DNA from: an uncultured Ruminobacter sp. | GTDB lineage: Bacteria; Pseudomonadota; Gammaproteobacteria; Enterobacterales; Succinivibrionaceae | Direction of reading: 5' to 3' | Assembly: GCA_902776415.1 (NCBI GenBank) | Contig: CACYPY010000003.1 | Coordinates: forward strand, 1-64,000 | Length of the DNA stretch: 64,000 nucleotides | In this document: positions 1-64,000 of the stretch, piece by piece | Layout: every line of letters begins with the position of its first letter | Position numbering within the stretch: the first letter of the stretch is position 1 | Notes under the pieces: generated by a model | The model's database searches: none | Seen by the model: only the letters and a program-made list of their open reading frames with translations | Told to the model about the DNA's origin: nothing | Made by a program: the position numbers and the translations under genes

Positions 1-541
1 CAACCTTAATTTCGGACTGAATCAGAAACTCCTCATTGGAACCGGCACGACTTTTTTCGGCGGTTTTCCTTTCCAGTATTTTGTACTGATTAAGCCGGGT
101 ATGAGCGGTATCGTCCTTGCCCCTGAAAGCGGCCGCTTCGTTTTCCATAAGAGTGCGGAGTTCCCCGGGAGTTACAATCTGAAGTTCAGGATTAATGAAG
201 CGGGCTTCGTTCAGGTTGTTCAGGCTGTCATCAACAAACAGACAGTTAACAGGACGGAGATTCATGCTGCGAATAATGGTGTCCACCCGATGTCCCTTGC
301 CGGTCCAGTCGATGGACGGAAAAACAAAGTACTCCCAGACGGAACCGAATTTCTTGCCGGAAAGCTCCGCCCTGGCCCTGTCAAAATCGTTTTTGGAGCA
401 GATGGAGTTTATAATGCCCCGGTCTGTGAGATCCCTGACAAGCTTAATATTTTCAGCTACCGGAAAAACCTCACCGTCAGACAGAGTACCCTTCCAGAAG
501 GTTTCATCCAGATCCCAGATAACAAGTTTAATATTTTCCAT
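1..541 (-). CDS. FkbH-like HAD-superfamily phosphatase, 5' part only
   Basis: The minus strand is open from ATG at 541 to the left edge, so only about the first 180 residues are present. The N-terminus reads MENIKLVIWDLDETFW, a HAD motif I of the form DxDxT. A later FVDDSLNNLNEA is typical of the FkbH-like HAD-IIIC domain, which in characterised relatives loads or dephosphorylates glyceryl/phospho-acyl groups on carrier proteins in surface polysaccharide or polyketide pathways. The substrate here cannot be told, because the C-terminal half is outside the window. The ribosome binding site before 541 is weak. The gene follows ydiJ on the same strand after a gap of about 175 bases that contains a perfect hairpin (GCATCCCG arms near 677-697) without a U-tract. 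Confidence 0.8.
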   Translation of the reverse strand, partial: MENIKLVIWDLDETFWKGTLSDGEVFPVAENIKLVRDLTDRGIINSICSKNDFDRARAELSGKKFGSVWEYFVFPSIDWTGKGHRVDTIIRSMNLRPVNCLFVDDSLNNLNEARFINPELQIVTPGELRTLMENEAAAFRGKDDTAHTRLNQYKILERKTAEKSRAGSNEEFLIQSEIKV

Positions 542-716
542 AGGAATTTAAAAATAATCGCTGGTATTAGTCCTGAAATCATCAGATTTCCATGCTGAAA
601 TGCCCCGTCTAATCGCAGACTGCACACATTGCATCTCTGTCTGATGGCCGGAAGATGCCGAAGCACCCCTGTTTTGCATCCCGTTTTCCGGGATGCCTGC
701 AGGATCCGCCGTCCCT

Positions 717-3700
717 CTACATAATTTCGTTCAGAATCTGCAAGGGATGCCGCACCACGGCATTCTCCATTTTTCTGACCTGCTCCCGGCAGGAAAAGCC
801 GGTAACAAGACAGCGGTTTACCGGATACTTCCGAAATACCGGAGCCCAGTTCTGCCGGTAGATGGCCTCGGATCTGGCGACATTGGCAGCAGTATGACCG
901 TACAGTCCGGCCATGCCGCAGCAACCCACCGGAATCGGAATCAGTTTCAGGGAAGCATGTCTGAAGATTTTTACCCAGTCATCATGAGTTGCGGGCCTGA
1001 GAGACTTCTGCGTGCAGTGGGCCAGCAGATAATACTCGTTTTCGTCGCGGGTGCGCGGCTTCAGAAGCTCCAGATTGTCCAAAAGCCATTCCTGCACCAT
1101 CTGAATCACAAAATCACCCCGGGCAGTTCCCAGGGTTTTGCGGTACTCGTCCCGGTAACAGAGCACGATGGCCGGATCCACTCCCACCATGGGAATGCCC
1201 AGGCGGTACACCCGGTTGTAGAAATCCGCAGTCCTGGCCGCCGTAACGGCAAACTCCCGGAGATAGCCCCGGATATGAAGAGCCTTGCCGTTGGGCTTAA
1301 GCGGCAGCAATACCGGAATTTTTCCGGTCTTGGCCACCAGAGAGACCAGATCATGCACCATGCCGGCATCGTAAACCGAGGTAAAGGTATCCTGAACAAT
1401 GAGCACCCGCTTTTCCCTGTCTGCCGGGGTCAGCCGTTCCAGTCCGGCCAGATCAAAGGGCTCCAGGGTCTGATCCTTTAAAAGCTCGCTCAACGTGGGA
1501 ACGCTGAGCACCGGAACGTCCACAAAGCCCAGCACCTTCCTGACCATGAACTTTACCGGTTTCAGGGCGGTCACGGCATTGAACAGCCCCGGAGCCCGGG
1601 CCATCAGGGGAGCGCTTATCTCAAAATTTCTGACCATGAGATCTCCCGCGGGCCGCAGGTATCTGGTGTAGTAAAGATTGAAAAAGCGGGCCCGGAAATC
1701 CGGGACATCCACCTTGATAGGACACTGGGAAGCACAGGCCTTGCAGGCCAGACAGCAGTTCATGGCCTCCAGCACCTCGTCACTGAAATCGTAGCCCTTC
1801 CTGGCAATGGTGTTCAAAGTTTTCCGGGCCAGATCCAGCACCGAAATCCCGCGGCTTTCGGAAAGTCTTTCCTCGAGAAGCGGATTTGTTCCGGCCTCCT
1901 CAAGTTCCCGGAGCCACTCTCTCATAAGTCCCGCCCGGCCCTTGGGGGATTGCCTCCGATCCCCCATGAACTTATAGGTGGGACACATGGGAGAAGTAAT
2001 GTCAAAGGAAAAGCAGGCCCCGTTGCCGTTGCAGCTCACGGCCCGGTTGAAGCTGTGCCTTACCCCCTTCGGAATCTGCCGGTCAAAGCTGCCCCGCTTG
2101 GCAGCATCCACGGAAACCAGCGTATCGGAGTCATTGCCGTACGGGGTGCAGATCTTTCCGGGATTAATCCTGTTATCCGGATCAAACGCCGCCTTGACCT
2201 TTCTGAGTTCGTCAAAAAGCCCCCCGTAATATTTCGGGCCGTACTCGCTCCGGTAGCCCCGGCCGTGCTCGCCCCACATAATGCCGCCGTATTTTGCTGT
2301 AAGCTCCACCACCCTGTCGGAAATGGTTCTGAGCACCACCTCCTGCTCCGGATCGCAGAGGTCCAGGGCGGGACGGACGTGGAGCACCCCGGTGTCCACA
2401 TGGCCGAACATCCCGTAGCGGAGCCTGTGACTGTCCAGAAGTGCCCGGAATTCCTGAATAAAGTCCGCGAGATGCTCCGGAGGTACCACCGTATCCTCCA
2501 CAAAGGCCACCGGCTTGGCATCGCCGTCGGCATTTCCCAGTAACCCCACGGCCTTTTTGCGCATGGCATAGATTGCCTGGATATCCTTGTTTTCAGTGCA
2601 GATCTGGTAGCCGATAATCCCGCGATCATTGCCGTCCCGGAGATCCGCATCGAGAATTCTGACAAGTTCGTCCATCCGGTTCTTTTCAAGATCGGCGTCG
2701 GTGCCGGCAAACTCCACGATGTTGATGCCGTCCATCGTTTTGCCGGGTACCTCGGTCAGAAGATCCTTTACCTGGTACCATACAATATCTTTCTTGGCCA
2801 TGCCGAACACCACGGAATCCACTGTTTCCACGGAGAGCACCCCGGCCTTCACCAGCACCGGAGCATGCCGGAGCGCGGAATCGAAGCTGTCATACTTGAT
2901 GTTTACCAGGGCCCGGAATGAGGGAAGCGGTGTGAGATCCAGCGTGGCTCCGGCAATGAACCCCAAAGTGCCCTCGGCACCGCAGATAATCCGGGAGATG
3001 TCCAGAACTCCGGTGTCGGGATCCCAGACGTGCTTCAGATCATAGCCGGTAAGGAAGCGGTTCAGATCCGGAAAAGTGCTTACAATCTCGTCGCGCTTTC
3101 CGGTGGCTATTTCATAAACTGTCCGGTAAATCCGCCCCTCCATGGTATCAGGTTCCATTTTGGCCCGAAGGGCGTCCCCGGACACAGGACCGAAGGTGAC
3201 CAGACTGCCGTCCATGAGCACCACGTCCACATCCAGAATATGACGGGAGGTTTTGCCGTATTTCAGGGAACCCTGCCCCGAGGCGTCATTGGAGATCATG
3301 CCTCCGAACGTGGCCCGGTTTGAGGTGGACAGATTGGGAGAAAAAAACAGTCCGTACTGCTTTATGTCCTGGTTCAGACTGTCCTTGATGACTCCGGACT
3401 CCACATGCACCGTGCGCTTTTCGGGATCCACCTTTCCCACGCCCCTCATATGCCGGGAGACGTCAATAATCACCCCGCCGGTAAGAGAACCGCCGTTGGT
3501 CCCGGTACCGCCGCCCCGGGGTGCAAACTTTATCTTCCGGAATTCCGCCCGGGCCGCAATGCGAAGTGCCGTCTGAATATCCCCCGGAGTTTTCGGGAAA
3601 ATAATGCCTGCTGGCAGAAGCTGGTAAACGCTGTTGTCGGTGGCTTCCGACAGCCTGGCGGCATAGGAATACTCCACGTCCCCGGTAAACGAGGCATCGG

Positions 3701-3770
3701 CTGCCACTGCCTTGAAATAACTGAGATACAAGGGATCCAGGGAATATTCCTTCGAGAGCTGCGGGATCAT
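717..3770 (-). CDS. ydiJ: YdiJ-type FAD-linked 2-hydroxyacid dehydrogenase with Fe-S domain
   Basis: A 1017-residue protein, the same length as E. coli YdiJ (1018). The N-terminal half is a PCMH-type FAD-binding domain with the Gly-rich PRGGGTGTNGG loop at about residues 83-93, followed by a FAD-oxidase C-terminal domain. Near residue 670 there is a 4Fe-4S ferredoxin motif, CLACKACASQCP. The C-terminal third resembles the GlcF/CCG cysteine-rich domain and contains CCGMAG near residue 948. The family oxidises D-2-hydroxyacids (E. coli YdiJ is linked to D-2-hydroxyglutarate) and passes electrons through the Fe-S part; the exact substrate here is inferred. An in-frame extension of 44 residues exists, but ATG at 3770 is preceded by AGGAAG at good spacing and matches family length, so it is preferred. 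Transcribed divergently from the SMC operon. Confidence 0.9.
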   Translation of the reverse strand: MIPQLSKEYSLDPLYLSYFKAVAADASFTGDVEYSYAARLSEATDNSVYQLLPAGIIFPKTPGDIQTALRIAARAEFRKIKFAPRGGGTGTNGGSLTGGVIIDVSRHMRGVGKVDPEKRTVHVESGVIKDSLNQDIKQYGLFFSPNLSTSNRATFGGMISNDASGQGSLKYGKTSRHILDVDVVLMDGSLVTFGPVSGDALRAKMEPDTMEGRIYRTVYEIATGKRDEIVSTFPDLNRFLTGYDLKHVWDPDTGVLDISRIICGAEGTLGFIAGATLDLTPLPSFRALVNIKYDSFDSALRHAPVLVKAGVLSVETVDSVVFGMAKKDIVWYQVKDLLTEVPGKTMDGINIVEFAGTDADLEKNRMDELVRILDADLRDGNDRGIIGYQICTENKDIQAIYAMRKKAVGLLGNADGDAKPVAFVEDTVVPPEHLADFIQEFRALLDSHRLRYGMFGHVDTGVLHVRPALDLCDPEQEVVLRTISDRVVELTAKYGGIMWGEHGRGYRSEYGPKYYGGLFDELRKVKAAFDPDNRINPGKICTPYGNDSDTLVSVDAAKRGSFDRQIPKGVRHSFNRAVSCNGNGACFSFDITSPMCPTYKFMGDRRQSPKGRAGLMREWLRELEEAGTNPLLEERLSESRGISVLDLARKTLNTIARKGYDFSDEVLEAMNCCLACKACASQCPIKVDVPDFRARFFNLYYTRYLRPAGDLMVRNFEISAPLMARAPGLFNAVTALKPVKFMVRKVLGFVDVPVLSVPTLSELLKDQTLEPFDLAGLERLTPADREKRVLIVQDTFTSVYDAGMVHDLVSLVAKTGKIPVLLPLKPNGKALHIRGYLREFAVTAARTADFYNRVYRLGIPMVGVDPAIVLCYRDEYRKTLGTARGDFVIQMVQEWLLDNLELLKPRTRDENEYYLLAHCTQKSLRPATHDDWVKIFRHASLKLIPIPVGCCGMAGLYGHTAANVARSEAIYRQNWAPVFRKYPVNRCLVTGFSCREQVRKMENAVVRHPLQILNEIM

Positions 3771-3912
3771 ATGTGCTTCCTGTTTTCTGATAATCGGGGC
3801 CGGCACCGGCGGGACCTTCCGGACAAACCTGAGACCGAAAGCCTGCAATGCCAGGATTGCAAAGCCGTCAGACTTTATTCGGCAGGATCGGAACGGCACC
3901 ACGGATTTGGAA

Positions 3913-3941
3913 ATTCTGTGATGAAGATTCTGTTTCAGAAT
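3913..3941. promoter_or_regulatory. ATTCTG repeat/palindrome in the divergent ydiJ-SMC intergenic region
   Basis: ATTCTG occurs at 3913-3918 and 3927-3932, and the second copy forms a perfect inverted repeat with CAGAAT at 3936-3941 (ATTCTG-TTT-CAGAAT). It sits in the 379-base gap between ydiJ and the SMC operon, upstream of ydiJ. It could be an operator for either gene; no binding protein can be named. Apart from this and the promoter at 4084-4112 I see nothing else in 3771-4149. Confidence 0.35.
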
Positions 3942-4083
3942 TTAACACGTTTACACTAAAAATCAACAGCAAAGACAGAGGAAGAGAAAAGAATTATTGC
4001 CGGCTTCCCGAGCAAGATTAGGAAACGGCATTCCGGGAGTACCTGTTCCGTTCCGGAGCGTCCGTAAAACCGCCCCTCCGCAA

Positions 4084-4112
4084 TTGAACGGGAAAGCATT
4101 TTCAGTTAGAAT
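4084..4112 (+). promoter_or_regulatory. Sigma-70 type promoter of the SMC/Wadjet-like operon
   Basis: TTGAAC (4084-4089) and TAGAAT (4107-4112) are separated by exactly 17 bases, which predicts a start near 4119. That gives a leader of about 30 bases to ATG at 4150 and supports that start over the upstream in-frame TTG at 3997. The leader has no convincing Shine-Dalgarno sequence. Confidence 0.55.
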
Positions 4113-4149
4113 TCCGTTATCGTTCCCGTTTATTTTTCAGACAACAAGC

Positions 4150-7100
4150 ATGCTCGAATCTACCAGTAACAGCCCCGGCTCCCCCGCCGGACTGCCCCGG
4201 CCGGCCGGCCTTATCCGCATTGTTCTCATCGACTCCTACATCGGATCCCGGGAAAACCGCATCTTCGAATTCGATTTCGAAAAGCACACCCAGGTAAACG
4301 GTGCCAACGGGTCGGGGAAAACCAGTCTTCTCAAGCTGATCCCCCTCTTCTACGGACTGGTTCCGGGAAGAGTCACCAGCTCCAGCAACGTCAGAAAGAG
4401 CTTCTCCGGATTTTATCTCCCGCGTTCCGACAGCGCCCTGGTGTTCGAATACCGCAATTCCCGATCCGAAATCGTTCACGTCATGATGACCAACGCCGGA
4501 AACAGCCAGAACAGCAAAAGCCTGAACTACCGTTTTGTGAAGGGACCGTTCCGGGTGGAGGACATCGTGGTATACGACGAAAACCTGAAATGCTACCGGG
4601 CCCGGGAATGGCGTGAATATCAGCAGATCCTGAAAGATCGCGGCATCAGGGCGGAACCCCTGGTAACCACCGTGGATCAGTACCGCTCGATTATTCAGAA
4701 CATTTCCTCCGGAGCCAACAACAACCTCCGGTACGACTACAGCCTGAGCGGCGGCAACCGGCAGCTCCGCTACATTGAGAGCATCACCCACAGCCTCATT
4801 ACCGGACACGTGAAGTTTGACAGCATAAAGCTGCTCCTGGGGGAGATTCTCCGTCAGGACCACCCGGGGGTGGCGCTCGTCCTGGATCCTGCCCGGGTGC
4901 TGGAATGGTGCGCGGACATCGATGACTACCGGGCAGTGGACGAGAAAAGGGAGACTCTGGAAAAAGCCTCTCTCCTGGGCGAAAAGATCGCCGGCGACAA
5001 AAAGTTGCTCCGGGAACAGGCCGGACTTCTTTCCTGGTATCACCACAGATTTGAAGTTGCCTCCGGAAAGCTGGAACAGGACATCATGAGCGCCAACGTC
5101 AAAAAGGAGGAACTGAATAATCTCTGGAAAGAAAAGGACAAAAAACTGTCTCAGGAGCAGACGGATCATGAGTCCGAGCTTAACGGAGTCAGAGAAAGAA
5201 TCCGGAAAATCGAGGAGGAGCAGGCCGCCTATGAAAAGCAGGAGATGGCCGGCTGGCTTCGGGAATACGACAGTCTCTCCGCTCTCCGCACCGCTCTTGA
5301 GGAAAACGAGTGCAAGCTGGGCTCCGTCAAGGCGGTCTACAACGACATCAAAACGGAATTTGAAAACCGGAAACTGACCGCCAAAAACAGGATAGACGGC
5401 GAAACATCCCGGATCCGGCAGGAGCTCAGTGCCGGCGAACAGAAATACCGGGATCAGCTTCATGAACTGGAACGGGCCATGAAGGACAATCTGGGGAAAC
5501 TGGAGCTCAGCAGACAGTCCCGCACTGCGGATCTCCGGCTTCAGGAAAACGACGTCCAGAACCGGATCGCAAACCTGGAACGGGAAAGGAGCAATATTAT
5601 TCCTCCGGAAAATCTCCTGAACAGCCGGAACGAAATTCAGGAGGAAATCAACAGATGCAACCGGACCAATTCCGACCTGAATTCACAGCTCTACCGGCTG
5701 AGTCAGGACATTCAGAATCACGAAAAGGCCCTGGCAGCCCAGGGTGCCGCCGCCGCGAAAAATGCCCGTCTCCGGAAGGAAAGCGAGGATCGGCTTTCCG
5801 AAATCGAAGTCCTGCTGAATCCGGATTCCGGAATCCTTACCGAATATCTCAACGAATACTGTCAGGACTGGCGGAACGGCATCGGGAAGGTTATCAGAGA
5901 AGATCTCCTGGCCCGTAACGATCTTGCCCCGGAGCTCATACCATCTCCGGAGGAACGGCCGCACCGCATCGCCGTGGGCCCCCTGTCCCTGGATATCCGG
6001 GAGCTTCCGTCTCCGCAGAAAAACGAGCAGGATCTCCGGGCGGAAAAGCAGAACCTGATAGAAACCGTCAGAAGCTGCAAGGATTTTCAGACAGAAAACG
6101 AAGAGAATCAGAAAAAGACCCAGAAGGCGCTGGAAGAGGCTCTTTCCGAAAAATTCCGTCTGGAATCCCGGCTGATTCCCGAGGAAAGCTTTGCAAACCT
6201 CCGGGATCGGCTCAGCATTCTGGACGGCAATATCGAAACCTACCGCAAGGATCGGGATCTGGAGATCACTAACGCCCTTGCCGCTGCCAAAAAGGAACTC
6301 GGCCGGATCCGCAGCGCACTCCGGGACGTGGAATCAGAGTACGAGCGCATGACGGCCGGCACCAGAGACAACTATCTCCTGAACAAAAGCGATCTGGAAA
6401 CTGCTCACGGAGAGGCGGCCGCGGCTCTCAGCCGGAAAATTCAGGATCTGGAGGCGGAACTTAAAAAGACCGTTTCCGAATATGAAGCCATTATGAAGCA
6501 AAAGCTGGCCAACAAAAATGTGGATGACCGTCTCATTGATCTGATTCAGAACGATATTACCGCAAAGGAAAAGCGAATCACCGAAATCGAGAGCCGCAGA
6601 AAGGAGATCCTGGCCTACCGGGACTGGCTGGAAAACAGCTATGGCAAACTTCCGGAATTCCGGCAGCGGGAAAGCGCCCTGGAACCCGTCCTGCAGGACA
6701 CGGTGAACCGCCGGGCGGATGCCGAAAGAGAACATGACGCCGCCGTGCAGATCATTGAACGGGAACTTGATGCCTTCAGAAAAGAGAAAGCCGCCTCTGA
6801 CAATAACGCTTCCGGTGCGGAAAAGTTCCTGAAAGAGCTCGGGGATCTCGGCATTCTCCCGCATCCCGATGCCCCGGATCAGGATGCTCCCTCCCGGATA
6901 TACTCTGATGTGGCCACCGCCGTCCGATTTGCTCTCGACAGCCTGAACAGAAACCAGTCCGATCTTGACAGCTGCATCACCACCATCAGCCGCATTATGG
7001 GCAGCATGGCCTCCAAGATCAGGGACTACTGGGTCTCCTGTCTCAATGACGCCAGAAACCGGGCCCGGCTGGCCGGAATTGACACCAATGACGAGAAAAA

Positions 7101-7929
7101 CCGCGATGCCGCCGACAATTTCGCCTACCCCCTGGCTGCGCAGGAACTTTTGAATCACGGTTTGCCCCAGCATCGGAAAAGCATTCTGGATCAGGCCCGG
7201 GACGTGCTCCACATGATCAGACAGTACTACGATCAGATGCGGGACTTTGACGAAAGGAACCGGGGCGTCAGCCGCCGGATCTCCAGAATCGTGTCCGACA
7301 ACCTGCAGTTCGAGGCCTTCGAGGAATTCTCCATCACCCTGGAGCCCCGAATCAAAAACATTGCCGGCTGGGAATTCATCGAAAATCTTTCCGGATTCTA
7401 TCAGAAGTGGCAGACCGAGGGCCGGATTCAGTCCGAACTCCCTGATCCCGAGATCTCCGAAAAACTGAAAAGTCTGGCCAATCTTTTTATAAATGGCGAA
7501 CTCCGGAACGACCTCAACGATCTGTTCAGCATCGTGTTCTCAGTGGTGGAAAACGGCAAGAAAAAAACCGCCGAAACCGAGAAGGAACTGGAGGATGTCA
7601 GCTCCAACGGACTCACCTTCCTGCTGCTGTGCGCCCTGTACATCAGCCTGATTCATGAATCCCGTGCCGGCAGAAACATCGCCGTGCACTGGCCGGTGGA
7701 CGAAATGAGCAAACTCTCCGGCAAGAATATCAGACTGCTCCTGGACGTCATGCAGCGCAACAGGATCGTCATGGTATCCGCCGCGCCGGATCTCAGCACC
7801 GCAGTGGCCTCGGAATTCAGCAGAATCTACCGCATCACCCGGGATCGGGTATATGTGAACCAGGATGCGCTGGATCCCGTGGGAGAGGCCATCAGAAAAC
7901 GCATCAAATCCGAGGAGAACAGCAGATGA
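4150..7929 (+). CDS. SMC-like ATPase of a MukB/MksB/JetC type complex
   Basis: A 1259-residue SMC-type protein and the motor subunit of a four-gene condensin-like operon. The Walker A loop GANGSGKT lies at residues 51-58, a signature-like VSSNGLTFLLL segment near 1150, and Walker B IAVHWPVDE ends with Asp1184-Glu1185. Between them is a long charged, helical coiled-coil region (roughly 240-1050) with a less charged hinge-like centre. Such proteins (MukB, MksB, JetC; possibly also DUF3584) extrude DNA loops; in Wadjet/MksBEFG systems they recognise small circular DNA for cleavage by JetD/MksG. The start at 4150 follows from the promoter at 4084; the in-frame extension to 3997 would place codons upstream of the promoter. 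The stop overlaps the next start (ATGA at 7926). The protein is too short for MukB (about 1480) and in the range of JetC/MksB. Confidence 0.85.
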   Translation: MLESTSNSPGSPAGLPRPAGLIRIVLIDSYIGSRENRIFEFDFEKHTQVNGANGSGKTSLLKLIPLFYGLVPGRVTSSSNVRKSFSGFYLPRSDSALVFEYRNSRSEIVHVMMTNAGNSQNSKSLNYRFVKGPFRVEDIVVYDENLKCYRAREWREYQQILKDRGIRAEPLVTTVDQYRSIIQNISSGANNNLRYDYSLSGGNRQLRYIESITHSLITGHVKFDSIKLLLGEILRQDHPGVALVLDPARVLEWCADIDDYRAVDEKRETLEKASLLGEKIAGDKKLLREQAGLLSWYHHRFEVASGKLEQDIMSANVKKEELNNLWKEKDKKLSQEQTDHESELNGVRERIRKIEEEQAAYEKQEMAGWLREYDSLSALRTALEENECKLGSVKAVYNDIKTEFENRKLTAKNRIDGETSRIRQELSAGEQKYRDQLHELERAMKDNLGKLELSRQSRTADLRLQENDVQNRIANLERERSNIIPPENLLNSRNEIQEEINRCNRTNSDLNSQLYRLSQDIQNHEKALAAQGAAAAKNARLRKESEDRLSEIEVLLNPDSGILTEYLNEYCQDWRNGIGKVIREDLLARNDLAPELIPSPEERPHRIAVGPLSLDIRELPSPQKNEQDLRAEKQNLIETVRSCKDFQTENEENQKKTQKALEEALSEKFRLESRLIPEESFANLRDRLSILDGNIETYRKDRDLEITNALAAAKKELGRIRSALRDVESEYERMTAGTRDNYLLNKSDLETAHGEAAAALSRKIQDLEAELKKTVSEYEAIMKQKLANKNVDDRLIDLIQNDITAKEKRITEIESRRKEILAYRDWLENSYGKLPEFRQRESALEPVLQDTVNRRADAEREHDAAVQIIERELDAFRKEKAASDNNASGAEKFLKELGDLGILPHPDAPDQDAPSRIYSDVATAVRFALDSLNRNQSDLDSCITTISRIMGSMASKIRDYWVSCLNDARNRARLAGIDTNDEKNRDAADNFAYPLAAQELLNHGLPQHRKSILDQARDVLHMIRQYYDQMRDFDERNRGVSRRISRIVSDNLQFEAFEEFSITLEPRIKNIAGWEFIENLSGFYQKWQTEGRIQSELPDPEISEKLKSLANLFINGELRNDLNDLFSIVFSVVENGKKKTAETEKELEDVSSNGLTFLLLCALYISLIHESRAGRNIAVHWPVDEMSKLSGKNIRLLLDVMQRNRIVMVSAAPDLSTAVASEFSRIYRITRDRVYVNQDALDPVGEAIRKRIKSEENSR

Positions 7930-8573
7930 TAAGAGACACCGCGGAAAGACTGCTTCGGGGGGAGTTTGTCTGCAGTACCTCCTGCCCCGATGCCTACCGG
8001 GATCTGGAAGAACCGGAAACCCGCAGCCGGGTGGAAGCCATTCTGGCCCCGCTGAACCGGAAAATATCGGTAACCGCCAACCGGGCCGCCTACTACGCCA
8101 CCTGGATTAATCTGGACCTTGCCGAGGATCGGGCTTCCATAAAACGGGAATTTCAGAACATTATGGAGCAGCTCCGGCCGGTTCTGGAGTTTATTCTTCT
8201 GGTCATGGACGCCAGCACCCGGGATCATCCCATGATGCCGGGCAGCCAGGTTACCGAGGCCGAGCTCACCGCCCGGGTGCAGAATAACCAGTATCTGACC
8301 ACCCGTGCCAAAAAAATCAGCACCTTCATCAGCAAAAGACCCCAGATCGAGGTTCCGGAGATCATCAGAAACATTATCGATCGCATGGTGAAGTTCGAAA
8401 TCCTGCAGGAAAACCTTCCCGGAACCAGGATTTTCACCTTCACCGGCAAGGTGGATTATGTTTACGAGGTGCTGGAATTCATTGACGCTCACGAGAACAT
8501 TCTGGCGGAGGAGGAGGCCGCGCTGGAACAGGAGAAGCAGAAACCGGCAGAGGAGGATCTCTTCAGCTCATGA
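7926..8573 (+). CDS. MukE/MksE/JetB-like condensin accessory subunit
   Basis: A 215-residue soluble protein overlapping the SMC gene by ATGA and overlapping the next gene in the same way, so translation is probably coupled. The composition and size fit the small winged-helix MukE/JetB subunit, which binds the kleisin and DNA. The C-terminal third is a helix-rich stretch ending in an acidic Glu-rich tail (about residues 187-215, EEEAALEQEKQK). The assignment rests mainly on operon position between SMC and kleisin genes and on length; no catalytic motif is expected. Overall sequence similarity to described MukE/JetB cannot be judged by eye. Confidence 0.7.
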   Translation: MIRDTAERLLRGEFVCSTSCPDAYRDLEEPETRSRVEAILAPLNRKISVTANRAAYYATWINLDLAEDRASIKREFQNIMEQLRPVLEFILLVMDASTRDHPMMPGSQVTEAELTARVQNNQYLTTRAKKISTFISKRPQIEVPEIIRNIIDRMVKFEILQENLPGTRIFTFTGKVDYVYEVLEFIDAHENILAEEEAALEQEKQKPAEEDLFSS

Positions 8574-9940
8574 AAAATTCCAGTCAGGGATCCCCGGAAC
8601 GCAACGAAAACCGGGTAATCCGCTCCATTCTCGCGGATCTCAGTAACGGGTCTGACCTCATCATCGCTGCCTACAACGGCGAACTCACGGCGGTGTCACA
8701 GGAAAACGCAGCCCTGTTCCAGGCGCTCCAGAACCGCAACATTCTGATGGACACCGTGACCGGCTACTGGCTAAACCCGCACCTGAGCCGGCTTATCAAC
8801 TACATCCTGAAAATCGATACCCGGAGCTATATCGACACCGATATCGCCGCCCGTCTCAAGAACATTTCCATTCTCTGCAACAGCTACATCGAGCATCTCA
8901 GATCCAGGAACACGGAGCAGGCGGAACGGGTGCTCTCGGATCTCATGCAGCTCGTGCACGAAATCGGCTTTGATGCCCAGATCGCCGTGGACGGACTTTC
9001 CCGAAAGCTCCTTACGGAATTCGGCTTTGTCCACAGTCTCCGGGACAAGATTGCCGAAAACGAGGCTGCCATTCAGAAGGCTTCGGATCTGGTGGACAAC
9101 CTGACGGCCTATACCTATCAGGATCTCAACCAGTATGTGATCAACGCGGACAACGACATCCGGCTCTACCGGATTCTGATAAGCGAGCTTCTGACCTCCA
9201 TCACCCGCTGCCAGAACGAGCTCAACGCCATTATGGGACCTCTGAGAAACATGCTCTCCCGGTTCCGGCAGCAGGTAAGAAAAACCAGCCTCATCAAGGC
9301 CTACTGCGACCACTGCACCAAAAACAAGAATTACCATCCCGGCGACTATGCCTCCCTGACGGTACCTCCGGAAATATTCACCCGGGCCGCCCCGCTTTCC
9401 CTGGACGGACATGCCTTTTTGGACGACGACGTGAATATGGACACGCTGGTCGAGATTGCCAAAAGCATCAAAACCAGAAATGCCGGGCTGGAGGATGTCC
9501 CGCTGGAGGAAGAGGACACCGGATTTACCAGTCCTCCGGAAACGGCCGAGGAACAGCTCGTTTATTCCGGAGTCGAGGACGATGTCATCAATTTCTTCGT
9601 GTATGCGGTGGAGGCCGGTGAACCGGTAAGCGCCCTGGAATACTACAACCGGAAACGCGATCCCGGAGATGAAAATTCCGGAATCCCCTGTTCTCCGGAT
9701 CACTGGCTCTTTGCGGTAAGCTCCTACTATGACAACATGGACAGCGGGCATCAGGAATTCTACCGGTGCATCCCGAAAGGCCGCCTGATACCCTCGTACA
9801 CCGAAAGACTGCGCCGGCTCCGCGGAGACTCCGAAACTCCCGGAGATACCGTTATCGATGCCGCGGACGGCTCCGCCGAATACCGGTACGGCGACATGAT
9901 TCTGGACGACATCATTATCGAAAGACATCCTGAGGACTGA
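8570..9940 (+). CDS. MukF/MksF/JetA-like kleisin subunit
   Basis: A 456-residue, largely helical protein. In this family the kleisin bridges the SMC heads and binds the MukE-like subunit through its N-terminal winged-helix dimer and middle region. Here residues 1-120 are mixed, 120-270 are strongly helical (the four-helix part that would contact the SMC neck), a CDHC pair lies near residue 245, and an acidic linker (about 305-330, rich in Glu/Asp) precedes a compact C-terminal part. The start ATG overlaps the upstream stop (ATGA at 8570), and the next gene starts 2 bases after its stop. Identification comes from position, size and helical pattern rather than a hallmark motif. Confidence 0.7.
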   Translation: MKNSSQGSPERNENRVIRSILADLSNGSDLIIAAYNGELTAVSQENAALFQALQNRNILMDTVTGYWLNPHLSRLINYILKIDTRSYIDTDIAARLKNISILCNSYIEHLRSRNTEQAERVLSDLMQLVHEIGFDAQIAVDGLSRKLLTEFGFVHSLRDKIAENEAAIQKASDLVDNLTAYTYQDLNQYVINADNDIRLYRILISELLTSITRCQNELNAIMGPLRNMLSRFRQQVRKTSLIKAYCDHCTKNKNYHPGDYASLTVPPEIFTRAAPLSLDGHAFLDDDVNMDTLVEIAKSIKTRNAGLEDVPLEEEDTGFTSPPETAEEQLVYSGVEDDVINFFVYAVEAGEPVSALEYYNRKRDPGDENSGIPCSPDHWLFAVSSYYDNMDSGHQEFYRCIPKGRLIPSYTERLRRLRGDSETPGDTVIDAADGSAEYRYGDMILDDIIIERHPED

Positions 9941-9942
9941 TT

Positions 9943-10980
9943 ATGCAGGATCTCAAAAGCTTCCTGAACGAACATAAAACCCACGCCGGGTGTCTTCTTG
10001 ATATTCTCGGGGATCCCTCGCAGGATCCCGGCCTCAAAAAGCATGCCGCCCTTTTGGACTTTCTGGAGGAGGACCTTCCGGAAAATGCCGCCCGGGTGCT
10101 TCTTAAATACCGGAAATTCCCCCCGAAGGCGCGGGAGGAGAAAAAACGCCTGATCCTGGAGCTGGGACTGCTGATTCAGGACTGTCTGGAAAAAAACGGC
10201 ATTACCGCGGATTTTCTCCGGGATCTGACTGCTCCCGGAAATCGGATCGCCAACGCCGTCTCCGGAAACGAAAAGCGTTCCGGAATCCGCACCACCGAAG
10301 GCCGGGTATTTCTCAGAGCCGGAACGGACGTGAAATTCCGGAACACGGCCTTCGGCGACCTTGCCGGAATGCCGTTTTTTCCGAAATCGGCGGAGTTTGC
10401 CCGGGAGGTTTCGGAGCTTTCCCAGATTGTGGTGGCGGAAAACCAGGCGGTATTCTTTGATTTTGAAAGCCTGACGGTTCTTGCCGAGGATTCCGGAACC
10501 TCCGTAATTGCGGACAGGTACCGGAAAACCCTGTTTGTGCACCGGGTAATGCCGGCCGGAAACGGAATGTTTTCCGAAAGCGAATACTGCAACACCATCA
10601 TGCTCACCCTGCTCCGGCGCTTTCCGGAAATCCCGGTAATTATGGCCGGGGATCCCGATCCGGGAGGCTTTGGCTGGATGACGGGACTTTACGGCTGTCT
10701 CTCCCGGGAAGTGCTGCACGGTACCGCCCCTGAAGGCGGAATTCTGCTTCCGGAAATGACGCCCGGAGACTGGGATATTCTCCGGAAAAACGGCAAGGAT
10801 CTGAGAGACGGAGAAGTTTTTGAAGGATTTAAAAGGAAATCCGAAGCAGGAAAACCTGACAGCGCCGTAACCGCGCTTCTGAAAACCCAGTTTGACCTCC
10901 GGAAGACCATTACCGAGGAATACCTGAGGGCCCGGAAAATCCCCCTCCGGCTTTACCCCTGGAAAGAACTCCTGAGCTGA
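9943..10980 (+). CDS. JetD/MksG-like Toprim nuclease subunit
   Basis: A 345-residue protein, last in the SMC operon. A Toprim-like core is visible: a strand ending in Glu (VVAENQAVFF, Glu166) and a later strand with the DxD element (MAGDPDPGGF, Asp237 and Asp239), the metal-binding triad used by JetD/MksG to cut DNA. The C-terminal helices end in PLRLYPWKELL. Known JetD proteins are usually nearer 390-430 residues, so the N-terminal DNA-binding part is short here. All three acidic residues are present, so an active nuclease is expected. With the three preceding genes it forms a complete Wadjet/MksBEFG gene set; the anti-plasmid role is inferred from that family. Confidence 0.75.
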   Translation: MQDLKSFLNEHKTHAGCLLDILGDPSQDPGLKKHAALLDFLEEDLPENAARVLLKYRKFPPKAREEKKRLILELGLLIQDCLEKNGITADFLRDLTAPGNRIANAVSGNEKRSGIRTTEGRVFLRAGTDVKFRNTAFGDLAGMPFFPKSAEFAREVSELSQIVVAENQAVFFDFESLTVLAEDSGTSVIADRYRKTLFVHRVMPAGNGMFSESEYCNTIMLTLLRRFPEIPVIMAGDPDPGGFGWMTGLYGCLSREVLHGTAPEGGILLPEMTPGDWDILRKNGKDLRDGEVFEGFKRKSEAGKPDSAVTALLKTQFDLRKTITEEYLRARKIPLRLYPWKELLS

Positions 10981-11035
10981 AACTGAAAACAGCGGTTCTC
11001 AGTAACCGGAGAGATTCGCTTGAGTTTCCCTGCTG

Positions 11036-11626
11036 CTATCCGTAGCGCCGGGCCAGGATATCCAGCATCCCCTTAAGAGGCCTGGTAACAAAGCTTCGGC
11101 CGCGTATCAGTCCGGCCACGGGCGGGGAAATCCGGTAGTAGCAGCGAATCAGGATTCTGCCGTACCAGCGGGGCTCCAGAACCTCGTTCCGGAACCTTCT
11201 TATGGCAATAACCTCCGGAGCTCTCGGATCTCCGTAAACCGAAGTGGCAATGAAGCAGGCCGTGAATTGTCTGACCATACCGCCGCAGTACGGACAATAG
11301 GACCGGTACGGGGCGCCGTTCCTGGTAACCATCCTGGGCACCATCTTTCTCTGACAGTGGGGACAGATCATCCGGTAATCGGTTTCGGATCGCTTTCCGG
11401 AAGAAGCGTCTCCGGCGGGATTCCCGGTAATGGCAATATTCTCCGCCTTCGGCTTTCTGCCCTTTCCTTTGGCGGAAACCACGGTAAATTCGGCAATCTG
11501 ACCGGTGCGGGGAACCCCGTCAAACTCCCGGAGTCCGTGCATGTTGAAATAGTATTCCTGGCCGTCATCTCCCTGAATAAAACCGTAGCCATCAGTTTCC
11601 CTGTAAAACTTGACCTTGCCTCTCAT
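11036..11626 (-). CDS. Cold-shock-domain protein with zinc ribbon and CFI-type tail
   Basis: A 196-residue three-part protein. Residues 1-68 are a cold-shock/OB domain (GKVKFYRETDGYGFIQGDD) with RNP1-like GYGFI, expected to bind single-stranded nucleic acid. Residues 88-114 hold two CxxC pairs (C88/C91 and C111/C114), a zinc ribbon. Residues 124-150 carry the conserved CFIATSVYGDP module followed by helices, often found at the C-terminus of zinc-ribbon and CSD proteins. The cellular role is unknown. Start ATG 11626 has GAGG upstream. Convergent with the SMC operon, 55 bases from its end; nothing suggests it belongs to that system. Confidence 0.75.
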   Translation of the reverse strand: MRGKVKFYRETDGYGFIQGDDGQEYYFNMHGLREFDGVPRTGQIAEFTVVSAKGKGRKPKAENIAITGNPAGDASSGKRSETDYRMICPHCQRKMVPRMVTRNGAPYRSYCPYCGGMVRQFTACFIATSVYGDPRAPEVIAIRRFRNEVLEPRWYGRILIRCYYRISPPVAGLIRGRSFVTRPLKGMLDILARRYG

Positions 11627-11709
11627 AATCGAAAAACCTCTTCTGAAACACTCAGGCCCGCTATTCTATCAGAAACTCCGGCACATTCTGCCCCTGTCCC
11701 GAAATGCCG

Positions 11710-12483
11710 CTAAATCCGCTGATCCATTTCCATGGCCGGGATCCTGTCGGCACAGCGCCCGGCCTCCCGGGCCGGCACCCCCACCACCGTGGAGTGCGGC
11801 GGCACCGGCTTCACCACCACGCTGCCGGCTCCGATTTTGGAGCAGTCCCCGATGGTGATGTTGCCAAGAATACTGGATCCGGCCCCCAGGAGAACGCCGC
11901 TCCCGACCTTGGGATGACGATCTCCCAGATCATGACCGGTACCGCCCAGGGTGACGTTATGCAGGAAGGAGACATTATCCCCCACCACGGCGGTCTCGCC
12001 GATAACAATGCCGGTGGCATGGTCAAACATAATCCCCCGGCCGATGCGGGCGGCGGGATGAATGTCCACGGCAAATTTCAGCGAAATCAGGTTCTGCAGA
12101 AAACAGGCCATTTCGGAGCGGCCGTTCTCCCAGAGCCAGTGGGCCACCCGATAGCCCTGAATGGCATGATAGCCCTTGAGATAAAGCAGAGGAGTGGAAT
12201 AGTAAACCACTGCCGGATCCCGTTCCCGCACCGCCTTGAGATCAATGGCTCCCGATTCAACAATGGCGGGATCTCCGGCATAGGCCTCATCGCAGATCTC
12301 CCTGATAACCACTGCCGGCATCACCGGAGAATCAAGCCTGTTCGCAATCTGAAACCCCAGGGCGTCCTGAAATCTTTTCTGATTCAGAATGGCCTGCAGA
12401 AAATAGCTGCCCAGCATCGGCTCCTTGGCCACCATGCTTCTGGCCTCGTCACGGATGATCTGCCAGATTTCCTCGATTATCAT
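11710..12483 (-). CDS. cysE: Serine O-acetyltransferase
   Basis: A 257-residue enzyme that acetylates L-serine from acetyl-CoA, the first step of cysteine synthesis, in the cytoplasm. The N-terminal helical domain (MIIEEIWQIIRDEAR...) matches CysE, and the C-terminal half is the left-handed beta-helix acyltransferase with DIHPAARIGRGIMFDHATG and the loop GGTGHDLGDRHPKVG. Eleven codons upstream there is another in-frame ATG (12516), but it lies inside the fieF coding region. ATG 12483 has AGGAAG seven bases upstream and aligns with the E. coli N-terminus, so it is chosen. The gene follows fieF by 19 bases on the same strand and is probably cotranscribed with it. Confidence 0.95.
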   Translation of the reverse strand: MIIEEIWQIIRDEARSMVAKEPMLGSYFLQAILNQKRFQDALGFQIANRLDSPVMPAVVIREICDEAYAGDPAIVESGAIDLKAVRERDPAVVYYSTPLLYLKGYHAIQGYRVAHWLWENGRSEMACFLQNLISLKFAVDIHPAARIGRGIMFDHATGIVIGETAVVGDNVSFLHNVTLGGTGHDLGDRHPKVGSGVLLGAGSSILGNITIGDCSKIGAGSVVVKPVPPHSTVVGVPAREAGRCADRIPAMEMDQRI

Positions 12484-12502
12484 AAAACTGCTTCCTGTTA
12501 TG

Positions 12503-13489
12503 TTAGTGTTTGTCATTTTCCGCGTTCTCCGGAGCCTTCCGGGGGTTCATGAAGGGACTCTTGGGAAGATCATCCTGAACCGGTTCCATATGCAGAGTAA
12601 TGTCGGCATCCGGATAAACCCTGAGAACATTGGCCTCGGCGGCATCGGCGGCGTTGTGAGCCGTTTCCAGACTGACGCTGCTGGCAATCTCCACATGCGC
12701 CTGAATAAAAATCCGGGGCCCTGCCGCCCGGGTTCTCAGATCGTGAATGCCCCTGATTTCGGGGACATCCAGCAAAAGATCGTATATCGTGCTCACATCC
12801 TTTGCCGGAAGACCGCTGTCCAAAAGCGCCGCCAGGGATTTTTTACCGATGGCGATCCCGCCGTAAATAATATAAAGCGACAGGATCACCGCAAAGAATC
12901 CGTCCGCCTGCAAAAATCCGAAATACGAAAACACCAGCGAAACCAGCACTCCGGCGTTAAACAGAATGTCGCTGGCATAATGCAGCCGATCTGCCTGAAT
13001 GGCTGTGCTGGCCGTCTTTCGGATGACATAGGTCTGATAACACACCAGCACGGCGGAAATCGCCATGGCAAAGGCGGTAACCCAGATCCCGGCGCCCAGG
13101 CTGGCCAGAGGACGGGGGCTGGCAATGCTGATGCAGCCGTTTATCAGCAGAAACACCGAGGACCCGATAATAAAGGCACTCTGCACCAGACCGGCCAGGG
13201 ACTCCGCCTTCCAGTGGCCATAGCGATGCTCCTCATCCGCAGGATACACCGCATAGCGCAGCGCCATCAGATTCACCACCGAGGCCATGACATCCATCAG
13301 GGAGTCGGTAAGCGAGGCCATCATGGAAGCGGAATTGGTCAGCACCAGAGCCAGCAGCTTGGCGGCAATCAGAATTCCCGCCACACATACCGAGGCAAAT
13401 CCGGCAAAAACCACGTGCCGGGCATAATCCCTGGTACGGCTGACTGATTCCAGATTATCCGAATTGTCCGAATTGTCCGAATCGTTCAT
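12503..13489 (-). CDS. fieF: Cation diffusion facilitator, FieF family
   Basis: A 328-residue inner-membrane exporter of divalent cations (Zn/Fe type) with about six membrane segments and a C-terminal cytoplasmic metal-binding domain. Transport-site signatures are visible: SLTDSLMDVMASVVN in TM2 and HYASDILFN in TM5, plus the family motif HRYGHWKAESLAG. Start 13489 is chosen over the in-frame upstream codon at 13657 because the extension is Arg-rich and has no family counterpart. The N-terminus shows a short DSDNSDNSDN tract made by a 9-base tandem repeat (gattcggacaattcggac...), a feature prone to length variation. Upstream of cysE on the same strand. Confidence 0.88.
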   Translation of the reverse strand: MNDSDNSDNSDNLESVSRTRDYARHVVFAGFASVCVAGILIAAKLLALVLTNSASMMASLTDSLMDVMASVVNLMALRYAVYPADEEHRYGHWKAESLAGLVQSAFIIGSSVFLLINGCISIASPRPLASLGAGIWVTAFAMAISAVLVCYQTYVIRKTASTAIQADRLHYASDILFNAGVLVSLVFSYFGFLQADGFFAVILSLYIIYGGIAIGKKSLAALLDSGLPAKDVSTIYDLLLDVPEIRGIHDLRTRAAGPRIFIQAHVEIASSVSLETAHNAADAAEANVLRVYPDADITLHMEPVQDDLPKSPFMNPRKAPENAENDKH

Positions 13490-13765
13490 AAACTTGTCTC
13501 TCGCATTTCCCCGAAAAAAAACTGCTGCTCTCCGGCATGCCCCGCAAGTCCGGAAACCCCGGGCCTTCCGCGACGGGAACGCATTTCCGGAAGGCCACGG
13601 AGCACGGAGTATGGAGATTGTAGCACAAAGATTATTTTCCAAAATCCTGACCTGCATTAAAAAAAAGCGCTGAACTGATAACGCATTTTCTAGGTGGATC
13701 GCACCGCCGGGATCCGGGATTTAATAAAATATAGCGATCGTGGTCTGGCATGTCAGGAGGCTCTT

Positions 13766-16201
13766 ATGAATACACTGCTTCTGCTGAGATATCTGTGGTA
13801 TCTCCCGGTCCGGATATTCGCCTCCTGCAACCAGAAACCCCAGAATCCCCGGGAAAGCCTGAAACTGGATGCCGACATTCCCGTGGTCTACGTCATGCAG
13901 TCCGACTCCATCAGCAACCTGCTCACCCTGGAAAAGCTTACCAGAACCAGCAGACTGCCGAATCCCTTTGTGCCGGTAACCAGTCTCGGAGAGGCCCTGA
14001 CCCGCACGGTTTTTATGAAAAAAGTGCCGTTTATCGGAGGAAAGGCCCGGGATTACGGATACCAGAAGGTATTCCGGCAGTGGATTGACTACTGTCAGGA
14101 ATATCATACCGATATTCAGATCGTTCCGGTAACCATTTTCTGGAGCAGAAATCCCGGATACGAGGGCGAGCCTTATCGGGACACCATTAATCAGCCCTAT
14201 TCCAAACTGAAAAAATTTTTCAGGATCCTGTTTTTCGGGTATGACAACCTGACGGTGCTTTCCGGACCCATCCGGATTTCCAGCATTCTGGAGCACCGCG
14301 GAAGCGCCGACGAGGATGCCACCGAGAGCATCGCCCGGGCATGCCGCCTTCATTTTGAGAGACGGCACAACGAAATCGTGGGGCCGAAATGCCTGAACCG
14401 GGATCACCTGATTCAGGAGCTGCTCAACTCCGACTATGTGAAAAGCGCCATCAGGTCCCGGGCCGACGAGACCCGGAGAAACTATTCCGAGATCGAGGCG
14501 GAAGCATACGGAATGCTTAATGAGATGGCTGCCGACTATTCCTATCACACCATGAGATTTTTCGCGGCGTTGCTGCATCCTCTGTGGAGCAAGTTCTATC
14601 ACGGCATCAACGTGTTCGGAGCGGATCGGGTGCGGGAGCTTATCAGCTCGGGGCACGAAATCGTGTACATCCCCTGCCATCGCAGCCATATGGACTATCT
14701 GCTCCTGGCATATGCCCTTTTCAACGAAGGACTGGTGATGCCCCACGTTGCTGCAGGAAACAATCTTAACTTCTTCCCCATAAACCGTTTTCTAAGGCAG
14801 TGCGGGGCCTTCTTTATCCGCCGGAAATTCAAGGGGGACGAGCTCTACACCGCCGTGTTCCGGCAGTATCTCTACACCCTGTTCAGCCGGGGCTACAGTG
14901 CCGAATTCTACATTGAGGGAGGCAGATCCCGTACCGGAAGAACCCTGCCCCCCCGCACCGGAATCGTGGCCATGGCGGTGCAGGCCCAGCTTTCCGGCAT
15001 TGAACGGCCCATCTCCTTTGTTCCCATCTATCTCGGCTATGAGAAGGTTCTGGAGGTCAGCTCCTACATGAAGGAGCTTAACGGTGCCCGAAAGGCCAAG
15101 GAAAGCCCCTGGCAGCTTCTGAATTTCTACAAAAGGCTCCGGTACTACGGCCGGGGCTATGTCAGCTTCGGGGAACCGATTGTGCTTCCGACATTCCTCA
15201 GGGAGACGGTTCCCGACTGGAGAAAATACATCACCCCGGGGGAGTTCTCCAGACCCGCCTGGCTGTTCGAAACCGTAAACGCCCTGTCGGACGAAATCGT
15301 CATGCGCCTTAACAGCTCCGCCACCACCAACGGACTCAATCTTTCCGCTCTCGCTCTTTTGTCCGCAAAGGAGCATCGGCTCTCACTGACTGCGCTTCAG
15401 AACGTCATAAACTTCTATATTTTTATTCTGAAAAGCTCCCGCAGCATCGCGGAAAGCGCTCTGCCACAGATTCCGGGACAGGTGCTGCTCCAGCAGGCCC
15501 TGGAGCTCAAGCCGTTCACCATTGAGGAAATCGGCGGAGAAAAATGGGCCGTGCCCTCCAAGAAGCAGATCATCTACCTCAGCTACTTCAGGAACAACAT
15601 CCTGCACTTCTTTGTCCTGCCGGCCCTGATTGCCACCATCGTCTCGGTGCACCGGCATCTGGCCATGGCGGATATCGTACTGCATACCAGAAACGTCTTC
15701 TATTTCCTCAGGCACGAACTTTTTGCTCCGGTACGGGAGCATGTGCTGGATCAGACCATCAGATCCTACGTGAAGGCATTTCAGCTGGGAGAGTACTTCT
15801 CCATTGTGGACAAGAGCCTGTACCAGCTGAATCCGGATCCTTCCAGACGCGCCCTCCTGGATATTCTCAGCAATTCAATCCATGACAACCTGATGCGCTA
15901 TGTTATCGGGGTGGAAGCAGTAAAGCGCTCCCAGAACGGCACCTGCGATCAGAAAAAGTTTATTGAAAGCTGCGTCCGGCTGTGCCACCGGCTGCCGGAG
16001 GCGATTACCAACAATTCTCCGGAATTTTCGGACCCGATAACCTTCCGGGTAATGAGCGAAACCTTTGTCAGACACCGCTACGTATATGTGTCCGAGATCG
16101 ACGGCACCTATACCAAAAATCCGGTGAAACTGCAAAAGCTCATCAACGCCGTGGGACCGCTTCTGCCCGAGGAGATCCGGAAAAGTCTGGATAACGTATA
16201 A
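13766..16201 (+). CDS. plsB: Glycerol-3-phosphate 1-O-acyltransferase
   Basis: An 811-residue membrane-associated enzyme (E. coli 807) that acylates sn-glycerol-3-phosphate to lysophosphatidic acid, the entry step to phospholipids. The acyltransferase motif I (HRSHMDYLLL, His305 of the HX4D pair) is followed by the substrate-binding motif IEGGRSRTGRTLPPRTG. The start is ATG 13766, preceded by AGGAGG at ideal distance; an in-frame TTG/GTG-type extension to 13694 is rejected for that reason. A FliL-like exported protein follows 60 bases downstream on the same strand. Confidence 0.95.
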   Translation: MNTLLLLRYLWYLPVRIFASCNQKPQNPRESLKLDADIPVVYVMQSDSISNLLTLEKLTRTSRLPNPFVPVTSLGEALTRTVFMKKVPFIGGKARDYGYQKVFRQWIDYCQEYHTDIQIVPVTIFWSRNPGYEGEPYRDTINQPYSKLKKFFRILFFGYDNLTVLSGPIRISSILEHRGSADEDATESIARACRLHFERRHNEIVGPKCLNRDHLIQELLNSDYVKSAIRSRADETRRNYSEIEAEAYGMLNEMAADYSYHTMRFFAALLHPLWSKFYHGINVFGADRVRELISSGHEIVYIPCHRSHMDYLLLAYALFNEGLVMPHVAAGNNLNFFPINRFLRQCGAFFIRRKFKGDELYTAVFRQYLYTLFSRGYSAEFYIEGGRSRTGRTLPPRTGIVAMAVQAQLSGIERPISFVPIYLGYEKVLEVSSYMKELNGARKAKESPWQLLNFYKRLRYYGRGYVSFGEPIVLPTFLRETVPDWRKYITPGEFSRPAWLFETVNALSDEIVMRLNSSATTNGLNLSALALLSAKEHRLSLTALQNVINFYIFILKSSRSIAESALPQIPGQVLLQQALELKPFTIEEIGGEKWAVPSKKQIIYLSYFRNNILHFFVLPALIATIVSVHRHLAMADIVLHTRNVFYFLRHELFAPVREHVLDQTIRSYVKAFQLGEYFSIVDKSLYQLNPDPSRRALLDILSNSIHDNLMRYVIGVEAVKRSQNGTCDQKKFIESCVRLCHRLPEAITNNSPEFSDPITFRVMSETFVRHRYVYVSEIDGTYTKNPVKLQKLINAVGPLLPEEIRKSLDNV

Positions 16202-16261
16202 TCCGGGATATTCCGAAAAAAAAACGAACAGCCGGAAGTTTTCCCGCAGGAGAGAGAATTT

Positions 16262-16696
16262 ATGAAAGGATTTCTTAAAACCGCGGCGGCGCTGACAACC
16301 GCCCTGACACTTATGATTGCTTCCCTTCCCGCAGCCGCCTCGGAGGGCAGCTCCGACGCCCAGCATTCGGGACCGGTAACCGGCTACTATGAAATCAAGG
16401 GGGCTATTACCACCAATCTGAGCTCCACGGGAAACAAGCTCAATTACATCTCCGTGAATATCACCATCTCGCTCACCGATTCCCGGGACTACGAGCTCAT
16501 TCAGAAGCACGAACCCATGATAAAGGATACCATCACCGATGTACTCGGAGCGGAAACCTATGACCGGGTTTCGGAGCCCGGCAGCAGAAACGCCACTCTC
16601 GCCAAAGTGCGTGAAGCCGTGGTGCGTCTGATGGATGACTGTGTCGGAAGGCGCATCGTCAAGGATGTGATGTTCACCGACTTCAAGTGGCAGTAG
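16262..16696 (+). CDS. FliL-like exported protein
   Basis: A 144-residue protein with a clear signal peptide (charged MKGFLK, hydrophobic core, cleavage around AAA-S near residue 27). The mature part resembles the FliL periplasmic domain: an opening YYEIKGAITTNLSS strand, then NYISVNITISL, a helix with LIQKHEPMIKDTI, and the closing VMFTDFKWQ, close to the family's FTxFVxQ ending. Typical FliL keeps an uncleaved N-terminal anchor next to the flagellar motor; here the hydrophobic segment looks cleavable. Start ATG follows GGAGAGA. The location next to plsB is away from any flagellar structural cluster. Function not established; periplasmic location is inferred. Confidence 0.65.
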   Translation: MKGFLKTAAALTTALTLMIASLPAAASEGSSDAQHSGPVTGYYEIKGAITTNLSSTGNKLNYISVNITISLTDSRDYELIQKHEPMIKDTITDVLGAETYDRVSEPGSRNATLAKVREAVVRLMDDCVGRRIVKDVMFTDFKWQ

Positions 16697-16846
16697 CCTC
16701 CGAGAGGATCCGGCACGGAAAAGACCGGCGTTCCCGGACGCCCGCGGTCCTGTGATCTCTTTGTTCAAAAAGATGGTGTATCCCCCGCCATTTGGAATAT
16801 AATACCGGAATATGTTCCTAATATTAGATGTTTCAGGGGTATTTTC

Positions 16847-18520
<1,674 letters not shown>

Positions 18521-18537
18521 TTTGTTAAGGAAGTTTT

Positions 18538-19014
18538 ATGAGCGAAGATTTATACGAAAACGATACTGAAGTTGCCGATGAAGTGGCCGATGACGGTCAG
18601 TTTGACAATGATTTTGAGGTCGAACTCAGCAGAAGAGCTCCCAAAGGCGATGTTTTTCAGCAGATTTTTCCGAGAACCAGACACTGGCTTCATGAAGGTG
18701 TTCGCCCAGAAGAAATTCTGCGGGAAGACAAGGATGATCTGGTCTTCTCATTCATCAAAAGAATGAAGGACCCTGACTACCCTGCCTCCGAAGGAGTACG
18801 CTACATCAGATTCCGCAGCACTCTGGCAATTTCGGATCTGGAAATCGAAATGACCTTTACTCATATCGAGCTTTACTATCAGGATGCCGACGGCAATCTG
18901 AGCCAGGCCATTCCGGTAAGAGACGGCGCCGAAGAGTGCCGGGACATCCAGAAGGTTTTTGAAAAGGTTGTGGATAACCTGGCTAATTATCTGAGCAAGG
19001 TTATTAACAGATAA
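18538..19014 (+). CDS. Unknown acidic cytoplasmic protein
   Basis: A 158-residue protein that I do not recognise. The first 30 residues are very acidic (Glu/Asp repeats such as ENDTEVADEVADD), followed by a compact region with predicted strands (RYIRFRSTLAISDLEIEMTF, YYQDADG) and a C-terminal amphipathic helix ending in NYLSKVINR. No signal peptide or membrane segment. ATG follows AAGGAAG, and the gene starts 17 bases after glnS, so cotranscription is likely. Codon use matches neighbouring housekeeping genes, which argues that it is a real, expressed native gene. Confidence 0.75.
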   Translation: MSEDLYENDTEVADEVADDGQFDNDFEVELSRRAPKGDVFQQIFPRTRHWLHEGVRPEEILREDKDDLVFSFIKRMKDPDYPASEGVRYIRFRSTLAISDLEIEMTFTHIELYYQDADGNLSQAIPVRDGAEECRDIQKVFEKVVDNLANYLSKVINR

Positions 19015-19069
19015 AATTAACGGGATAAAGTTTCTTTAAATTTTCTGAACCATTCAAAAGGGATCTGTT

Positions 19070-19480
19070 ATGTTTTTTAAAAAATTATTACTGGCTCTGG
19101 CCGGTATTGCGGTTTCCGCCGGTGCTTCTGCAGCCGTGAGCTCCGATGTTTCCGGATTCATTTCCGGTGCCGGCCTGAACGCCCGTCAGGAGCGCGCTGT
19201 TACTCAGTATGCCGAAAGCCTGGACATGATTGCCAATATTGACCTGCAGAATCAGGAATCCGTGATCTCCGTGAACAAGGATTTCATGAACGCCCAGCAG
19301 TGTCTGGCCCAGGTTTACAGCATCGATCAGAAGCCTCACATGATGCGGGTAAGCCGCCAGGTTTACGAAAAGACCTTCAATACTGAAGAGCTGGTTACCA
19401 AATACCGCCAGTTCCTGGGACAGGCCCTTCAGGAAGGCGAAAAGGCCCTTCCCTCCGCCAGGGCCCGTGCCTGCAAGTAA
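19070..19480 (+). CDS. Unknown small exported protein
   Basis: A 136-residue protein with a Sec signal peptide (MFFKKLLLALAGIAVSAGASA, likely cut after Ala21 or Ala22). The mature part is helical with two cysteines (one in NAQQCLAQVYS, one in the terminal RARACK) that could form a disulphide in the periplasm. Not recognised as a known family. AAGGGAT precedes the ATG. It sits 55 bases after the acidic-protein gene and about 300 bases before bamC, so it may be part of a glnS-linked operon. Confidence 0.7.
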   Translation: MFFKKLLLALAGIAVSAGASAAVSSDVSGFISGAGLNARQERAVTQYAESLDMIANIDLQNQESVISVNKDFMNAQQCLAQVYSIDQKPHMMRVSRQVYEKTFNTEELVTKYRQFLGQALQEGEKALPSARARACK

Positions 19481-19784
19481 TCCGCACTGCCGAACTCCCG
19501 GCGTGCCGGCGGCGGGCAGATCCGTTTTCTTCGAATCCGGATCTGCGGGCTTCCGATATTCCGCTTCCGGAATGCCCGGTTTTCGCTGTCCGGAAAGCCG
19601 GGACTTCAATTTCTTCCTGCGGCCACTGCCGGACAGCGTTCCTGTCAGGATCGGATATGTCCGCCGGCAATTCCCTGCAAACAGAATCCGTGCTGCCGTG
19701 TCCCTCCGGGGACAAATCACAGTTGACAGGATGCCGTTTGATTTTCAGAATATGCAAAATAATTTACAAAGGAATCCATGCGCT
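19481..19784 (+). other. Gene-free spacer before bamC
   Basis: About 300 bases without a supportable gene. It contains a long inverted repeat (GCAGATCCG near 19516 pairing with CGGATCTGC near 19539) without a following T-run, and the bamC promoter at 19723-19751. Confidence 0.5.
19723..19751 (+). promoter_or_regulatory. Promoter of bamC
   Basis: TTGACA (19723-19728), 17 bases, CAGAAT (19746-19751). The predicted start near 19758 is just upstream of the AAAGGA ribosome binding site and of ATG 19785. Confidence 0.5.
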
Positions 19785-20933
19785 ATGCCTAACAAGAGGA
19801 ACGTTGCCGGCCTGATGATGCTGTCCGGCGTTATGGTCATTGCCGGCCTGATGTCCGGTTGCCGTTCCAGTTATGTTAACAATGACATCAGACAGGCCAA
19901 CAACAAGTTCGCCTATCTGGACACCGTTCCGGTGGAGCGCCGGATGGTTCAGCCCGAAGGTACCACTCCCATCAGCTATTCCAGAAAATTCGATCTCCCG
20001 GCAATGAAATTTGACGATGTGCGCTCCGCCCTGGTGGGCAAGGCTGTGGATGTCCGGCCCCCGCAGAAGCTGATTCCGCTGAACAGCAACGTGGCCGTGG
20101 GACAGGACGGCGATATTGCCTACGTCTGGTTTTATCCCGACGAGGAAGGCAATGAAATTACCTCCAATGATCTTCTGGCCACACTTTTCAGAATGTTTAC
20201 CAGATCCGCCATCAGCGTGGATACCATCGATGCCATGAACAGCTTCATTCAGACCGACTGGTATGACGCCACGGAATTTGCCACCCCCTACAGTCCCGAG
20301 GCCATGGAAAAAGGTTTTCTTATCTACCGGCAGCGCTATGCCTTCGGCCTCAGAAAGAACACCGAAGGTGCTCCCGGGGTTTCCATTCAGCTTACCGACA
20401 ATATCATCGAACAGACTGACGGTACCGAACTCAAGGCCGGTCTTAACCGTTTCGAGCCTTCCAGGTTCACGGCTCTAATGGCCAACAGACTGATGTGGTC
20501 ATACAACCTGGATATGAAGAAAAAGCACAGCGGCGGCGAAAGCGCCTATGTGGCCATTGCTCTCGGCAGGGACAACAATGATCTGCCGTGCTGGCTGGTG
20601 GATGCCGGGTTCGATGACACCTACAAGGCTCTTGTGGATCTGCTTAAGGCTTACGAAATCAAGATTAAGGAATACTCCTCCACCTCCGGCGAGGTCACTA
20701 TCAAGTACAGCGAGCCGGATCCTGAATTCTGGGAATCCCAGGGAGTGGAATCCTGGGGACTGGAATCCGGGAAATATACCTTCAAGCTTGGCGTGTTCCA
20801 GGGTAAGACCTCCATCACCATGTATGACGACAAGAACAAGCCGGTAAACACCTCGGTTACCGCCAGAATGTACAGCGGATTCGCCTCATCTCTGAACGTG
20901 CAGTTTTATTTGAACCGCACCGCAGGAAAGTGA
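19785..20933 (+). CDS. bamC: Outer-membrane assembly lipoprotein BamC
   Basis: A 382-residue lipoprotein of the BAM complex, longer than E. coli BamC (344). The signal ends in a lipobox LMSGC with lipidated Cys26. The block VGKAVDVRPPQKLIPL matches the conserved VGKALDIRPP of BamC, and the later TDWYDATEF and YRQRYAFGL segments mirror the TDW and RGRYQISV features of the first helix-grip domain; a second such domain follows. The position directly upstream of purC is the conserved bamC-purC synteny. ATG 19785 is chosen because the lipobox is at the right distance and AAAGGA lies upstream; the long in-frame extension from 19467 would bury the signal peptide. Confidence 0.9.
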   Translation: MPNKRNVAGLMMLSGVMVIAGLMSGCRSSYVNNDIRQANNKFAYLDTVPVERRMVQPEGTTPISYSRKFDLPAMKFDDVRSALVGKAVDVRPPQKLIPLNSNVAVGQDGDIAYVWFYPDEEGNEITSNDLLATLFRMFTRSAISVDTIDAMNSFIQTDWYDATEFATPYSPEAMEKGFLIYRQRYAFGLRKNTEGAPGVSIQLTDNIIEQTDGTELKAGLNRFEPSRFTALMANRLMWSYNLDMKKKHSGGESAYVAIALGRDNNDLPCWLVDAGFDDTYKALVDLLKAYEIKIKEYSSTSGEVTIKYSEPDPEFWESQGVESWGLESGKYTFKLGVFQGKTSITMYDDKNKPVNTSVTARMYSGFASSLNVQFYLNRTAGK

Positions 20934-21011
20934 TACCGCTCACTTATTTTGTGGTACAATGCAGAACATTAACCAATACCTCATTTCGAGTAATTTTCGG
21001 GAGTTTTTCAA

Positions 21012-21728
21012 ATGGTTGAAAAGAAAGAAGAGCTTTATCGTGGTAAGGCAAAAACTGTTTATGCCACTAACGATCCAAAGCGTTTAATCATCACTTTCAG
21101 AGATGATACCTCTGCATTCGACGGCCTTAAGATCGAGCAGCTCGCCCGTAAAGGTAAGACCAACAACAAGTTCAACTACTTCATCATGAAGAAGCTCGAA
21201 GAAGCCGGTGTTCCTACCCAGATTGAAGAACTTCTCAACGACAACGAAATTCTGGTAAAGAAGCTCGAAATGGTTCCTGTGGAGTGCGTTGTACGCAACG
21301 TCACCGCCGGCTCCATCTGCAAGCGTCTTGGCGTACAGCAGGGCCTGGAGCTCAAGGTTCCCACCTTTGAGTTCTTCCTGAAGAATGACGCTCTCCATGA
21401 TCCCATGGTTAATGATTCCCATATCATTTCCTTCGGCTGGGGCACCCAGGAGCAGATCGATGAAATGAAGGCTCTCAGCCTTAAGATTAACGATGTTCTC
21501 AAGAAACTGTTTGACGATGCCGGCCTGATTCTCGTTGACTACAAGCTTGAGTTCGGTCTCTATGACGGTAAGCTGGTTCTGGGCGACGAATTCTCCCCGG
21601 ACGGCTGCCGTCTCTGGGACAAGAACACCAAGGAATCCCTGGACAAGGATCGTTTCCGCAAGGATCTCGGCGGTGTTATCGAGGCATACGAGGAAGTTGC
21701 CCGTCGCATCGGCTGTCCTCTTGACTAA
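21012..21728 (+). CDS. purC: Phosphoribosylaminoimidazole-succinocarboxamide synthase
   Basis: A 238-residue enzyme (E. coli 237) that joins aspartate to CAIR in an ATP-dependent step of purine synthesis. Hallmarks include the N-terminal [14 protein letters not shown]-grasp segment, [13 protein letters not shown] and [12 protein letters not shown]. Strongly biased codons (CGT, GTT, AAG) resemble those of gdhA and point to high expression. A TACAAT -10-like element lies near 20955. The end of the gene overlaps a consensus promoter at 21721 that reads towards tRNA-Thr. Confidence 0.97.
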
Positions 21729-21748
21729 TTGCGGCGTTGTGGTATAAT
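21721..21748 (+). promoter_or_regulatory. Promoter overlapping the end of purC, towards tRNA-Thr
   Basis: TTGACT (21721-21726, inside the last purC codons) and a perfect TATAAT (21743-21748) are 16 bases apart. The predicted start is near 21755, upstream of the terminator-like hairpin at 21763 and about 65 bases before the tRNA. Confidence 0.6.
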
Positions 21749-21762
21749 CCACCACCGTTCGG

Positions 21763-21792
21763 GAAACCGCCTGTTTGTGGCGGTTTCTTTTG
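21763..21792 (+). terminator. Intrinsic terminator-like hairpin after purC
   Basis: A perfect 9-bp stem GAAACCGCC (21763-21771) and GGCGGTTTC (21779-21787) with a 7-base loop, followed by TTTTGT. It would end purC transcription, but also lies in the leader of the tRNA-Thr transcript. Confidence 0.7.
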
Positions 21793-21819
21793 TCAGAAGT
21801 TCCTTCTTTATTTCAGAAC

Positions 21820-21895
21820 GCCACTTTAGCTCAGTCGGTAGAGCAGCTGTTTCGTAAACAGTTGGTCGCAGGTTCGATTCCTGTAAGTGGCACCA
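21820..21895 (+). tRNA. tRNA-Thr, anticodon CGT
   Basis: A 76-base cloverleaf with an encoded CCA end. The acceptor arms GCCACTT and AAGTGGC pair fully, the D-arm contains AGCTCAGTCGGTAGAGC, the anticodon loop TTCGTAA gives CGT (reads ACG threonine codons), and the T-arm has GGTTCGATTCC. An AT-rich, gene-poor stretch with a fic gene begins immediately downstream. I did not find a second copy of the tRNA 3' end at the far side of that stretch. Confidence 0.97.
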
Positions 21896-22648
21896 TCCAT
21901 CATTCTCAATACACCCAAAACCTTGACATTAAAGCTTTCAGAACCCAAAATTACCCCTGATTTTGTGATTCCAGCACCCTTTTTTCAGCAGATTTGGGGT
22001 TTTTCAGGAGTCTGAAAATGGGGTCGAATTTTTTGGGTTCTTCGGAAATTTCTGTAGGCGGTTAATTTTTACCCAATGCGATATACCCGGTATCAAGCAG
22101 GGTTCTGGATCAGTTTGAAGAATCGAAAGTTATTGATTAATGAGGGAAGCCGCCTGCGGCGCCTTCCTGTTAATGATTGAAGGGGATTCTCCCCTTCCCC
22201 CCTTGTACTGCCCTGTGCAGAAATATTATGAGGATTAGAACCAGCAAAGATAAGAGTACTGGTTACGGGGGCCTTGATGAAGAGTATTTCTTCCTGAAGA
22301 TTATGGACGTTTCTTGCCATGACCATGCTCAAAAATGAATCATTCCTACAGGAATTTCCTTTGAGCAGGCTCCGGCCCCCTTGTCCATGAGGCCACAGGC
22401 AACTCGAGTTTTATAAAAGAAGATCGAACTCTATTTCTTTTCTGTTTTTGTAAGGTGCATCAGCTGCTTGAATTTCTCCGTCTCGTGTTTACATTCGTTT
22501 TCGCTCATTCCGTTTTTATATCGCTCATGAGGGTGTGCTTCGTAGTACTCTTCCATGAAAACAACGGCCCAGTAGTTAAACTGGGTGGTGGGAGACCGTT
22601 TATACGAAACTGATGAGAAAAACCGCGGAAATCCGCATTCTCGAGCTG
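21896..22648. other. AT-rich gene-poor stretch downstream of tRNA-Thr
   Basis: No convincing complete gene. It contains a short open fragment at 22066-22140 whose end resembles another fragment at 60622-60710, an imperfect GC-rich inverted repeat near 22143-22166, and a minus-strand open stretch (22431-22556, 41 codons, protein-like composition with EYYEAHPHERYKNG but no ribosome binding site). The base composition and debris-like content suggest decayed accessory DNA. Confidence 0.5.
22066..22140 (+). pseudogene. Short gene-end fragment, paired with 60622-60710
   Basis: Open frame without a start that ends in SRVLDQFEESKVID and a stop. The same spacing of residues appears in KRWLKKFKESKISD at 60640-60690. 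The parent family is not recognised; a decayed mobile-element or accessory gene is possible. Confidence 0.3.
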
Positions 22649-23695
22649 TTAAAGTTTAACATATCTCGTTGATCTTCCAGTTCCCACTTTCCGGATCTGA
22701 CCTTCCCGAACCAGCTGACCCAGAACTGCCTCAATGGTCGTTGCACTGACATCCGGAAGAATCTTTCCGATATCAGCCTTTGAGATTGGTGTAAGACTGT
22801 TCAGAACAGTCGCCTCTACTCTTGCCTGTTTCGTGACTCTCTTGCTGCCTATGACCGCAAAGCGTTTATCCAGCTCCTTGTAGCACATATACAGCGTTGT
22901 CAAAAACTCCATGATGAATGCAGAGTAATCGCTCTGGTTTTCATGCCATCCATTGGAGGATTGCTTCAGGGCATCGTAGTAATTTCCCTTCCTGAGGTTG
23001 ATCTGTTCCTCAAAGGAGATGTATTTCCCGACATCAAATCCATTCCTGTACAGAAGCAGGAGGGAAAGCAGACGTGAGATTCTCCCGTTACCATCCCTGA
23101 ACGGATGTATGCAAAGGAAATCCAGTACTGCACAGGGGACCAGAAGAAGCTGATTGATATTAGGATTGTCCCTTGCCTCCTGATACGCGAGAATCATTTG
23201 CTCCATCTCATCCGGAGTATCTAAGGCAGATGTCGGATGGAAGCGAACTCTTCTCCGCCCATACTGATCCTCTTCAATGATGTCATTATCAGTTTCTTTG
23301 TATTTTCCGGCGTAAGAATACCCGGCAATGTTCATCATGATTGCATGAAGCCGGATGATATCTGCCTGGCGCAAATCCATATCAGCGTAGCTCGTATGAA
23401 CAACAGCAAGGGCATCCCTGTATCCCGCAATTTCCTGCTCACTGTGATTTAGCGGCTCACTGTTTCCATTCACGATTTCATTGATGCGATCATCTGTTGT
23501 CACTATTCCTTCAATTGCATTTGAACTCTTTACAGACTGAACTTTCGCAATCGCCACCAGCCCGGAAAAAACATCTGCAAACCGATCCTTTCTCGACCAC
23601 GACACCGCACGAAGCGTGTAAATATCTGATGTGATATTCAGTAGGCCCGCAGGAAGCATTCCGTTTTCCAGGAATGAATAGTCAAATCTGTGCAT
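22649..23695 (-). CDS. Fic-family adenylyltransferase, class II, with C-terminal winged helix
   Basis: A 348-residue Fic protein. The core motif HPFRDGNGR (His197 to Arg205) is intact, so AMP (or another nucleotide) transfer to a protein hydroxyl is expected. An N-terminal inhibitory motif SNAIEG (Ser58, Glu62, Gly63) defines class II, in which Glu blocks the ATP site until relieved. The C-terminal about 70 residues (SKADIGKILPDVSATTIEAVLGQLVREG...) form a winged helix-turn-helix, common in this architecture. ATG 23695 is preceded by AAGGAG at eight bases; an in-frame extension to 23983 has no support. Three regular inverted repeats lie just upstream, consistent with autoregulation by the wHTH domain. 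Located in the AT-rich stretch after tRNA-Thr, with no partner antitoxin gene visible. Confidence 0.88.
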   Translation of the reverse strand: MHRFDYSFLENGMLPAGLLNITSDIYTLRAVSWSRKDRFADVFSGLVAIAKVQSVKSSNAIEGIVTTDDRINEIVNGNSEPLNHSEQEIAGYRDALAVVHTSYADMDLRQADIIRLHAIMMNIAGYSYAGKYKETDNDIIEEDQYGRRRVRFHPTSALDTPDEMEQMILAYQEARDNPNINQLLLVPCAVLDFLCIHPFRDGNGRISRLLSLLLLYRNGFDVGKYISFEEQINLRKGNYYDALKQSSNGWHENQSDYSAFIMEFLTTLYMCYKELDKRFAVIGSKRVTKQARVEATVLNSLTPISKADIGKILPDVSATTIEAVLGQLVREGQIRKVGTGRSTRYVKL

Positions 23696-23711
23696 GGTAC
23701 AAACTCCTTTT

Positions 23712-23828
23712 TGCATAAAATAATAGATCTTTTTATGCAGAAAATCAACTACTATCTGCATTAAGCAGTGTCTGTTTTTATGCATATAAAACATTGCTTC
23801 TGCATAAAGGCTGATTGTATTTAATGCA
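23712..23828. promoter_or_regulatory. Triple operator upstream of fic
   Basis: Three inverted repeats of the form TGCATWAA-N12-TTWATGCA at 23712-23739, 23757-23784 and 23801-23828. The half-site spacing is exactly 12 bases in all three, and starts are 45 and 44 bases apart. The inner 12 bases are not conserved, as expected for a dimer gripping the outer half-sites. The first repeat begins one base upstream of the fic Shine-Dalgarno region. Confidence 0.75.
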
Positions 23829-24862
23829 GATGAACTCAAATCCAGCCTCATCCGGGGCTCTCCCTCGCACCCAGGTCCGGTCCTACCCCCCGGGCTCTCC
23901 ATTCCACCAGGGCCAGTCAGACAAGGTTCCCAAGATGTCAGAGAGGATTCCTTATAAGTCAGATTGAGTTCCAAAACTGTCAAAAAAAGTACTTGAAAAA
24001 GGAATCAGTTTACAGTGCTCTTGAATGCTCGGACATGTTTTTTTGCAATACTCATACAGTTCTTTAGCTCTTTCATTAGGAGATTTGACACCAAATATGA
24101 GTCCGGTGCAAAAAGTCGATTTCTGCCTTAGTCCGATACAACGAAGCCTTTAAAATAGCCATCCGTTTTTGGCAAAAATGGTGTTTTTGGACTTTCTTCT
24201 AAGATTTTCTGTGCCAGTGTATCCTTAGATTTCCTTATGCCTTGGTACCGGAATTTGCTTCTTTCCCTTAACCTAGATTTCGTGAAACGGATCGGCTTCA
24301 TAACGAGCTGACCAGGAAGAATACAATCCTGAATAACGACGGCACCACCTGCGGGCTGCCCAGCGGCAAAACTCCAATTGGCAAGGAAAAACCGAACCCA
24401 AGAAAGCACAACAACTTACGACAGAAAAGCGACAGGAAAAATGACGGTCAGCCGGTATCTCTTTGTCATCTCAGCAGAACATTCCAGCAATTCCCTTGAT
24501 GCTCCCACCCCCTGTTAATCTCCGAAAATCCCCCGAAACTCGAGGTTGCCACACGTATAATGGATCGGCTTCCATAGTCTTTTTCTTGATGAAAACTCCG
24601 ACAGATAATATAATTTCGGAAATACTTGGGGCTTTCCGGAGATTTTCCGAAACAGCTTCAAAAGAGATCCTGAGCCGTAACGCAGTTTTAGCTGCCCGGG
24701 TTTTCGGCAATACCTCCAGGCAGACGTCATGCAATCCTCGGAAACAGCGTTCTGCCACAAAAGCAGATCCCCGACAGAAGCAATCGCTGCCGCCGGACTG
24801 CCGGATCCGAAGCATTTTACCGGCTGCGGTTATGATTTTTACTAAAGAGAGTACGACAAAAT
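23829..24862. other. Gene-free stretch between fic and the maoP-like gene
   Basis: About 1 kb with no ORF that has a convincing start, ribosome binding site or recognisable product. Candidate frames (minus 24128-24409, both strands 24463-24873) lack these. A TATAAT-like hexamer lies near 24607. Composition changes from AT-rich to the genome's usual GC towards 24.6 kb, which may mark the end of the accessory stretch. Confidence 0.45.
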
Positions 24863-25201
24863 ATGAGCTTTGAATCAGAAAAGTCCTTCAGCGACTTTAC
24901 CAATTTTCCCCGCGGAATCCGCAGAAGCGGACGCTTTTCTGTAAAGGAATCTGAGCTTCTTGAAGAATTCGGTACCGCCATGATGGAAATCTACAAGGGC
25001 GAAAGAAAACCCAAAGACAGCGTCGAGAAGGAATTTCTGGCCCAGATCCGCAGCAGCAGCATTCCCACGGATCTTTACGCCAAGGTATTCAAGAAGTACC
25101 TGAAGGAAATCAGCCCGCGGAAGACTCATGATCTTACTGCCTCCGGCGGAGATGAGGAAGGAGACGGATCCTACGATTCCGGGGATGATTCCATCGAATA
25201 G
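24863..25201 (+). CDS. maoP: DUF413/MaoP (YifE)-like protein
   Basis: A 112-residue protein resembling E. coli MaoP/YifE (112 residues), which acts with the maoS site in organising the Ori macrodomain. Shared features are an N-terminal FPRGIRRSGRFSVKESELLEEFG (compare [23 protein letters not shown] in E. coli), a following RKPKDSVEKEFLA segment, and an acidic C-terminal tail. The match is by eye and strong in the N-terminal half. A terminator follows at 25233. Confidence 0.75.
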   Translation: MSFESEKSFSDFTNFPRGIRRSGRFSVKESELLEEFGTAMMEIYKGERKPKDSVEKEFLAQIRSSSIPTDLYAKVFKKYLKEISPRKTHDLTASGGDEEGDGSYDSGDDSIE

Positions 25202-25232
25202 CATCTGAATATAAGCAGTTTTTGAGGAGGGA

Positions 25233-25265
25233 GGGAGACTGCCGCGGCGTCTCCCTTCTTGTTTT
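25233..25265 (+). terminator. Terminator after maoP-like gene
   Basis: GGGAGAC (25233-25239) pairs with GTCTCCC (25249-25255), with further GC pairing inside, followed by TTCTTGTTTT. The remaining gap to argA (25266-25524) holds no gene that I can support. Confidence 0.65.
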
Positions 25266-25524
25266 CCGCATTTCTCAGAAATGAACCCTGTCCTCCCGGT
25301 AAACACGCTCAGAAAACTTCCCGGCCTCCTTCCTGCCGGCATCATGACGGGGATTTCCCGTCCTCTCGGAACGTCTCTTCGGACCTTCACCGTTATTAAT
25401 GGCAAAAGGCTCAAAAATTCTGACACTGATCTCAAATTATCTTACAATAGGCAGAACCTGAAAGGCATATGTCTTTCTTGCGGAGTTGTCCTTATTTTTT
25501 CCCTCATTTTTAAGGAACATGAAC

Positions 25525-26853
25525 ATGAGAGTTAACAATGACAGCCTGGTGGAGGCATTCAGACACAGTGCCCCGTATCTCAAGCATCACAGAGGTGCCA
25601 CCACGGTGGTTCTTCTTCCGGGATCGGTTCTTGCCAGCTCCCAGATCGACAACATTATCAGCGATCTTGCCCTGATTCAGAGTCTCGGCATGAAGCTGGT
25701 ACTGGTGTTCGGAGCCAAGGAGCAGATTGACGAGGAACTGGCCAGGGAAAAAATCGAGACGCGTTTTCACAAGCGCATCCGCATTACCGATGACAAAACC
25801 TTCGCCGTTATCAAAAAAGTCTGCGGCATCATGTCCATCGATCTGACCACCAAGCTTTCCATGGGACTTATCAACACCCCGATGCAGGGAAGCCGTCTCA
25901 ATGTGGTTTCCGGAAATTACGTAACCGCCAGGCCTCTCGGCGTTGTGGACGGCATTGACTATATGCACAGCGGCATGGTCAGACGGGTGGACGGGGAAAA
26001 TATCAGAAGAGAACTGGACAACAATTCCGTGGTGCTCATCGCTCCTGTGGGATATTCCATTGCCGGCGAAACCTTCTGCATCAACAGTGAACAGATAGCA
26101 GCCTCCGTTGCCGTGGCCATAAAAGCCAACAAGCTCATCACCTACTGCTCTGACGAAGAACTTATCAGAGACAAAAACGGCGATGTGATTGCCGAAATGT
26201 TCCCCAGCGATGCCGAAAAGTATCTCGAGAAGATCGATCCGGAAACCCACAATTCCACCTGCCGCTACTTAAGCGCCGCCATTGAATCCAGCAAGGAAGG
26301 CGTGGAACGGTGTCATCTGGTATCCTACGAGCAGAACGGCGCGCTGATCCAGGAGCTCTTCACCAGAGACGGTATCGGCACCCAAATCGTCCGGGAAAGC
26401 GCCGAAACGGTCTGCCGGGCCACCATCAACGACATTCCGTCCCTTATGGAGCTTATCAGGCCTTTGGAGGAGCAGGGAATTCTGGTGCATCGCAGCCGGG
26501 AAAACCTGGAAATGGACATCGATCACTATGTCATTATCAAACGGGACGGCATGGTTATCGCGTCGGCAGCCATCTACTGCTATCCGGAGGAAAAAAAGGC
26601 CGAGCTGGCCTGCGTGGCCATAAACCCGAACTACCGGGGATCCAACCGCGGCATCGTGCTTATAAACAAAATCGAAGAACTGGCCCGGGAACAGGGAATG
26701 GAATACCTCTTCGTTCTCACCACGAGATCCGCGCACTTCTTCCTGGAAAAGGGCTTCGTGTCCGGCAATATCGAGGATCTGCCGAAAGAAAAGCAGGAGC
26801 ATTACAACTACAAGAGAATGTCCAAGATTTTCTTCAGAAAGATCAATTACTGA
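25525..26853 (+). CDS. argA: Amino-acid N-acetyltransferase (N-acetylglutamate synthase)
   Basis: A 442-residue enzyme (E. coli 443) acetylating glutamate, the first step of arginine synthesis. The N-terminal amino-acid-kinase-like domain (about 1-280, allosteric arginine site in relatives) is followed by a GNAT acetyltransferase domain (about 295-442; ACVAINPNYRGSNRGIVLINKIEE is the acetyl-CoA loop). ATG 25525 is eight bases from AAGGA; the in-frame ATG at 25519 is too close to it and the codon at 25486 has no support. Confidence 0.95.
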   Translation: MRVNNDSLVEAFRHSAPYLKHHRGATTVVLLPGSVLASSQIDNIISDLALIQSLGMKLVLVFGAKEQIDEELAREKIETRFHKRIRITDDKTFAVIKKVCGIMSIDLTTKLSMGLINTPMQGSRLNVVSGNYVTARPLGVVDGIDYMHSGMVRRVDGENIRRELDNNSVVLIAPVGYSIAGETFCINSEQIAASVAVAIKANKLITYCSDEELIRDKNGDVIAEMFPSDAEKYLEKIDPETHNSTCRYLSAAIESSKEGVERCHLVSYEQNGALIQELFTRDGIGTQIVRESAETVCRATINDIPSLMELIRPLEEQGILVHRSRENLEMDIDHYVIIKRDGMVIASAAIYCYPEEKKAELACVAINPNYRGSNRGIVLINKIEELAREQGMEYLFVLTTRSAHFFLEKGFVSGNIEDLPKEKQEHYNYKRMSKIFFRKINY

Positions 26854-26889
26854 TCGTTTTTGTCATATACATGAACATATACATGAAAA

Positions 26890-26912
26890 AGGAGCCCGGG
26901 CTCCTTTTTTTT
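26890..26912 (+). terminator. Terminator after argA
   Basis: AGGAGCCCGGGCTCCT followed by T7. Just upstream is a perfect tandem 12-base repeat (catatacatgaa twice, from about 26863). Confidence 0.8.
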
Positions 26913-27050
26913 GCACAGGGGGCTGTATTTCCCTGACTGCGGAACCCCGTTGTTCACGTGGCAGTTCACACATAACTTCCGGCAAACACCCACAAATTCA
27001 GACACACTGCCACGTTTCCAAAATCTTTAAATTGTGAGCTGTCTCAGGTA

Positions 27051-27079
27051 TTGACAAAAATCCCCTAAAAAGGTATTTT
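27051..27079 (+). promoter_or_regulatory. Promoter of the lysC leader
   Basis: TTGACA (27051-27056), 17 bases, TATTTT (27074-27079). The predicted start near 27086 is 15 bases before the riboswitch P1 stem. Confidence 0.65.
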
Positions 27080-27100
27080 GCTAACCAATTCTTACTTGAA

Positions 27101-27262
27101 CCAGAAGAGGCGCTTTTCTTAGGTATCCGGCATCACGGGAATTCCAGTTCGGCCGGAGAGGGAATGAAAAGCCGAGGCGGCAACACTGCTGGAACACGGT
27201 GCGGCTGTCGGCCATGAAGGCTGAATCCTTCAGGCTGTCACACTAAGGTGAAGGGCTTCTGG
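27101..27262 (+). promoter_or_regulatory. Lysine riboswitch (L box) in the lysC leader
   Basis: Closing stem CCAGAAG (27101-27107) pairs with CTTCTGG (27256-27262). Inside are conserved L-box elements: AGAGGCGC directly after P1, GCCGAGGCGGCAAC, and GGCTGAATCC...GGCTGTCAC near 27220-27240, arranged as in the E. coli lysC riboswitch. Lysine binding should lower lysC expression. Downstream, GGCGG (near 27261) can pair with CCGCC (near 27281) before a short T-run, a possible weak terminator; sequestering of the AGGAG at about 27332 is the alternative. The 490-base gap 26854-27343 is explained by terminator, promoter and riboswitch. Confidence 0.9.
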
Positions 27263-27343
27263 CGGATATCAGTATTCCCCGCCTCCAAATCTTTTTCCTT
27301 AGGTAACTCAAACAAAAACCACTTATCTTATCAGGAGATTTAA

Positions 27344-28720
27344 ATGAATCAGGTTTGCGTTGCCAAATTCGGCGGCACCAGTGTTGCCAACTATGCAGCC
27401 ATGTGCAACTGTGTCAAAATTGTTACCTCCAATCTGGACACCAAACTGGTGGTATTAAGCGCCAGTGCCGGCATCACCAATCTTCTTGTTGAACTTGCCT
27501 CCGGAACTCTCGATGAGTCCAGCATAGAAGAAAGAATGGGAAAGATCTGCAATATCGAGTTTTCCATTCTCGATGATCTCGGCCGCCCTGCCGAAATTAC
27601 CTCGGAAATCGAAAAGCTCATTCACGAAATCCGCGATCTGGCCAAGCATGCCATTATCGAGCATGACGACGCGCTCACCGACCGTATCGTTTCCTACGGC
27701 GAAATCATGTCCACCAAGATCTTCACCGAGGTTCTCAAGTCCAAGGGCTACAACGCCAAATGGTTTGACGTGCGTTCCGTAATGCGCACCAATAACCAGT
27801 TCGGCAAGGCCACCCCGATCATCGAGGTGCTCAGTAATACCGCAAAAGAGCTCCTGACCCCGCTTCTTGATGATTACATTGTGGTAACTCAGGGCTTCAT
27901 CGGCTCAAACGCCATCGGACAGACCACCACCCTGGGCCGCGGCGGTTCCGACTATTCTGCAGCTCTGCTGGGCGAGGCCATCGGCAACTGCAAGGCCATT
28001 CAGATCTGGACCGACGTTCCCGGCATCTACACCACCGATCCCAGACTGGTCAAGGAAGCTCATGTAATTCCGGAAATCACCTTCTCCGAAGCTGCGGAAA
28101 TGGCAACCTTCGGCGCCAAGGTGCTGCACCCGGCCACCATCTTCCCGGCCGTGCGCCGCAACATCCCGGTATTTGTGGGATCCTCCAGGGATCCGGAATC
28201 CGGCGGCACCTGGGTAAGATCCCAGACCAACACCAAGCCGACATTCAGAGCCGTGGCTCTCAGAAGAGATCAGATCCTCCTGACCCTGAAGAGCCCGAAC
28301 ATGATTGGCGCCTGCGGCTTTCTGGCAAATATCTTCAGTATCTTCGCCAAGTACGGCATTTCCGTTGACCTCATAACCACTTCGGAAGTCAGTGTGGCCA
28401 TTACCCTCGACCACACCGGATCTCAGTCCAGCGGTCAGTCCGTTCTCAGCGACAGGCTTCTTGCCGAACTCAAGAGCATCTGCAGTGTTCGGGTTACCGA
28501 AGGCCTTGCCCTCATTGCTCTTATCGGAAACGGCATGAGCCAGGTTTCCGGAACCGGAGCTGCCGTATTCTCCTCCATCATGAATGTAAACATCAGGATG
28601 ATCTGCTACGGCGCCAGCTCACACAACCTCTGCTTCCTGGTTGACCAGTCACAGGCAGAGCAGGCTATCGCCGAGCTGCATCACCACCTGCTGGAAGGCA
28701 CTCCTCAGAACATCAGATAA
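27344..28720 (+). CDS. lysC: Lysine-sensitive aspartokinase III
   Basis: A 458-residue monofunctional aspartate kinase (E. coli LysC 449) making aspartyl phosphate for lysine, threonine and methionine. The kinase domain opens with KFGGTSVANY and contains TTTLGRGGSDYSAALLGEA; two ACT domains follow from about residue 310 (ISVDLITTSEVSVAITLD). AGGAG lies six bases before the ATG. The lysine riboswitch upstream supports the lysine-responsive type. Confidence 0.96.
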   Translation: MNQVCVAKFGGTSVANYAAMCNCVKIVTSNLDTKLVVLSASAGITNLLVELASGTLDESSIEERMGKICNIEFSILDDLGRPAEITSEIEKLIHEIRDLAKHAIIEHDDALTDRIVSYGEIMSTKIFTEVLKSKGYNAKWFDVRSVMRTNNQFGKATPIIEVLSNTAKELLTPLLDDYIVVTQGFIGSNAIGQTTTLGRGGSDYSAALLGEAIGNCKAIQIWTDVPGIYTTDPRLVKEAHVIPEITFSEAAEMATFGAKVLHPATIFPAVRRNIPVFVGSSRDPESGGTWVRSQTNTKPTFRAVALRRDQILLTLKSPNMIGACGFLANIFSIFAKYGISVDLITTSEVSVAITLDHTGSQSSGQSVLSDRLLAELKSICSVRVTEGLALIALIGNGMSQVSGTGAAVFSSIMNVNIRMICYGASSHNLCFLVDQSQAEQAIAELHHHLLEGTPQNIR

Positions 28721-28751
28721 GCTGATGGCAGCATTTTGAAGATATAAATGA

Positions 28752-28782
28752 ACGGGAGGTTATCTCCCGTTTTTTTTTTTTC
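28752..28782 (+). terminator. Terminator after lysC
   Basis: ACGGGAG (28752-28758), loop GTTAT, CTCCCGT (28764-28770), followed by about 12 T. Confidence 0.9.
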
Positions 28783-28972
28783 GGACAAAAACCGGGGAAG
28801 CTATGCAAGTCCTCACGCCGGGAAGCTCCGCCCTGACCACCACCATGGGCTTCATCCATTCGCCCGTCATCTGTTTCCGGCTTCCCGGCCCGGAAACAAA
28901 AAGGCGAGGTATCACCCCGCCCCGATTTATATTTCAGCCGGCAGTCGTACTGCCGAATTTAAAAACAGTACC

Positions 28973-29752
28973 TCAGTTGTCGGACTGGAATTTTGCAAAC
29001 AGCTTCAGGAATTCCAGGTACATCCATACAAGGGTCATCAGAAGTCCCATGGCATAGGCCATTTCATATTCCTTGCCCACCCGGCCGTGGCTGTTGGCGA
29101 TGCTGTCAAAATCCCAAATAAGGAAAAGGGAAGCCACTATGCAGATCAGAGTCTGTACGCCGTAGCTGAGCAGGGAATGATTCTCAACCTGAATGGTCTC
29201 AATGCCGCTGCCCCCGAAGAGATGCATCACAATATTGATGATGTATGTCAGGACAATGGCAATGCCGGCCATCATCAGGAACTTCTTCAGAAAAGGAGTG
29301 GCCGAAATGAGTCCGGTGGAGAAGGCAATAAACATGGCCAGAGCAGTCACCACCGTGGCACTTAGAGCCGAAAACCCGACGCCGGGATATCTGGTCTCAA
29401 ATACTGCGGTAACGCCGCCCAGGAAAATGCCTTCGGCAATACTGTATATCGGAGCCACCACCCTGGCAGATTTCGGGAAAAAGGTTCCCACCAGTCCCAG
29501 CACGGCACCGACAATAAGAGCTATGGTGGTAACTCCGTACAGTCCGCCGCCGGAGCCGCCGTTTATCACATCGGCAACCATGTTTTCGGCTTTAAAATAC
29601 ATCACAAAGCCGGTTATAAGACACAGCGAAATAAGCATTACGGCTTTTTTGGCGGTTCCCTCAAGAGTCATCAGCTGGCCGGAGGTTCCAGCCAGAATTT
29701 CGGAATTCTTCCCCAGAGATGAAGTCACCGGATTCGAATAGTTGTAACTCAT
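28973..29752 (-). CDS. Bax inhibitor-1/YccA-family membrane protein
   Basis: A 259-residue inner-membrane protein with about seven hydrophobic segments after a polar N-terminus (MSYNYSNPVTSSLG). It belongs to the BI-1 family (long YetJ-like form): IYSIAEGIFLGGVTAVFE and the last-helix region LIWDFDSIANSHGRVGKEYEM, with paired Asp/Glu residues of the sort that gate Ca/H leak in BsYetJ. ATG 29752 follows AAGGGAT; the upstream in-frame codon at 29776 has no support. A perfect inverted repeat (CGGCAGT-CGT-ACTGCCG, about 28939-28955) lies beyond the stop but lacks a T-run. Confidence 0.85.
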   Translation of the reverse strand: MSYNYSNPVTSSLGKNSEILAGTSGQLMTLEGTAKKAVMLISLCLITGFVMYFKAENMVADVINGGSGGGLYGVTTIALIVGAVLGLVGTFFPKSARVVAPIYSIAEGIFLGGVTAVFETRYPGVGFSALSATVVTALAMFIAFSTGLISATPFLKKFLMMAGIAIVLTYIINIVMHLFGGSGIETIQVENHSLLSYGVQTLICIVASLFLIWDFDSIANSHGRVGKEYEMAYAMGLLMTLVWMYLEFLKLFAKFQSDN

Positions 29753-29963
29753 GTTTTTATCCCTTAAATTAATCAAGGCTGACCGGAATCAGCTTAAAAA
29801 AAACACCGTATGCAATATACCACATTTGAAAAGTATTTAACGGATTCCCCGTTGCCATTATGTGATTTTATGTTACAGCCCCTCCGGAATTGCCGGGTCC
29901 GAAGAACCAAAAATCTGTCCGGAAGGAGAACCCTCCCGCGTCCTCCTTCTTCCGGATCAGAAA

Positions 29964-30728
29964 CTACCTGTTTGCCATTTCACTGAAGATTTTTCTGACC
30001 TTCTCCAGATCCTCGGCGGTATCCACTCCCACCATGGGATCCTTTTCGGCATAGGTTACGGCAATCCGGTAGCCGTGATAGAGCACCCGAAGCTGCTCCA
30101 GGGATTCCATGGCCTCGATTTCGCAGGGCGGGAGGGTCAGATACTTTCTGATAAAGCCCACTCTGTAGGCATAAATGCCAATATGACGGGCATGGCCTCT
30201 GAGAGCCTGCCGGTTCCCTTCCCGGAAGTTGTTTCTCTCATAGGGGATCGGCGCCCTGCTGAAATAAAGCGCATCGCCCTGATGGTTGATGATCACCTTC
30301 ACGCAATTGGGATCAAACACGTCCTCGCCGGTAACCCGGGCGCACAGCGTGGCCATGGGAGCCTGGGAGCATTCCAGAAGGTCCGCCACCTGGGCAATGT
30401 TTTCCGGGGGAATCAGAGGCTCATCTCCCTGAACATTGACCACGATCTCCTGATCCGAGAGCTTCATGACATTCACCACCTCGGCAATTCTCTCGGTGCC
30501 GGAATTATGATCCGGAGAAGTCATGCATACCTCGGCCTTAACCCCCGAAGCCAGAACGGCATCCCTGATACGGGCATCATCAGTTGCCACAATGACCCTG
30601 TCAGCACCGCCCTTAACCGCCTGCTCCGCCACCCGCACTACCATGGGTTTTCCCATAATGTCCAAAAGCGGCTTCCCCGGAAGCCGTGACGAGGAATAGC
30701 GTGATGGAATAATAACCGTGTAATGCAT
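29964..30728 (-). CDS. kdsB: 3-deoxy-manno-octulosonate cytidylyltransferase
   Basis: A 254-residue enzyme activating KDO to CMP-KDO for lipid A-core assembly. The N-terminal IIPSRYSSSRLPGKPL nucleotide loop and the VNVQGDEPLI motif are intact. The start codon overlaps the stop of lpxK (TAATG at 30726-30730), so the two are translationally coupled; lpxK-kdsB is a familiar pairing. Confidence 0.96.
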   Translation of the reverse strand: MHYTVIIPSRYSSSRLPGKPLLDIMGKPMVVRVAEQAVKGGADRVIVATDDARIRDAVLASGVKAEVCMTSPDHNSGTERIAEVVNVMKLSDQEIVVNVQGDEPLIPPENIAQVADLLECSQAPMATLCARVTGEDVFDPNCVKVIINHQGDALYFSRAPIPYERNNFREGNRQALRGHARHIGIYAYRVGFIRKYLTLPPCEIEAMESLEQLRVLYHGYRIAVTYAEKDPMVGVDTAEDLEKVRKIFSEMANR

Positions 30729-31711
30729 TATCTGATACCTCTTTCTTTCTGAATTCTGCCAATATCCGTCGCAAGTCTGTCATAGAATTCCGCCGGAAGC
30801 TCCGCCCGGACGCCCAGACTGTAAAACCCCTCGATATGACCTCTGCCGTACTTGACCATGTCCTTCTCGGTCATAATCACGGGAAGACCGCCGGCAATCT
30901 CCCGGGCCTCTTTTTCGGGAACAAAGCCGTGGTCAGGAACGGAAATGCTCCTTATAACCCGGAATCCCGCCTCCCGAAGAGTTCTGTTAAAGCGTTCCGG
31001 ATCCCCGATACCCGCCAGGGCACAGACTTCCGTGCCCTCAGGAAGATCCGCCGCCGTACCGTCAAGACGGCACACCCGGCCGGGCACCAGTCTCACCGGA
31101 TACTCCCCGTCCTGTTCCCCGCCGTTGTTTAGCACATAGTCTGCCTCCCGGATCCGGGACACGGGTTCTCTGAGCGGCCCCATGGGAAGGAGATGCCCGT
31201 TTCCGAAGCGTCTCCTGCCGTCCACCACCACAATTTCAATATCTCTCCCGAGGGCGTAGTGCTGAAGCCCGTCATCGGTAATAATCACATCCGTATCGTT
31301 TTCCAGATACCTGACAGCCCGGGCACGATCCGGATCAATGACCATCCGGACTCCGGTTTTAAGCAGGATAAGAAGAGGCTCGTCCCCGGCCAGATCTGCC
31401 GGAGAATCCGTAGTTACCTCATAGGGATATGCGGGAGGGTGTGCCCGGTAACCCCGGCTTACCACCCCGGGCCGGAAGCCCCGGGCCAAGAGTTCCTCCG
31501 CCAGGGCAATCACCACCGGGGTTTTGCCGTTTCCGCCCACCATGATGTTTCCCACCACCACCACCGGAACCCGACTCCGAAACACTGACAGCACATTCCG
31601 GGCATACAGCCGGCGTCTCAGCCCGGACAAAAGACCGAATATCAGGGAAAAGGGCCAGAGGAGCCACATAAGAGGGCTTCCCTGAAACCAGATTTTTTCA
31701 TGAAAACTCAT
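30728..31711 (-). CDS. lpxK: Tetraacyldisaccharide 4'-kinase
   Basis: A 327-residue kinase (E. coli 328) phosphorylating the lipid A disaccharide precursor at 4'. It has an N-terminal membrane-associated segment, the P-loop VGNIMVGGNGKTPVV near residue 50, and the DDGLQHYALGRDIEIVVVD block. ATG 31711 follows AGGGGAG. Divergent from fnr (92-base gap). Confidence 0.95.
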   Translation of the reverse strand: MSFHEKIWFQGSPLMWLLWPFSLIFGLLSGLRRRLYARNVLSVFRSRVPVVVVGNIMVGGNGKTPVVIALAEELLARGFRPGVVSRGYRAHPPAYPYEVTTDSPADLAGDEPLLILLKTGVRMVIDPDRARAVRYLENDTDVIITDDGLQHYALGRDIEIVVVDGRRRFGNGHLLPMGPLREPVSRIREADYVLNNGGEQDGEYPVRLVPGRVCRLDGTAADLPEGTEVCALAGIGDPERFNRTLREAGFRVIRSISVPDHGFVPEKEAREIAGGLPVIMTEKDMVKYGRGHIEGFYSLGVRAELPAEFYDRLATDIGRIQKERGIR

Positions 31712-31803
31712 AAAAGCTCCCCTGAAGAAAGCCCAATCAACAACGGCATGGAAAATCCCCTGAAAAATGCTAAAATCTCCGGGATCCCGAAACAGAGGTT
31801 GCC

Positions 31804-32562
31804 ATGTCAGTTAAAAATCTCCCGGACCAGAAATGCCAGTCCTGCGATAAATGCCCCTACTGCGAAATCTGCCTTCCCGGAAAAAGCCCGACATCCTCGG
31901 ATCTCTCGGCTCTCAACAACATTATAGATAAAAGGCGGGGACTTAACAAAGGGGAGATTCTCTATAAAGCTGGAGATCCCCTGCAGAGACTTTACGCCAT
32001 AAAAAGCGGCAGCCTTAAAATATATTCCCTGAGCCAGGCCGGAGACGAGCAGATCACCGGATTTTCCATATCCGGAGAAATTGTGGGGTTTGATGCCATT
32101 TTCGAAAAAAAACACAAATCCTTCGCTCAGGCTCTGGAAAACACCGCCATCTGCGAAATCGACTATGCTCAGCTCTCCCGGGCCCTGTACCGTCATCAGG
32201 AAATGAACATGCGCTTCATGAGACTCATGAGTCAGGAAATCTCCGTCAAGAAGGAGCTTCTCATGATGATCTCCCGGGAAACCGCACCGCAGCGCCTGGC
32301 CTCCTTTCTGTTGCATCTTTCCGAGGCACAGGAGAGACGCAACCTCTCGCCGGATCAGATAAAGCTGACCATGACCCGCTACGAAATCGGAAACTGCATT
32401 TCCCTTTCCGTGGAAACCATCAGCAGACTGTTTTCCAGACTGCATGACGCCGGCATCATTACCGTCAGGGGCCGCTATATCACCATTCTGGATCAGACAA
32501 TGCTCCGGGATGTTAAAAACGGAAATCTGTGCCAGGCCGCAAAATCTGAAAATACCCCGTGA
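31804..32562 (+). CDS. fnr: FNR oxygen-responsive transcription regulator
   Basis: A 252-residue CRP/FNR regulator. The cluster ligands fit FNR spacing: Cys14, Cys17 and Cys23 (CxxCx5C) plus Cys117, equivalent to Cys20/23/29/122 of E. coli FNR. Two more cysteines, Cys11 and Cys20, lie in the same segment. The recognition helix SVETISRLFSRL keeps the Glu-Ser-Arg set that reads TTGAT half-sites. GAGG precedes the ATG. UspE follows on the same strand, as in E. coli. It should switch on anaerobic genes when a 4Fe-4S cluster is bound. Confidence 0.95.
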   Translation: MSVKNLPDQKCQSCDKCPYCEICLPGKSPTSSDLSALNNIIDKRRGLNKGEILYKAGDPLQRLYAIKSGSLKIYSLSQAGDEQITGFSISGEIVGFDAIFEKKHKSFAQALENTAICEIDYAQLSRALYRHQEMNMRFMRLMSQEISVKKELLMMISRETAPQRLASFLLHLSEAQERRNLSPDQIKLTMTRYEIGNCISLSVETISRLFSRLHDAGIITVRGRYITILDQTMLRDVKNGNLCQAAKSENTP

Positions 32563-32661
32563 TCGCCCCGGTTTTCCTGCCGTTAATTGAAGTACTGCAA
32601 GGAAAACTTTCCGATAATTTCCTACAATCGGAGTATACGTCTTAAATTGTGGAGGTATCCC

Positions 32662-33582
32662 ATGCGCAAATTTAAGAATATCCTGGCGGTCATTGAACCC
32701 GAACGCAGCGATCAGCCTTCCCTGGACCGGGCTCTGGAAATCGCCCGCTTCTCCCCGGAAACCCGGATCACCGCATTTCTTGCCATCTACGACTTTTCCT
32801 ACGATATCACCACCCTGCTGAATATCGATGAACAGACCGAAATGCGCCGCAGCATTTTGGAAAACAGCGAAAACTGGCTTAAAAACGAGCTTAAATCAAA
32901 ACACGGCGAGGAAGCCTCCATCACCGGCAAGGTGGTGTGGCACCGCAGTCTGCCCGGAGCCATTGCCGCCGAAATCAAATCCGGAAATTACGATCTCGTG
33001 ATTAAAAGCGCCGACAGTCACGGCATTCTGGACGGAGTGATCTTCACTCCCGCGGACTGGCAGTTGCTCCGGACTTCCGACATTCCGGTGCTGATCGCCA
33101 AAGATCATCCCTGGCCGGAGGGAGCCAGCATTCTGGTGGCACTTAACCTTTCCGACACTGCGGATCGTGATATCAGACTGATGAACATCAGGCTGCTCCG
33201 GAACGCCCAGGAGCTGGCCCGGCTTATCGGCGGACGCATCCATCTGCTTAACGCCGCCCCGCCCCTGATGCCGGTTTCCATTGTGGAAATCCCGGGCTTC
33301 ACTCCGGACATCTATTCGGAAGCGGTAATGAAACACAACCGGGAACAGATTACGGCCTTCGGAGCCAGACACCGGATCCCCCCGGAGGACTGTCATGTGA
33401 TTGAGGGACAGCCGGATGACGTGATCCCGAAAATCGCGGCGGATCTCAGTGCCTGCGCCGTGCTCATCGGGCACACCGGACGCACCGGCATCGCCGCGGC
33501 ACTGGTGGGCAATATCTGTGAGGAAATAGTGGATGCGGTTAACTGCGACCTTCTGGTGCTGAAAAAGAGCGAAAAGCTCTGA
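32662..33582 (+). CDS. uspE: Universal stress protein E
   Basis: A 306-residue tandem Usp protein (E. coli UspE 316). Each half begins with a strand such as RKFKNILAVIEPE (first) and GASILVALNLSD (second); the second half contains a nucleotide-binding-like IGHTGRTGIAAALVGNICEEI. ATG 32662 is preceded by GGAGG; the longer frame from 32587 lacks this. Adjacent to fnr, the conserved arrangement, which suggests anaerobic or stress-linked expression. Confidence 0.93.
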   Translation: MRKFKNILAVIEPERSDQPSLDRALEIARFSPETRITAFLAIYDFSYDITTLLNIDEQTEMRRSILENSENWLKNELKSKHGEEASITGKVVWHRSLPGAIAAEIKSGNYDLVIKSADSHGILDGVIFTPADWQLLRTSDIPVLIAKDHPWPEGASILVALNLSDTADRDIRLMNIRLLRNAQELARLIGGRIHLLNAAPPLMPVSIVEIPGFTPDIYSEAVMKHNREQITAFGARHRIPPEDCHVIEGQPDDVIPKIAADLSACAVLIGHTGRTGIAAALVGNICEEIVDAVNCDLLVLKKSEKL

Positions 33583-33648
33583 AAATCCTGTTCCGGTTTT
33601 CCGGAATTCCTGCCCGCCCCGGAATCCGGAGCGGTTCTGTTTCCGGAG

Positions 33649-34506
33649 TTATTCGCCGGCCGCGTCCTCCCGGGAATTCTCCGGAAGCGACATCTCCGCT
33701 TCCTCCCGGGCCCCCGGGATGATTTCATCGCTGTCGAAATCGTAAAGCCGGCGATCCAGCATATGACTGAGACTGATCCGTCCCATGGCCCTGACCATAT
33801 TCATGCTTCTTCCCGGATACTTCCGATCCCAGGAGGCAATCATCTCCCGGATCTCCCCCCGCATTCTGTTCTCTCCGAACTCGCAGAGATTTTTGGGAAA
33901 CAGGGGATAACCCCGGCCCTCCGCCAGCCGGATAATATCACGCTCCCGGCAGTACACCAGAGGTCTTATCACTATATGCCGGCCATCGTCGGTATGAAGC
34001 TTCGCCGGCATGCTCTTGATGGAGCCGGAATAAAAGAGATTCAGAAAAAAGGTGCCGAGAGCATCATCAGCATGATGTCCCAGGGCGATTTTGGTGGCCC
34101 CGATTTCCCCCGCCACGCGATAGAGAATGCCCCGTCTCAGCCGGGAGCACAGGGAACAGATATTGTGACCGTCGGGGATCTTTTCCCGCACAATGCCGTA
34201 GACATCCTCGTCAATAATGCGATAAGGGAGCCCGGTGCCCCGGAGATATTTCTCCATCACCCCCTGGGGATAACCGGGAAGATGCGGATTAAGATGCACC
34301 GGAATGAGCTCGAAATCCACCGGAGCGCTCTTCCGAAGATTCGAGAGAATGTCCAGAAGCGCATAGCTGTCCTTGCCACCTGACATGCACACCATCACCC
34401 GATCACCGGCTTCAATCATATTGAAATCCCTGATGGCATCTCCCGTGAGATGCCGCAGTCTTTTAAGCGTCTTGTTGGTGTTGTAGAGATATTTCCTTTC
34501 ATCCAT
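33649..34506 (-). CDS. ttcA: tRNA 2-thiocytidine synthetase
   Basis: A 285-residue PP-loop enzyme thiolating C32 of tRNAs. The ATP loop SGGKDSYALLD and the cysteine pair CSLCSRLRRG that holds the Fe-S cluster are intact. The C-terminus is acidic. ATG 34506 follows GGAGGAAG; the upstream in-frame codon at 34527 is less likely. Convergent with uspE; the DUF5710-like gene lies 60 bases upstream on the same strand. Confidence 0.95.
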   Translation of the reverse strand: MDERKYLYNTNKTLKRLRHLTGDAIRDFNMIEAGDRVMVCMSGGKDSYALLDILSNLRKSAPVDFELIPVHLNPHLPGYPQGVMEKYLRGTGLPYRIIDEDVYGIVREKIPDGHNICSLCSRLRRGILYRVAGEIGATKIALGHHADDALGTFFLNLFYSGSIKSMPAKLHTDDGRHIVIRPLVYCRERDIIRLAEGRGYPLFPKNLCEFGENRMRGEIREMIASWDRKYPGRSMNMVRAMGRISLSHMLDRRLYDFDSDEIIPGAREEAEMSLPENSREDAAGE

Positions 34507-34566
34507 TAAAAACTTCCTCCGAATCACCTTCCCCGAATCATCCCCGATACTCTTTCCCGAAAACGT

Positions 34567-34989
34567 TCAGCGCGGATCCAGCCATCTCTGAAACGGTTCG
34601 AGGTCCGTACCATCCGGCACGTACCACTTTCTCCGGGCGGCATCCCAGCGGGCCCCATACCCCCTGGCGGCATCCTTTTCGGAATAGGGCACATTGAGAT
34701 ATACCCGACTCCGGTTGTCATCACGGGCCGGATTCCCGTATTCGGGAGCGGGAAAGGGTTTCCGCGCCGGTCTCCTCAAACTCCCGGTCCTTCCGGCGCC
34801 GGGAATGACCTCCGGAATTCCGGGAAAATCCGCATCCCCGAGGCACCCCGAACCGCATTCGGGATCGGCCGTTCCGAACGTACTCCCGAACATCCGGATC
34901 TCCGCCTCCGAAAACGGAATATATTCCTCGCAAAAATCGGAGCCGGCACTCCGGATGCCGTCGTCATAATCAGTGCAATCAGTTTTCAT
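34567..34989 (-). CDS. Protein with C-terminal DUF5710-like domain
   Basis: A 140-residue protein. The last about 50 residues (YLNVPYSEKDAARGYGARWD, then WYVPDGTDLEPFQRWL) match the DUF5710 pattern often fused to plasmid primases and relaxases, where it may bind nucleic acid. The first 90 residues are acidic with a low-complexity Pro/Arg middle and are not recognised. GGAGA precedes the ATG. No mobile element is visible around it; the role is unknown. Confidence 0.65.
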   Translation of the reverse strand: MKTDCTDYDDGIRSAGSDFCEEYIPFSEAEIRMFGSTFGTADPECGSGCLGDADFPGIPEVIPGAGRTGSLRRPARKPFPAPEYGNPARDDNRSRVYLNVPYSEKDAARGYGARWDAARRKWYVPDGTDLEPFQRWLDPR

Positions 34990-35061
34990 ATCTGCATTCT
35001 CCAGGCAATTTCCCCGAGTTCTTCGGCCCGGCCGGCTTTCCGTTTCCGTTCCGACAACAGG

Positions 35062-35096
35062 GAAACAACAAAGGAGAGACAGAACCCCGTCTCCCC
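35062..35096 (-). terminator. Terminator of pheST
   Basis: On the minus strand GGGGAGAC and GTCTCTCC form a stem around an 8-base loop, followed by TTTGTTGTTT. It lies just beyond the pheT stop. Confidence 0.6.
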
Positions 35097-35131
35097 TTTA
35101 TCAGACTGTCTCCGTTAATTTTCCGGAAAGA

Positions 35132-37519
35132 TTATTCCCGAAGCTCGGCTCCGAGGCTTTCCCTGAGACTGGCCACTATCCTGTCGTTGACCTCCTGGAT
35201 ATCCCCGTCCTCAAGAGTGCGATCCGGAGACTGCAGCACCACGCTGAAGGCCACGCTCTTCTTGCCGGCATCAATGTTCTCGCCCTCGTAGATATCAAAA
35301 ATATTGACATCCTTAAGGAGAGCCCCGGCATTTTTCCTGACGGTATTCAGGATCTTCGCTGCCGGAACCTCACTGTCAATCACCATGGCGTAATCACGGC
35401 GGATAGACGGGAATTTCGAAAATTCGGCATATTCGGTAATGCCCCTGGTGGTGAGAACCCGCATCTTGATCTGGAACAGGAACACCTTCTTCTTCAGTCC
35501 CAGAGCCTTCTGCACGGAAGGATGAATGAGTCCCACATCCCCCACATGCTCGCCGTTCCTGAGAATGGCGGCAGAAACCCCCGGGTGGAGCGCCGGATGC
35601 GTCCCCGGAACAAAATCGAACTCCGCATTCCCGGCGGTAATCTCCAGCAGTCTTTCCACATCGCCCTTGATATCGTAGAAATCAAGAGCCCGGGGCTTTT
35701 CATACCAGCTTTCCCGGGAGCTTCCTCCGGTGATAAGGCCGCCGGCCATTTCCTCCTGCCGGATGCCGTTTTCGGCAGCAGGATCAGAAATAAAGGTAAG
35801 GCCGGTCTCAAAGATCCGAAGATCGCTGACCTGACGGTTAATGTTGTAAAGAGCGGCATTCACCAGTCCGGCCCAGAGGGTGGTTCTCATGGCGTTCATT
35901 TCCGAGGTAATCGGATGGGGCAGGATAATGGGCTTTTCCGCCGGATTAAGCGCTGACAGGGACCTGTCGTCCACAAAGCTGTAGGTTACCACCTCATGAT
36001 AGCCCAAATCCGCCAGAAGGGACTTCACATCCCAGGAGGAGACCTGCGCCTCGTGTCTCGGAATCATGCGGAGAGGTGCCACCGGATCGACATTCGGAAT
36101 CCGGTCATAACCGTACATCCGGGCCACTTCCTCGCAGATATCCACCGGAATGGCAATGTCATAACGCCAGCTGGGGCTTACGGCGGTGACGGCATCCCCT
36201 GTAACCTCCGGCTCCATGCCCAGTCTTGTCAGGTAGTCCGTAACAGCATTTCTGTCAATGTCCACCCCGAGAACTTCCTTTATCAGGCTGAAGGGAACCG
36301 TGATTCTCTCAGGCTGCGGCAGCTTTTCCGAGGTGACGGTCTCGGTTACCGGACCGGCCTCGCCGCCGGCAATGTCCAGAATGAATCTGGTGGCTCTTTC
36401 CATGGCTGCAGTCTGAATCCGGTAGTCCACCCCTCTCTCAAAACGGTGGGCGGCCTCGGTATCCAGCCCGTAGCTTCTGGCGCGGTTCTTGATGGCCTTC
36501 GGACTGAAAAACGCCGATTCCAGCAGGATATTGACGGTGCCGGCCTTCACTCCGGTACGCTCCCCCCCGAAGATTCCCGCCAGCGCCACGGCTCCGGCCT
36601 CGTCGGCAATCACCAGGGTATCCGGAGAAAGCTTTGCCTCCTGTCCGCTCAGAAGCACCATCTTTTCATCGGGAGCAGCCTTTCTTACAGTAATGCCGCC
36701 CTGAAGGGTGTCCAGATCAAAGGCGTGCAGGGGCTGTCCCAGCTCCAGCATGACATAGTTGGTAACGTCCACTACCGGATCCAGACTGCGCATGCCCAGT
36801 CTTCTCAGCTTTTCCTGCATCCAGAGCGGGCTCTTTCTGGAAAGATCCACATTCCTGATAACCCGGGTAAGATAGCGGGGACAGCCCTCGGTATCAATAA
36901 CCTTTGCCGGTAAGGTATCACCGATGGCGGCGGGAACAGCGGGAATTTCCGGATAACGCACGTCGGTGCCGGAAAGCACCCCGAATTCCCGGGCAATGCC
37001 GCGAATGCTGAGGCAGTCGGCCCTGTTGGCGGTGAGATCCACGGTAATGGCCTGATCATCAAGTCCGAGATAATCATGAACATCGGTTCCCACGGGAGCA
37101 TCGGCCGGAAATTCGATAATGCCGTTGCTTTCCTCGCTGAGCCCCAGCTCCTTTGCGGAGCAGAGCATGCCGTTGGACGGCACGCCCCGGAGCTTGGCCG
37201 GCTTGATACGGAAATTGCCGGGAAGCACAGCTCCCACTTTGGCACAGGCCACCCGGAGCCCCTGCCTGCAGTTCGGAGCCCCGCAGACAATGTCCAGAAT
37301 CTCGTCCTCGCCGACTCTGACGGTGGTAACGTGCAGATGATCGGAATCCGGATGATCGGCGCAGGTCAGCACCTCGCCCACCACCACTCCGGAAAACTCT
37401 CCGGTTACGGGATCCACAGAGTCAACCTCGAGGCCCGCCATGGTAATCATGTCCGAAACCTCATCTGCCGAAAGGCTGTTCGGCACCAGCTCGTCCAGCC
37501 ACTGTTTATTGAAAATCAT
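35132..37519 (-). CDS. pheT: Phenylalanyl-tRNA synthetase beta subunit
   Basis: A 795-residue subunit (E. coli 795). Domain order is standard: N-terminal tRNA-binding EMAP-like domain (about 40-150), B3/B4 editing domain, B5, catalytic-like core and the C-terminal FDX-ACB anticodon domain. It works as an alpha2beta2 tetramer with PheS. AGGAGA precedes the ATG, and the gene starts 33 bases after pheS. Confidence 0.97.
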   Translation of the reverse strand: MIFNKQWLDELVPNSLSADEVSDMITMAGLEVDSVDPVTGEFSGVVVGEVLTCADHPDSDHLHVTTVRVGEDEILDIVCGAPNCRQGLRVACAKVGAVLPGNFRIKPAKLRGVPSNGMLCSAKELGLSEESNGIIEFPADAPVGTDVHDYLGLDDQAITVDLTANRADCLSIRGIAREFGVLSGTDVRYPEIPAVPAAIGDTLPAKVIDTEGCPRYLTRVIRNVDLSRKSPLWMQEKLRRLGMRSLDPVVDVTNYVMLELGQPLHAFDLDTLQGGITVRKAAPDEKMVLLSGQEAKLSPDTLVIADEAGAVALAGIFGGERTGVKAGTVNILLESAFFSPKAIKNRARSYGLDTEAAHRFERGVDYRIQTAAMERATRFILDIAGGEAGPVTETVTSEKLPQPERITVPFSLIKEVLGVDIDRNAVTDYLTRLGMEPEVTGDAVTAVSPSWRYDIAIPVDICEEVARMYGYDRIPNVDPVAPLRMIPRHEAQVSSWDVKSLLADLGYHEVVTYSFVDDRSLSALNPAEKPIILPHPITSEMNAMRTTLWAGLVNAALYNINRQVSDLRIFETGLTFISDPAAENGIRQEEMAGGLITGGSSRESWYEKPRALDFYDIKGDVERLLEITAGNAEFDFVPGTHPALHPGVSAAILRNGEHVGDVGLIHPSVQKALGLKKKVFLFQIKMRVLTTRGITEYAEFSKFPSIRRDYAMVIDSEVPAAKILNTVRKNAGALLKDVNIFDIYEGENIDAGKKSVAFSVVLQSPDRTLEDGDIQEVNDRIVASLRESLGAELRE

Positions 37520-37552
37520 TTCAAAATATCTCCTAATTCTGACCGGGGCCGT

Positions 37553-38640
<1,088 letters not shown>

Positions 38641-38693
38641 TTGAGAGCCGGAACAAAAAATCCGGCGGGGGAGCCGGCAGGCTGGCCGGAACT

Positions 38694-41600
38694 TCAGGCC
38701 TTTCTTACCGCACCGACTTCCGGACACTCCTCCGGAACGTCATTCTGAGCCTCCGTTGCCGGAAGATCCTGACTTACCGGGCTGGGAGGGGAGATATAGC
38801 AGCCCTGGCAGAAATCCACTCCCAGCTCCCGGAAAATCCGGAAATCCTCCTCACTTTCAATCTGGGACACCATAGTATGCATATGGAGCCCCCGGGCCAT
38901 CTGAATCAGCGACCTGATGATAATGAGATTGCTTTCGTCGCGGCTGATGTTCCGGGTAAAGTCCGGATGAAACTTGATATAGGAAATCGGCAACAGCTTC
39001 AGCATGTAGCCGAGACAGCCGCTCTTCCCGAAATTGTCCAGGGCAAAGCCGAGACAGCTGTTCCGGAAGCTGTTCATAAAGCTCAGTACCGAATCCAGAT
39101 GATGGCTGACATCATCCTCGTCGATCTCGAAGCAGATAACCCTGGTAAGCGCAAGATTGTTGTTAAGAAGATTCCGAAGCCGGGACACAAAGTCCTGGTC
39201 ACAAATGGTTTCCGAGCTGATATTGACAAAAACCACGTCAATGTCCTTAAAGCGTTCCGGATTATCCCGGTATATTCTGTTAAGGCTCTCCAGCATCCAG
39301 CTGTCGATTCGGGACATGATATTGAAGCCGTAGCAGCGGGTTACAAAGGAAGAGGGCTCGATAACATCCCGCCGGTCTCCGATGATTCTTGCAAAAAGCT
39401 CGTAGCACTTCCGGTTCCGGTAACGCATGTTCAGAATCTTCTGTCTTACCGCAAAAATGGAACCGCTGTCCAGGGCCTGATGAATCCTGGTAACCAGGGA
39501 AACGGTTTCGGTATAGACGGGGAGACGGTTTATGGCACTGTCGGAAATAAAGAGATGGCAGGTATTGGGGCCCATGTCCATGGCAATCCGGCAGGCGGCA
39601 TTGGCGCAGGAAAGAAGCGCGGAAATATTTCCCCGTGCGGTATCGATAAGCACCAGCCCCATATTCATGGTGATGACATGCATATTTCCGGCAACATTGA
39701 GCCGGAGACTGATAAGCTCCCGGCGCCATTCCTTGGCATATTCCAGGGCATCCCTGGCGGAACACGAACGCATCAGAACCGCAAACTCGTTGCCGTTAAG
39801 CCTGAACACGTCAAACTCGGGCCTGATGTCCGACTTCAGACATTCCGCAATGCGGCGCAGAATTTCGTCGCCGTAGGTATGTCCGGACACGTCATTGATA
39901 TAGTTGAGATTCTGAATCCGGATGAAGCAGAGCACCCCCTTGTTGGCCCCTTCCTGACCAAGCTCCTGATTCAGCACTTCCATGAAGTACTTGCGGTTGT
40001 AGGCGCCGGTCACCGGATCATTGTTTTCCAGGAAACGGAGCTGGCTGAGATAGTTTTCATCCTGGCTCATATCGGAAAACTCGCCGATAAACTGGTACAT
40101 GCTGTTGCTGACCTGCCCCCGGGAGTTAAGACATCTCCTGAGATCATAGGTGGGCAGAAATGTCAGGGTAAGCTTTACCGGCACGGGCTTTCCCTCCCGG
40201 CCTCTGATGTTCAGGTTTCTGACGTCGCTGACCGATGGAACGCTGTCATTCTGCATGCCGTCAAGCACCGTATTGACCTTGCTGACCAGTCTGGCGAAAA
40301 AATCGTCAAAAACATCGGGCTCGCAGCAGAGACTGGAGAAGGAGCAGAAGTTCCTGCCGTCGGAGCCGTCACTCTTCGGATTGCCCACCAGGGCGACAAA
40401 GGCCGGATTAACCTCCTGAATGCGCCCGGTCCAGGACATAATGAAAATTCCGGAGGTGCTGTGATTCAGGAACTGATTCAGACGGTTGCTGTTTTCGGCA
40501 GCCCTGATGGAGGCCTCCTCGCCCCGGGTCCTTTCATAGTAGGCCCAGTAGCCCATGGAAATGGAAACCATAATTCCGAGAACGCTGGAAATCATGCAGA
40601 AGTACCGGTGGGTCTCAGCCTCAAAACCCAGATATCCCAGAAGAGCCAGATTCGGCACGGATACCCCCGCCAGGAACAGCTCTGCCACGAACACATAGCA
40701 CAAATGAATGTAGTTCTGATCCCGAAGTGCCCTGTAAATGAAAAAGCCCCCGATGGCAGCCGTCACCGCATAGCAGGACAGCATGTAGAAAAATCCGGCC
40801 TTTTCCGGGAGAAACCAGACCAGGGGAACACCGGCCAGCCCCAGCACCGTGAAAACATTCTGATAATATCTGAAGAACGCCTTCCGGAAATACGGCAGAA
40901 AGGTAAACACCGATCCCGAAAACCCCGCCAGGGCCAGCAGACCGGCGCAGACATAATTCCTGACCAGATCCGGGTTCCCGCTGAAAAACCGGGATATCAG
41001 GGTAAGATAGCTGCCGGAGATCCAGATGCAGGCGGTAACCGAAAGCGCCAGAACAGTGTAGTAAAGGTAGCGTCTTTCCCGCAGAAAGATAAAAAATACC
41101 AGGGAGGAAATGAACACGATAAGCATGATGCCCACCGTAATTCCGTTTATTACCTTGTCGGCAGTGTCCTGAAAATTGAATTTCTTCACATCCACCAGCC
41201 CGAAATTGAACTGGGTATCAAGATTCGAGATCAGTCTGACATAGATGGTGTTGTATTCATGATTGCGGGTGAAAATCGGAAAATCCCAGCCGCTGGAGGG
41301 GTAGAACTTGGAGCTGAGTCCCCGGTCAATGCCGGTGTGCCAGACATTGACAAGCTGTCCCCGCTGGTTCTGAACAAATACATCGACCTTATTAATGAAG
41401 ATATTGTTGACGCTGAGCACCAGGCTGGTGCTGTCACCGCTGCGGTTCTCCACCCGGAACCGGAACCAGCGCACCCGGTTGTCACTGCCCGCCCACCTGA
41501 CTGGCTCGACGCTGTAATTCTGCCAGGAGCCGTTAACCTCCCATGGCCACAGTGCCTTGGGGGATTCGCGGTTTACCTGAATCCTTCCCGAAATATCCAT

Positions 41601-41705
41601 CTGAACATTGCTGTCGGTGATATAAATGACAGGAACTTCTCCGAATGCGATCGGAGCGCACAGCAGAATCAGCAGGCCCAGGGCAAGTGAAAAAATGAAA
41701 CGCAT
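38694..41705 (-). CDS. Membrane protein with 7TMR-DISM, PAS, degenerate GGDEF and EAL domains
   Basis: A 1003-residue protein. A signal sequence (MRFIFSLALGLLILLCAPIAFG) leads to a periplasmic beta-sandwich (about 25-175, DISM-type), then about seven membrane helices (185-385), a PAS-like region (about 405-530), a GGDEF-like domain and an EAL-like domain. The GGDEF loop reads NGNEF (637-641) and the EAL motif reads ELF (from 769). The metal-binding DDFG of active EAL enzymes is DNFG near 890, and KID is KFH. Both catalytic sites therefore look inactive, and the protein is more likely a sensor or c-di-GMP effector. It ends in an acidic tail. Transcribed towards pheS with its own terminator. 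Confidence 0.85.
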   Translation of the reverse strand: MRFIFSLALGLLILLCAPIAFGEVPVIYITDSNVQMDISGRIQVNRESPKALWPWEVNGSWQNYSVEPVRWAGSDNRVRWFRFRVENRSGDSTSLVLSVNNIFINKVDVFVQNQRGQLVNVWHTGIDRGLSSKFYPSSGWDFPIFTRNHEYNTIYVRLISNLDTQFNFGLVDVKKFNFQDTADKVINGITVGIMLIVFISSLVFFIFLRERRYLYYTVLALSVTACIWISGSYLTLISRFFSGNPDLVRNYVCAGLLALAGFSGSVFTFLPYFRKAFFRYYQNVFTVLGLAGVPLVWFLPEKAGFFYMLSCYAVTAAIGGFFIYRALRDQNYIHLCYVFVAELFLAGVSVPNLALLGYLGFEAETHRYFCMISSVLGIMVSISMGYWAYYERTRGEEASIRAAENSNRLNQFLNHSTSGIFIMSWTGRIQEVNPAFVALVGNPKSDGSDGRNFCSFSSLCCEPDVFDDFFARLVSKVNTVLDGMQNDSVPSVSDVRNLNIRGREGKPVPVKLTLTFLPTYDLRRCLNSRGQVSNSMYQFIGEFSDMSQDENYLSQLRFLENNDPVTGAYNRKYFMEVLNQELGQEGANKGVLCFIRIQNLNYINDVSGHTYGDEILRRIAECLKSDIRPEFDVFRLNGNEFAVLMRSCSARDALEYAKEWRRELISLRLNVAGNMHVITMNMGLVLIDTARGNISALLSCANAACRIAMDMGPNTCHLFISDSAINRLPVYTETVSLVTRIHQALDSGSIFAVRQKILNMRYRNRKCYELFARIIGDRRDVIEPSSFVTRCYGFNIMSRIDSWMLESLNRIYRDNPERFKDIDVVFVNISSETICDQDFVSRLRNLLNNNLALTRVICFEIDEDDVSHHLDSVLSFMNSFRNSCLGFALDNFGKSGCLGYMLKLLPISYIKFHPDFTRNISRDESNLIIIRSLIQMARGLHMHTMVSQIESEEDFRIFRELGVDFCQGCYISPPSPVSQDLPATEAQNDVPEECPEVGAVRKA

Positions 41706-41953
41706 CTTTCGTCCAGGTGTTGTCGGGTGTAATCAGTAATTCTAAGGTGAAAACCTTTTCCGCTTTTTTTGAATTATATCACACTTAATCACAAAAAATT
41801 AACAATTTTCGGCAAAAAACCACTAAAAATACAATAACTATTCGTTCTCCTGAAAACGGATATGAAAACAAAGCCTTCCTGTTACATTTGAATCAATAAA
41901 TAACAAGCCTTTAAACGAGTCTGTCCCAAAGCTAATACCAATAAGAAATAATC

Positions 41954-42523
41954 ATGTCAGAATCTGTTTTTAGTACTATCAGAACTTATTTGCTTATTCC
42001 TCCGGCAGTTACCGGGGAGTGTCTGCTGGCTCATCTCACCTGGTACCTGATCCGCCCTCTTTTTACGGAAGGCCCCGGATTCCCGGAAGAGGGGCCCGCA
42101 TGCACCATGATTGCTGAAAGGGTATGGAACCTTCCCGGAGATCTGCTCTCCGAATCCGCCCTGCCCCTGACCGCCGCCGGGCTTTTCCTTATTATCCCGG
42201 GAATAATTATCGCCGCTCTGGCACTGACTCCCTTTGTCAGGTACCGGATAAACCCGCATCCGCTTTCCCGAACCCCGCACCGGCTGTTTACGGACGGAAT
42301 CTACCGCCGGAGCCGGAACCCCATGTATCTTTCCCATTTCTTTCTGCTTTTCGGATGGGGACTCGTCTTCTCCCCGGAACTGCTTCCCCTGACTGTCATC
42401 TGGATCGGATACTTCCTGAAACGCCAGATTCTCATGGAGGAGGAATTTCTCGAAGAAACCTGTCCGGAATACCGGGACTACCTGAAAAGAACCCCCCGGT
42501 GGTTCGGGATTCGTAATAGTTAA
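41954..42523 (+). CDS. Isoprenylcysteine carboxyl methyltransferase-like membrane protein
   Basis: A 189-residue integral membrane protein with about four hydrophobic segments. The C-terminal half has the ICMT/PEMT-like signature: HRLFTDGIYRRSRNPMYLSH, followed by a hydrophobic helix and then EEEFLEETCPEYRDYLKRTPRW, the SAM-binding region of the family. The substrate in bacteria is generally unknown (phospholipid or small-molecule methylation in relatives). Weak ribosome binding site. Divergent from the GGDEF/EAL gene across a 248-base AT-rich gap. Confidence 0.8.
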   Translation: MSESVFSTIRTYLLIPPAVTGECLLAHLTWYLIRPLFTEGPGFPEEGPACTMIAERVWNLPGDLLSESALPLTAAGLFLIIPGIIIAALALTPFVRYRINPHPLSRTPHRLFTDGIYRRSRNPMYLSHFFLLFGWGLVFSPELLPLTVIWIGYFLKRQILMEEEFLEETCPEYRDYLKRTPRWFGIRNS

Positions 42524-42654
42524 AGAGCCCCTTTTTGTGATAGAATTCCCGCTGCCGGTTTCAGATTAACCGAATTCAGAAAAACACTGTACCAGCGTGT
42601 CCATAGCACTTTTAAAAGCAGGAATACCCTTCCTGATAATTAAAGGATTCCCAA

Positions 42655-43875
42655 ATGACTTCTAATGCTGAAAAAACTGTCCTGGTAATTAACTGCGGCA
42701 GTTCTTCCCTTAAGTTCGCCATCATCAACCCTGATGACGGTCATGTGTTTCTTAACGGCATCGCCGAAAAGCTCGGTCTGCCGGATGCCCGCATCGAATG
42801 GCGTTTCGAGGGGCTTGACAAGGAAAGCGCGGATCTCGGCGCCGGGGCCGATCATAATGTGGCGGTATCCTTCCTGAACGACAACATTCTCTCGAAGAGA
42901 AAGGATCTCCTGGACTCCATCTGTGCGGTGGGCCACCGCATCGTGCAGGGCGGCGAGCTCTACAGCGAGCCTACCCTGGTGGACGACGAGGTGGAGAAGG
43001 GAATCGAAAAATGCATTCCGTTCGCCCCGCTTCACAATCCGGGCCATCTTATCGGCATCAGAGCAGCCAGAAAGGCCTTCAACAAAGTGCCGCATGTTAC
43101 CGTGTTCGACACCGCCTTCCATCAGACCATGCCGGATGTGGCCTACAGATATGCCATTCCGGAGGAGCTCTACACCAGGCACGGAATCCGCCGCTACGGA
43201 GCTCATGGCACCTCTCACGGCTACGTATACCACGAGGCTGCCAAAGAACTGGGTTATGACGTTTCCAACTTTAATGCCATCACCTGCCATCTGGGCAACG
43301 GCGCTTCCATCTCGGCCGTTAAGAACGGGAAGTGCATGGACACCTCCATGGGTCTTACTCCGCTGGACGGTCTGGTAATGGGCACCCGCACCGGCTCCAT
43401 CGACGCCTCAGTGGTATTTTTCATGTGCGATGTGCTTCACTACAAAGTGGAAGAAGTCCGGGAAATCTTTAACAAGAAGTCCGGCCTTATCGCCCTTTCC
43501 GGCACCACCTCCGACTGGCGCGGCATCTGCGAGGGCTACAAGAACGGCGACGAAAGATGCACCCTGGCCTTTAAGATGTTCTGCTACCGGGCTGCCAAGT
43601 TCATCGCCTCCTACTACGTGCCCCTGGGACATGTGGATGCCATCGTCTTCACCGGCGGTATCGGCGAAAACTCCTTCATCATGAGAAAACAGGTAATCGA
43701 GTATCTGCCCGAAATCCTGGGCGCCCGGCTGGACAACGCTCTTAACGACAAGGCTGTCGCCTACCTGGGCGGCCGCGGCCTCATAAGTGCTCCGGATTCC
43801 AGGGTGAAAATCATCGTGGTACCCACCAACGAAGAGCTGGTTATCGCCAGAAGCGCGTACAAGTTTGTGAAATAA
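42655..43875 (+). CDS. ackA: Acetate kinase
   Basis: A 406-residue enzyme (E. coli 400) interconverting acetyl phosphate and acetate with ATP gain, central to fermentation. NCGSSSLKFAI at the N-terminus, VFDTAFHQTMP, and the GGIGENS loop are intact. The usual partner pta is not next to it; a terminator follows and waaA converges. Confidence 0.97.
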   Translation: MTSNAEKTVLVINCGSSSLKFAIINPDDGHVFLNGIAEKLGLPDARIEWRFEGLDKESADLGAGADHNVAVSFLNDNILSKRKDLLDSICAVGHRIVQGGELYSEPTLVDDEVEKGIEKCIPFAPLHNPGHLIGIRAARKAFNKVPHVTVFDTAFHQTMPDVAYRYAIPEELYTRHGIRRYGAHGTSHGYVYHEAAKELGYDVSNFNAITCHLGNGASISAVKNGKCMDTSMGLTPLDGLVMGTRTGSIDASVVFFMCDVLHYKVEEVREIFNKKSGLIALSGTTSDWRGICEGYKNGDERCTLAFKMFCYRAAKFIASYYVPLGHVDAIVFTGGIGENSFIMRKQVIEYLPEILGARLDNALNDKAVAYLGGRGLISAPDSRVKIIVVPTNEELVIARSAYKFVK

Positions 43876-43923
43876 GAATCCCGGGGCGGAAACGCTCCGG
43901 AAAAAGGATTCATTAATTGCGAG

Positions 43924-43950
43924 GAGAGAGCCCGGGCTCTCTCTTTTTTT
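43924..43950 (+). terminator. Terminator after ackA
   Basis: GAGAGAGCCCGGGCTCTCTC followed by T7. Confidence 0.85.
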
Positions 43951-43965
43951 GGTTCCGAAACCTTG

Positions 43966-45339
43966 TCAGGACCCGGCGGGGGAACGGGAAGATCCCGTTT
44001 TCGAAGCGTTCTCATCCAGAACCCGGGTTATTTCCTCCAGGGTTTTTCTCAGGGCCCCGCGGTTTGCGTCAATAAAGCTCTTTCCGGCCGATCCCAGTTT
44101 CTGTAATTCCCCGGGGTTTCCGAGAAGCTCCTTAAGATCGTCCGGAAGACTCGCAGCCGGAATTACCCTGCTGGCCCCGCGGGCGGCCATTTCCTGATAA
44201 ATTTTCCGGAAATTCCTGATAAAGGGGCCGGTCACCACCGGACAGCCCAGGGAGGCCGGCTCCAGGGGATTATGCCCGCCGATATCCACAAGACTCCCGC
44301 CCATCAAAACCAGATCCGCCATCCCGAAATAGAGATAAAGCTCATTCATGGAATCCCCGAGAATCAGCTCCGGACAGACAAATCCGGAAGCCGCCGCCTC
44401 CTTTTCAAGAAGAGTGCGCCGGCTATGCCTGAAGCCCGCAGTCTCCATGAGATCCCAGACCTCCTGAAACCGCTCCGGATGCCGCGGGATAATGATCATG
44501 ACCAGTGATGGCAAAGTGCTTTTAAGCTTCCGAAAAATATCCAGTGCCTGGAGCTCCTCCCCCCGGTGCGTGCTGGCCACCGCCAGAAAGAGCGGCTCTC
44601 CACTGGCAGGAGCTTTTTCTGACACCGTAAGGCAAAGCCGTTTCCGAAGCTCCCGCCCCTTCCCGAAGGCTGCGGTGTCCGGCGCGATGTCAAACTTGAC
44701 GGAACCCGAAACCGCCATTTTTGCTTCCGGAATCCCCAGCTTTGCAAAATTCGCGGCATCAGCGGGAGTCTGGCATACCAGTCTTGAGAGCCGGCTTCCG
44801 ATTACTTCCTGAAAAATCTCCCCCGTTTTCAGGTAGCGATCCCGGGAGCGATCAGAAAGCCTGGCATTCATCACCACGGCCGGAATCCGCCTCTTTTCAA
44901 GCTCCGAGAGGAGAACCGGCCAGAGCTCCGTTTCCATGGTCACATAAAGCCGGGGCTGTACCCGCTCCAGGAACCTCCTTACCGCCCGGGGGGAATCCAG
45001 CGGGGCATAAAGGTGCGTCACCCGATCCCCGACGCTGTCATAAACAGCCCGGCCGGTGACCGTGGTGGTGGTTACCACCACCGGGATATCCGGCCGGATT
45101 TTCCGGAACTCCATGATGAGCGGCCGGGCCCCCATGGATTCTCCCACACTGACCGTATGAAACCACACCGGATTTCCGTAATCCCTGTCGGGAACATGAC
45201 CGAGAAGCTCCCGCCAGCGCTCCCCGTAGGAGGTTTTGGAACGGAATCTGATAAAAAGCGCCGCCAGCGGAGCCAGCACTGATGCGGCGGCCCGGTAAAG
45301 GAGTTCCGGCACCGCCGCCCTGAATGAAATTCCGGACAT
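43966..45339 (-). CDS. waaA: 3-deoxy-D-manno-octulosonic acid transferase
   Basis: A 457-residue GT-B glycosyltransferase adding KDO to lipid IVA at the inner membrane. It has an N-terminal anchor, then HTVSVGESMGARPLI with the catalytic Glu of the family, TTTTVTGRAV, YAPLDSPRAVRRFLE and, near the C-terminus, GGHNPLEPASLGCPVVTGP, the CMP-KDO site. It starts 12 bases after waaF and is cotranscribed with it. Confidence 0.95.
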   Translation of the reverse strand: MSGISFRAAVPELLYRAAASVLAPLAALFIRFRSKTSYGERWRELLGHVPDRDYGNPVWFHTVSVGESMGARPLIMEFRKIRPDIPVVVTTTTVTGRAVYDSVGDRVTHLYAPLDSPRAVRRFLERVQPRLYVTMETELWPVLLSELEKRRIPAVVMNARLSDRSRDRYLKTGEIFQEVIGSRLSRLVCQTPADAANFAKLGIPEAKMAVSGSVKFDIAPDTAAFGKGRELRKRLCLTVSEKAPASGEPLFLAVASTHRGEELQALDIFRKLKSTLPSLVMIIIPRHPERFQEVWDLMETAGFRHSRRTLLEKEAAASGFVCPELILGDSMNELYLYFGMADLVLMGGSLVDIGGHNPLEPASLGCPVVTGPFIRNFRKIYQEMAARGASRVIPAASLPDDLKELLGNPGELQKLGSAGKSFIDANRGALRKTLEEITRVLDENASKTGSSRSPAGS

Positions 45340-45351
45340 GCGAAATCCTTA

Positions 45352-46407
45352 TTATCCGACGCCGGTATCCTGAAGATCCGGCCACTTTGCAATGATTTTC
45401 TCCCAGACAAAATCAGGATTAAGCCCGAAAAGACACTCCGGCTTTCCTTTGGGACAGACTCTTTTGAAGCAGGGATGGCAGCTCACAGAGGATTCAATGA
45501 CCAGGGCATTGTCATCCGAAGGAGGCGTATACTGCGCGCTGGTGGAGCCGAACACCGCGGCCAGCCTGACCCCCGCGGCCGCGGAAACATGCATAAGTCC
45601 GGAATCATTGGAAAGCACCAAAGCGCATAATGCCAGAAGATCAATGGCCTCCTCCAGGGATGTGCCCCCGGCCAGTACCCGCACCCGTTCCCGAAAATCC
45701 TCCGGAACAAGTCCCTTAATCTCCTCTCCGGTATCCCGATCCTTTCCGGAACCGAAGATCCAGATCTCCCGATCCGGGAACCTTGCAAGATACTTTGAGG
45801 AAAGAGCGGCATAATACTCCGGCGGCCACTTCTTGGCGGGGCCGAACTCGGCTCCGGGACAGAGTCCCAGGGGACTTCTGTCCTTCCGGATCCCGAACTT
45901 CCCCAGAAGCGCGGCGTCGGGCTCCCGGGTATTCAGCCGGGGATACGGCAGAAACTCCAGATCCTCCTGCCTAGCCACTTTGTCACGGGGCCAGGCCAGG
46001 GCGGAATAGCGGGCAATCAGTCTCGGAAAATCCTGTTTGTTTTTGCGCATGACATTGATAAGGCCGTAGCGTATTTCTCCCTTCCAGCCGATACGCCTCT
46101 TAATCCCCGCAAAAAAGGGAATCAGGGCGCTTTTCCAGGAATTGGGAAGAATGTAGGCCTCATCGTAACGCTCCCCGGAGAGAGCCCGTCCCAGCCGGAT
46201 CCTGCCCACGAGATCAAAACTGCCGTGCCCGATGGGCATCAGAATCCCCTTTTCCGCCTCGGGCATTCTTTTGACAATATCCAGACACCAGGCCGGGGCC
46301 AGCACATGAATCACCGCCTCGGGATGAAGCCTTTTCAGGGTAATGAGGAGACTCTCCGCCATCACCAGGTCCCCCACCCAGGAGGGGGCCACCACCAGAA
46401 TTTTCAT
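45352..46407 (-). CDS. waaF: ADP-heptose:LPS heptosyltransferase II
   Basis: A 351-residue GT9 enzyme extending the LPS inner core. VVAPSWVGDLVMAESLL at the N-terminus, LCPGAEFGPAKKWPPEYYA in the centre and SNDSGLMHVSAAAGVRLAAVFGST near the C-terminus are diagnostic. GAGG precedes the ATG. Between flrC and waaA on the same strand. Confidence 0.95.
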   Translation of the reverse strand: MKILVVAPSWVGDLVMAESLLITLKRLHPEAVIHVLAPAWCLDIVKRMPEAEKGILMPIGHGSFDLVGRIRLGRALSGERYDEAYILPNSWKSALIPFFAGIKRRIGWKGEIRYGLINVMRKNKQDFPRLIARYSALAWPRDKVARQEDLEFLPYPRLNTREPDAALLGKFGIRKDRSPLGLCPGAEFGPAKKWPPEYYAALSSKYLARFPDREIWIFGSGKDRDTGEEIKGLVPEDFRERVRVLAGGTSLEEAIDLLALCALVLSNDSGLMHVSAAAGVRLAAVFGSTSAQYTPPSDDNALVIESSVSCHPCFKRVCPKGKPECLFGLNPDFVWEKIIAKWPDLQDTGVG

Positions 46408-46464
46408 TTAAACCTCTATATCCTGCGCCGCCGGGTTTCCGCATCATGCTTCCGGCGCCCGCCG

Positions 46465-47841
46465 CTAGTCAGGAACCACAAAGCCGGCCTCCCGCATTTT
46501 TGAGAGCTTGTAGCGGAGGGTGCGGGGGCTCATGCCAAGTCTTTCCGCGCACTTCTGCCGGCTGCCGCCGCACTCTATCAGGGTATCCAGTATAATCTGA
46601 AATTCCTGAAGCTTCATCTCCTCACCGAGATTTCCGGCGCCGGAAGGCCGTTCCGGAGTTCCCGGGGAAGCCGAATCCGGAGCCGGTGTCAGTGCGGAGG
46701 GCTCCGCAATAAACTGACTTTCGTCATCAAAAATCAGAGCGTCCGGGGTGATTTCGGCACCGGCGATAATAAGAGCCCGCTGCATCACATTGCCAAGCTC
46801 CCGGACATTCCCGGGCCAGCCGTATGACAGAAGCTTCCGTTCCGCGTCCGGAGTCAGGGGCTTTTCGGGAAGCTTCTGCTCCGCGGAAGCGGTTTTCAGC
46901 ATAAAGCGGGCCAGGGGAACGATGTCCAGGGGGCGATCCCGAAGGGCGGGCCATTTCAGAGGAAACACGTTGAGCCGGTAATAGAGATCCTCCCGGAACT
47001 TCCCTTCCTGAACCGCCGCCCGGAGATCCCGGTTGGAGGTGGCAATAACCCGCACGTCCAGGGAAATGGTCTTCCGGCCGCCAAGCCGCTCCACCTCCTT
47101 CTCCTGCAGCACCCGGAGCAGCTTGGCCTGCAGCGAGAGCTCCATCTCGGTGATTTCATCAAGAAGAATGGTGCCGCCCTGGGCCTGCTCGAACTTCCCG
47201 GGGCAGGCCTGCACCGCTCCGGTAAAAGCCCCCTTCTCGTACCCGAACAGGGTGGACTCCAGCATGGTTTCGGGAATCGCCGCGCAGTTTATGGCCACAA
47301 ACGGCCCCGCCTTTCTTTCGGAATTGTCGTGAACAAACCGGGACAGCACCTCCTTTCCGGATCCGCTGGGGCCGGTAATCATCACCGTGGCCTCGGAGCG
47401 GGCCACCTTCCGGGCCATTTCCAGAAGGTCCGCGGTTTTCGGGTCGCCATACACCGGCCCCCCGCTGTCTGCATGTTCCTGAGGTACGTATCTTATAACC
47501 TGATTAAGCAGCACCTCGGGGGCAAACGGCTTGGCCAGATAATCCACGGCACCGTCCCGCATGGCCTTCACCGCCCCGTCGATATTGGCATAGGCGGTCA
47601 TGAGCAGCACCGGAATCTGAGGGTGCTTCTCATGAATGACATTAAGAAGGCGATGTCCGTCCATGCCCTCCATCTGAATATCGGAGATCACCATGCCGAT
47701 GCGCATTCTCTCCAGAATGTCCAAAGCCTGGGATCCCCCCGCGGCCTCGATGCATTCATATCCCGAAAGCATCAGGGTGTCGGTGATGGCCTCCCTGAGC
47801 CTGGCATCGTCATCCACAATCAAAATTCGGTTTTTCGCCAT
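46465..47841 (-). CDS. flrC: Sigma-54-dependent response regulator, FlrC-like
   Basis: A 458-residue NtrC-type activator: receiver domain with phosphorylation site Asp54 (VISDIQMEGMDG), AAA+ domain with Walker A GPSGSGKEV and an intact GAFTGA loop for sigma-54 contact, and a C-terminal Fis-type helix-turn-helix (CAERLGMSPRTLRYKLSKM). By similarity to FlrC/FleR it would activate middle flagellar genes. The likely cognate kinase is the FlrB-like gene at 52718-53749, about 5 kb upstream on the same strand rather than adjacent. A short tandem GGGAAGCAGA repeat precedes the start. Confidence 0.85.
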   Translation of the reverse strand: MAKNRILIVDDDARLREAITDTLMLSGYECIEAAGGSQALDILERMRIGMVISDIQMEGMDGHRLLNVIHEKHPQIPVLLMTAYANIDGAVKAMRDGAVDYLAKPFAPEVLLNQVIRYVPQEHADSGGPVYGDPKTADLLEMARKVARSEATVMITGPSGSGKEVLSRFVHDNSERKAGPFVAINCAAIPETMLESTLFGYEKGAFTGAVQACPGKFEQAQGGTILLDEITEMELSLQAKLLRVLQEKEVERLGGRKTISLDVRVIATSNRDLRAAVQEGKFREDLYYRLNVFPLKWPALRDRPLDIVPLARFMLKTASAEQKLPEKPLTPDAERKLLSYGWPGNVRELGNVMQRALIIAGAEITPDALIFDDESQFIAEPSALTPAPDSASPGTPERPSGAGNLGEEMKLQEFQIILDTLIECGGSRQKCAERLGMSPRTLRYKLSKMREAGFVVPD

Positions 47842-47960
47842 ACCTTTCTTCCCTCTGCTTCCCTCTGCTTCCCCCGTATCCGTCCTATATCCTCAGGACC
47901 TCCCCCGCAGCCCCCGGAGTTCCCTTCGCAACACCCGCCCCTCTCTCATCTCAAAAAATG

Positions 47961-50321
47961 CTAAAGATATCCGGCAAGAAGCTCCTTCATTTCCTTGAGT
48001 TCCGACTTGTCGGCTTCATTTATAAGCTCCCTGAGCGATTTGACCGCCTTTTTGCCATCCCTGCCCTTCACCTCGTGAGTCACACTGAGCGCCCGTTCCG
48101 GATCCGCGCCCTTTTCCATCAGAAGCCGTATCGCCGCGGGATGATTGGAGGCAATGGCAAAGGTCAGCGCCGTGGCACCGTCCCGATCCTGGGTTTCCAG
48201 CGCGGCTCCGGCATTAATCAGGCTTTCAATGGTCTTAAGGCTGGGATTTTTCGGTTTGCTCACCGCCATCATGAGCGCAGTGCGTCCCGCCGGTGTCGCG
48301 GCATTGGGATTGGCACCGCTCTTAAGAAGAAGATCTGTAACATCATCCTTGCTGACACTGCGATCCCGCACCGCCAGCATCAGCACCGATAGGCCGTTCT
48401 TGCTGCGCACAAAATTCACATCGGCTCCCTTTTCAATAACCGTCCGGATAAATTCCAGATCCGGCTCGTCCTCGTCCACGGCCGTATAGAGAATGCTTTC
48501 GCCGTACTTGTTCAGGATATTGAGGTCCGCCCGGTATTCTGCCAGGAGCCGGAAGAAATCGGGATTTTTGGTCTCCGCAGCCAGGAACAGCAGCGGCTTC
48601 TCATAGCCATCCCGGGCATTGGGATCGGCTCCCTTCTCAAGAAACAGCCGGACATAGTCAATACCGCCCTTCTCGTAGGCCTTTTCGATCATAAGCGATT
48701 TTCCGCTCCGGGCATTGGGATCAAAACCCAGGTCAAACAGCTTTCCGGTAAGATCGAGATGACGCTTCTCCCCGACGGATTTGAAATTAAGCCAGGACCA
48801 GAGGGCCTCCTCCTGGAATTTCTCAAAGGACTTCATCTTTTTGATATCGGGGCTGAGACTCAGCCAGTACTCGATAATATCCGGGGAGCTCCTGCTGCTG
48901 AACAGCTTCCGGGCCACGGAATATTTGCCGTCCGGAGATTCGTAGTTAATATCTCCTCCGGCCTCCGTGATCGCCTTTATGAAATCCAGACTGTAGGATC
49001 TGTTTCCTCCGGCAGCGGAACTTACCAGGTCAAGATAATAAAGCAGGAAGGAGGGCACCCCCTCAGGATTTAAAACGGCACCGCGGGAAACCGCGCTTCT
49101 GAACAGATCGACATCCCCTTCCCGCGCCGCAATGTAGAGCGGGCTGGTTTCAAATGCGGTAAAGAGGTTCGGATCCGCACCGTGATCCAAAAGTGCCTTA
49201 AGGTACTTCGCTCCGCCTTTTTCATAAACCCTGAAGGTAAGATAGCAGTTGTGAAGGTCAATTTTTTCGTTTGCGGGAAGTCCCAGGTCCAGAAGCCCGG
49301 TAAAGACCTGATAGTGATCCAGCTTTTTGAGGGAATCCTTCCGGCTCATCCAGTCCAGAAGAAGAACATCCCGGACCTTTTCCCCGTCAAGAGCCTTCCA
49401 GACATTAAGATTCCTCAGTCTCCGAAGATCCGGCCTGAGGGAGAGCCAGTACTCCAGAATATCCTCCGATCCCTTGAGAAACAGCGCGGCCAGGGATATT
49501 GTGCCCTCGGGATTCTCCCAGTTGTAGTAAGCTCCGTGCTCCACGAGGATTTTCACCACCTCGGGACTGGGGTTCTTCCGGCTGAGATAGCGGTACAGAA
49601 GCGGAACCTCCGCCGAAAGCTGCTTTTTGAGCTTTGAACTGTACCCCAGATCCATACTGCTCATGACGTTGGGATTGGCACCATTTTCCAGTGCTTTAAG
49701 AACATCCTCCGGCTTTGCAAAACCGTTAAGAAGCAGATCCCGGAACTTTTTGTCATCCTCGGCGGAAGTGCTGCCCCGGTATTCCTTAAGGGCCTCATAG
49801 CCGGAGGCGGTCTCAACAGACGAAGAAGGCTTAAGCCGGTCAGTCTCCGGCACGGCAGATTTTTCAGAATCTGCCTGAGCCGGAGGCACCGGCTTTTCCG
49901 GGGATTCGGAGGAGTTCTCCTCCGATCCCGGGGCGGAAGCCTTTCCGGAAGCGCTGTCCGCCCTGGCCAGAGGCGTTTTTCCCAGAGTTTCCAGAAGTCT
50001 GCCGTCATCCACTGTCACAAGACCGGCGGCAACAATCTTGTCCCCCTCCGGTCGGTAGGAAATATCCCCTTTCGGAGATACGTAATCATCAATTTTCAGA
50101 AAGATTTCCGTACGGATGATTTTGGCATTGCTTTTAAGCTCGTCCGGAGAAAGATGCCGGGCCATTTCCGTACGGAGAGCCTTCATCTTGAGGTTTCCGA
50201 GAGCGGCCGTCTCGTTCTTCCCCGAAGCCTCCAGTTCATATTCCGCCTGAGCCGGAACCGAAACCGGAAGCCCAAAAAGGATGCTCAGCAAAATTCCCTG
50301 AACTGTTCTCCGATACTTCAT
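47961..50321 (-). CDS. Secreted ankyrin-repeat protein with internal duplication
   Basis: A 786-residue protein with a Sec signal peptide (cleavage after AQA at about 26). Residues 27-115 form a small domain (EYELEASGKNETAALGNLKM...) loosely like the N-terminal domain of FlgT-type proteins. A Ser/Pro/Glu-rich linker covers about 120-170. From about 185 to 750 ankyrin-type helices recur, with many GADPN turns. Residues about 253-418 and 444-602 are a diverged duplication: EYWLSLRPDLRR (290) pairs with EYWLSLSPDIKK (484), and YEKGGAKYLKALLDHGADPN with YEKGGIDYVRLFLEKGADPN. Location is inferred to be periplasmic or exported. AGGGAGA precedes the ATG. It lies between flrC and the dinJ-yafQ pair. 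Confidence 0.8.
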   Translation of the reverse strand: MKYRRTVQGILLSILFGLPVSVPAQAEYELEASGKNETAALGNLKMKALRTEMARHLSPDELKSNAKIIRTEIFLKIDDYVSPKGDISYRPEGDKIVAAGLVTVDDGRLLETLGKTPLARADSASGKASAPGSEENSSESPEKPVPPAQADSEKSAVPETDRLKPSSSVETASGYEALKEYRGSTSAEDDKKFRDLLLNGFAKPEDVLKALENGANPNVMSSMDLGYSSKLKKQLSAEVPLLYRYLSRKNPSPEVVKILVEHGAYYNWENPEGTISLAALFLKGSEDILEYWLSLRPDLRRLRNLNVWKALDGEKVRDVLLLDWMSRKDSLKKLDHYQVFTGLLDLGLPANEKIDLHNCYLTFRVYEKGGAKYLKALLDHGADPNLFTAFETSPLYIAAREGDVDLFRSAVSRGAVLNPEGVPSFLLYYLDLVSSAAGGNRSYSLDFIKAITEAGGDINYESPDGKYSVARKLFSSRSSPDIIEYWLSLSPDIKKMKSFEKFQEEALWSWLNFKSVGEKRHLDLTGKLFDLGFDPNARSGKSLMIEKAYEKGGIDYVRLFLEKGADPNARDGYEKPLLFLAAETKNPDFFRLLAEYRADLNILNKYGESILYTAVDEDEPDLEFIRTVIEKGADVNFVRSKNGLSVLMLAVRDRSVSKDDVTDLLLKSGANPNAATPAGRTALMMAVSKPKNPSLKTIESLINAGAALETQDRDGATALTFAIASNHPAAIRLLMEKGADPERALSVTHEVKGRDGKKAVKSLRELINEADKSELKEMKELLAGYL

Positions 50322-50715
50322 ATAAACCGATCTCCCTGAATGCTCCGGCTGTCAATTCAGCCGCATAACGCGGAACCGCAAAGAAAACTCCGGCTCCTTT
50401 CACAAAGGGACTGATGTCCGGAGGCTTCCCTGTCCCGCCGGACAGTACCGGATTTAAGTTTATACCGAATGCCGCCGCCGGCACTCTGAAATTCGCCGAG
50501 ATTGTGAATTCGCACGGGCAATCACGAAAATCCCCGGAAAAGAGCAGGAAAAAGGAGCAGCCAGGGAGAGCAGGGAATCTGACAGGATGTTTATCGGTTC
50601 TTCGAAATATACGGGCCGGATGTTTTAACCGGCACGCTGTTAACAGATATCAGGATGGTTCCGAAAGATTGTAAGAATTGAATTGCTGACTGCAAAAGAA
50701 AGCCACCCCGATACC
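50322..50715. other. Gene-free gap between the ankyrin gene and yafQ
   Basis: About 390 bases; only the ankyrin gene's ribosome binding site and presumed promoter. No ORF with start and ribosome binding site stands out on either strand. Confidence 0.4.
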
Positions 50716-50988
50716 TCAAAACAGATCCGAATGCGTAACGGGACGAAACAGAAAAAGCTCAAGTTCATCCTGTTCGATACGATAAATCAAAAGCCAGTCA
50801 GGGTGTATACGGCACTCCCGAAATCCTGCAAACTCTCCCGTCAGCTCATGGTCACGGTACCGCTTTTCAAGCTTTTTTCCGGCAGCAAGGATGTTTACGG
50901 CGATATTCAGCTGTTCAAGATCCAGTCCCCGTTTATGAGCAAGTTTCAAATCCTTTCTGAATCGGTTTGAGACTACAACTTTAAACAT
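50716..50988 (-). CDS. yafQ: YafQ-family mRNA interferase toxin
   Basis: A 90-residue RelE-superfamily toxin. FRKDLKLAHKRGLDLEQL, then YRDHELTGEFAGFRECRIHP and WLLIYRIEQDELELFLFRP with catalytic-type His and Asp residues, match YafQ, which cuts mRNA on the ribosome. The start lies inside the end of the antitoxin gene (overlap 50981-50988), the usual coupling. Confidence 0.92.
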   Translation of the reverse strand: MFKVVVSNRFRKDLKLAHKRGLDLEQLNIAVNILAAGKKLEKRYRDHELTGEFAGFRECRIHPDWLLIYRIEQDELELFLFRPVTHSDLF

Positions 50989-51262
50989 CTGTCAGGATCT
51001 CTGTTATTGCTTCATCAAAGGAATCATACCTCTTATACGCCGCAGGATTATTCTTCATCTCCTCGTATTCAGACAAAGCTGCCCGCGTCTCCGCATTTGG
51101 CACGAATCTCTTCACTTCAAACGGCAAACCATCATGATTCACTGCGCTCTTCAAAAACATGGTGATTGCTGTAGACATGTTCATCCCAAGATCTGCAAAC
51201 AGCGCTTCTGCCTGGGATTTCAATTCTCTGTCTACCCGTACATTGATGTTTGCGGTGGTCAT
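50981..51262 (-). CDS. dinJ: DinJ/RelB-family antitoxin
   Basis: A 93-residue antitoxin with an N-terminal ribbon-helix-helix (NINVRVDRELKSQAEALFAD, then MNMSTAITMFLKSAV) that binds DNA, and a C-terminal tail that wraps the toxin. ATG 51262 is chosen over GTG 51268 because of GGGAGA at good spacing. A palindromic operator lies about 50 bases upstream (51312-51339). Confidence 0.92.
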   Translation of the reverse strand: MTTANINVRVDRELKSQAEALFADLGMNMSTAITMFLKSAVNHDGLPFEVKRFVPNAETRAALSEYEEMKNNPAAYKRYDSFDEAITEILTDV

Positions 51263-51311
51263 TAACACTCATCTCCCTCGATTAAAGTCAACGTAAATCA
51301 TAATATTTGAT

Positions 51312-51339
51312 GTAAAACATTGTCAATGCAATACTTTAC
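51312..51339. promoter_or_regulatory. Palindromic operator of dinJ-yafQ
   Basis: GTAAAACATTG (51312-51322), 6 bases, CAATACTTTAC (51329-51339): the arms match as GTAAA-N2-ATTG. It overlaps a minus-strand TTGACA -35-like element, as expected for autorepression by the DinJ-YafQ complex. Confidence 0.6.
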
Positions 51340-51865
51340 ATTATGAGCACAACATTCCCATATCCTTTCAATCACACAGTTGAAAAGGATATTGTTATTG
51401 GGTTGCCGAAATACCAGCATCGAAGAAAGGAATAAAAGGAACAGAGCTTAAGAGAACCATTACAAAATGTTTCGCGACACGAATGGTTCTTCCCGCCTTA
51501 TAAGCGGTGACTGTTCTATCAGGTCTGTCAAGAAAACACTTCCGGGTGGAAGCATATTCTGTAATTTCTTCCAAAAGCAAGGCGGCCAGTCAATACTCGC
51601 ATGGAGAGATGTTAAGCTGCCGGGCACAGTTATATCTGTAATCTGGATTCCGTTCCTCTGTCATGCCCGTATTGCGGAGCCCGGTGCATTACTCTTGAAA
51701 TCGTTTACTCTCCTGAAACTGATTTACCGGATGAATTCCTTCTGCCGAGATATCAGTGTACCAGCAGCATGAACGAATACCGGGCAGGACAATAAAAACA
51801 TGAGATCTGAAAATTCCGATTCCTGAACCAGAAGTCATAAAATCATGGCACGCCGGAATCCCGGA
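51340..51865. other. AT-rich stretch without a recognisable gene
   Basis: Open frames occur (minus 51395-51580, plus 51467-51772), but neither has a convincing ribosome binding site or family resemblance. They may be relics. Confidence 0.35.
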
Positions 51866-51899
51866 ATAAAAAGCCCCGATGCGTTTCAGGCACCGGGGG
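51866..51899 (-). terminator. Terminator of the tandem micro-gene transcript
   Basis: On the minus strand CCCCGGTGC and GCATCGGGG pair around a 7-base loop (51899 to 51875) and are followed by CTTTTTATT. It lies about 80 bases beyond the second 27-codon gene. Confidence 0.7.
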
Positions 51900-51977
51900 T
51901 AAAAATGATAAAAGCTTAGGTTTGTTGTTTTGAAGGGGCTGTTCTGCCCCGAATCATGGACGGCTTCCGGATGTCGC

Positions 51978-52061
51978 TTACTTTACGTAGCTGAAAAAGT
52001 AGGCGCGGGTTACCGGTGCCAGACGTTCTGCTTCGACGTATCTGTTAAAAAGTCTCTTCAT
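51978..52061 (-). CDS. Tandem 27-residue peptide, second copy
   Basis: ATG at 52061, stop at 51978. The peptide opens MKRLFNRYVEAERLAPV and ends TRAYFFSYVK: basic at both ends, aromatic-rich C-terminus, no obvious membrane helix. It differs from the upstream copy only by Ala instead of Gly at position 20, while synonymous sites differ (CTT/TTA at Leu4, AGA both at Arg3). A strong GGGAGG lies before the ATG. A hairpin (GGGGCT-N12-AGCCCC, 52092-52115) precedes it and another (51935-51950) follows. Family not recognised. Confidence 0.7.
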   Translation of the reverse strand: MKRLFNRYVEAERLAPVTRAYFFSYVK

Positions 52062-52143
52062 TTCGGTTTCCTCCCGATTGCTTTTCATGACGGGGCTTTT
52101 ATTCTTCTCAGCCCCATGGTTTCGGATAATTTCCGGATGCCGC

Positions 52144-52227
52144 TTACTTTACGTAGCTGAAAAAGTAGCCGCGGGTTACCGGTGCCAGACGTTCTGCTTC
52201 GACGTATCTGTTAAATAATCTTTTCAT
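52144..52227 (-). CDS. Tandem 27-residue peptide, first copy
   Basis: ATG at 52227, stop at 52144, preceded by a consensus-like CGGAGG at eight to nine bases. The product opens MKRLFNRYVEAERLAPV and closes TRGYFFSYVK. It has its own promoter (52277-52305) and a short 5' hairpin. The conserved reading frame between the two copies, the ribosome binding sites and the terminator at 51866 make a real, translated gene likely. Not a leader with a regulatory amino-acid run. Possible roles (regulatory peptide, small ribosomal or membrane-binding protein, peptide toxin) cannot be separated from sequence. Located between dinJ-yafQ and the FlrB-like kinase gene. Confidence 0.72.
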   Translation of the reverse strand: MKRLFNRYVEAERLAPVTRGYFFSYVK

Positions 52228-52251
52228 TTCGTTTTCCTCCGAAATCTGTTT

Positions 52252-52305
52252 TGCTCATCTCCCTGAGCACATTTTTATGATAGTGATATTGAGCACACTT
52301 TGCAA
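52252..52305 (-). promoter_or_regulatory. Promoter and leader hairpin of the tandem micro-genes
   Basis: Minus-strand TTGCAA (52305-52300) and TATCAT (52282-52277), 17 bases apart. The predicted start near 52270 coincides with a perfect inverted repeat TGCTCA-N6-TGAGCA (52269-52252). Another TGTGCTCA lies upstream between -35 and -10 (about 52297-52290). The repeat may be an operator or a 5' RNA hairpin. Confidence 0.55.
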
Positions 52306-52717
52306 TAGCTTTATGTAGTATTTTTTCAAAATTTTTTAATGAAAATACTTTCAGACTGCTGAAAATAGTTTCATTAAAACCACCGGCAATTTGCAAAACC
52401 CTTTATACATAAAGAACTTGTTACCTATAACCGCTGTTTTATAAAAGAAAAATCCGAATCCTGGCCGAAATTTTTGCGAAAGTTAACTACACAAACCTTC
52501 AAAGATAAGAGATCTGTATCACAGCTGTAAAAACACCACTCCTTTTGGGAAACAGAAGCACTGCCGGATCATTCGGACCGGTTTCGGAAGGGCTTAAATA
52601 AACGGCTGAGGAAGCATCGGGAAGGGAAGGAAATGGAGTGGAGTGGCGTGAAGTGAAAGGATCCCCCTGCGCGTGCGGGATAACCGGAGCAGGGGGAACA
52701 TTGGCAGGATCTGAGCA
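52306..52717. other. Gene-free gap between the micro-genes and flrB
   Basis: AT-rich up to about 52540, then GC-rich with a short imperfect GGAGT-type repeat (about 52630-52655). No supportable gene. Confidence 0.4.
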
Positions 52718-53749
52718 CTACGCTGCCAGGGGCATTCCCACAGTCTTCCCGGTGGCCGCCAGAGGCAGTGCTACCGAAAAGCAGGTACCCCGGCCGTTTT
52801 CCGAAACCAGCCCGATTCGTCCCTGATGAGCAGCCACCACTGATTTCACCACGGCCAGACCGAGCCCGGTGCCGTTGGCCTTGGTGGTAAAGAATGGATC
52901 AAAAACACTGCGCTGAAGTTCGGAACTCATGCCGCTTCCGTTATCGGCGATTTTGATAATCGCTTCCCCGCCCTCTCTGGCAACGTCAATGAAGATCCGT
53001 GAGGCTCCTGCCTCCACCGCATTGGCCACCAGGTTGTTGAGAGCGCTGGCCAGGGCTGTCTTGTTGGCAATGATTTCCATGGGAGGATCGTCCATCCGGA
53101 TATCAATTCTGGCATTACCACGGGAAAGTACCCCCTCGGAGGCGTTTTTCACGGCGGAAACCAGCTCGGTCAGCTCCACCCGATCCGCAATTTTGTCACC
53201 GGCCCTGGCAAAAAGGAGCACATCCTTCACCTGATTCTCCAGATCCTGCAGTCTGTCGGAAAGCTTCTTAAGAAACTGGGTTCTCAGAGCTTCGTTAAGC
53301 CCCCGGTTCGCCAGGTTGGCGGCATAAAGCATGGCGGCGGACAGAGGAGTTCTGATCTGATGGGCCAGGGAGGCCGCCATCTTGCCGAGACTGGAAAGCC
53401 GTTCCATATGGCTGATGCGTTCCTGAAGCTTCCTGGTGGGGGTAACGTCGGTGAGCTCCACCAGCTGCCCAACGGAGAGCGGCCTGGTATTAACCGCTAT
53501 TTTGCGGCCGTCCCTCAGAGTAACCTCGTTTCCGTCGTCCCCCGATGGCTGAAAGCTCTCACTGATAATGAAACGCCACTTTTTTCCGGAAATATCCTTT
53601 CCGAACATATTCCGTGCCGCGGTGTTGGCATGCGACACCAGCCCTTTTCTGTCCACAATCACAAACGCGGCCGAAGAGGCATTGAAAACCTCCTGCATAA
53701 CGGCGCTCGGAGCATTTTCTGAAATTCCGGTAATTGCTGAAGTCTGCAT
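52718..53749 (-). CDS. flrB: Soluble PAS-histidine kinase, FlrB-like
   Basis: A 343-residue kinase without membrane segments. PAS-like region about 15-100 (SSAAFVIVDRKGLVSHANTAARNMFG), HisKA box SLAHQIRTPLSAAMLYA with His130, then N, G1 and G2 boxes (NNLVANAVEAG, KIADNGSGM, TGLGLAVVKS). The H-box is like that of FlrB, which phosphorylates FlrC to activate sigma-54-dependent flagellar genes. ATG 53749 is chosen: AGGAA lies upstream, and the extension to 53854 has no family counterpart. In Vibrio-type genomes flrB and flrC are adjacent; here about 4.9 kb lies between them. Confidence 0.82.
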   Translation of the reverse strand: MQTSAITGISENAPSAVMQEVFNASSAAFVIVDRKGLVSHANTAARNMFGKDISGKKWRFIISESFQPSGDDGNEVTLRDGRKIAVNTRPLSVGQLVELTDVTPTRKLQERISHMERLSSLGKMAASLAHQIRTPLSAAMLYAANLANRGLNEALRTQFLKKLSDRLQDLENQVKDVLLFARAGDKIADRVELTELVSAVKNASEGVLSRGNARIDIRMDDPPMEIIANKTALASALNNLVANAVEAGASRIFIDVAREGGEAIIKIADNGSGMSSELQRSVFDPFFTTKANGTGLGLAVVKSVVAAHQGRIGLVSENGRGTCFSVALPLAATGKTVGMPLAA

Positions 53750-53920
53750 AGTCTTATTCCTGACAAAAATTTGCTTTCTGTCCTGTTGATACATAAACCA
53801 TGCCAGCATGCTTTTCAGAAAAGGCAAGTCCGGTGGCATAAGCCCCGGAGGCAAATCAGAAACTATTACTTTCTCCCCGGTAACCCGAAATTGTCAAAAA
53901 TCCGTTCCGAGCCCCGTCAT

Positions 53921-53945
53921 AAAAAAAGGGGACCTTTCGATCCCC
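53921..53945 (-). terminator. Terminator after purL
   Basis: Minus-strand GGGGATC-GAAA-GGTCCCC followed by T7. Confidence 0.75.
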
Positions 53946-54002
53946 ATTCTTCCTGTTCACAGCCGTTTCCGGCTCAGACACTCCGTTTCCGGAAACTGCT
54001 TA

Positions 54003-57000
54003 TCAGCCCAGAGCCTTTCTGGCGTTCCGGAAGGCCCGCATCCACGGGCTGTCCTCACCCCAGTCATCCGGGTGCCAGCTGTTGGACACGGTTCTTATGG
54101 TACGTTCCGGATGCGGCATCATAATGGTTACCCGGCCGTCGCGGGAAGCAAGTCCGGTAATGCCGAACGGGGAACCGTTCGGATTGAACGGATACTTCTC
54201 GGTAACGGCGCCGCGGTTATCCACAAAGCGCACTGCCACGAGACCGCTGTTCTGTACCTGATTCAGATGATCCTGATTCAGATATTCGGTACGTCCCTCG
54301 GCATGAGCCACAGCGATGGGCATTCTGGATCCGGCCATATCCGCAAAGAACAGGGATGGCGACTTCTGAATCTCCACCAGGCTGAAGCGGGCCTCAAAGC
54401 GATCGGACTCGTTTCTGACAAAGCGCGGCCAGAGGTCGGCCCCCGGAATGATATCCCTGAGGTTTGACATCATCTGACAGCCGTTGCAGACACCCAGAGC
54501 CAGGGTATCGGTTCTTTCAAAGAAGGCCTGGAACTCCGTTCTGGCTACCGGATTGAAGAGAATGCTCTTGGCCCAGCCCTCTCCGGCACCCAGCACATCG
54601 CCGTAGGAGAATCCGCCGCAGGCGGCAAGAGCCCTGAAATCCCGGAGAGACACTCTGCCGGACAGGATATCCGACATGTGCACATCCACACTCTCAAAAC
54701 CGGCCCGATCGAAAGCGGCAGCCATTTCGTTCTGGGAGTTCACGCCCTCCTCGCGCAGAATGGCAATCTTCGGAGCGGCACCTCTGGCAATATAGGGAGC
54801 GGCCACATCCTCTCTGACATCAAAGGTCAGGCTGACATTAAGGCCCGGATCGGCAACATCGGACTTGGCCTCGAATTCGCTTCTGGCGCAGTCCGGATTG
54901 TCGCGATATGCCTGCATTCTGTAGGTGGTTTCCGCCCAGACGGAACGGAAAAAGGATACCGGCTCGTTGATAATGTCGTTTCCGGCTCTTCTGAAAATAA
55001 GACGATTCTCATTATTGAGAACGCCCACGGTGTGAATGCAGTGCGCGAGACCGTGTCCGGAAAGAATGTTAAGCACGTCTTCCTTGTGAGCGGCCCGAAT
55101 CTGCAGCACCGCACCGGCTTCCTCGTTGAACAGCACCGCCAGATCATCAACACCCAGATCCCCGATCTCCACGGTAACACCGGTATGTCCGGCAAAGGCC
55201 ATTTCGGCAACGGTCACAAAGAGACCGCCGTCCGACTTGTCATGATATGCCAGAAGGAAGTTCTTCCGGTTCAGGAACTGCACGGCATCAAAGAAACCCC
55301 TGAGCTGGGAAGGATTCTCCACATCGGGGGTCTCCCTGCCGAGCTGCTTGTAAACCTGAGCCAGTGCCGAGGCGCCAAGACGGTTTTTACCCAGCCCCAG
55401 ATCCACATAGATAAGGACGGTATCACCCATATCGGTCCGGAGCTGCGGAGTTCTGGTGTTCCGCACATCCTCCACCCGGGCAAAAGCGGTAACGTTCAGG
55501 GACAGCGGAGCGGTTACCTCGCGGGCCACACCGTTTTCAGTCCATGTGGTCTTCATGGACATGGAATCCTTGCCCACCGGAATGGTAACACCCAGGGCCG
55601 GACAGAGCTCCTCGCCCACAGCCTTAACAGCCTCATAAAGGCCGGCATCCTCGCCGGGATGACCGGCAGCGGCCATCCAGTTTGCCGAGAGCTTGACGCG
55701 GGTGATATCGCCAATCTGAGCGGCGGCAATATTGGTAAGAGCTTCGGCCACGGCCATCCGGGCAGAGGCACCGTAGTTGAGAAGCGCCACCGGCGGACGC
55801 TCGCCCATGGCCACAGCCTCGCCGTTATAGGAATCATAGGAGGCTGCTGTTACTCCGCAGTCGGCCACCGGAACCTGCCACGGTCCCACCATCTGATCCC
55901 GGGTGACCAGACCGGTTACGGTACGGTCGCCGATGGTGATAAGGAAGGTCTTCTCGGCCACGGCCGGGAGACGGAGAATTCTCTCGGCGGCGGCACGCGG
56001 AGTAACACCCGAGAAATTAAGCTCCTTGCCCTGAGCCTTCAGGCTCGTGACATTCTTGTGCATTCTGGGAGGCTTGCCCAGAAGCACGTCGGTAGGCAGA
56101 TCAATCGGATTGTTGTCGAAGTGGCTGTCGTGGAGTCTGAGATGTCTCTCCGCGGTGGCAGTGCCCACTACAGCAAAACGAGCCCGCTCACGCTGACAGA
56201 TCTTCTCGAATTCCGGGAATTTCTCCTGACTTACCGCCAGCACATAGCGTTCCTGGGATTCATTGCACCAGAGCTCATAGGGAGACATGCCCGGCTCGTC
56301 ATTGGGAACCTTGCGGAGCTCGAAGTCACCGCCACGGTTTCCGTCGTTCACCAGCTCCGGAAGCGCATTGGAAAGGCCGCCGGCACCCACGTCATGAATA
56401 AAAAGAATGGGATTCTCCGCGCCCATGGAGGTACAGGCGTCAATAACCTCCTGACAGCGTCTTTCCATTTCCGGATTGTCACGCTGCACCGAGGCAAAAT
56501 CCAGATCCTCGGCTGACTGGCCGCTGGTCATGGAGGAGGCGGCGCCGCCGCCGAGACCGATGTTCATGGCCGGACCGCCCAGAACCACGATTTTGGCTCC
56601 GGCCGGAATCTCACCCTTGTTGATATGCTCGCTGCGGATATTGCCGAAACCGCCGGCCAGCATAATGGGCTTGTGATAGCCGCGGATCTCGTAGCCGTTA
56701 TGGCTGTCCACGGCTTCCTCATAGGTTCTGAAGTAGCCGTTGATGTTCGGACGCCCGAACTCGTTATTGAAGCCTGCGGCTCCTAAAGGACCGTCAATCA
56801 TGATGTCAAAGGCGGTGTCAATGCGTCCCGGTTTCCCGAAGTCGGTTTCCCAGGGCTGCACAAATCCCGGAATTCTGAGATTTGATACCGAAAACCCGCA
56901 GATGCCGGCCTTGGGCTTGGAGCCGACACCGGTGGCACCCTCGTCGCGGATTTCGCCGCCGGAACCGGTGGCTGCTCCGGGATAGGGAGAAATGGCGGTA

Positions 57001-57887
57001 GGATGATTGTGGGTCTCCACCTTCATCAGAATCTGCACCGGCTCCTCATGATAGCTGAACACATGGGTTACCGGGTCCGGAAAGAATCTGCCGGCCACGG
57101 AGCCTTCCATGACGGCGGCGTTGTCCTTGTAGGCACTGTAAATATAGTCATGGTTGCAGTCATAGGTGTTCCTGATCATCCTGAACAGCGACTTGTCCTG
57201 CTTCACGCCGTCAATAACCCAGTCGGCATTGAACACCTTGTGACGACAGTGCTCGGAATTGGCCTGAGCAAACATGTAAAGCTCCACGTCATTGGGGTTT
57301 CTGCCAAGTTCGGTGAAGCTTTTGACGAGGTAATTCATTTCATCATCGGAAAGAGCCAGTCCCAGTTCCACGTTGGCCTTTTCCAAAGCGGCCTTGCCCT
57401 GCCCCAGCACGTCCACGGAGGTCATGGGCTTCGGATCCTGCTTCTGGAACAGCTGTGCGGCAGCTTCCGGACTGTCCATAACATATTCCATCATCCGGTC
57501 ATGAATCAGGGGCAGAATCCCGGCACGGTTTCCGGCATCCTCTCCTTCTATATAGTAGGCAATGCCGCGCTCCAGACGATCAACGGACGGAAGTCCGCAG
57601 TTGTGAGCAATGTCTGTTGCCTTGGAGGACCACGGCGAAATGGTACCCGGTCTCGGGGTTACCAGATACAGCGTGCCCCGGAGTTCCTTTTCGGAAATGC
57701 GAGGGCCGTAGGTCAGAATCTTGCCGAGGATATCCTTCTCGCTGTCGGACAGCGGCGAGGAAAGACTGGCAAAATGCACATATTCGGCATAAACGGAGGT
57801 GATTTTCAGACCTTTTTCCGCAAACCCCTGAAGGAGTTTCTTCACACGGAATTCAGAAAGAGCGGGCGCTCCACGTAAAATTTCCAT
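54003..57887 (-). CDS. purL: Phosphoribosylformylglycinamidine synthase
   Basis: A 1294-residue single-chain enzyme (E. coli 1295) converting FGAR to FGAM with glutamine and ATP. N-terminal PurS-like domain, two AIRS-type halves, and a C-terminal class I glutaminase with nucleophile in [12 protein letters not shown] and the His/Glu pair in [11 protein letters not shown] 57887 ([13 protein letters not shown]) matches the family start; the TTG two codons upstream is not needed. The ribosome binding site is weak (GAG). Confidence 0.97.
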
Positions 57888-57965
57888 TATCAATTCTCAA
57901 AACAGGTGAACAGAGATGCTCAAAGAGCTGGATACGACCCTGGGGGATCGCTGCATGACAATGCA

Positions 57966-57994
57966 ATTATAGTGAACTTGCGCACAAAAATAAA
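57966..57994 (-). promoter_or_regulatory. Possible promoter of purL
   Basis: Minus-strand TTTATT (57994-57989), 17 bases, perfect TATAAT (57971-57966). The -35 is weak. The gap 57888-58223 otherwise holds only the promoter of the small gene at 58224. Confidence 0.4.
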
Positions 57995-58151
57995 GACAGG
58001 ACATTACAGCAGGAGACCGGCACAATCAGGACGGCACACTTCAGGAAAGCGGGCACGCCGGGCCTGTCCGAAAGTTCTCCTTAAGTGCGTCTCCGGAAAA
58101 ACAGCAAGGCGCCGGACACCGGAAAGTCCCCCCCGGGCATCAGGTACTCCG

Positions 58152-58180
58152 TTGTAACTCCTTTCTCAAAGTCGTAAAAT
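58152..58180 (+). promoter_or_regulatory. Promoter of the 45-codon Arg-rich gene
   Basis: TTGTAA (58152-58157), 17 bases, TAAAAT (58175-58180). The predicted start near 58187 is about 37 bases before GTG 58224. Confidence 0.5.
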
Positions 58181-58223
58181 ACCCCGCAAAATTCCCGCAG
58201 ACTATTAAGGAAGGAGGCATTCC

Positions 58224-58361
58224 GTGCAGAGAACAAGAAGATTGATGCGTCCTCTGGCGAACCGCATCTCAAGACACCGCAACCCGCTTTTGCTACAGAA
58301 AAAAAGAAACCGCCAGAGAAGACACGTTCTGTACACCATTCATATCGAGAACGGCTTCTAG
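58224..58361 (+). CDS. Arg-rich 45-residue small protein
   Basis: GTG start at 58224, stop TAG at 58359. GGAGG in an extended AAGGAAGGAGG lies six bases upstream. The product starts MQRTRRLMRPLANRISRHRN, continues with LLLQKKRNRQRRH and ends VLYTIHIENGF. About a quarter of the residues are Arg, with Lys and His besides, so it is highly basic, as in ribosome- or nucleic-acid-binding small proteins. Promoter upstream and terminator 12 bases after the stop make it an independent unit. I do not recognise the family. A leader-peptide role is less likely, because a strong terminator separates it from gdhA. Confidence 0.65.
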   Translation: MQRTRRLMRPLANRISRHRNPLLLQKKRNRQRRHVLYTIHIENGF

Positions 58362-58373
58362 CTCATCTCACAG

Positions 58374-58397
58374 AGGAACCTCCGGGTTCCTTTTTTC
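58374..58397 (+). terminator. Terminator after the small Arg-rich gene
   Basis: AGGAACC (58374-58380), TCCG loop, GGTTCCT (58385-58391), then T5. Confidence 0.8.
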
Positions 58398-60336
<1,939 letters not shown>

Positions 60337-60365
60337 CAGCTAAACCAGACAGTTTCTGACATGTC

Positions 60366-60395
60366 AGAGGGGTTCTCCGGAGCCCCTCTTTTTTT
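60366..60395 (+). terminator. Terminator after gdhA
   Basis: AGAGGGG (60366-60372) and CCCCTCT (60383-60389) with inner pairing, followed by T6. Confidence 0.85.
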
Positions 60396-60821
60396 GTCCC
60401 CGAATTCAGCTCTCCGACCAGCGGGCGCCCCGGGATAATGATTGACGAGAGAATCCGGGCAGCAGATACGGCAAGGAGCCGAACAGGTTGAGATACGGTC
60501 AGCCCTGATCCCGGACCTTGAACTCAGAACTCCTTTTGAGGCCATAACCGTCCTGCCTGTAAGGCTGCGGAAACAATCACGGAGATTCATATCCGGTTCT
60601 GCCTCACCGGGCGGAACTAACCAAAGGGGATCGTTGCGATATCAAAACGGTGGCTGAAGAAGTTTAAGGAATCGAAAATCAGTGACTTTATACGGAAGGA
60701 GCTTCCGTGAATGGCTACTCCCCTTTACCCCCTGAAGCTTGTTTCGCCCTCCATGTGCAAAAATGACATGAGGAGACCGTCAGAAACCGCCCGAAACAGA
60801 AAATCCGGGACGCAAAAGCTG
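60396..60821. other. Gene-free gap after gdhA with a gene-end fragment
   Basis: No intact gene. The segment 60622-60710 is an open fragment described separately. Confidence 0.45.
60622..60710 (+). pseudogene. Gene-end fragment similar to 22066-22140
   Basis: An open frame without a start, ending KRWLKKFKESKISDFIRKELP and a stop. The nucleotide core aagaagtttaaggaatcgaa parallels atcagtttgaagaatcgaaa at 22108-22127. It could be the remains of the same accessory gene. Confidence 0.3.
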
Positions 60822-61223
60822 TCAGTGCAGCTGGTTCCCGTCGGTGTAATACCATTTTCCTCCGGTTCTGACATAATTGGCGACTTCGTGTATATAGTCA
60901 AACCGGGTGCCTGCCCGGAGTCTTGCGATATACTCCACCACCCCGGTGTCTCCCGTGATTTCCTCCCGGAGAATCTCCAGCCGGGTCAGCTTGATCTTCT
61001 TGTAATCCGAAACCATAAACCGGCCCGGAACCGCCGGACAGAAATCCGGATGCCAGGAATTCTTCACATAATCCCCGTTCAAAAGGGCATAGGCGGTATA
61101 GCGCCCCCGGAGAAGCTCCGCCGGATTTTCAGCCTGGCGCTTTCCGGAATGCAACTCCTCGCAGCATTCCCGGTAGGATTTCCCGCTCCCGCAGGGACAT
61201 TTGGTCAAATCATACTTCTGCAT
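60822..61223 (-). CDS. YchJ-family (UPF0225) protein, short form
   Basis: A 133-residue protein with an N-terminal SEC-C zinc motif CPCGSGKSYRECC and a YchJ core (RGRYTAYALLNGDYVKNSWHP, then GKWYYTDGN). E. coli YchJ has 152 residues and a second SEC-C motif at its C-terminus, which is missing here. The start lies 5 bases after the der stop, so it is likely cotranscribed with der. Function unknown; SEC-C motifs bind zinc and often ribosomes or SecB. Confidence 0.88.
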   Translation of the reverse strand: MQKYDLTKCPCGSGKSYRECCEELHSGKRQAENPAELLRGRYTAYALLNGDYVKNSWHPDFCPAVPGRFMVSDYKKIKLTRLEILREEITGDTGVVEYIARLRAGTRFDYIHEVANYVRTGGKWYYTDGNQLH

Positions 61224-61228
61224 GCCGC

Positions 61229-62863
61229 TTATCCCTTTTTGGCTGCCTTTCTCTTTTTGGACATCACAAACTTCATCAGCCGTCGCTTGGCGCGGATCTG
61301 GCTCTGGGTAAGTCTGTTCTTCTTGTTTTCATAAGGGTTGTCCCCCTCATGAAACTCCAGACTTACCGGAGTGCCCACGATTTTAAGACTCTCCCGGAAA
61401 TAATTGGTAAGATACCGCTTGTAGGAATCTGTAAGATCCCGGGTCTTGTTGCCGTGAATGATAATGCGGGGCGGATTGTAGCCGCCGGCATGGGCATATT
61501 TAAGCTTGATGCGCCGGCCGCCGGACATGGGAGGCTCCAGCTGTCTTACTGCCATTTCCAGAATCCGGTTCAGTCTGGATGTACCTACCCTGGTGGTGGC
61601 CGAAGCATAGGCTCTCCTGATGGAATCAAACAGATTGCCCACTCCGGTACCATGCAGCGCGGAAATGAAATGCACCTCCGCAAAATCCACAAATCCCAGC
61701 CGGAGATTAAGTTCGTTCTTTATTTTCTCCTTCACATCCTGAGTCAGGCCATCCCACTTGTTAACGGCGATAACCAGTGCCCTGCCCGACTGGATAATAA
61801 AGCTCAGGAGGCTGAGATCCTGATCGGTGACTCCGGCATTGGCATCAATTACCAGCAGGGCCACATTGCAGTCCTCGATGGCCTGCAGGGTTTTCACTAC
61901 CGAAAACTTTTCCACAGCCACGGTAACCTTCTTGCGCTTTCTGACTCCGGCGGTGTCGATGACTATGTAATGCTCCCGATCGCGATCCAGAGGAATATAA
62001 ATGGAATCACGGGTGGTTCCGGGCTGGTCGTACACCACCACCCGATCCTCTCCCAGCATTCTGTTGGTAAGGGTGGACTTACCCACGTTAGGGCGGCCCA
62101 CAATGGCAAACTTCACCGGAAGATCCGCAAAGGGAACCTCCTCATCTCCGGAGTCCCGATCCTCCGGAGAGACCCCGGCATTGTCACCGGCCGTCACAGA
62201 GGCATCCTCCTGACCGGTCTTGTGCCGCTGCTTCCACTCATACCAGTTAAAGCCGCCGGCCTCCTTGTCCACCGGAACATTGTCCAGGAAGTCAAAGCCC
62301 TTCTCCCACTCCAGCGCCTCCGGATCGTCAAAGGGTCCGGGCTCGAAACGCGGCTTTTCGGAATCCTCGTTAAGAACCGGAGCCAGCACCTCGTCCAAAA
62401 GGATCCCCACCCCGCGGCCGTGCTCGGCGGCAATGGGGTAGATTTCACCGGAAAGTCCCAGGGCATAGAATTCGCCGATAGCCACATCCGGATCCATGCC
62501 GTCCACCTTGTTGGCCACGACGGTAACCTTCTTCTGCTGCTTTCTGACATAGTCGGCAATCATGTAGTCCCCGGCGGAGATCCCGAACTTCGCATCCACC
62601 AAAAACAGCACCAGATCCGCTTCGTCAATGGCCAGAAGGGACTGCTCCGCCATATGGGTTTCAATGCCTTCCTCGCTGCCGTCAATACCGCCGGTATCAA
62701 TAAGGATATATTCATGATCCTGATACATGGCACGCCCGTATTTGCGGTCCCTGGTAAGTCCCGGAAAATCCGCCACAAGAGCATCCCTGGTTTTGGTAAG
62801 ACGGTTAAAAAGAGTAGATTTGCCTACATTCGGCCGCCCTACAAGAGCCACTACTTTTGTCAT
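61229..62863 (-). CDS. der: Ribosome-assembly GTPase Der (EngA)
   Basis: A 544-residue double GTPase needed for 50S maturation. Both G domains begin with the P-loop [10 protein letters not shown] and include DTGG/DTAG and NKxD-type motifs (NKVDG, NKWDG); a KH-like C-terminal domain ends in a basic tail [17 protein letters not shown]. It is about 55 residues longer than E. coli Der (490), chiefly from an acidic linker between the G domains (about 180-255). AAGGAAAC precedes the ATG. Downstream of bamB, as in E. coli. Confidence 0.95.
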
Positions 62864-62932
62864 GAACTGTTTCCTTTTAAAAATAACGGAGGCTCCGATC
62901 CGAAGACCGGAACCCTAGAAAACCGCGCCGCA

Positions 62933-64000
62933 CTAGTCCTGATCCCCGGAATCCCGCTTTTCCCTGACCGCGTAAAGATTGCCGTTTCTGGTAACCACGT
63001 ACACGGTATCGTCATCCGCCACCGGAGCGGTATAGATTCCGGAACTGTTAAGCTGCAGCTTGGCCCGGAAATCTCCCGTGGCACTGTCCAGCCAGTAAAG
63101 ATAACCCTCATAGTCTCCCACCACCACGTAGCTTCCGGCATAGGCCGGACCGGTGACATTCCGGTAGGTCAGGCGGGTATTGCTCCAGCGTTCGGAGCCG
63201 TCAGTGCGGATCACCGCATAAACATGGCCGGACTGATCCGTAATGGCAATGTCACTCAGGTCATACGCCGGGGTGGCCACCGACGAATACTGTCTTACCC
63301 ACATGGGGCGGGTGGGATTCTGCAGACTGAGCCCCTGAAACTGACCGTTCAGCGCAATCACGTAAAGCTCGTCGCTGATAACCACCGGCGAGGCGTTAAC
63401 ATCATTAAGCCGGGCCAGTCTGGTGGAGCCATGGGGAACGCCCACCTTGATCTGATTCAAGAGCACCCCGCGTTCCTGATTGACAATGTTGAGCTTGCCG
63501 TCGGAGGTTCCGTAAAAAACCACTGCCCCCTGTACCGGCACCGGAGCGGAGTCCCCCCGCACCGCAAACTGGGCGGAGTCGTCTCCCGTGGCCCAGAGCC
63601 GGGAACCGTCCTGAGCGTTAAGCGCAAAGAGCTGTCCATGGGATGACAGCACAAAAACCCGATCCCCGTCCGCGGCCGGAGCGGTCAGGATCTCCTCGCC
63701 TGTGAAGTGCTTCCAGAGGAGCTCGCCATTCACGCCGTCCACGGCATAAACCCAGCCGTTTTCGCTGGCCAGAAGCACCAGCGAGGTATCAAAGTCCTCC
63801 CGGACCGTGATGCCTCCGGAAATCCTGGCAGATCGGCGATCGTCATTTTCATCCTCATCATCCAGATCCAGATGCCAGAGCCGGCTGCCGTCCTTCTTGT
63901 CGAAGGCATAAACATCGCCGTTGCGGGAAGCCGCATAGACCCGTTCCCCGTCAAAGGCCGGATGCAGCGCGGAATAGAATCTGCCGACTCCGGATCCCAC
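62933..64000 (-). CDS. bamB: Outer-membrane assembly protein BamB, 3' part
   Basis: 355 codons open from the right edge to TAG at 62933; the signal peptide and first about 40-50 residues are outside. The visible part is a beta-propeller with PQQ-type blades, each with a run such as RVYAASRNGDVYAFDKKDGS or DTVYVVTRNGNLYAV. An acidic insertion DLDDEDENDDR occurs between early blades. It acts with BamA, BamC and other BAM subunits in outer-membrane protein insertion. bamB-der order is conserved. Confidence 0.93.
   Translation of the reverse strand: MGSGVGRFYSALHPAFDGERVYAASRNGDVYAFDKKDGSRLWHLDLDDEDENDDRRSARISGGITVREDFDTSLVLLASENGWVYAVDGVNGELLWKHFTGEEILTAPAADGDRVFVLSSHGQLFALNAQDGSRLWATGDDSAQFAVRGDSAPVPVQGAVVFYGTSDGKLNIVNQERGVLLNQIKVGVPHGSTRLARLNDVNASPVVISDELYVIALNGQFQGLSLQNPTRPMWVRQYSSVATPAYDLSDIAITDQSGHVYAVIRTDGSERWSNTRLTYRNVTGPAYAGSYVVVGDYEGYLYWLDSATGDFRAKLQLNSSGIYTAPVADDDTVYVVTRNGNLYAVREKRDSGDQD

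Follow-up and report, generated by a model that had tools for sequence, protein, structure and literature searches.

Four tightly packed genes in a 64,000-nucleotide stretch of DNA (hereafter the window) combine an SMC ATPase with a candidate nuclease, and the question is whether they form a plasmid-restricting condensin of the Wadjet/MksBEFG kind, a condensin that serves the chromosome, or a known Wadjet type with its genes rearranged. The first-pass annotation had read the four genes as overlapping or abutting, and the coordinates agree (Table 1): SMC and E share an ATGA at 7926-7929, E and F share another at 8570-8573, and the TGA of F is separated from the ATG of D by two bases (9941-9942). 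A TTG-started frame extends the SMC ORF back to 3997. The 17-base-spaced promoter that had been proposed for the operon is present as a site, but it stands just weakly above chance, since two such sites were observed in the region against 0.5 expected from shuffles. Between the window and its sister species, dN/dS was about 0.08 for E, 0.11 for F, 0.13 for SMC and 0.29 for D, the fastest-evolving gene of the operon in this genus. This purifying selection and the occurrence of the operon in numerous further genomes show that the four genes are real, and a chance grouping of ORFs was rejected on the basis of conservation, dN/dS and recurrence.

Table 1. Features of the operon, in window coordinates.
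Feature	Position	Strand	Remarks
Promoter-like site TTGAAC-17-TAGAAT	4084..4112	+	9/12 consensus positions; weak
SMC gene (MksB/JetC-like), 1259 aa	4150..7929	+	ATG start; PF12128 (DUF3584)
Walker A GANGSGKT, SMC residues 51-58	4300..4323	+	Direct reading; conserved across 25 homologues
ABC signature SSNG, SMC residues 1151-1154	7600..7611	+	Ser1152 and Gly1154 identical in all 25 homologues
Walker B WPVDE, SMC residues 1181-1185, catalytic Glu1185	7690..7704	+	Asp1184 and Glu1185 identical in all 25 homologues
E gene, putative MksE/MukE/JetB-like KITE subunit, 215 aa	7926..8573	+	PF21980 match just under the cut-off
F gene, predicted MukF/MksF/JetA-like kleisin, 456 aa	8570..9940	+	Predicted fold
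D gene, putative Toprim nuclease (JetD/MksG-like), 345 aa	9943..10980	+	hhalign and predicted fold
Glu166 codon, Toprim acidic residue	10438..10440	+	Invariant in 26/26, type I JetD included
Asp237-Pro-Asp239 codons, Toprim DxD motif	10651..10659	+	Both Asp invariant in 26/26

The genes on either side, assigned by eye, are of housekeeping type: a divergent FAD-linked oxidase upstream (717-3902) and, downstream, a cold-shock-like protein on the opposite strand. The oxidase is 67% identical to one that is also divergent beside the SMC gene in another genus of the host family (g7, locus L032, 6005-9064; the window belongs to g1), and this shared neighbour suggests an old insertion site that was kept vertically.

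The SMC protein is a full-length member of PF12128 (DUF3584), scoring 475 bits (E-value 4.2e-142; cut-off, 31 bits), and its Walker A and B motifs are as intact as had been claimed. The MukB N-terminal domain, PF04310, was not matched in the Pfam search. In profile comparisons with hhalign, the SMC heads were homologous to both type I JetC (prob 96) and MukB (prob 95). A rapidly computed tree of SMC heads, in which some branches are long, covered the DUF3584 proteins, MukB and, of the JetC types, type I only; the DUF3584 proteins group together in it with 99% SH-aLRT and are separate from the other two. Searching the class with the PADLOC JetC3 model yielded no type III reference for this tree, since the scores were low and scattered across numerous ORFs, as coiled-coil noise would produce. 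The same noise swamped the SMC profile search, and single-sequence PDB searches with SMC and with D gave nothing useful.

The second gene had been called MukE-like. Against the MksE family PF21980 the window protein falls just under the cut-off (26 bits against 27, E = 1.3e-5), and 20 of the 22 aligned members of its family match at E <= 0.001. For F, proposed as kleisin-like, neither the Pfam nor the PADLOC models gave a sequence-family match, and the assignment comes from its AlphaFold model (mean pLDDT 73). The N-terminal two thirds of this model align with MukF (VIA Z 13.1-13.3 over 217-228 residues, rmsd 6.4-6.8), compared with Z 9.5 for Wadjet-II JetA; helical bundles also reach high Z in such comparisons, and the MukF alignments additionally span the N-terminal winged helix. 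F is thus predicted to be a kleisin of the MukF/JetA type, nearer MukF than JetA, so that the dimer may be MukBEF-like in build. When E and F were compared as sequence profiles with the Jet and Muk subunits no signal emerged, but the known pairs JetE-MukE and JetF-MukF were equally silent, which makes this comparison uninformative.

The last gene, D, had no direct family match in the Pfam search. Compared by hhalign with the DUF7281 (PF23947) set, it gave prob 96 and E 4e-9, and by its sequence D is a diverged relative of this family. The D family also aligned with type I JetD (prob 89, E 2.4e-6; mismatched-subunit controls, prob 0.1-0.8), and a profile search of the PDB weakly matched Spo11 and MksG. 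In the AlphaFold model of D (mean pLDDT 77), residues 120-340 align with Topo VI-A (Z 9.7), MksG (Z 8.7) and JetD (Z 7.9), in line with the JetD-type Toprim fold that the first-pass annotation had looked to for support. The N-terminal ~105 residues are predicted to be helical and were unmatched in the fold comparison, and D lacks the DUF3322 domain found at the N-terminus of type I JetD. Glu166, Asn167, Asp237, Asp239 and Gly242 are identical in all 26 sequences compared, including three type I JetD, and the three acidic residues lie where they had been placed. The description of D as short (345 aa) holds when it is set beside the type I JetD proteins compared (396-427 aa), whereas D is long for its own family, whose members are mostly about 272-309 aa.

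Taken together, the sequence matches and predicted folds identify the operon as a complete putative condensin with a Toprim nuclease of the Wadjet/MksBEFG kind, on a branch unrecognised by PADLOC 2.0. The Jet models of that library, those for type 2 and type 3 JetA-D included, matched none of the four proteins. In contrast, the type I models strongly match an SMC, a kleisin and a nuclease in sister genera, with type I SMCs of the host family at ~990-1100 bits. Relatives within the branch match the Jet models weakly at best (JetC3 1e-7, JetD3 4e-6), and JetC3 scores of similar size are also reached by many ORFs of the class that are unrelated. Described Wadjet operons generally begin with the kleisin (A-B-C-D) or with the nuclease (D-A-B-C). 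The type I order is mksF-E-B-G in C. glutamicum and Pseudomonas (PMC10123090), whereas the window has SMC-KITE-kleisin-nuclease. An SMC-first (C-B-A-D) branch is listed neither in the PADLOC 2.0 library nor in the literature searched, where we also found no mention of DUF7281. With type I Wadjet/MksBEFG (JetABCD; C. glutamicum MksFEBG, P. aeruginosa PA14, E. coli GF4-3) the operon shares its four components in one operon, SMC, a putative KITE, kleisin and Topo VI-A-like Toprim nuclease, as well as the homologous SMC heads and Toprim domain. It differs in lacking matches to DUF3375, DUF3322 and JetC1, in a predicted kleisin fold nearer MukF and in its separate SMC clade. An ordinary type I Wadjet was rejected for the window operon, given the different order and the lack of JetA1-D1 matches. 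With MukBEF the operon shares the kleisin fold and SMC-head homology; it differs in the Toprim subunit, in the missing PF04310, in its separate clade and in its order, muk being F-E-B. Housekeeping MukBEF was likewise rejected, as PF04310 is not matched and the SMC clade stands apart. The MksBEF of P. aeruginosa, a condensin without nuclease, is similar in its MksE family and in the three-gene versions that this branch also contains, and unlike the window operon in that the latter carries a nuclease. In Pfam, PF12128 and PF23947 are both recorded as domains of unknown function.

The first-pass annotation had further suggested a distinct branch of plasmid-defence condensins in this lineage. A distinct branch is supported by its own SMC clade and its absence from PADLOC 2.0; its confinement to the host lineage is not supported, since the SMC-first order is common to the whole branch across Gammaproteobacteria and plasmids. 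In a survey of gene order, SMC-E-F appeared in all examined relatives whose locus is intact; those that have a fourth gene carry a DUF7281 relative in that place, and the full SMC-E-F-D order recurs in many gammaproteobacterial families and on plasmids. The relatives come from the host family itself (further species, in genus g8), from several families of the window's taxonomic order, from other gammaproteobacterial families and from Billgrantia campisalis, and they include plasmid copies in Vibrio breoganii, Acinetobacter indicus and, on an IncC plasmid, Enterobacter hormaechei. The system is sporadic over families and rare within the class sample, in which 10 of 369 genomes have PF12128 above cut-off. 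D was found in seven of these ten and in only 4 of the 359 others (Fisher p 2e-10), which indicates that it belongs to the DUF3584 condensin; all seven copies, the window's being one, adjoin the SMC gene. A scan of named-genome contigs gave three loci only, and a scan of viral contigs no relative.

Some of these loci have unusual surroundings. In a sister species (L027, 11729-14911), a 1060-aa TOTE conflict-system gene encoding an AEP primase, a helicase and a PLD-like nuclease lies between F and D and breaks the contiguity of the operon. On the IncC conjugative plasmid of Enterobacter hormaechei (NZ_OR497351.1; L123, 5983-13733), Tn7-like transposition genes of the TnsD family lie directly upstream of the system, and an ISSod4 insertion interrupts its SMC gene. 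The record of the Dolichospermum phage Dfl-JY45, a 209-kb genome (PP438435.1), also has the complete set of four in unchanged order (L155, 5977-12332; D match at 9e-51); it is either a phage carrying a defence system or a misassigned record.

Versions without the nuclease have arisen more than once. SMC, E and F are intact with no D alongside in 12 loci (L028-L030, L033-L036, L038, L042, L046, L047 and L079), three of which are from Alteromonadaceae (L036, L046 and L079); in the host family such versions occur in genera g10 and g11. The retrieved stretches of the three-gene loci contain no remnant of D, nor was D found elsewhere in the genome in the nuclease-free host-family genera and order relatives tested. 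L032 says nothing on D, its contig stopping 135 bp past F. In L031, also without nuclease, both E and F are broken into a pair of overlapping frames, indicating either a decaying copy or assembly frameshifts. Mapped on the SMC tree, the presence and absence of D requires at least six changes. The nuclease-free SMC of g11 is under strong purifying selection (dN/dS about 0.06), which, together with the intactness of the three-gene versions, argues that the motor is useful without the nuclease.

How would such a system act? In JetABCD, the nuclease is activated when the motor has drawn in the whole of a small circle (reviewed in PMC10586767). Because of their homology to JetABCD, we regard SMC, KITE and kleisin as a putative loop-extruding motor and D as its candidate nuclease; complex formation, loop extrusion, circle recognition, cutting and plasmid restriction are what we infer for the branch. 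The genes would be transcribed together, in the order SMC, KITE, kleisin, nuclease. By analogy with JetABCD, an SMC dimer with KITE and kleisin would load on DNA and reel it into a loop with ATP. On a small closed circle, extrusion would run to completion and the stalled motor would activate the Toprim nuclease, which would then cut independently of sequence, the large chromosome being spared. The operon probably encodes a working nuclease-condensin, and an anti-plasmid role appears likely. For the full reading, an anti-plasmid nuclease-condensin of the Wadjet/MksBEFG type on a separate DUF3584-DUF7281 branch, we estimate a probability of about 0.72. The sporadic distribution, the TOTE gene in the sister operon and the Tn7-like neighbours on the IncC plasmid point to defence. 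Counting against it are the lack of Jet model matches, the missing DUF3322, the intact nuclease-free versions and the several copies on large plasmids, which must tolerate the operon. Ordinary Wadjet is also known on large plasmids (PMC10586767).

If not a plasmid defence, the operon could encode a chromosome-organising condensin in a family seemingly without Smc-ScpAB or MukBEF, with the Toprim protein aiding chromosome topology by nicking or decatenation. Among 36 host-family genomes, ScpA was found in none, an SMC hinge match in none, and MukB gave marginal matches at most (up to about 26 bits, compared with >340 bits where a family does have MukB); the constraint on the g11 SMC and the oxidase neighbour shared by g1 and g7, which suggests vertical inheritance, fit this explanation as well. 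Nevertheless, we find it unlikely: the DUF3584 SMC is present in just 11 of the 36 genomes and 5 have neither this SMC nor a type I kleisin, so it is not indispensable; it is also rare and scattered in the class and is carried by plasmids, and the retained Toprim acids suit a subunit that cleaves DNA. It is also conceivable, although quite doubtful, that the host family lost Smc-ScpAB and MukBEF and that DUF3584 condensins of defence origin dropped the nuclease in some genera and became the chromosome condensin, the window's genus keeping the armed form; the family would then preserve, in series, natural stages of a transition from killing plasmids to organising the chromosome.

It is similarly improbable that the operon is an ordinary Wadjet, of type I, II or III, with just its genes shuffled. 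PADLOC does describe all JetC types as DUF3584-like, and the four kinds of protein are the same, but the silence of the JetA-D models in the window, the high scores of the family's own type I SMCs and the separate SMC-head clade (in a tree without types II and III) are difficult to reconcile with it, and conservation of C-B-A-D throughout the branch argues against a local shuffle. That this motor and nuclease defend mainly against phages, or against foreign DNA that is linear or replicating, rather than against plasmids, seems unlikely too: the TOTE gene inside the sister operon, the relatives beside mobile-element genes and the one phage record with all four genes are compatible with it, whereas the closest function-tested systems, JetABCD and MksBEFG, target circular plasmids (PMC10586767, PMC10123090) and the locus has no sign of phage sensing or abortive infection.

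Should plasmid restriction by this operon be true, it would represent a further Wadjet type missed by PADLOC, in Gammaproteobacteria close to laboratory strains, and would give functions to the Pfam families DUF3584 (SMC) and DUF7281 (nuclease); the copies on conjugative (IncC) and other large plasmids could then serve plasmid-plasmid competition. The combination of a MukF-like kleisin, a JetD-like nuclease and repeated nuclease loss would also offer a comparative system for shifts of SMC complexes between defence and chromosome upkeep.

The host family, which relatives and gene content suggest is probably Succinivibrionaceae, is not devoid of ordinary Wadjet, as the type I kleisin is found in 24 of its 36 genomes (in G005 as fragments only). 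The window's own genome has one such Wadjet/MksF kleisin outside the window (L087, G000:C24:43407-44798; PF11855, E 3e-91), with a partial SMC-like gene at the contig end, and two nuclease-condensin systems may therefore coexist in this genome.
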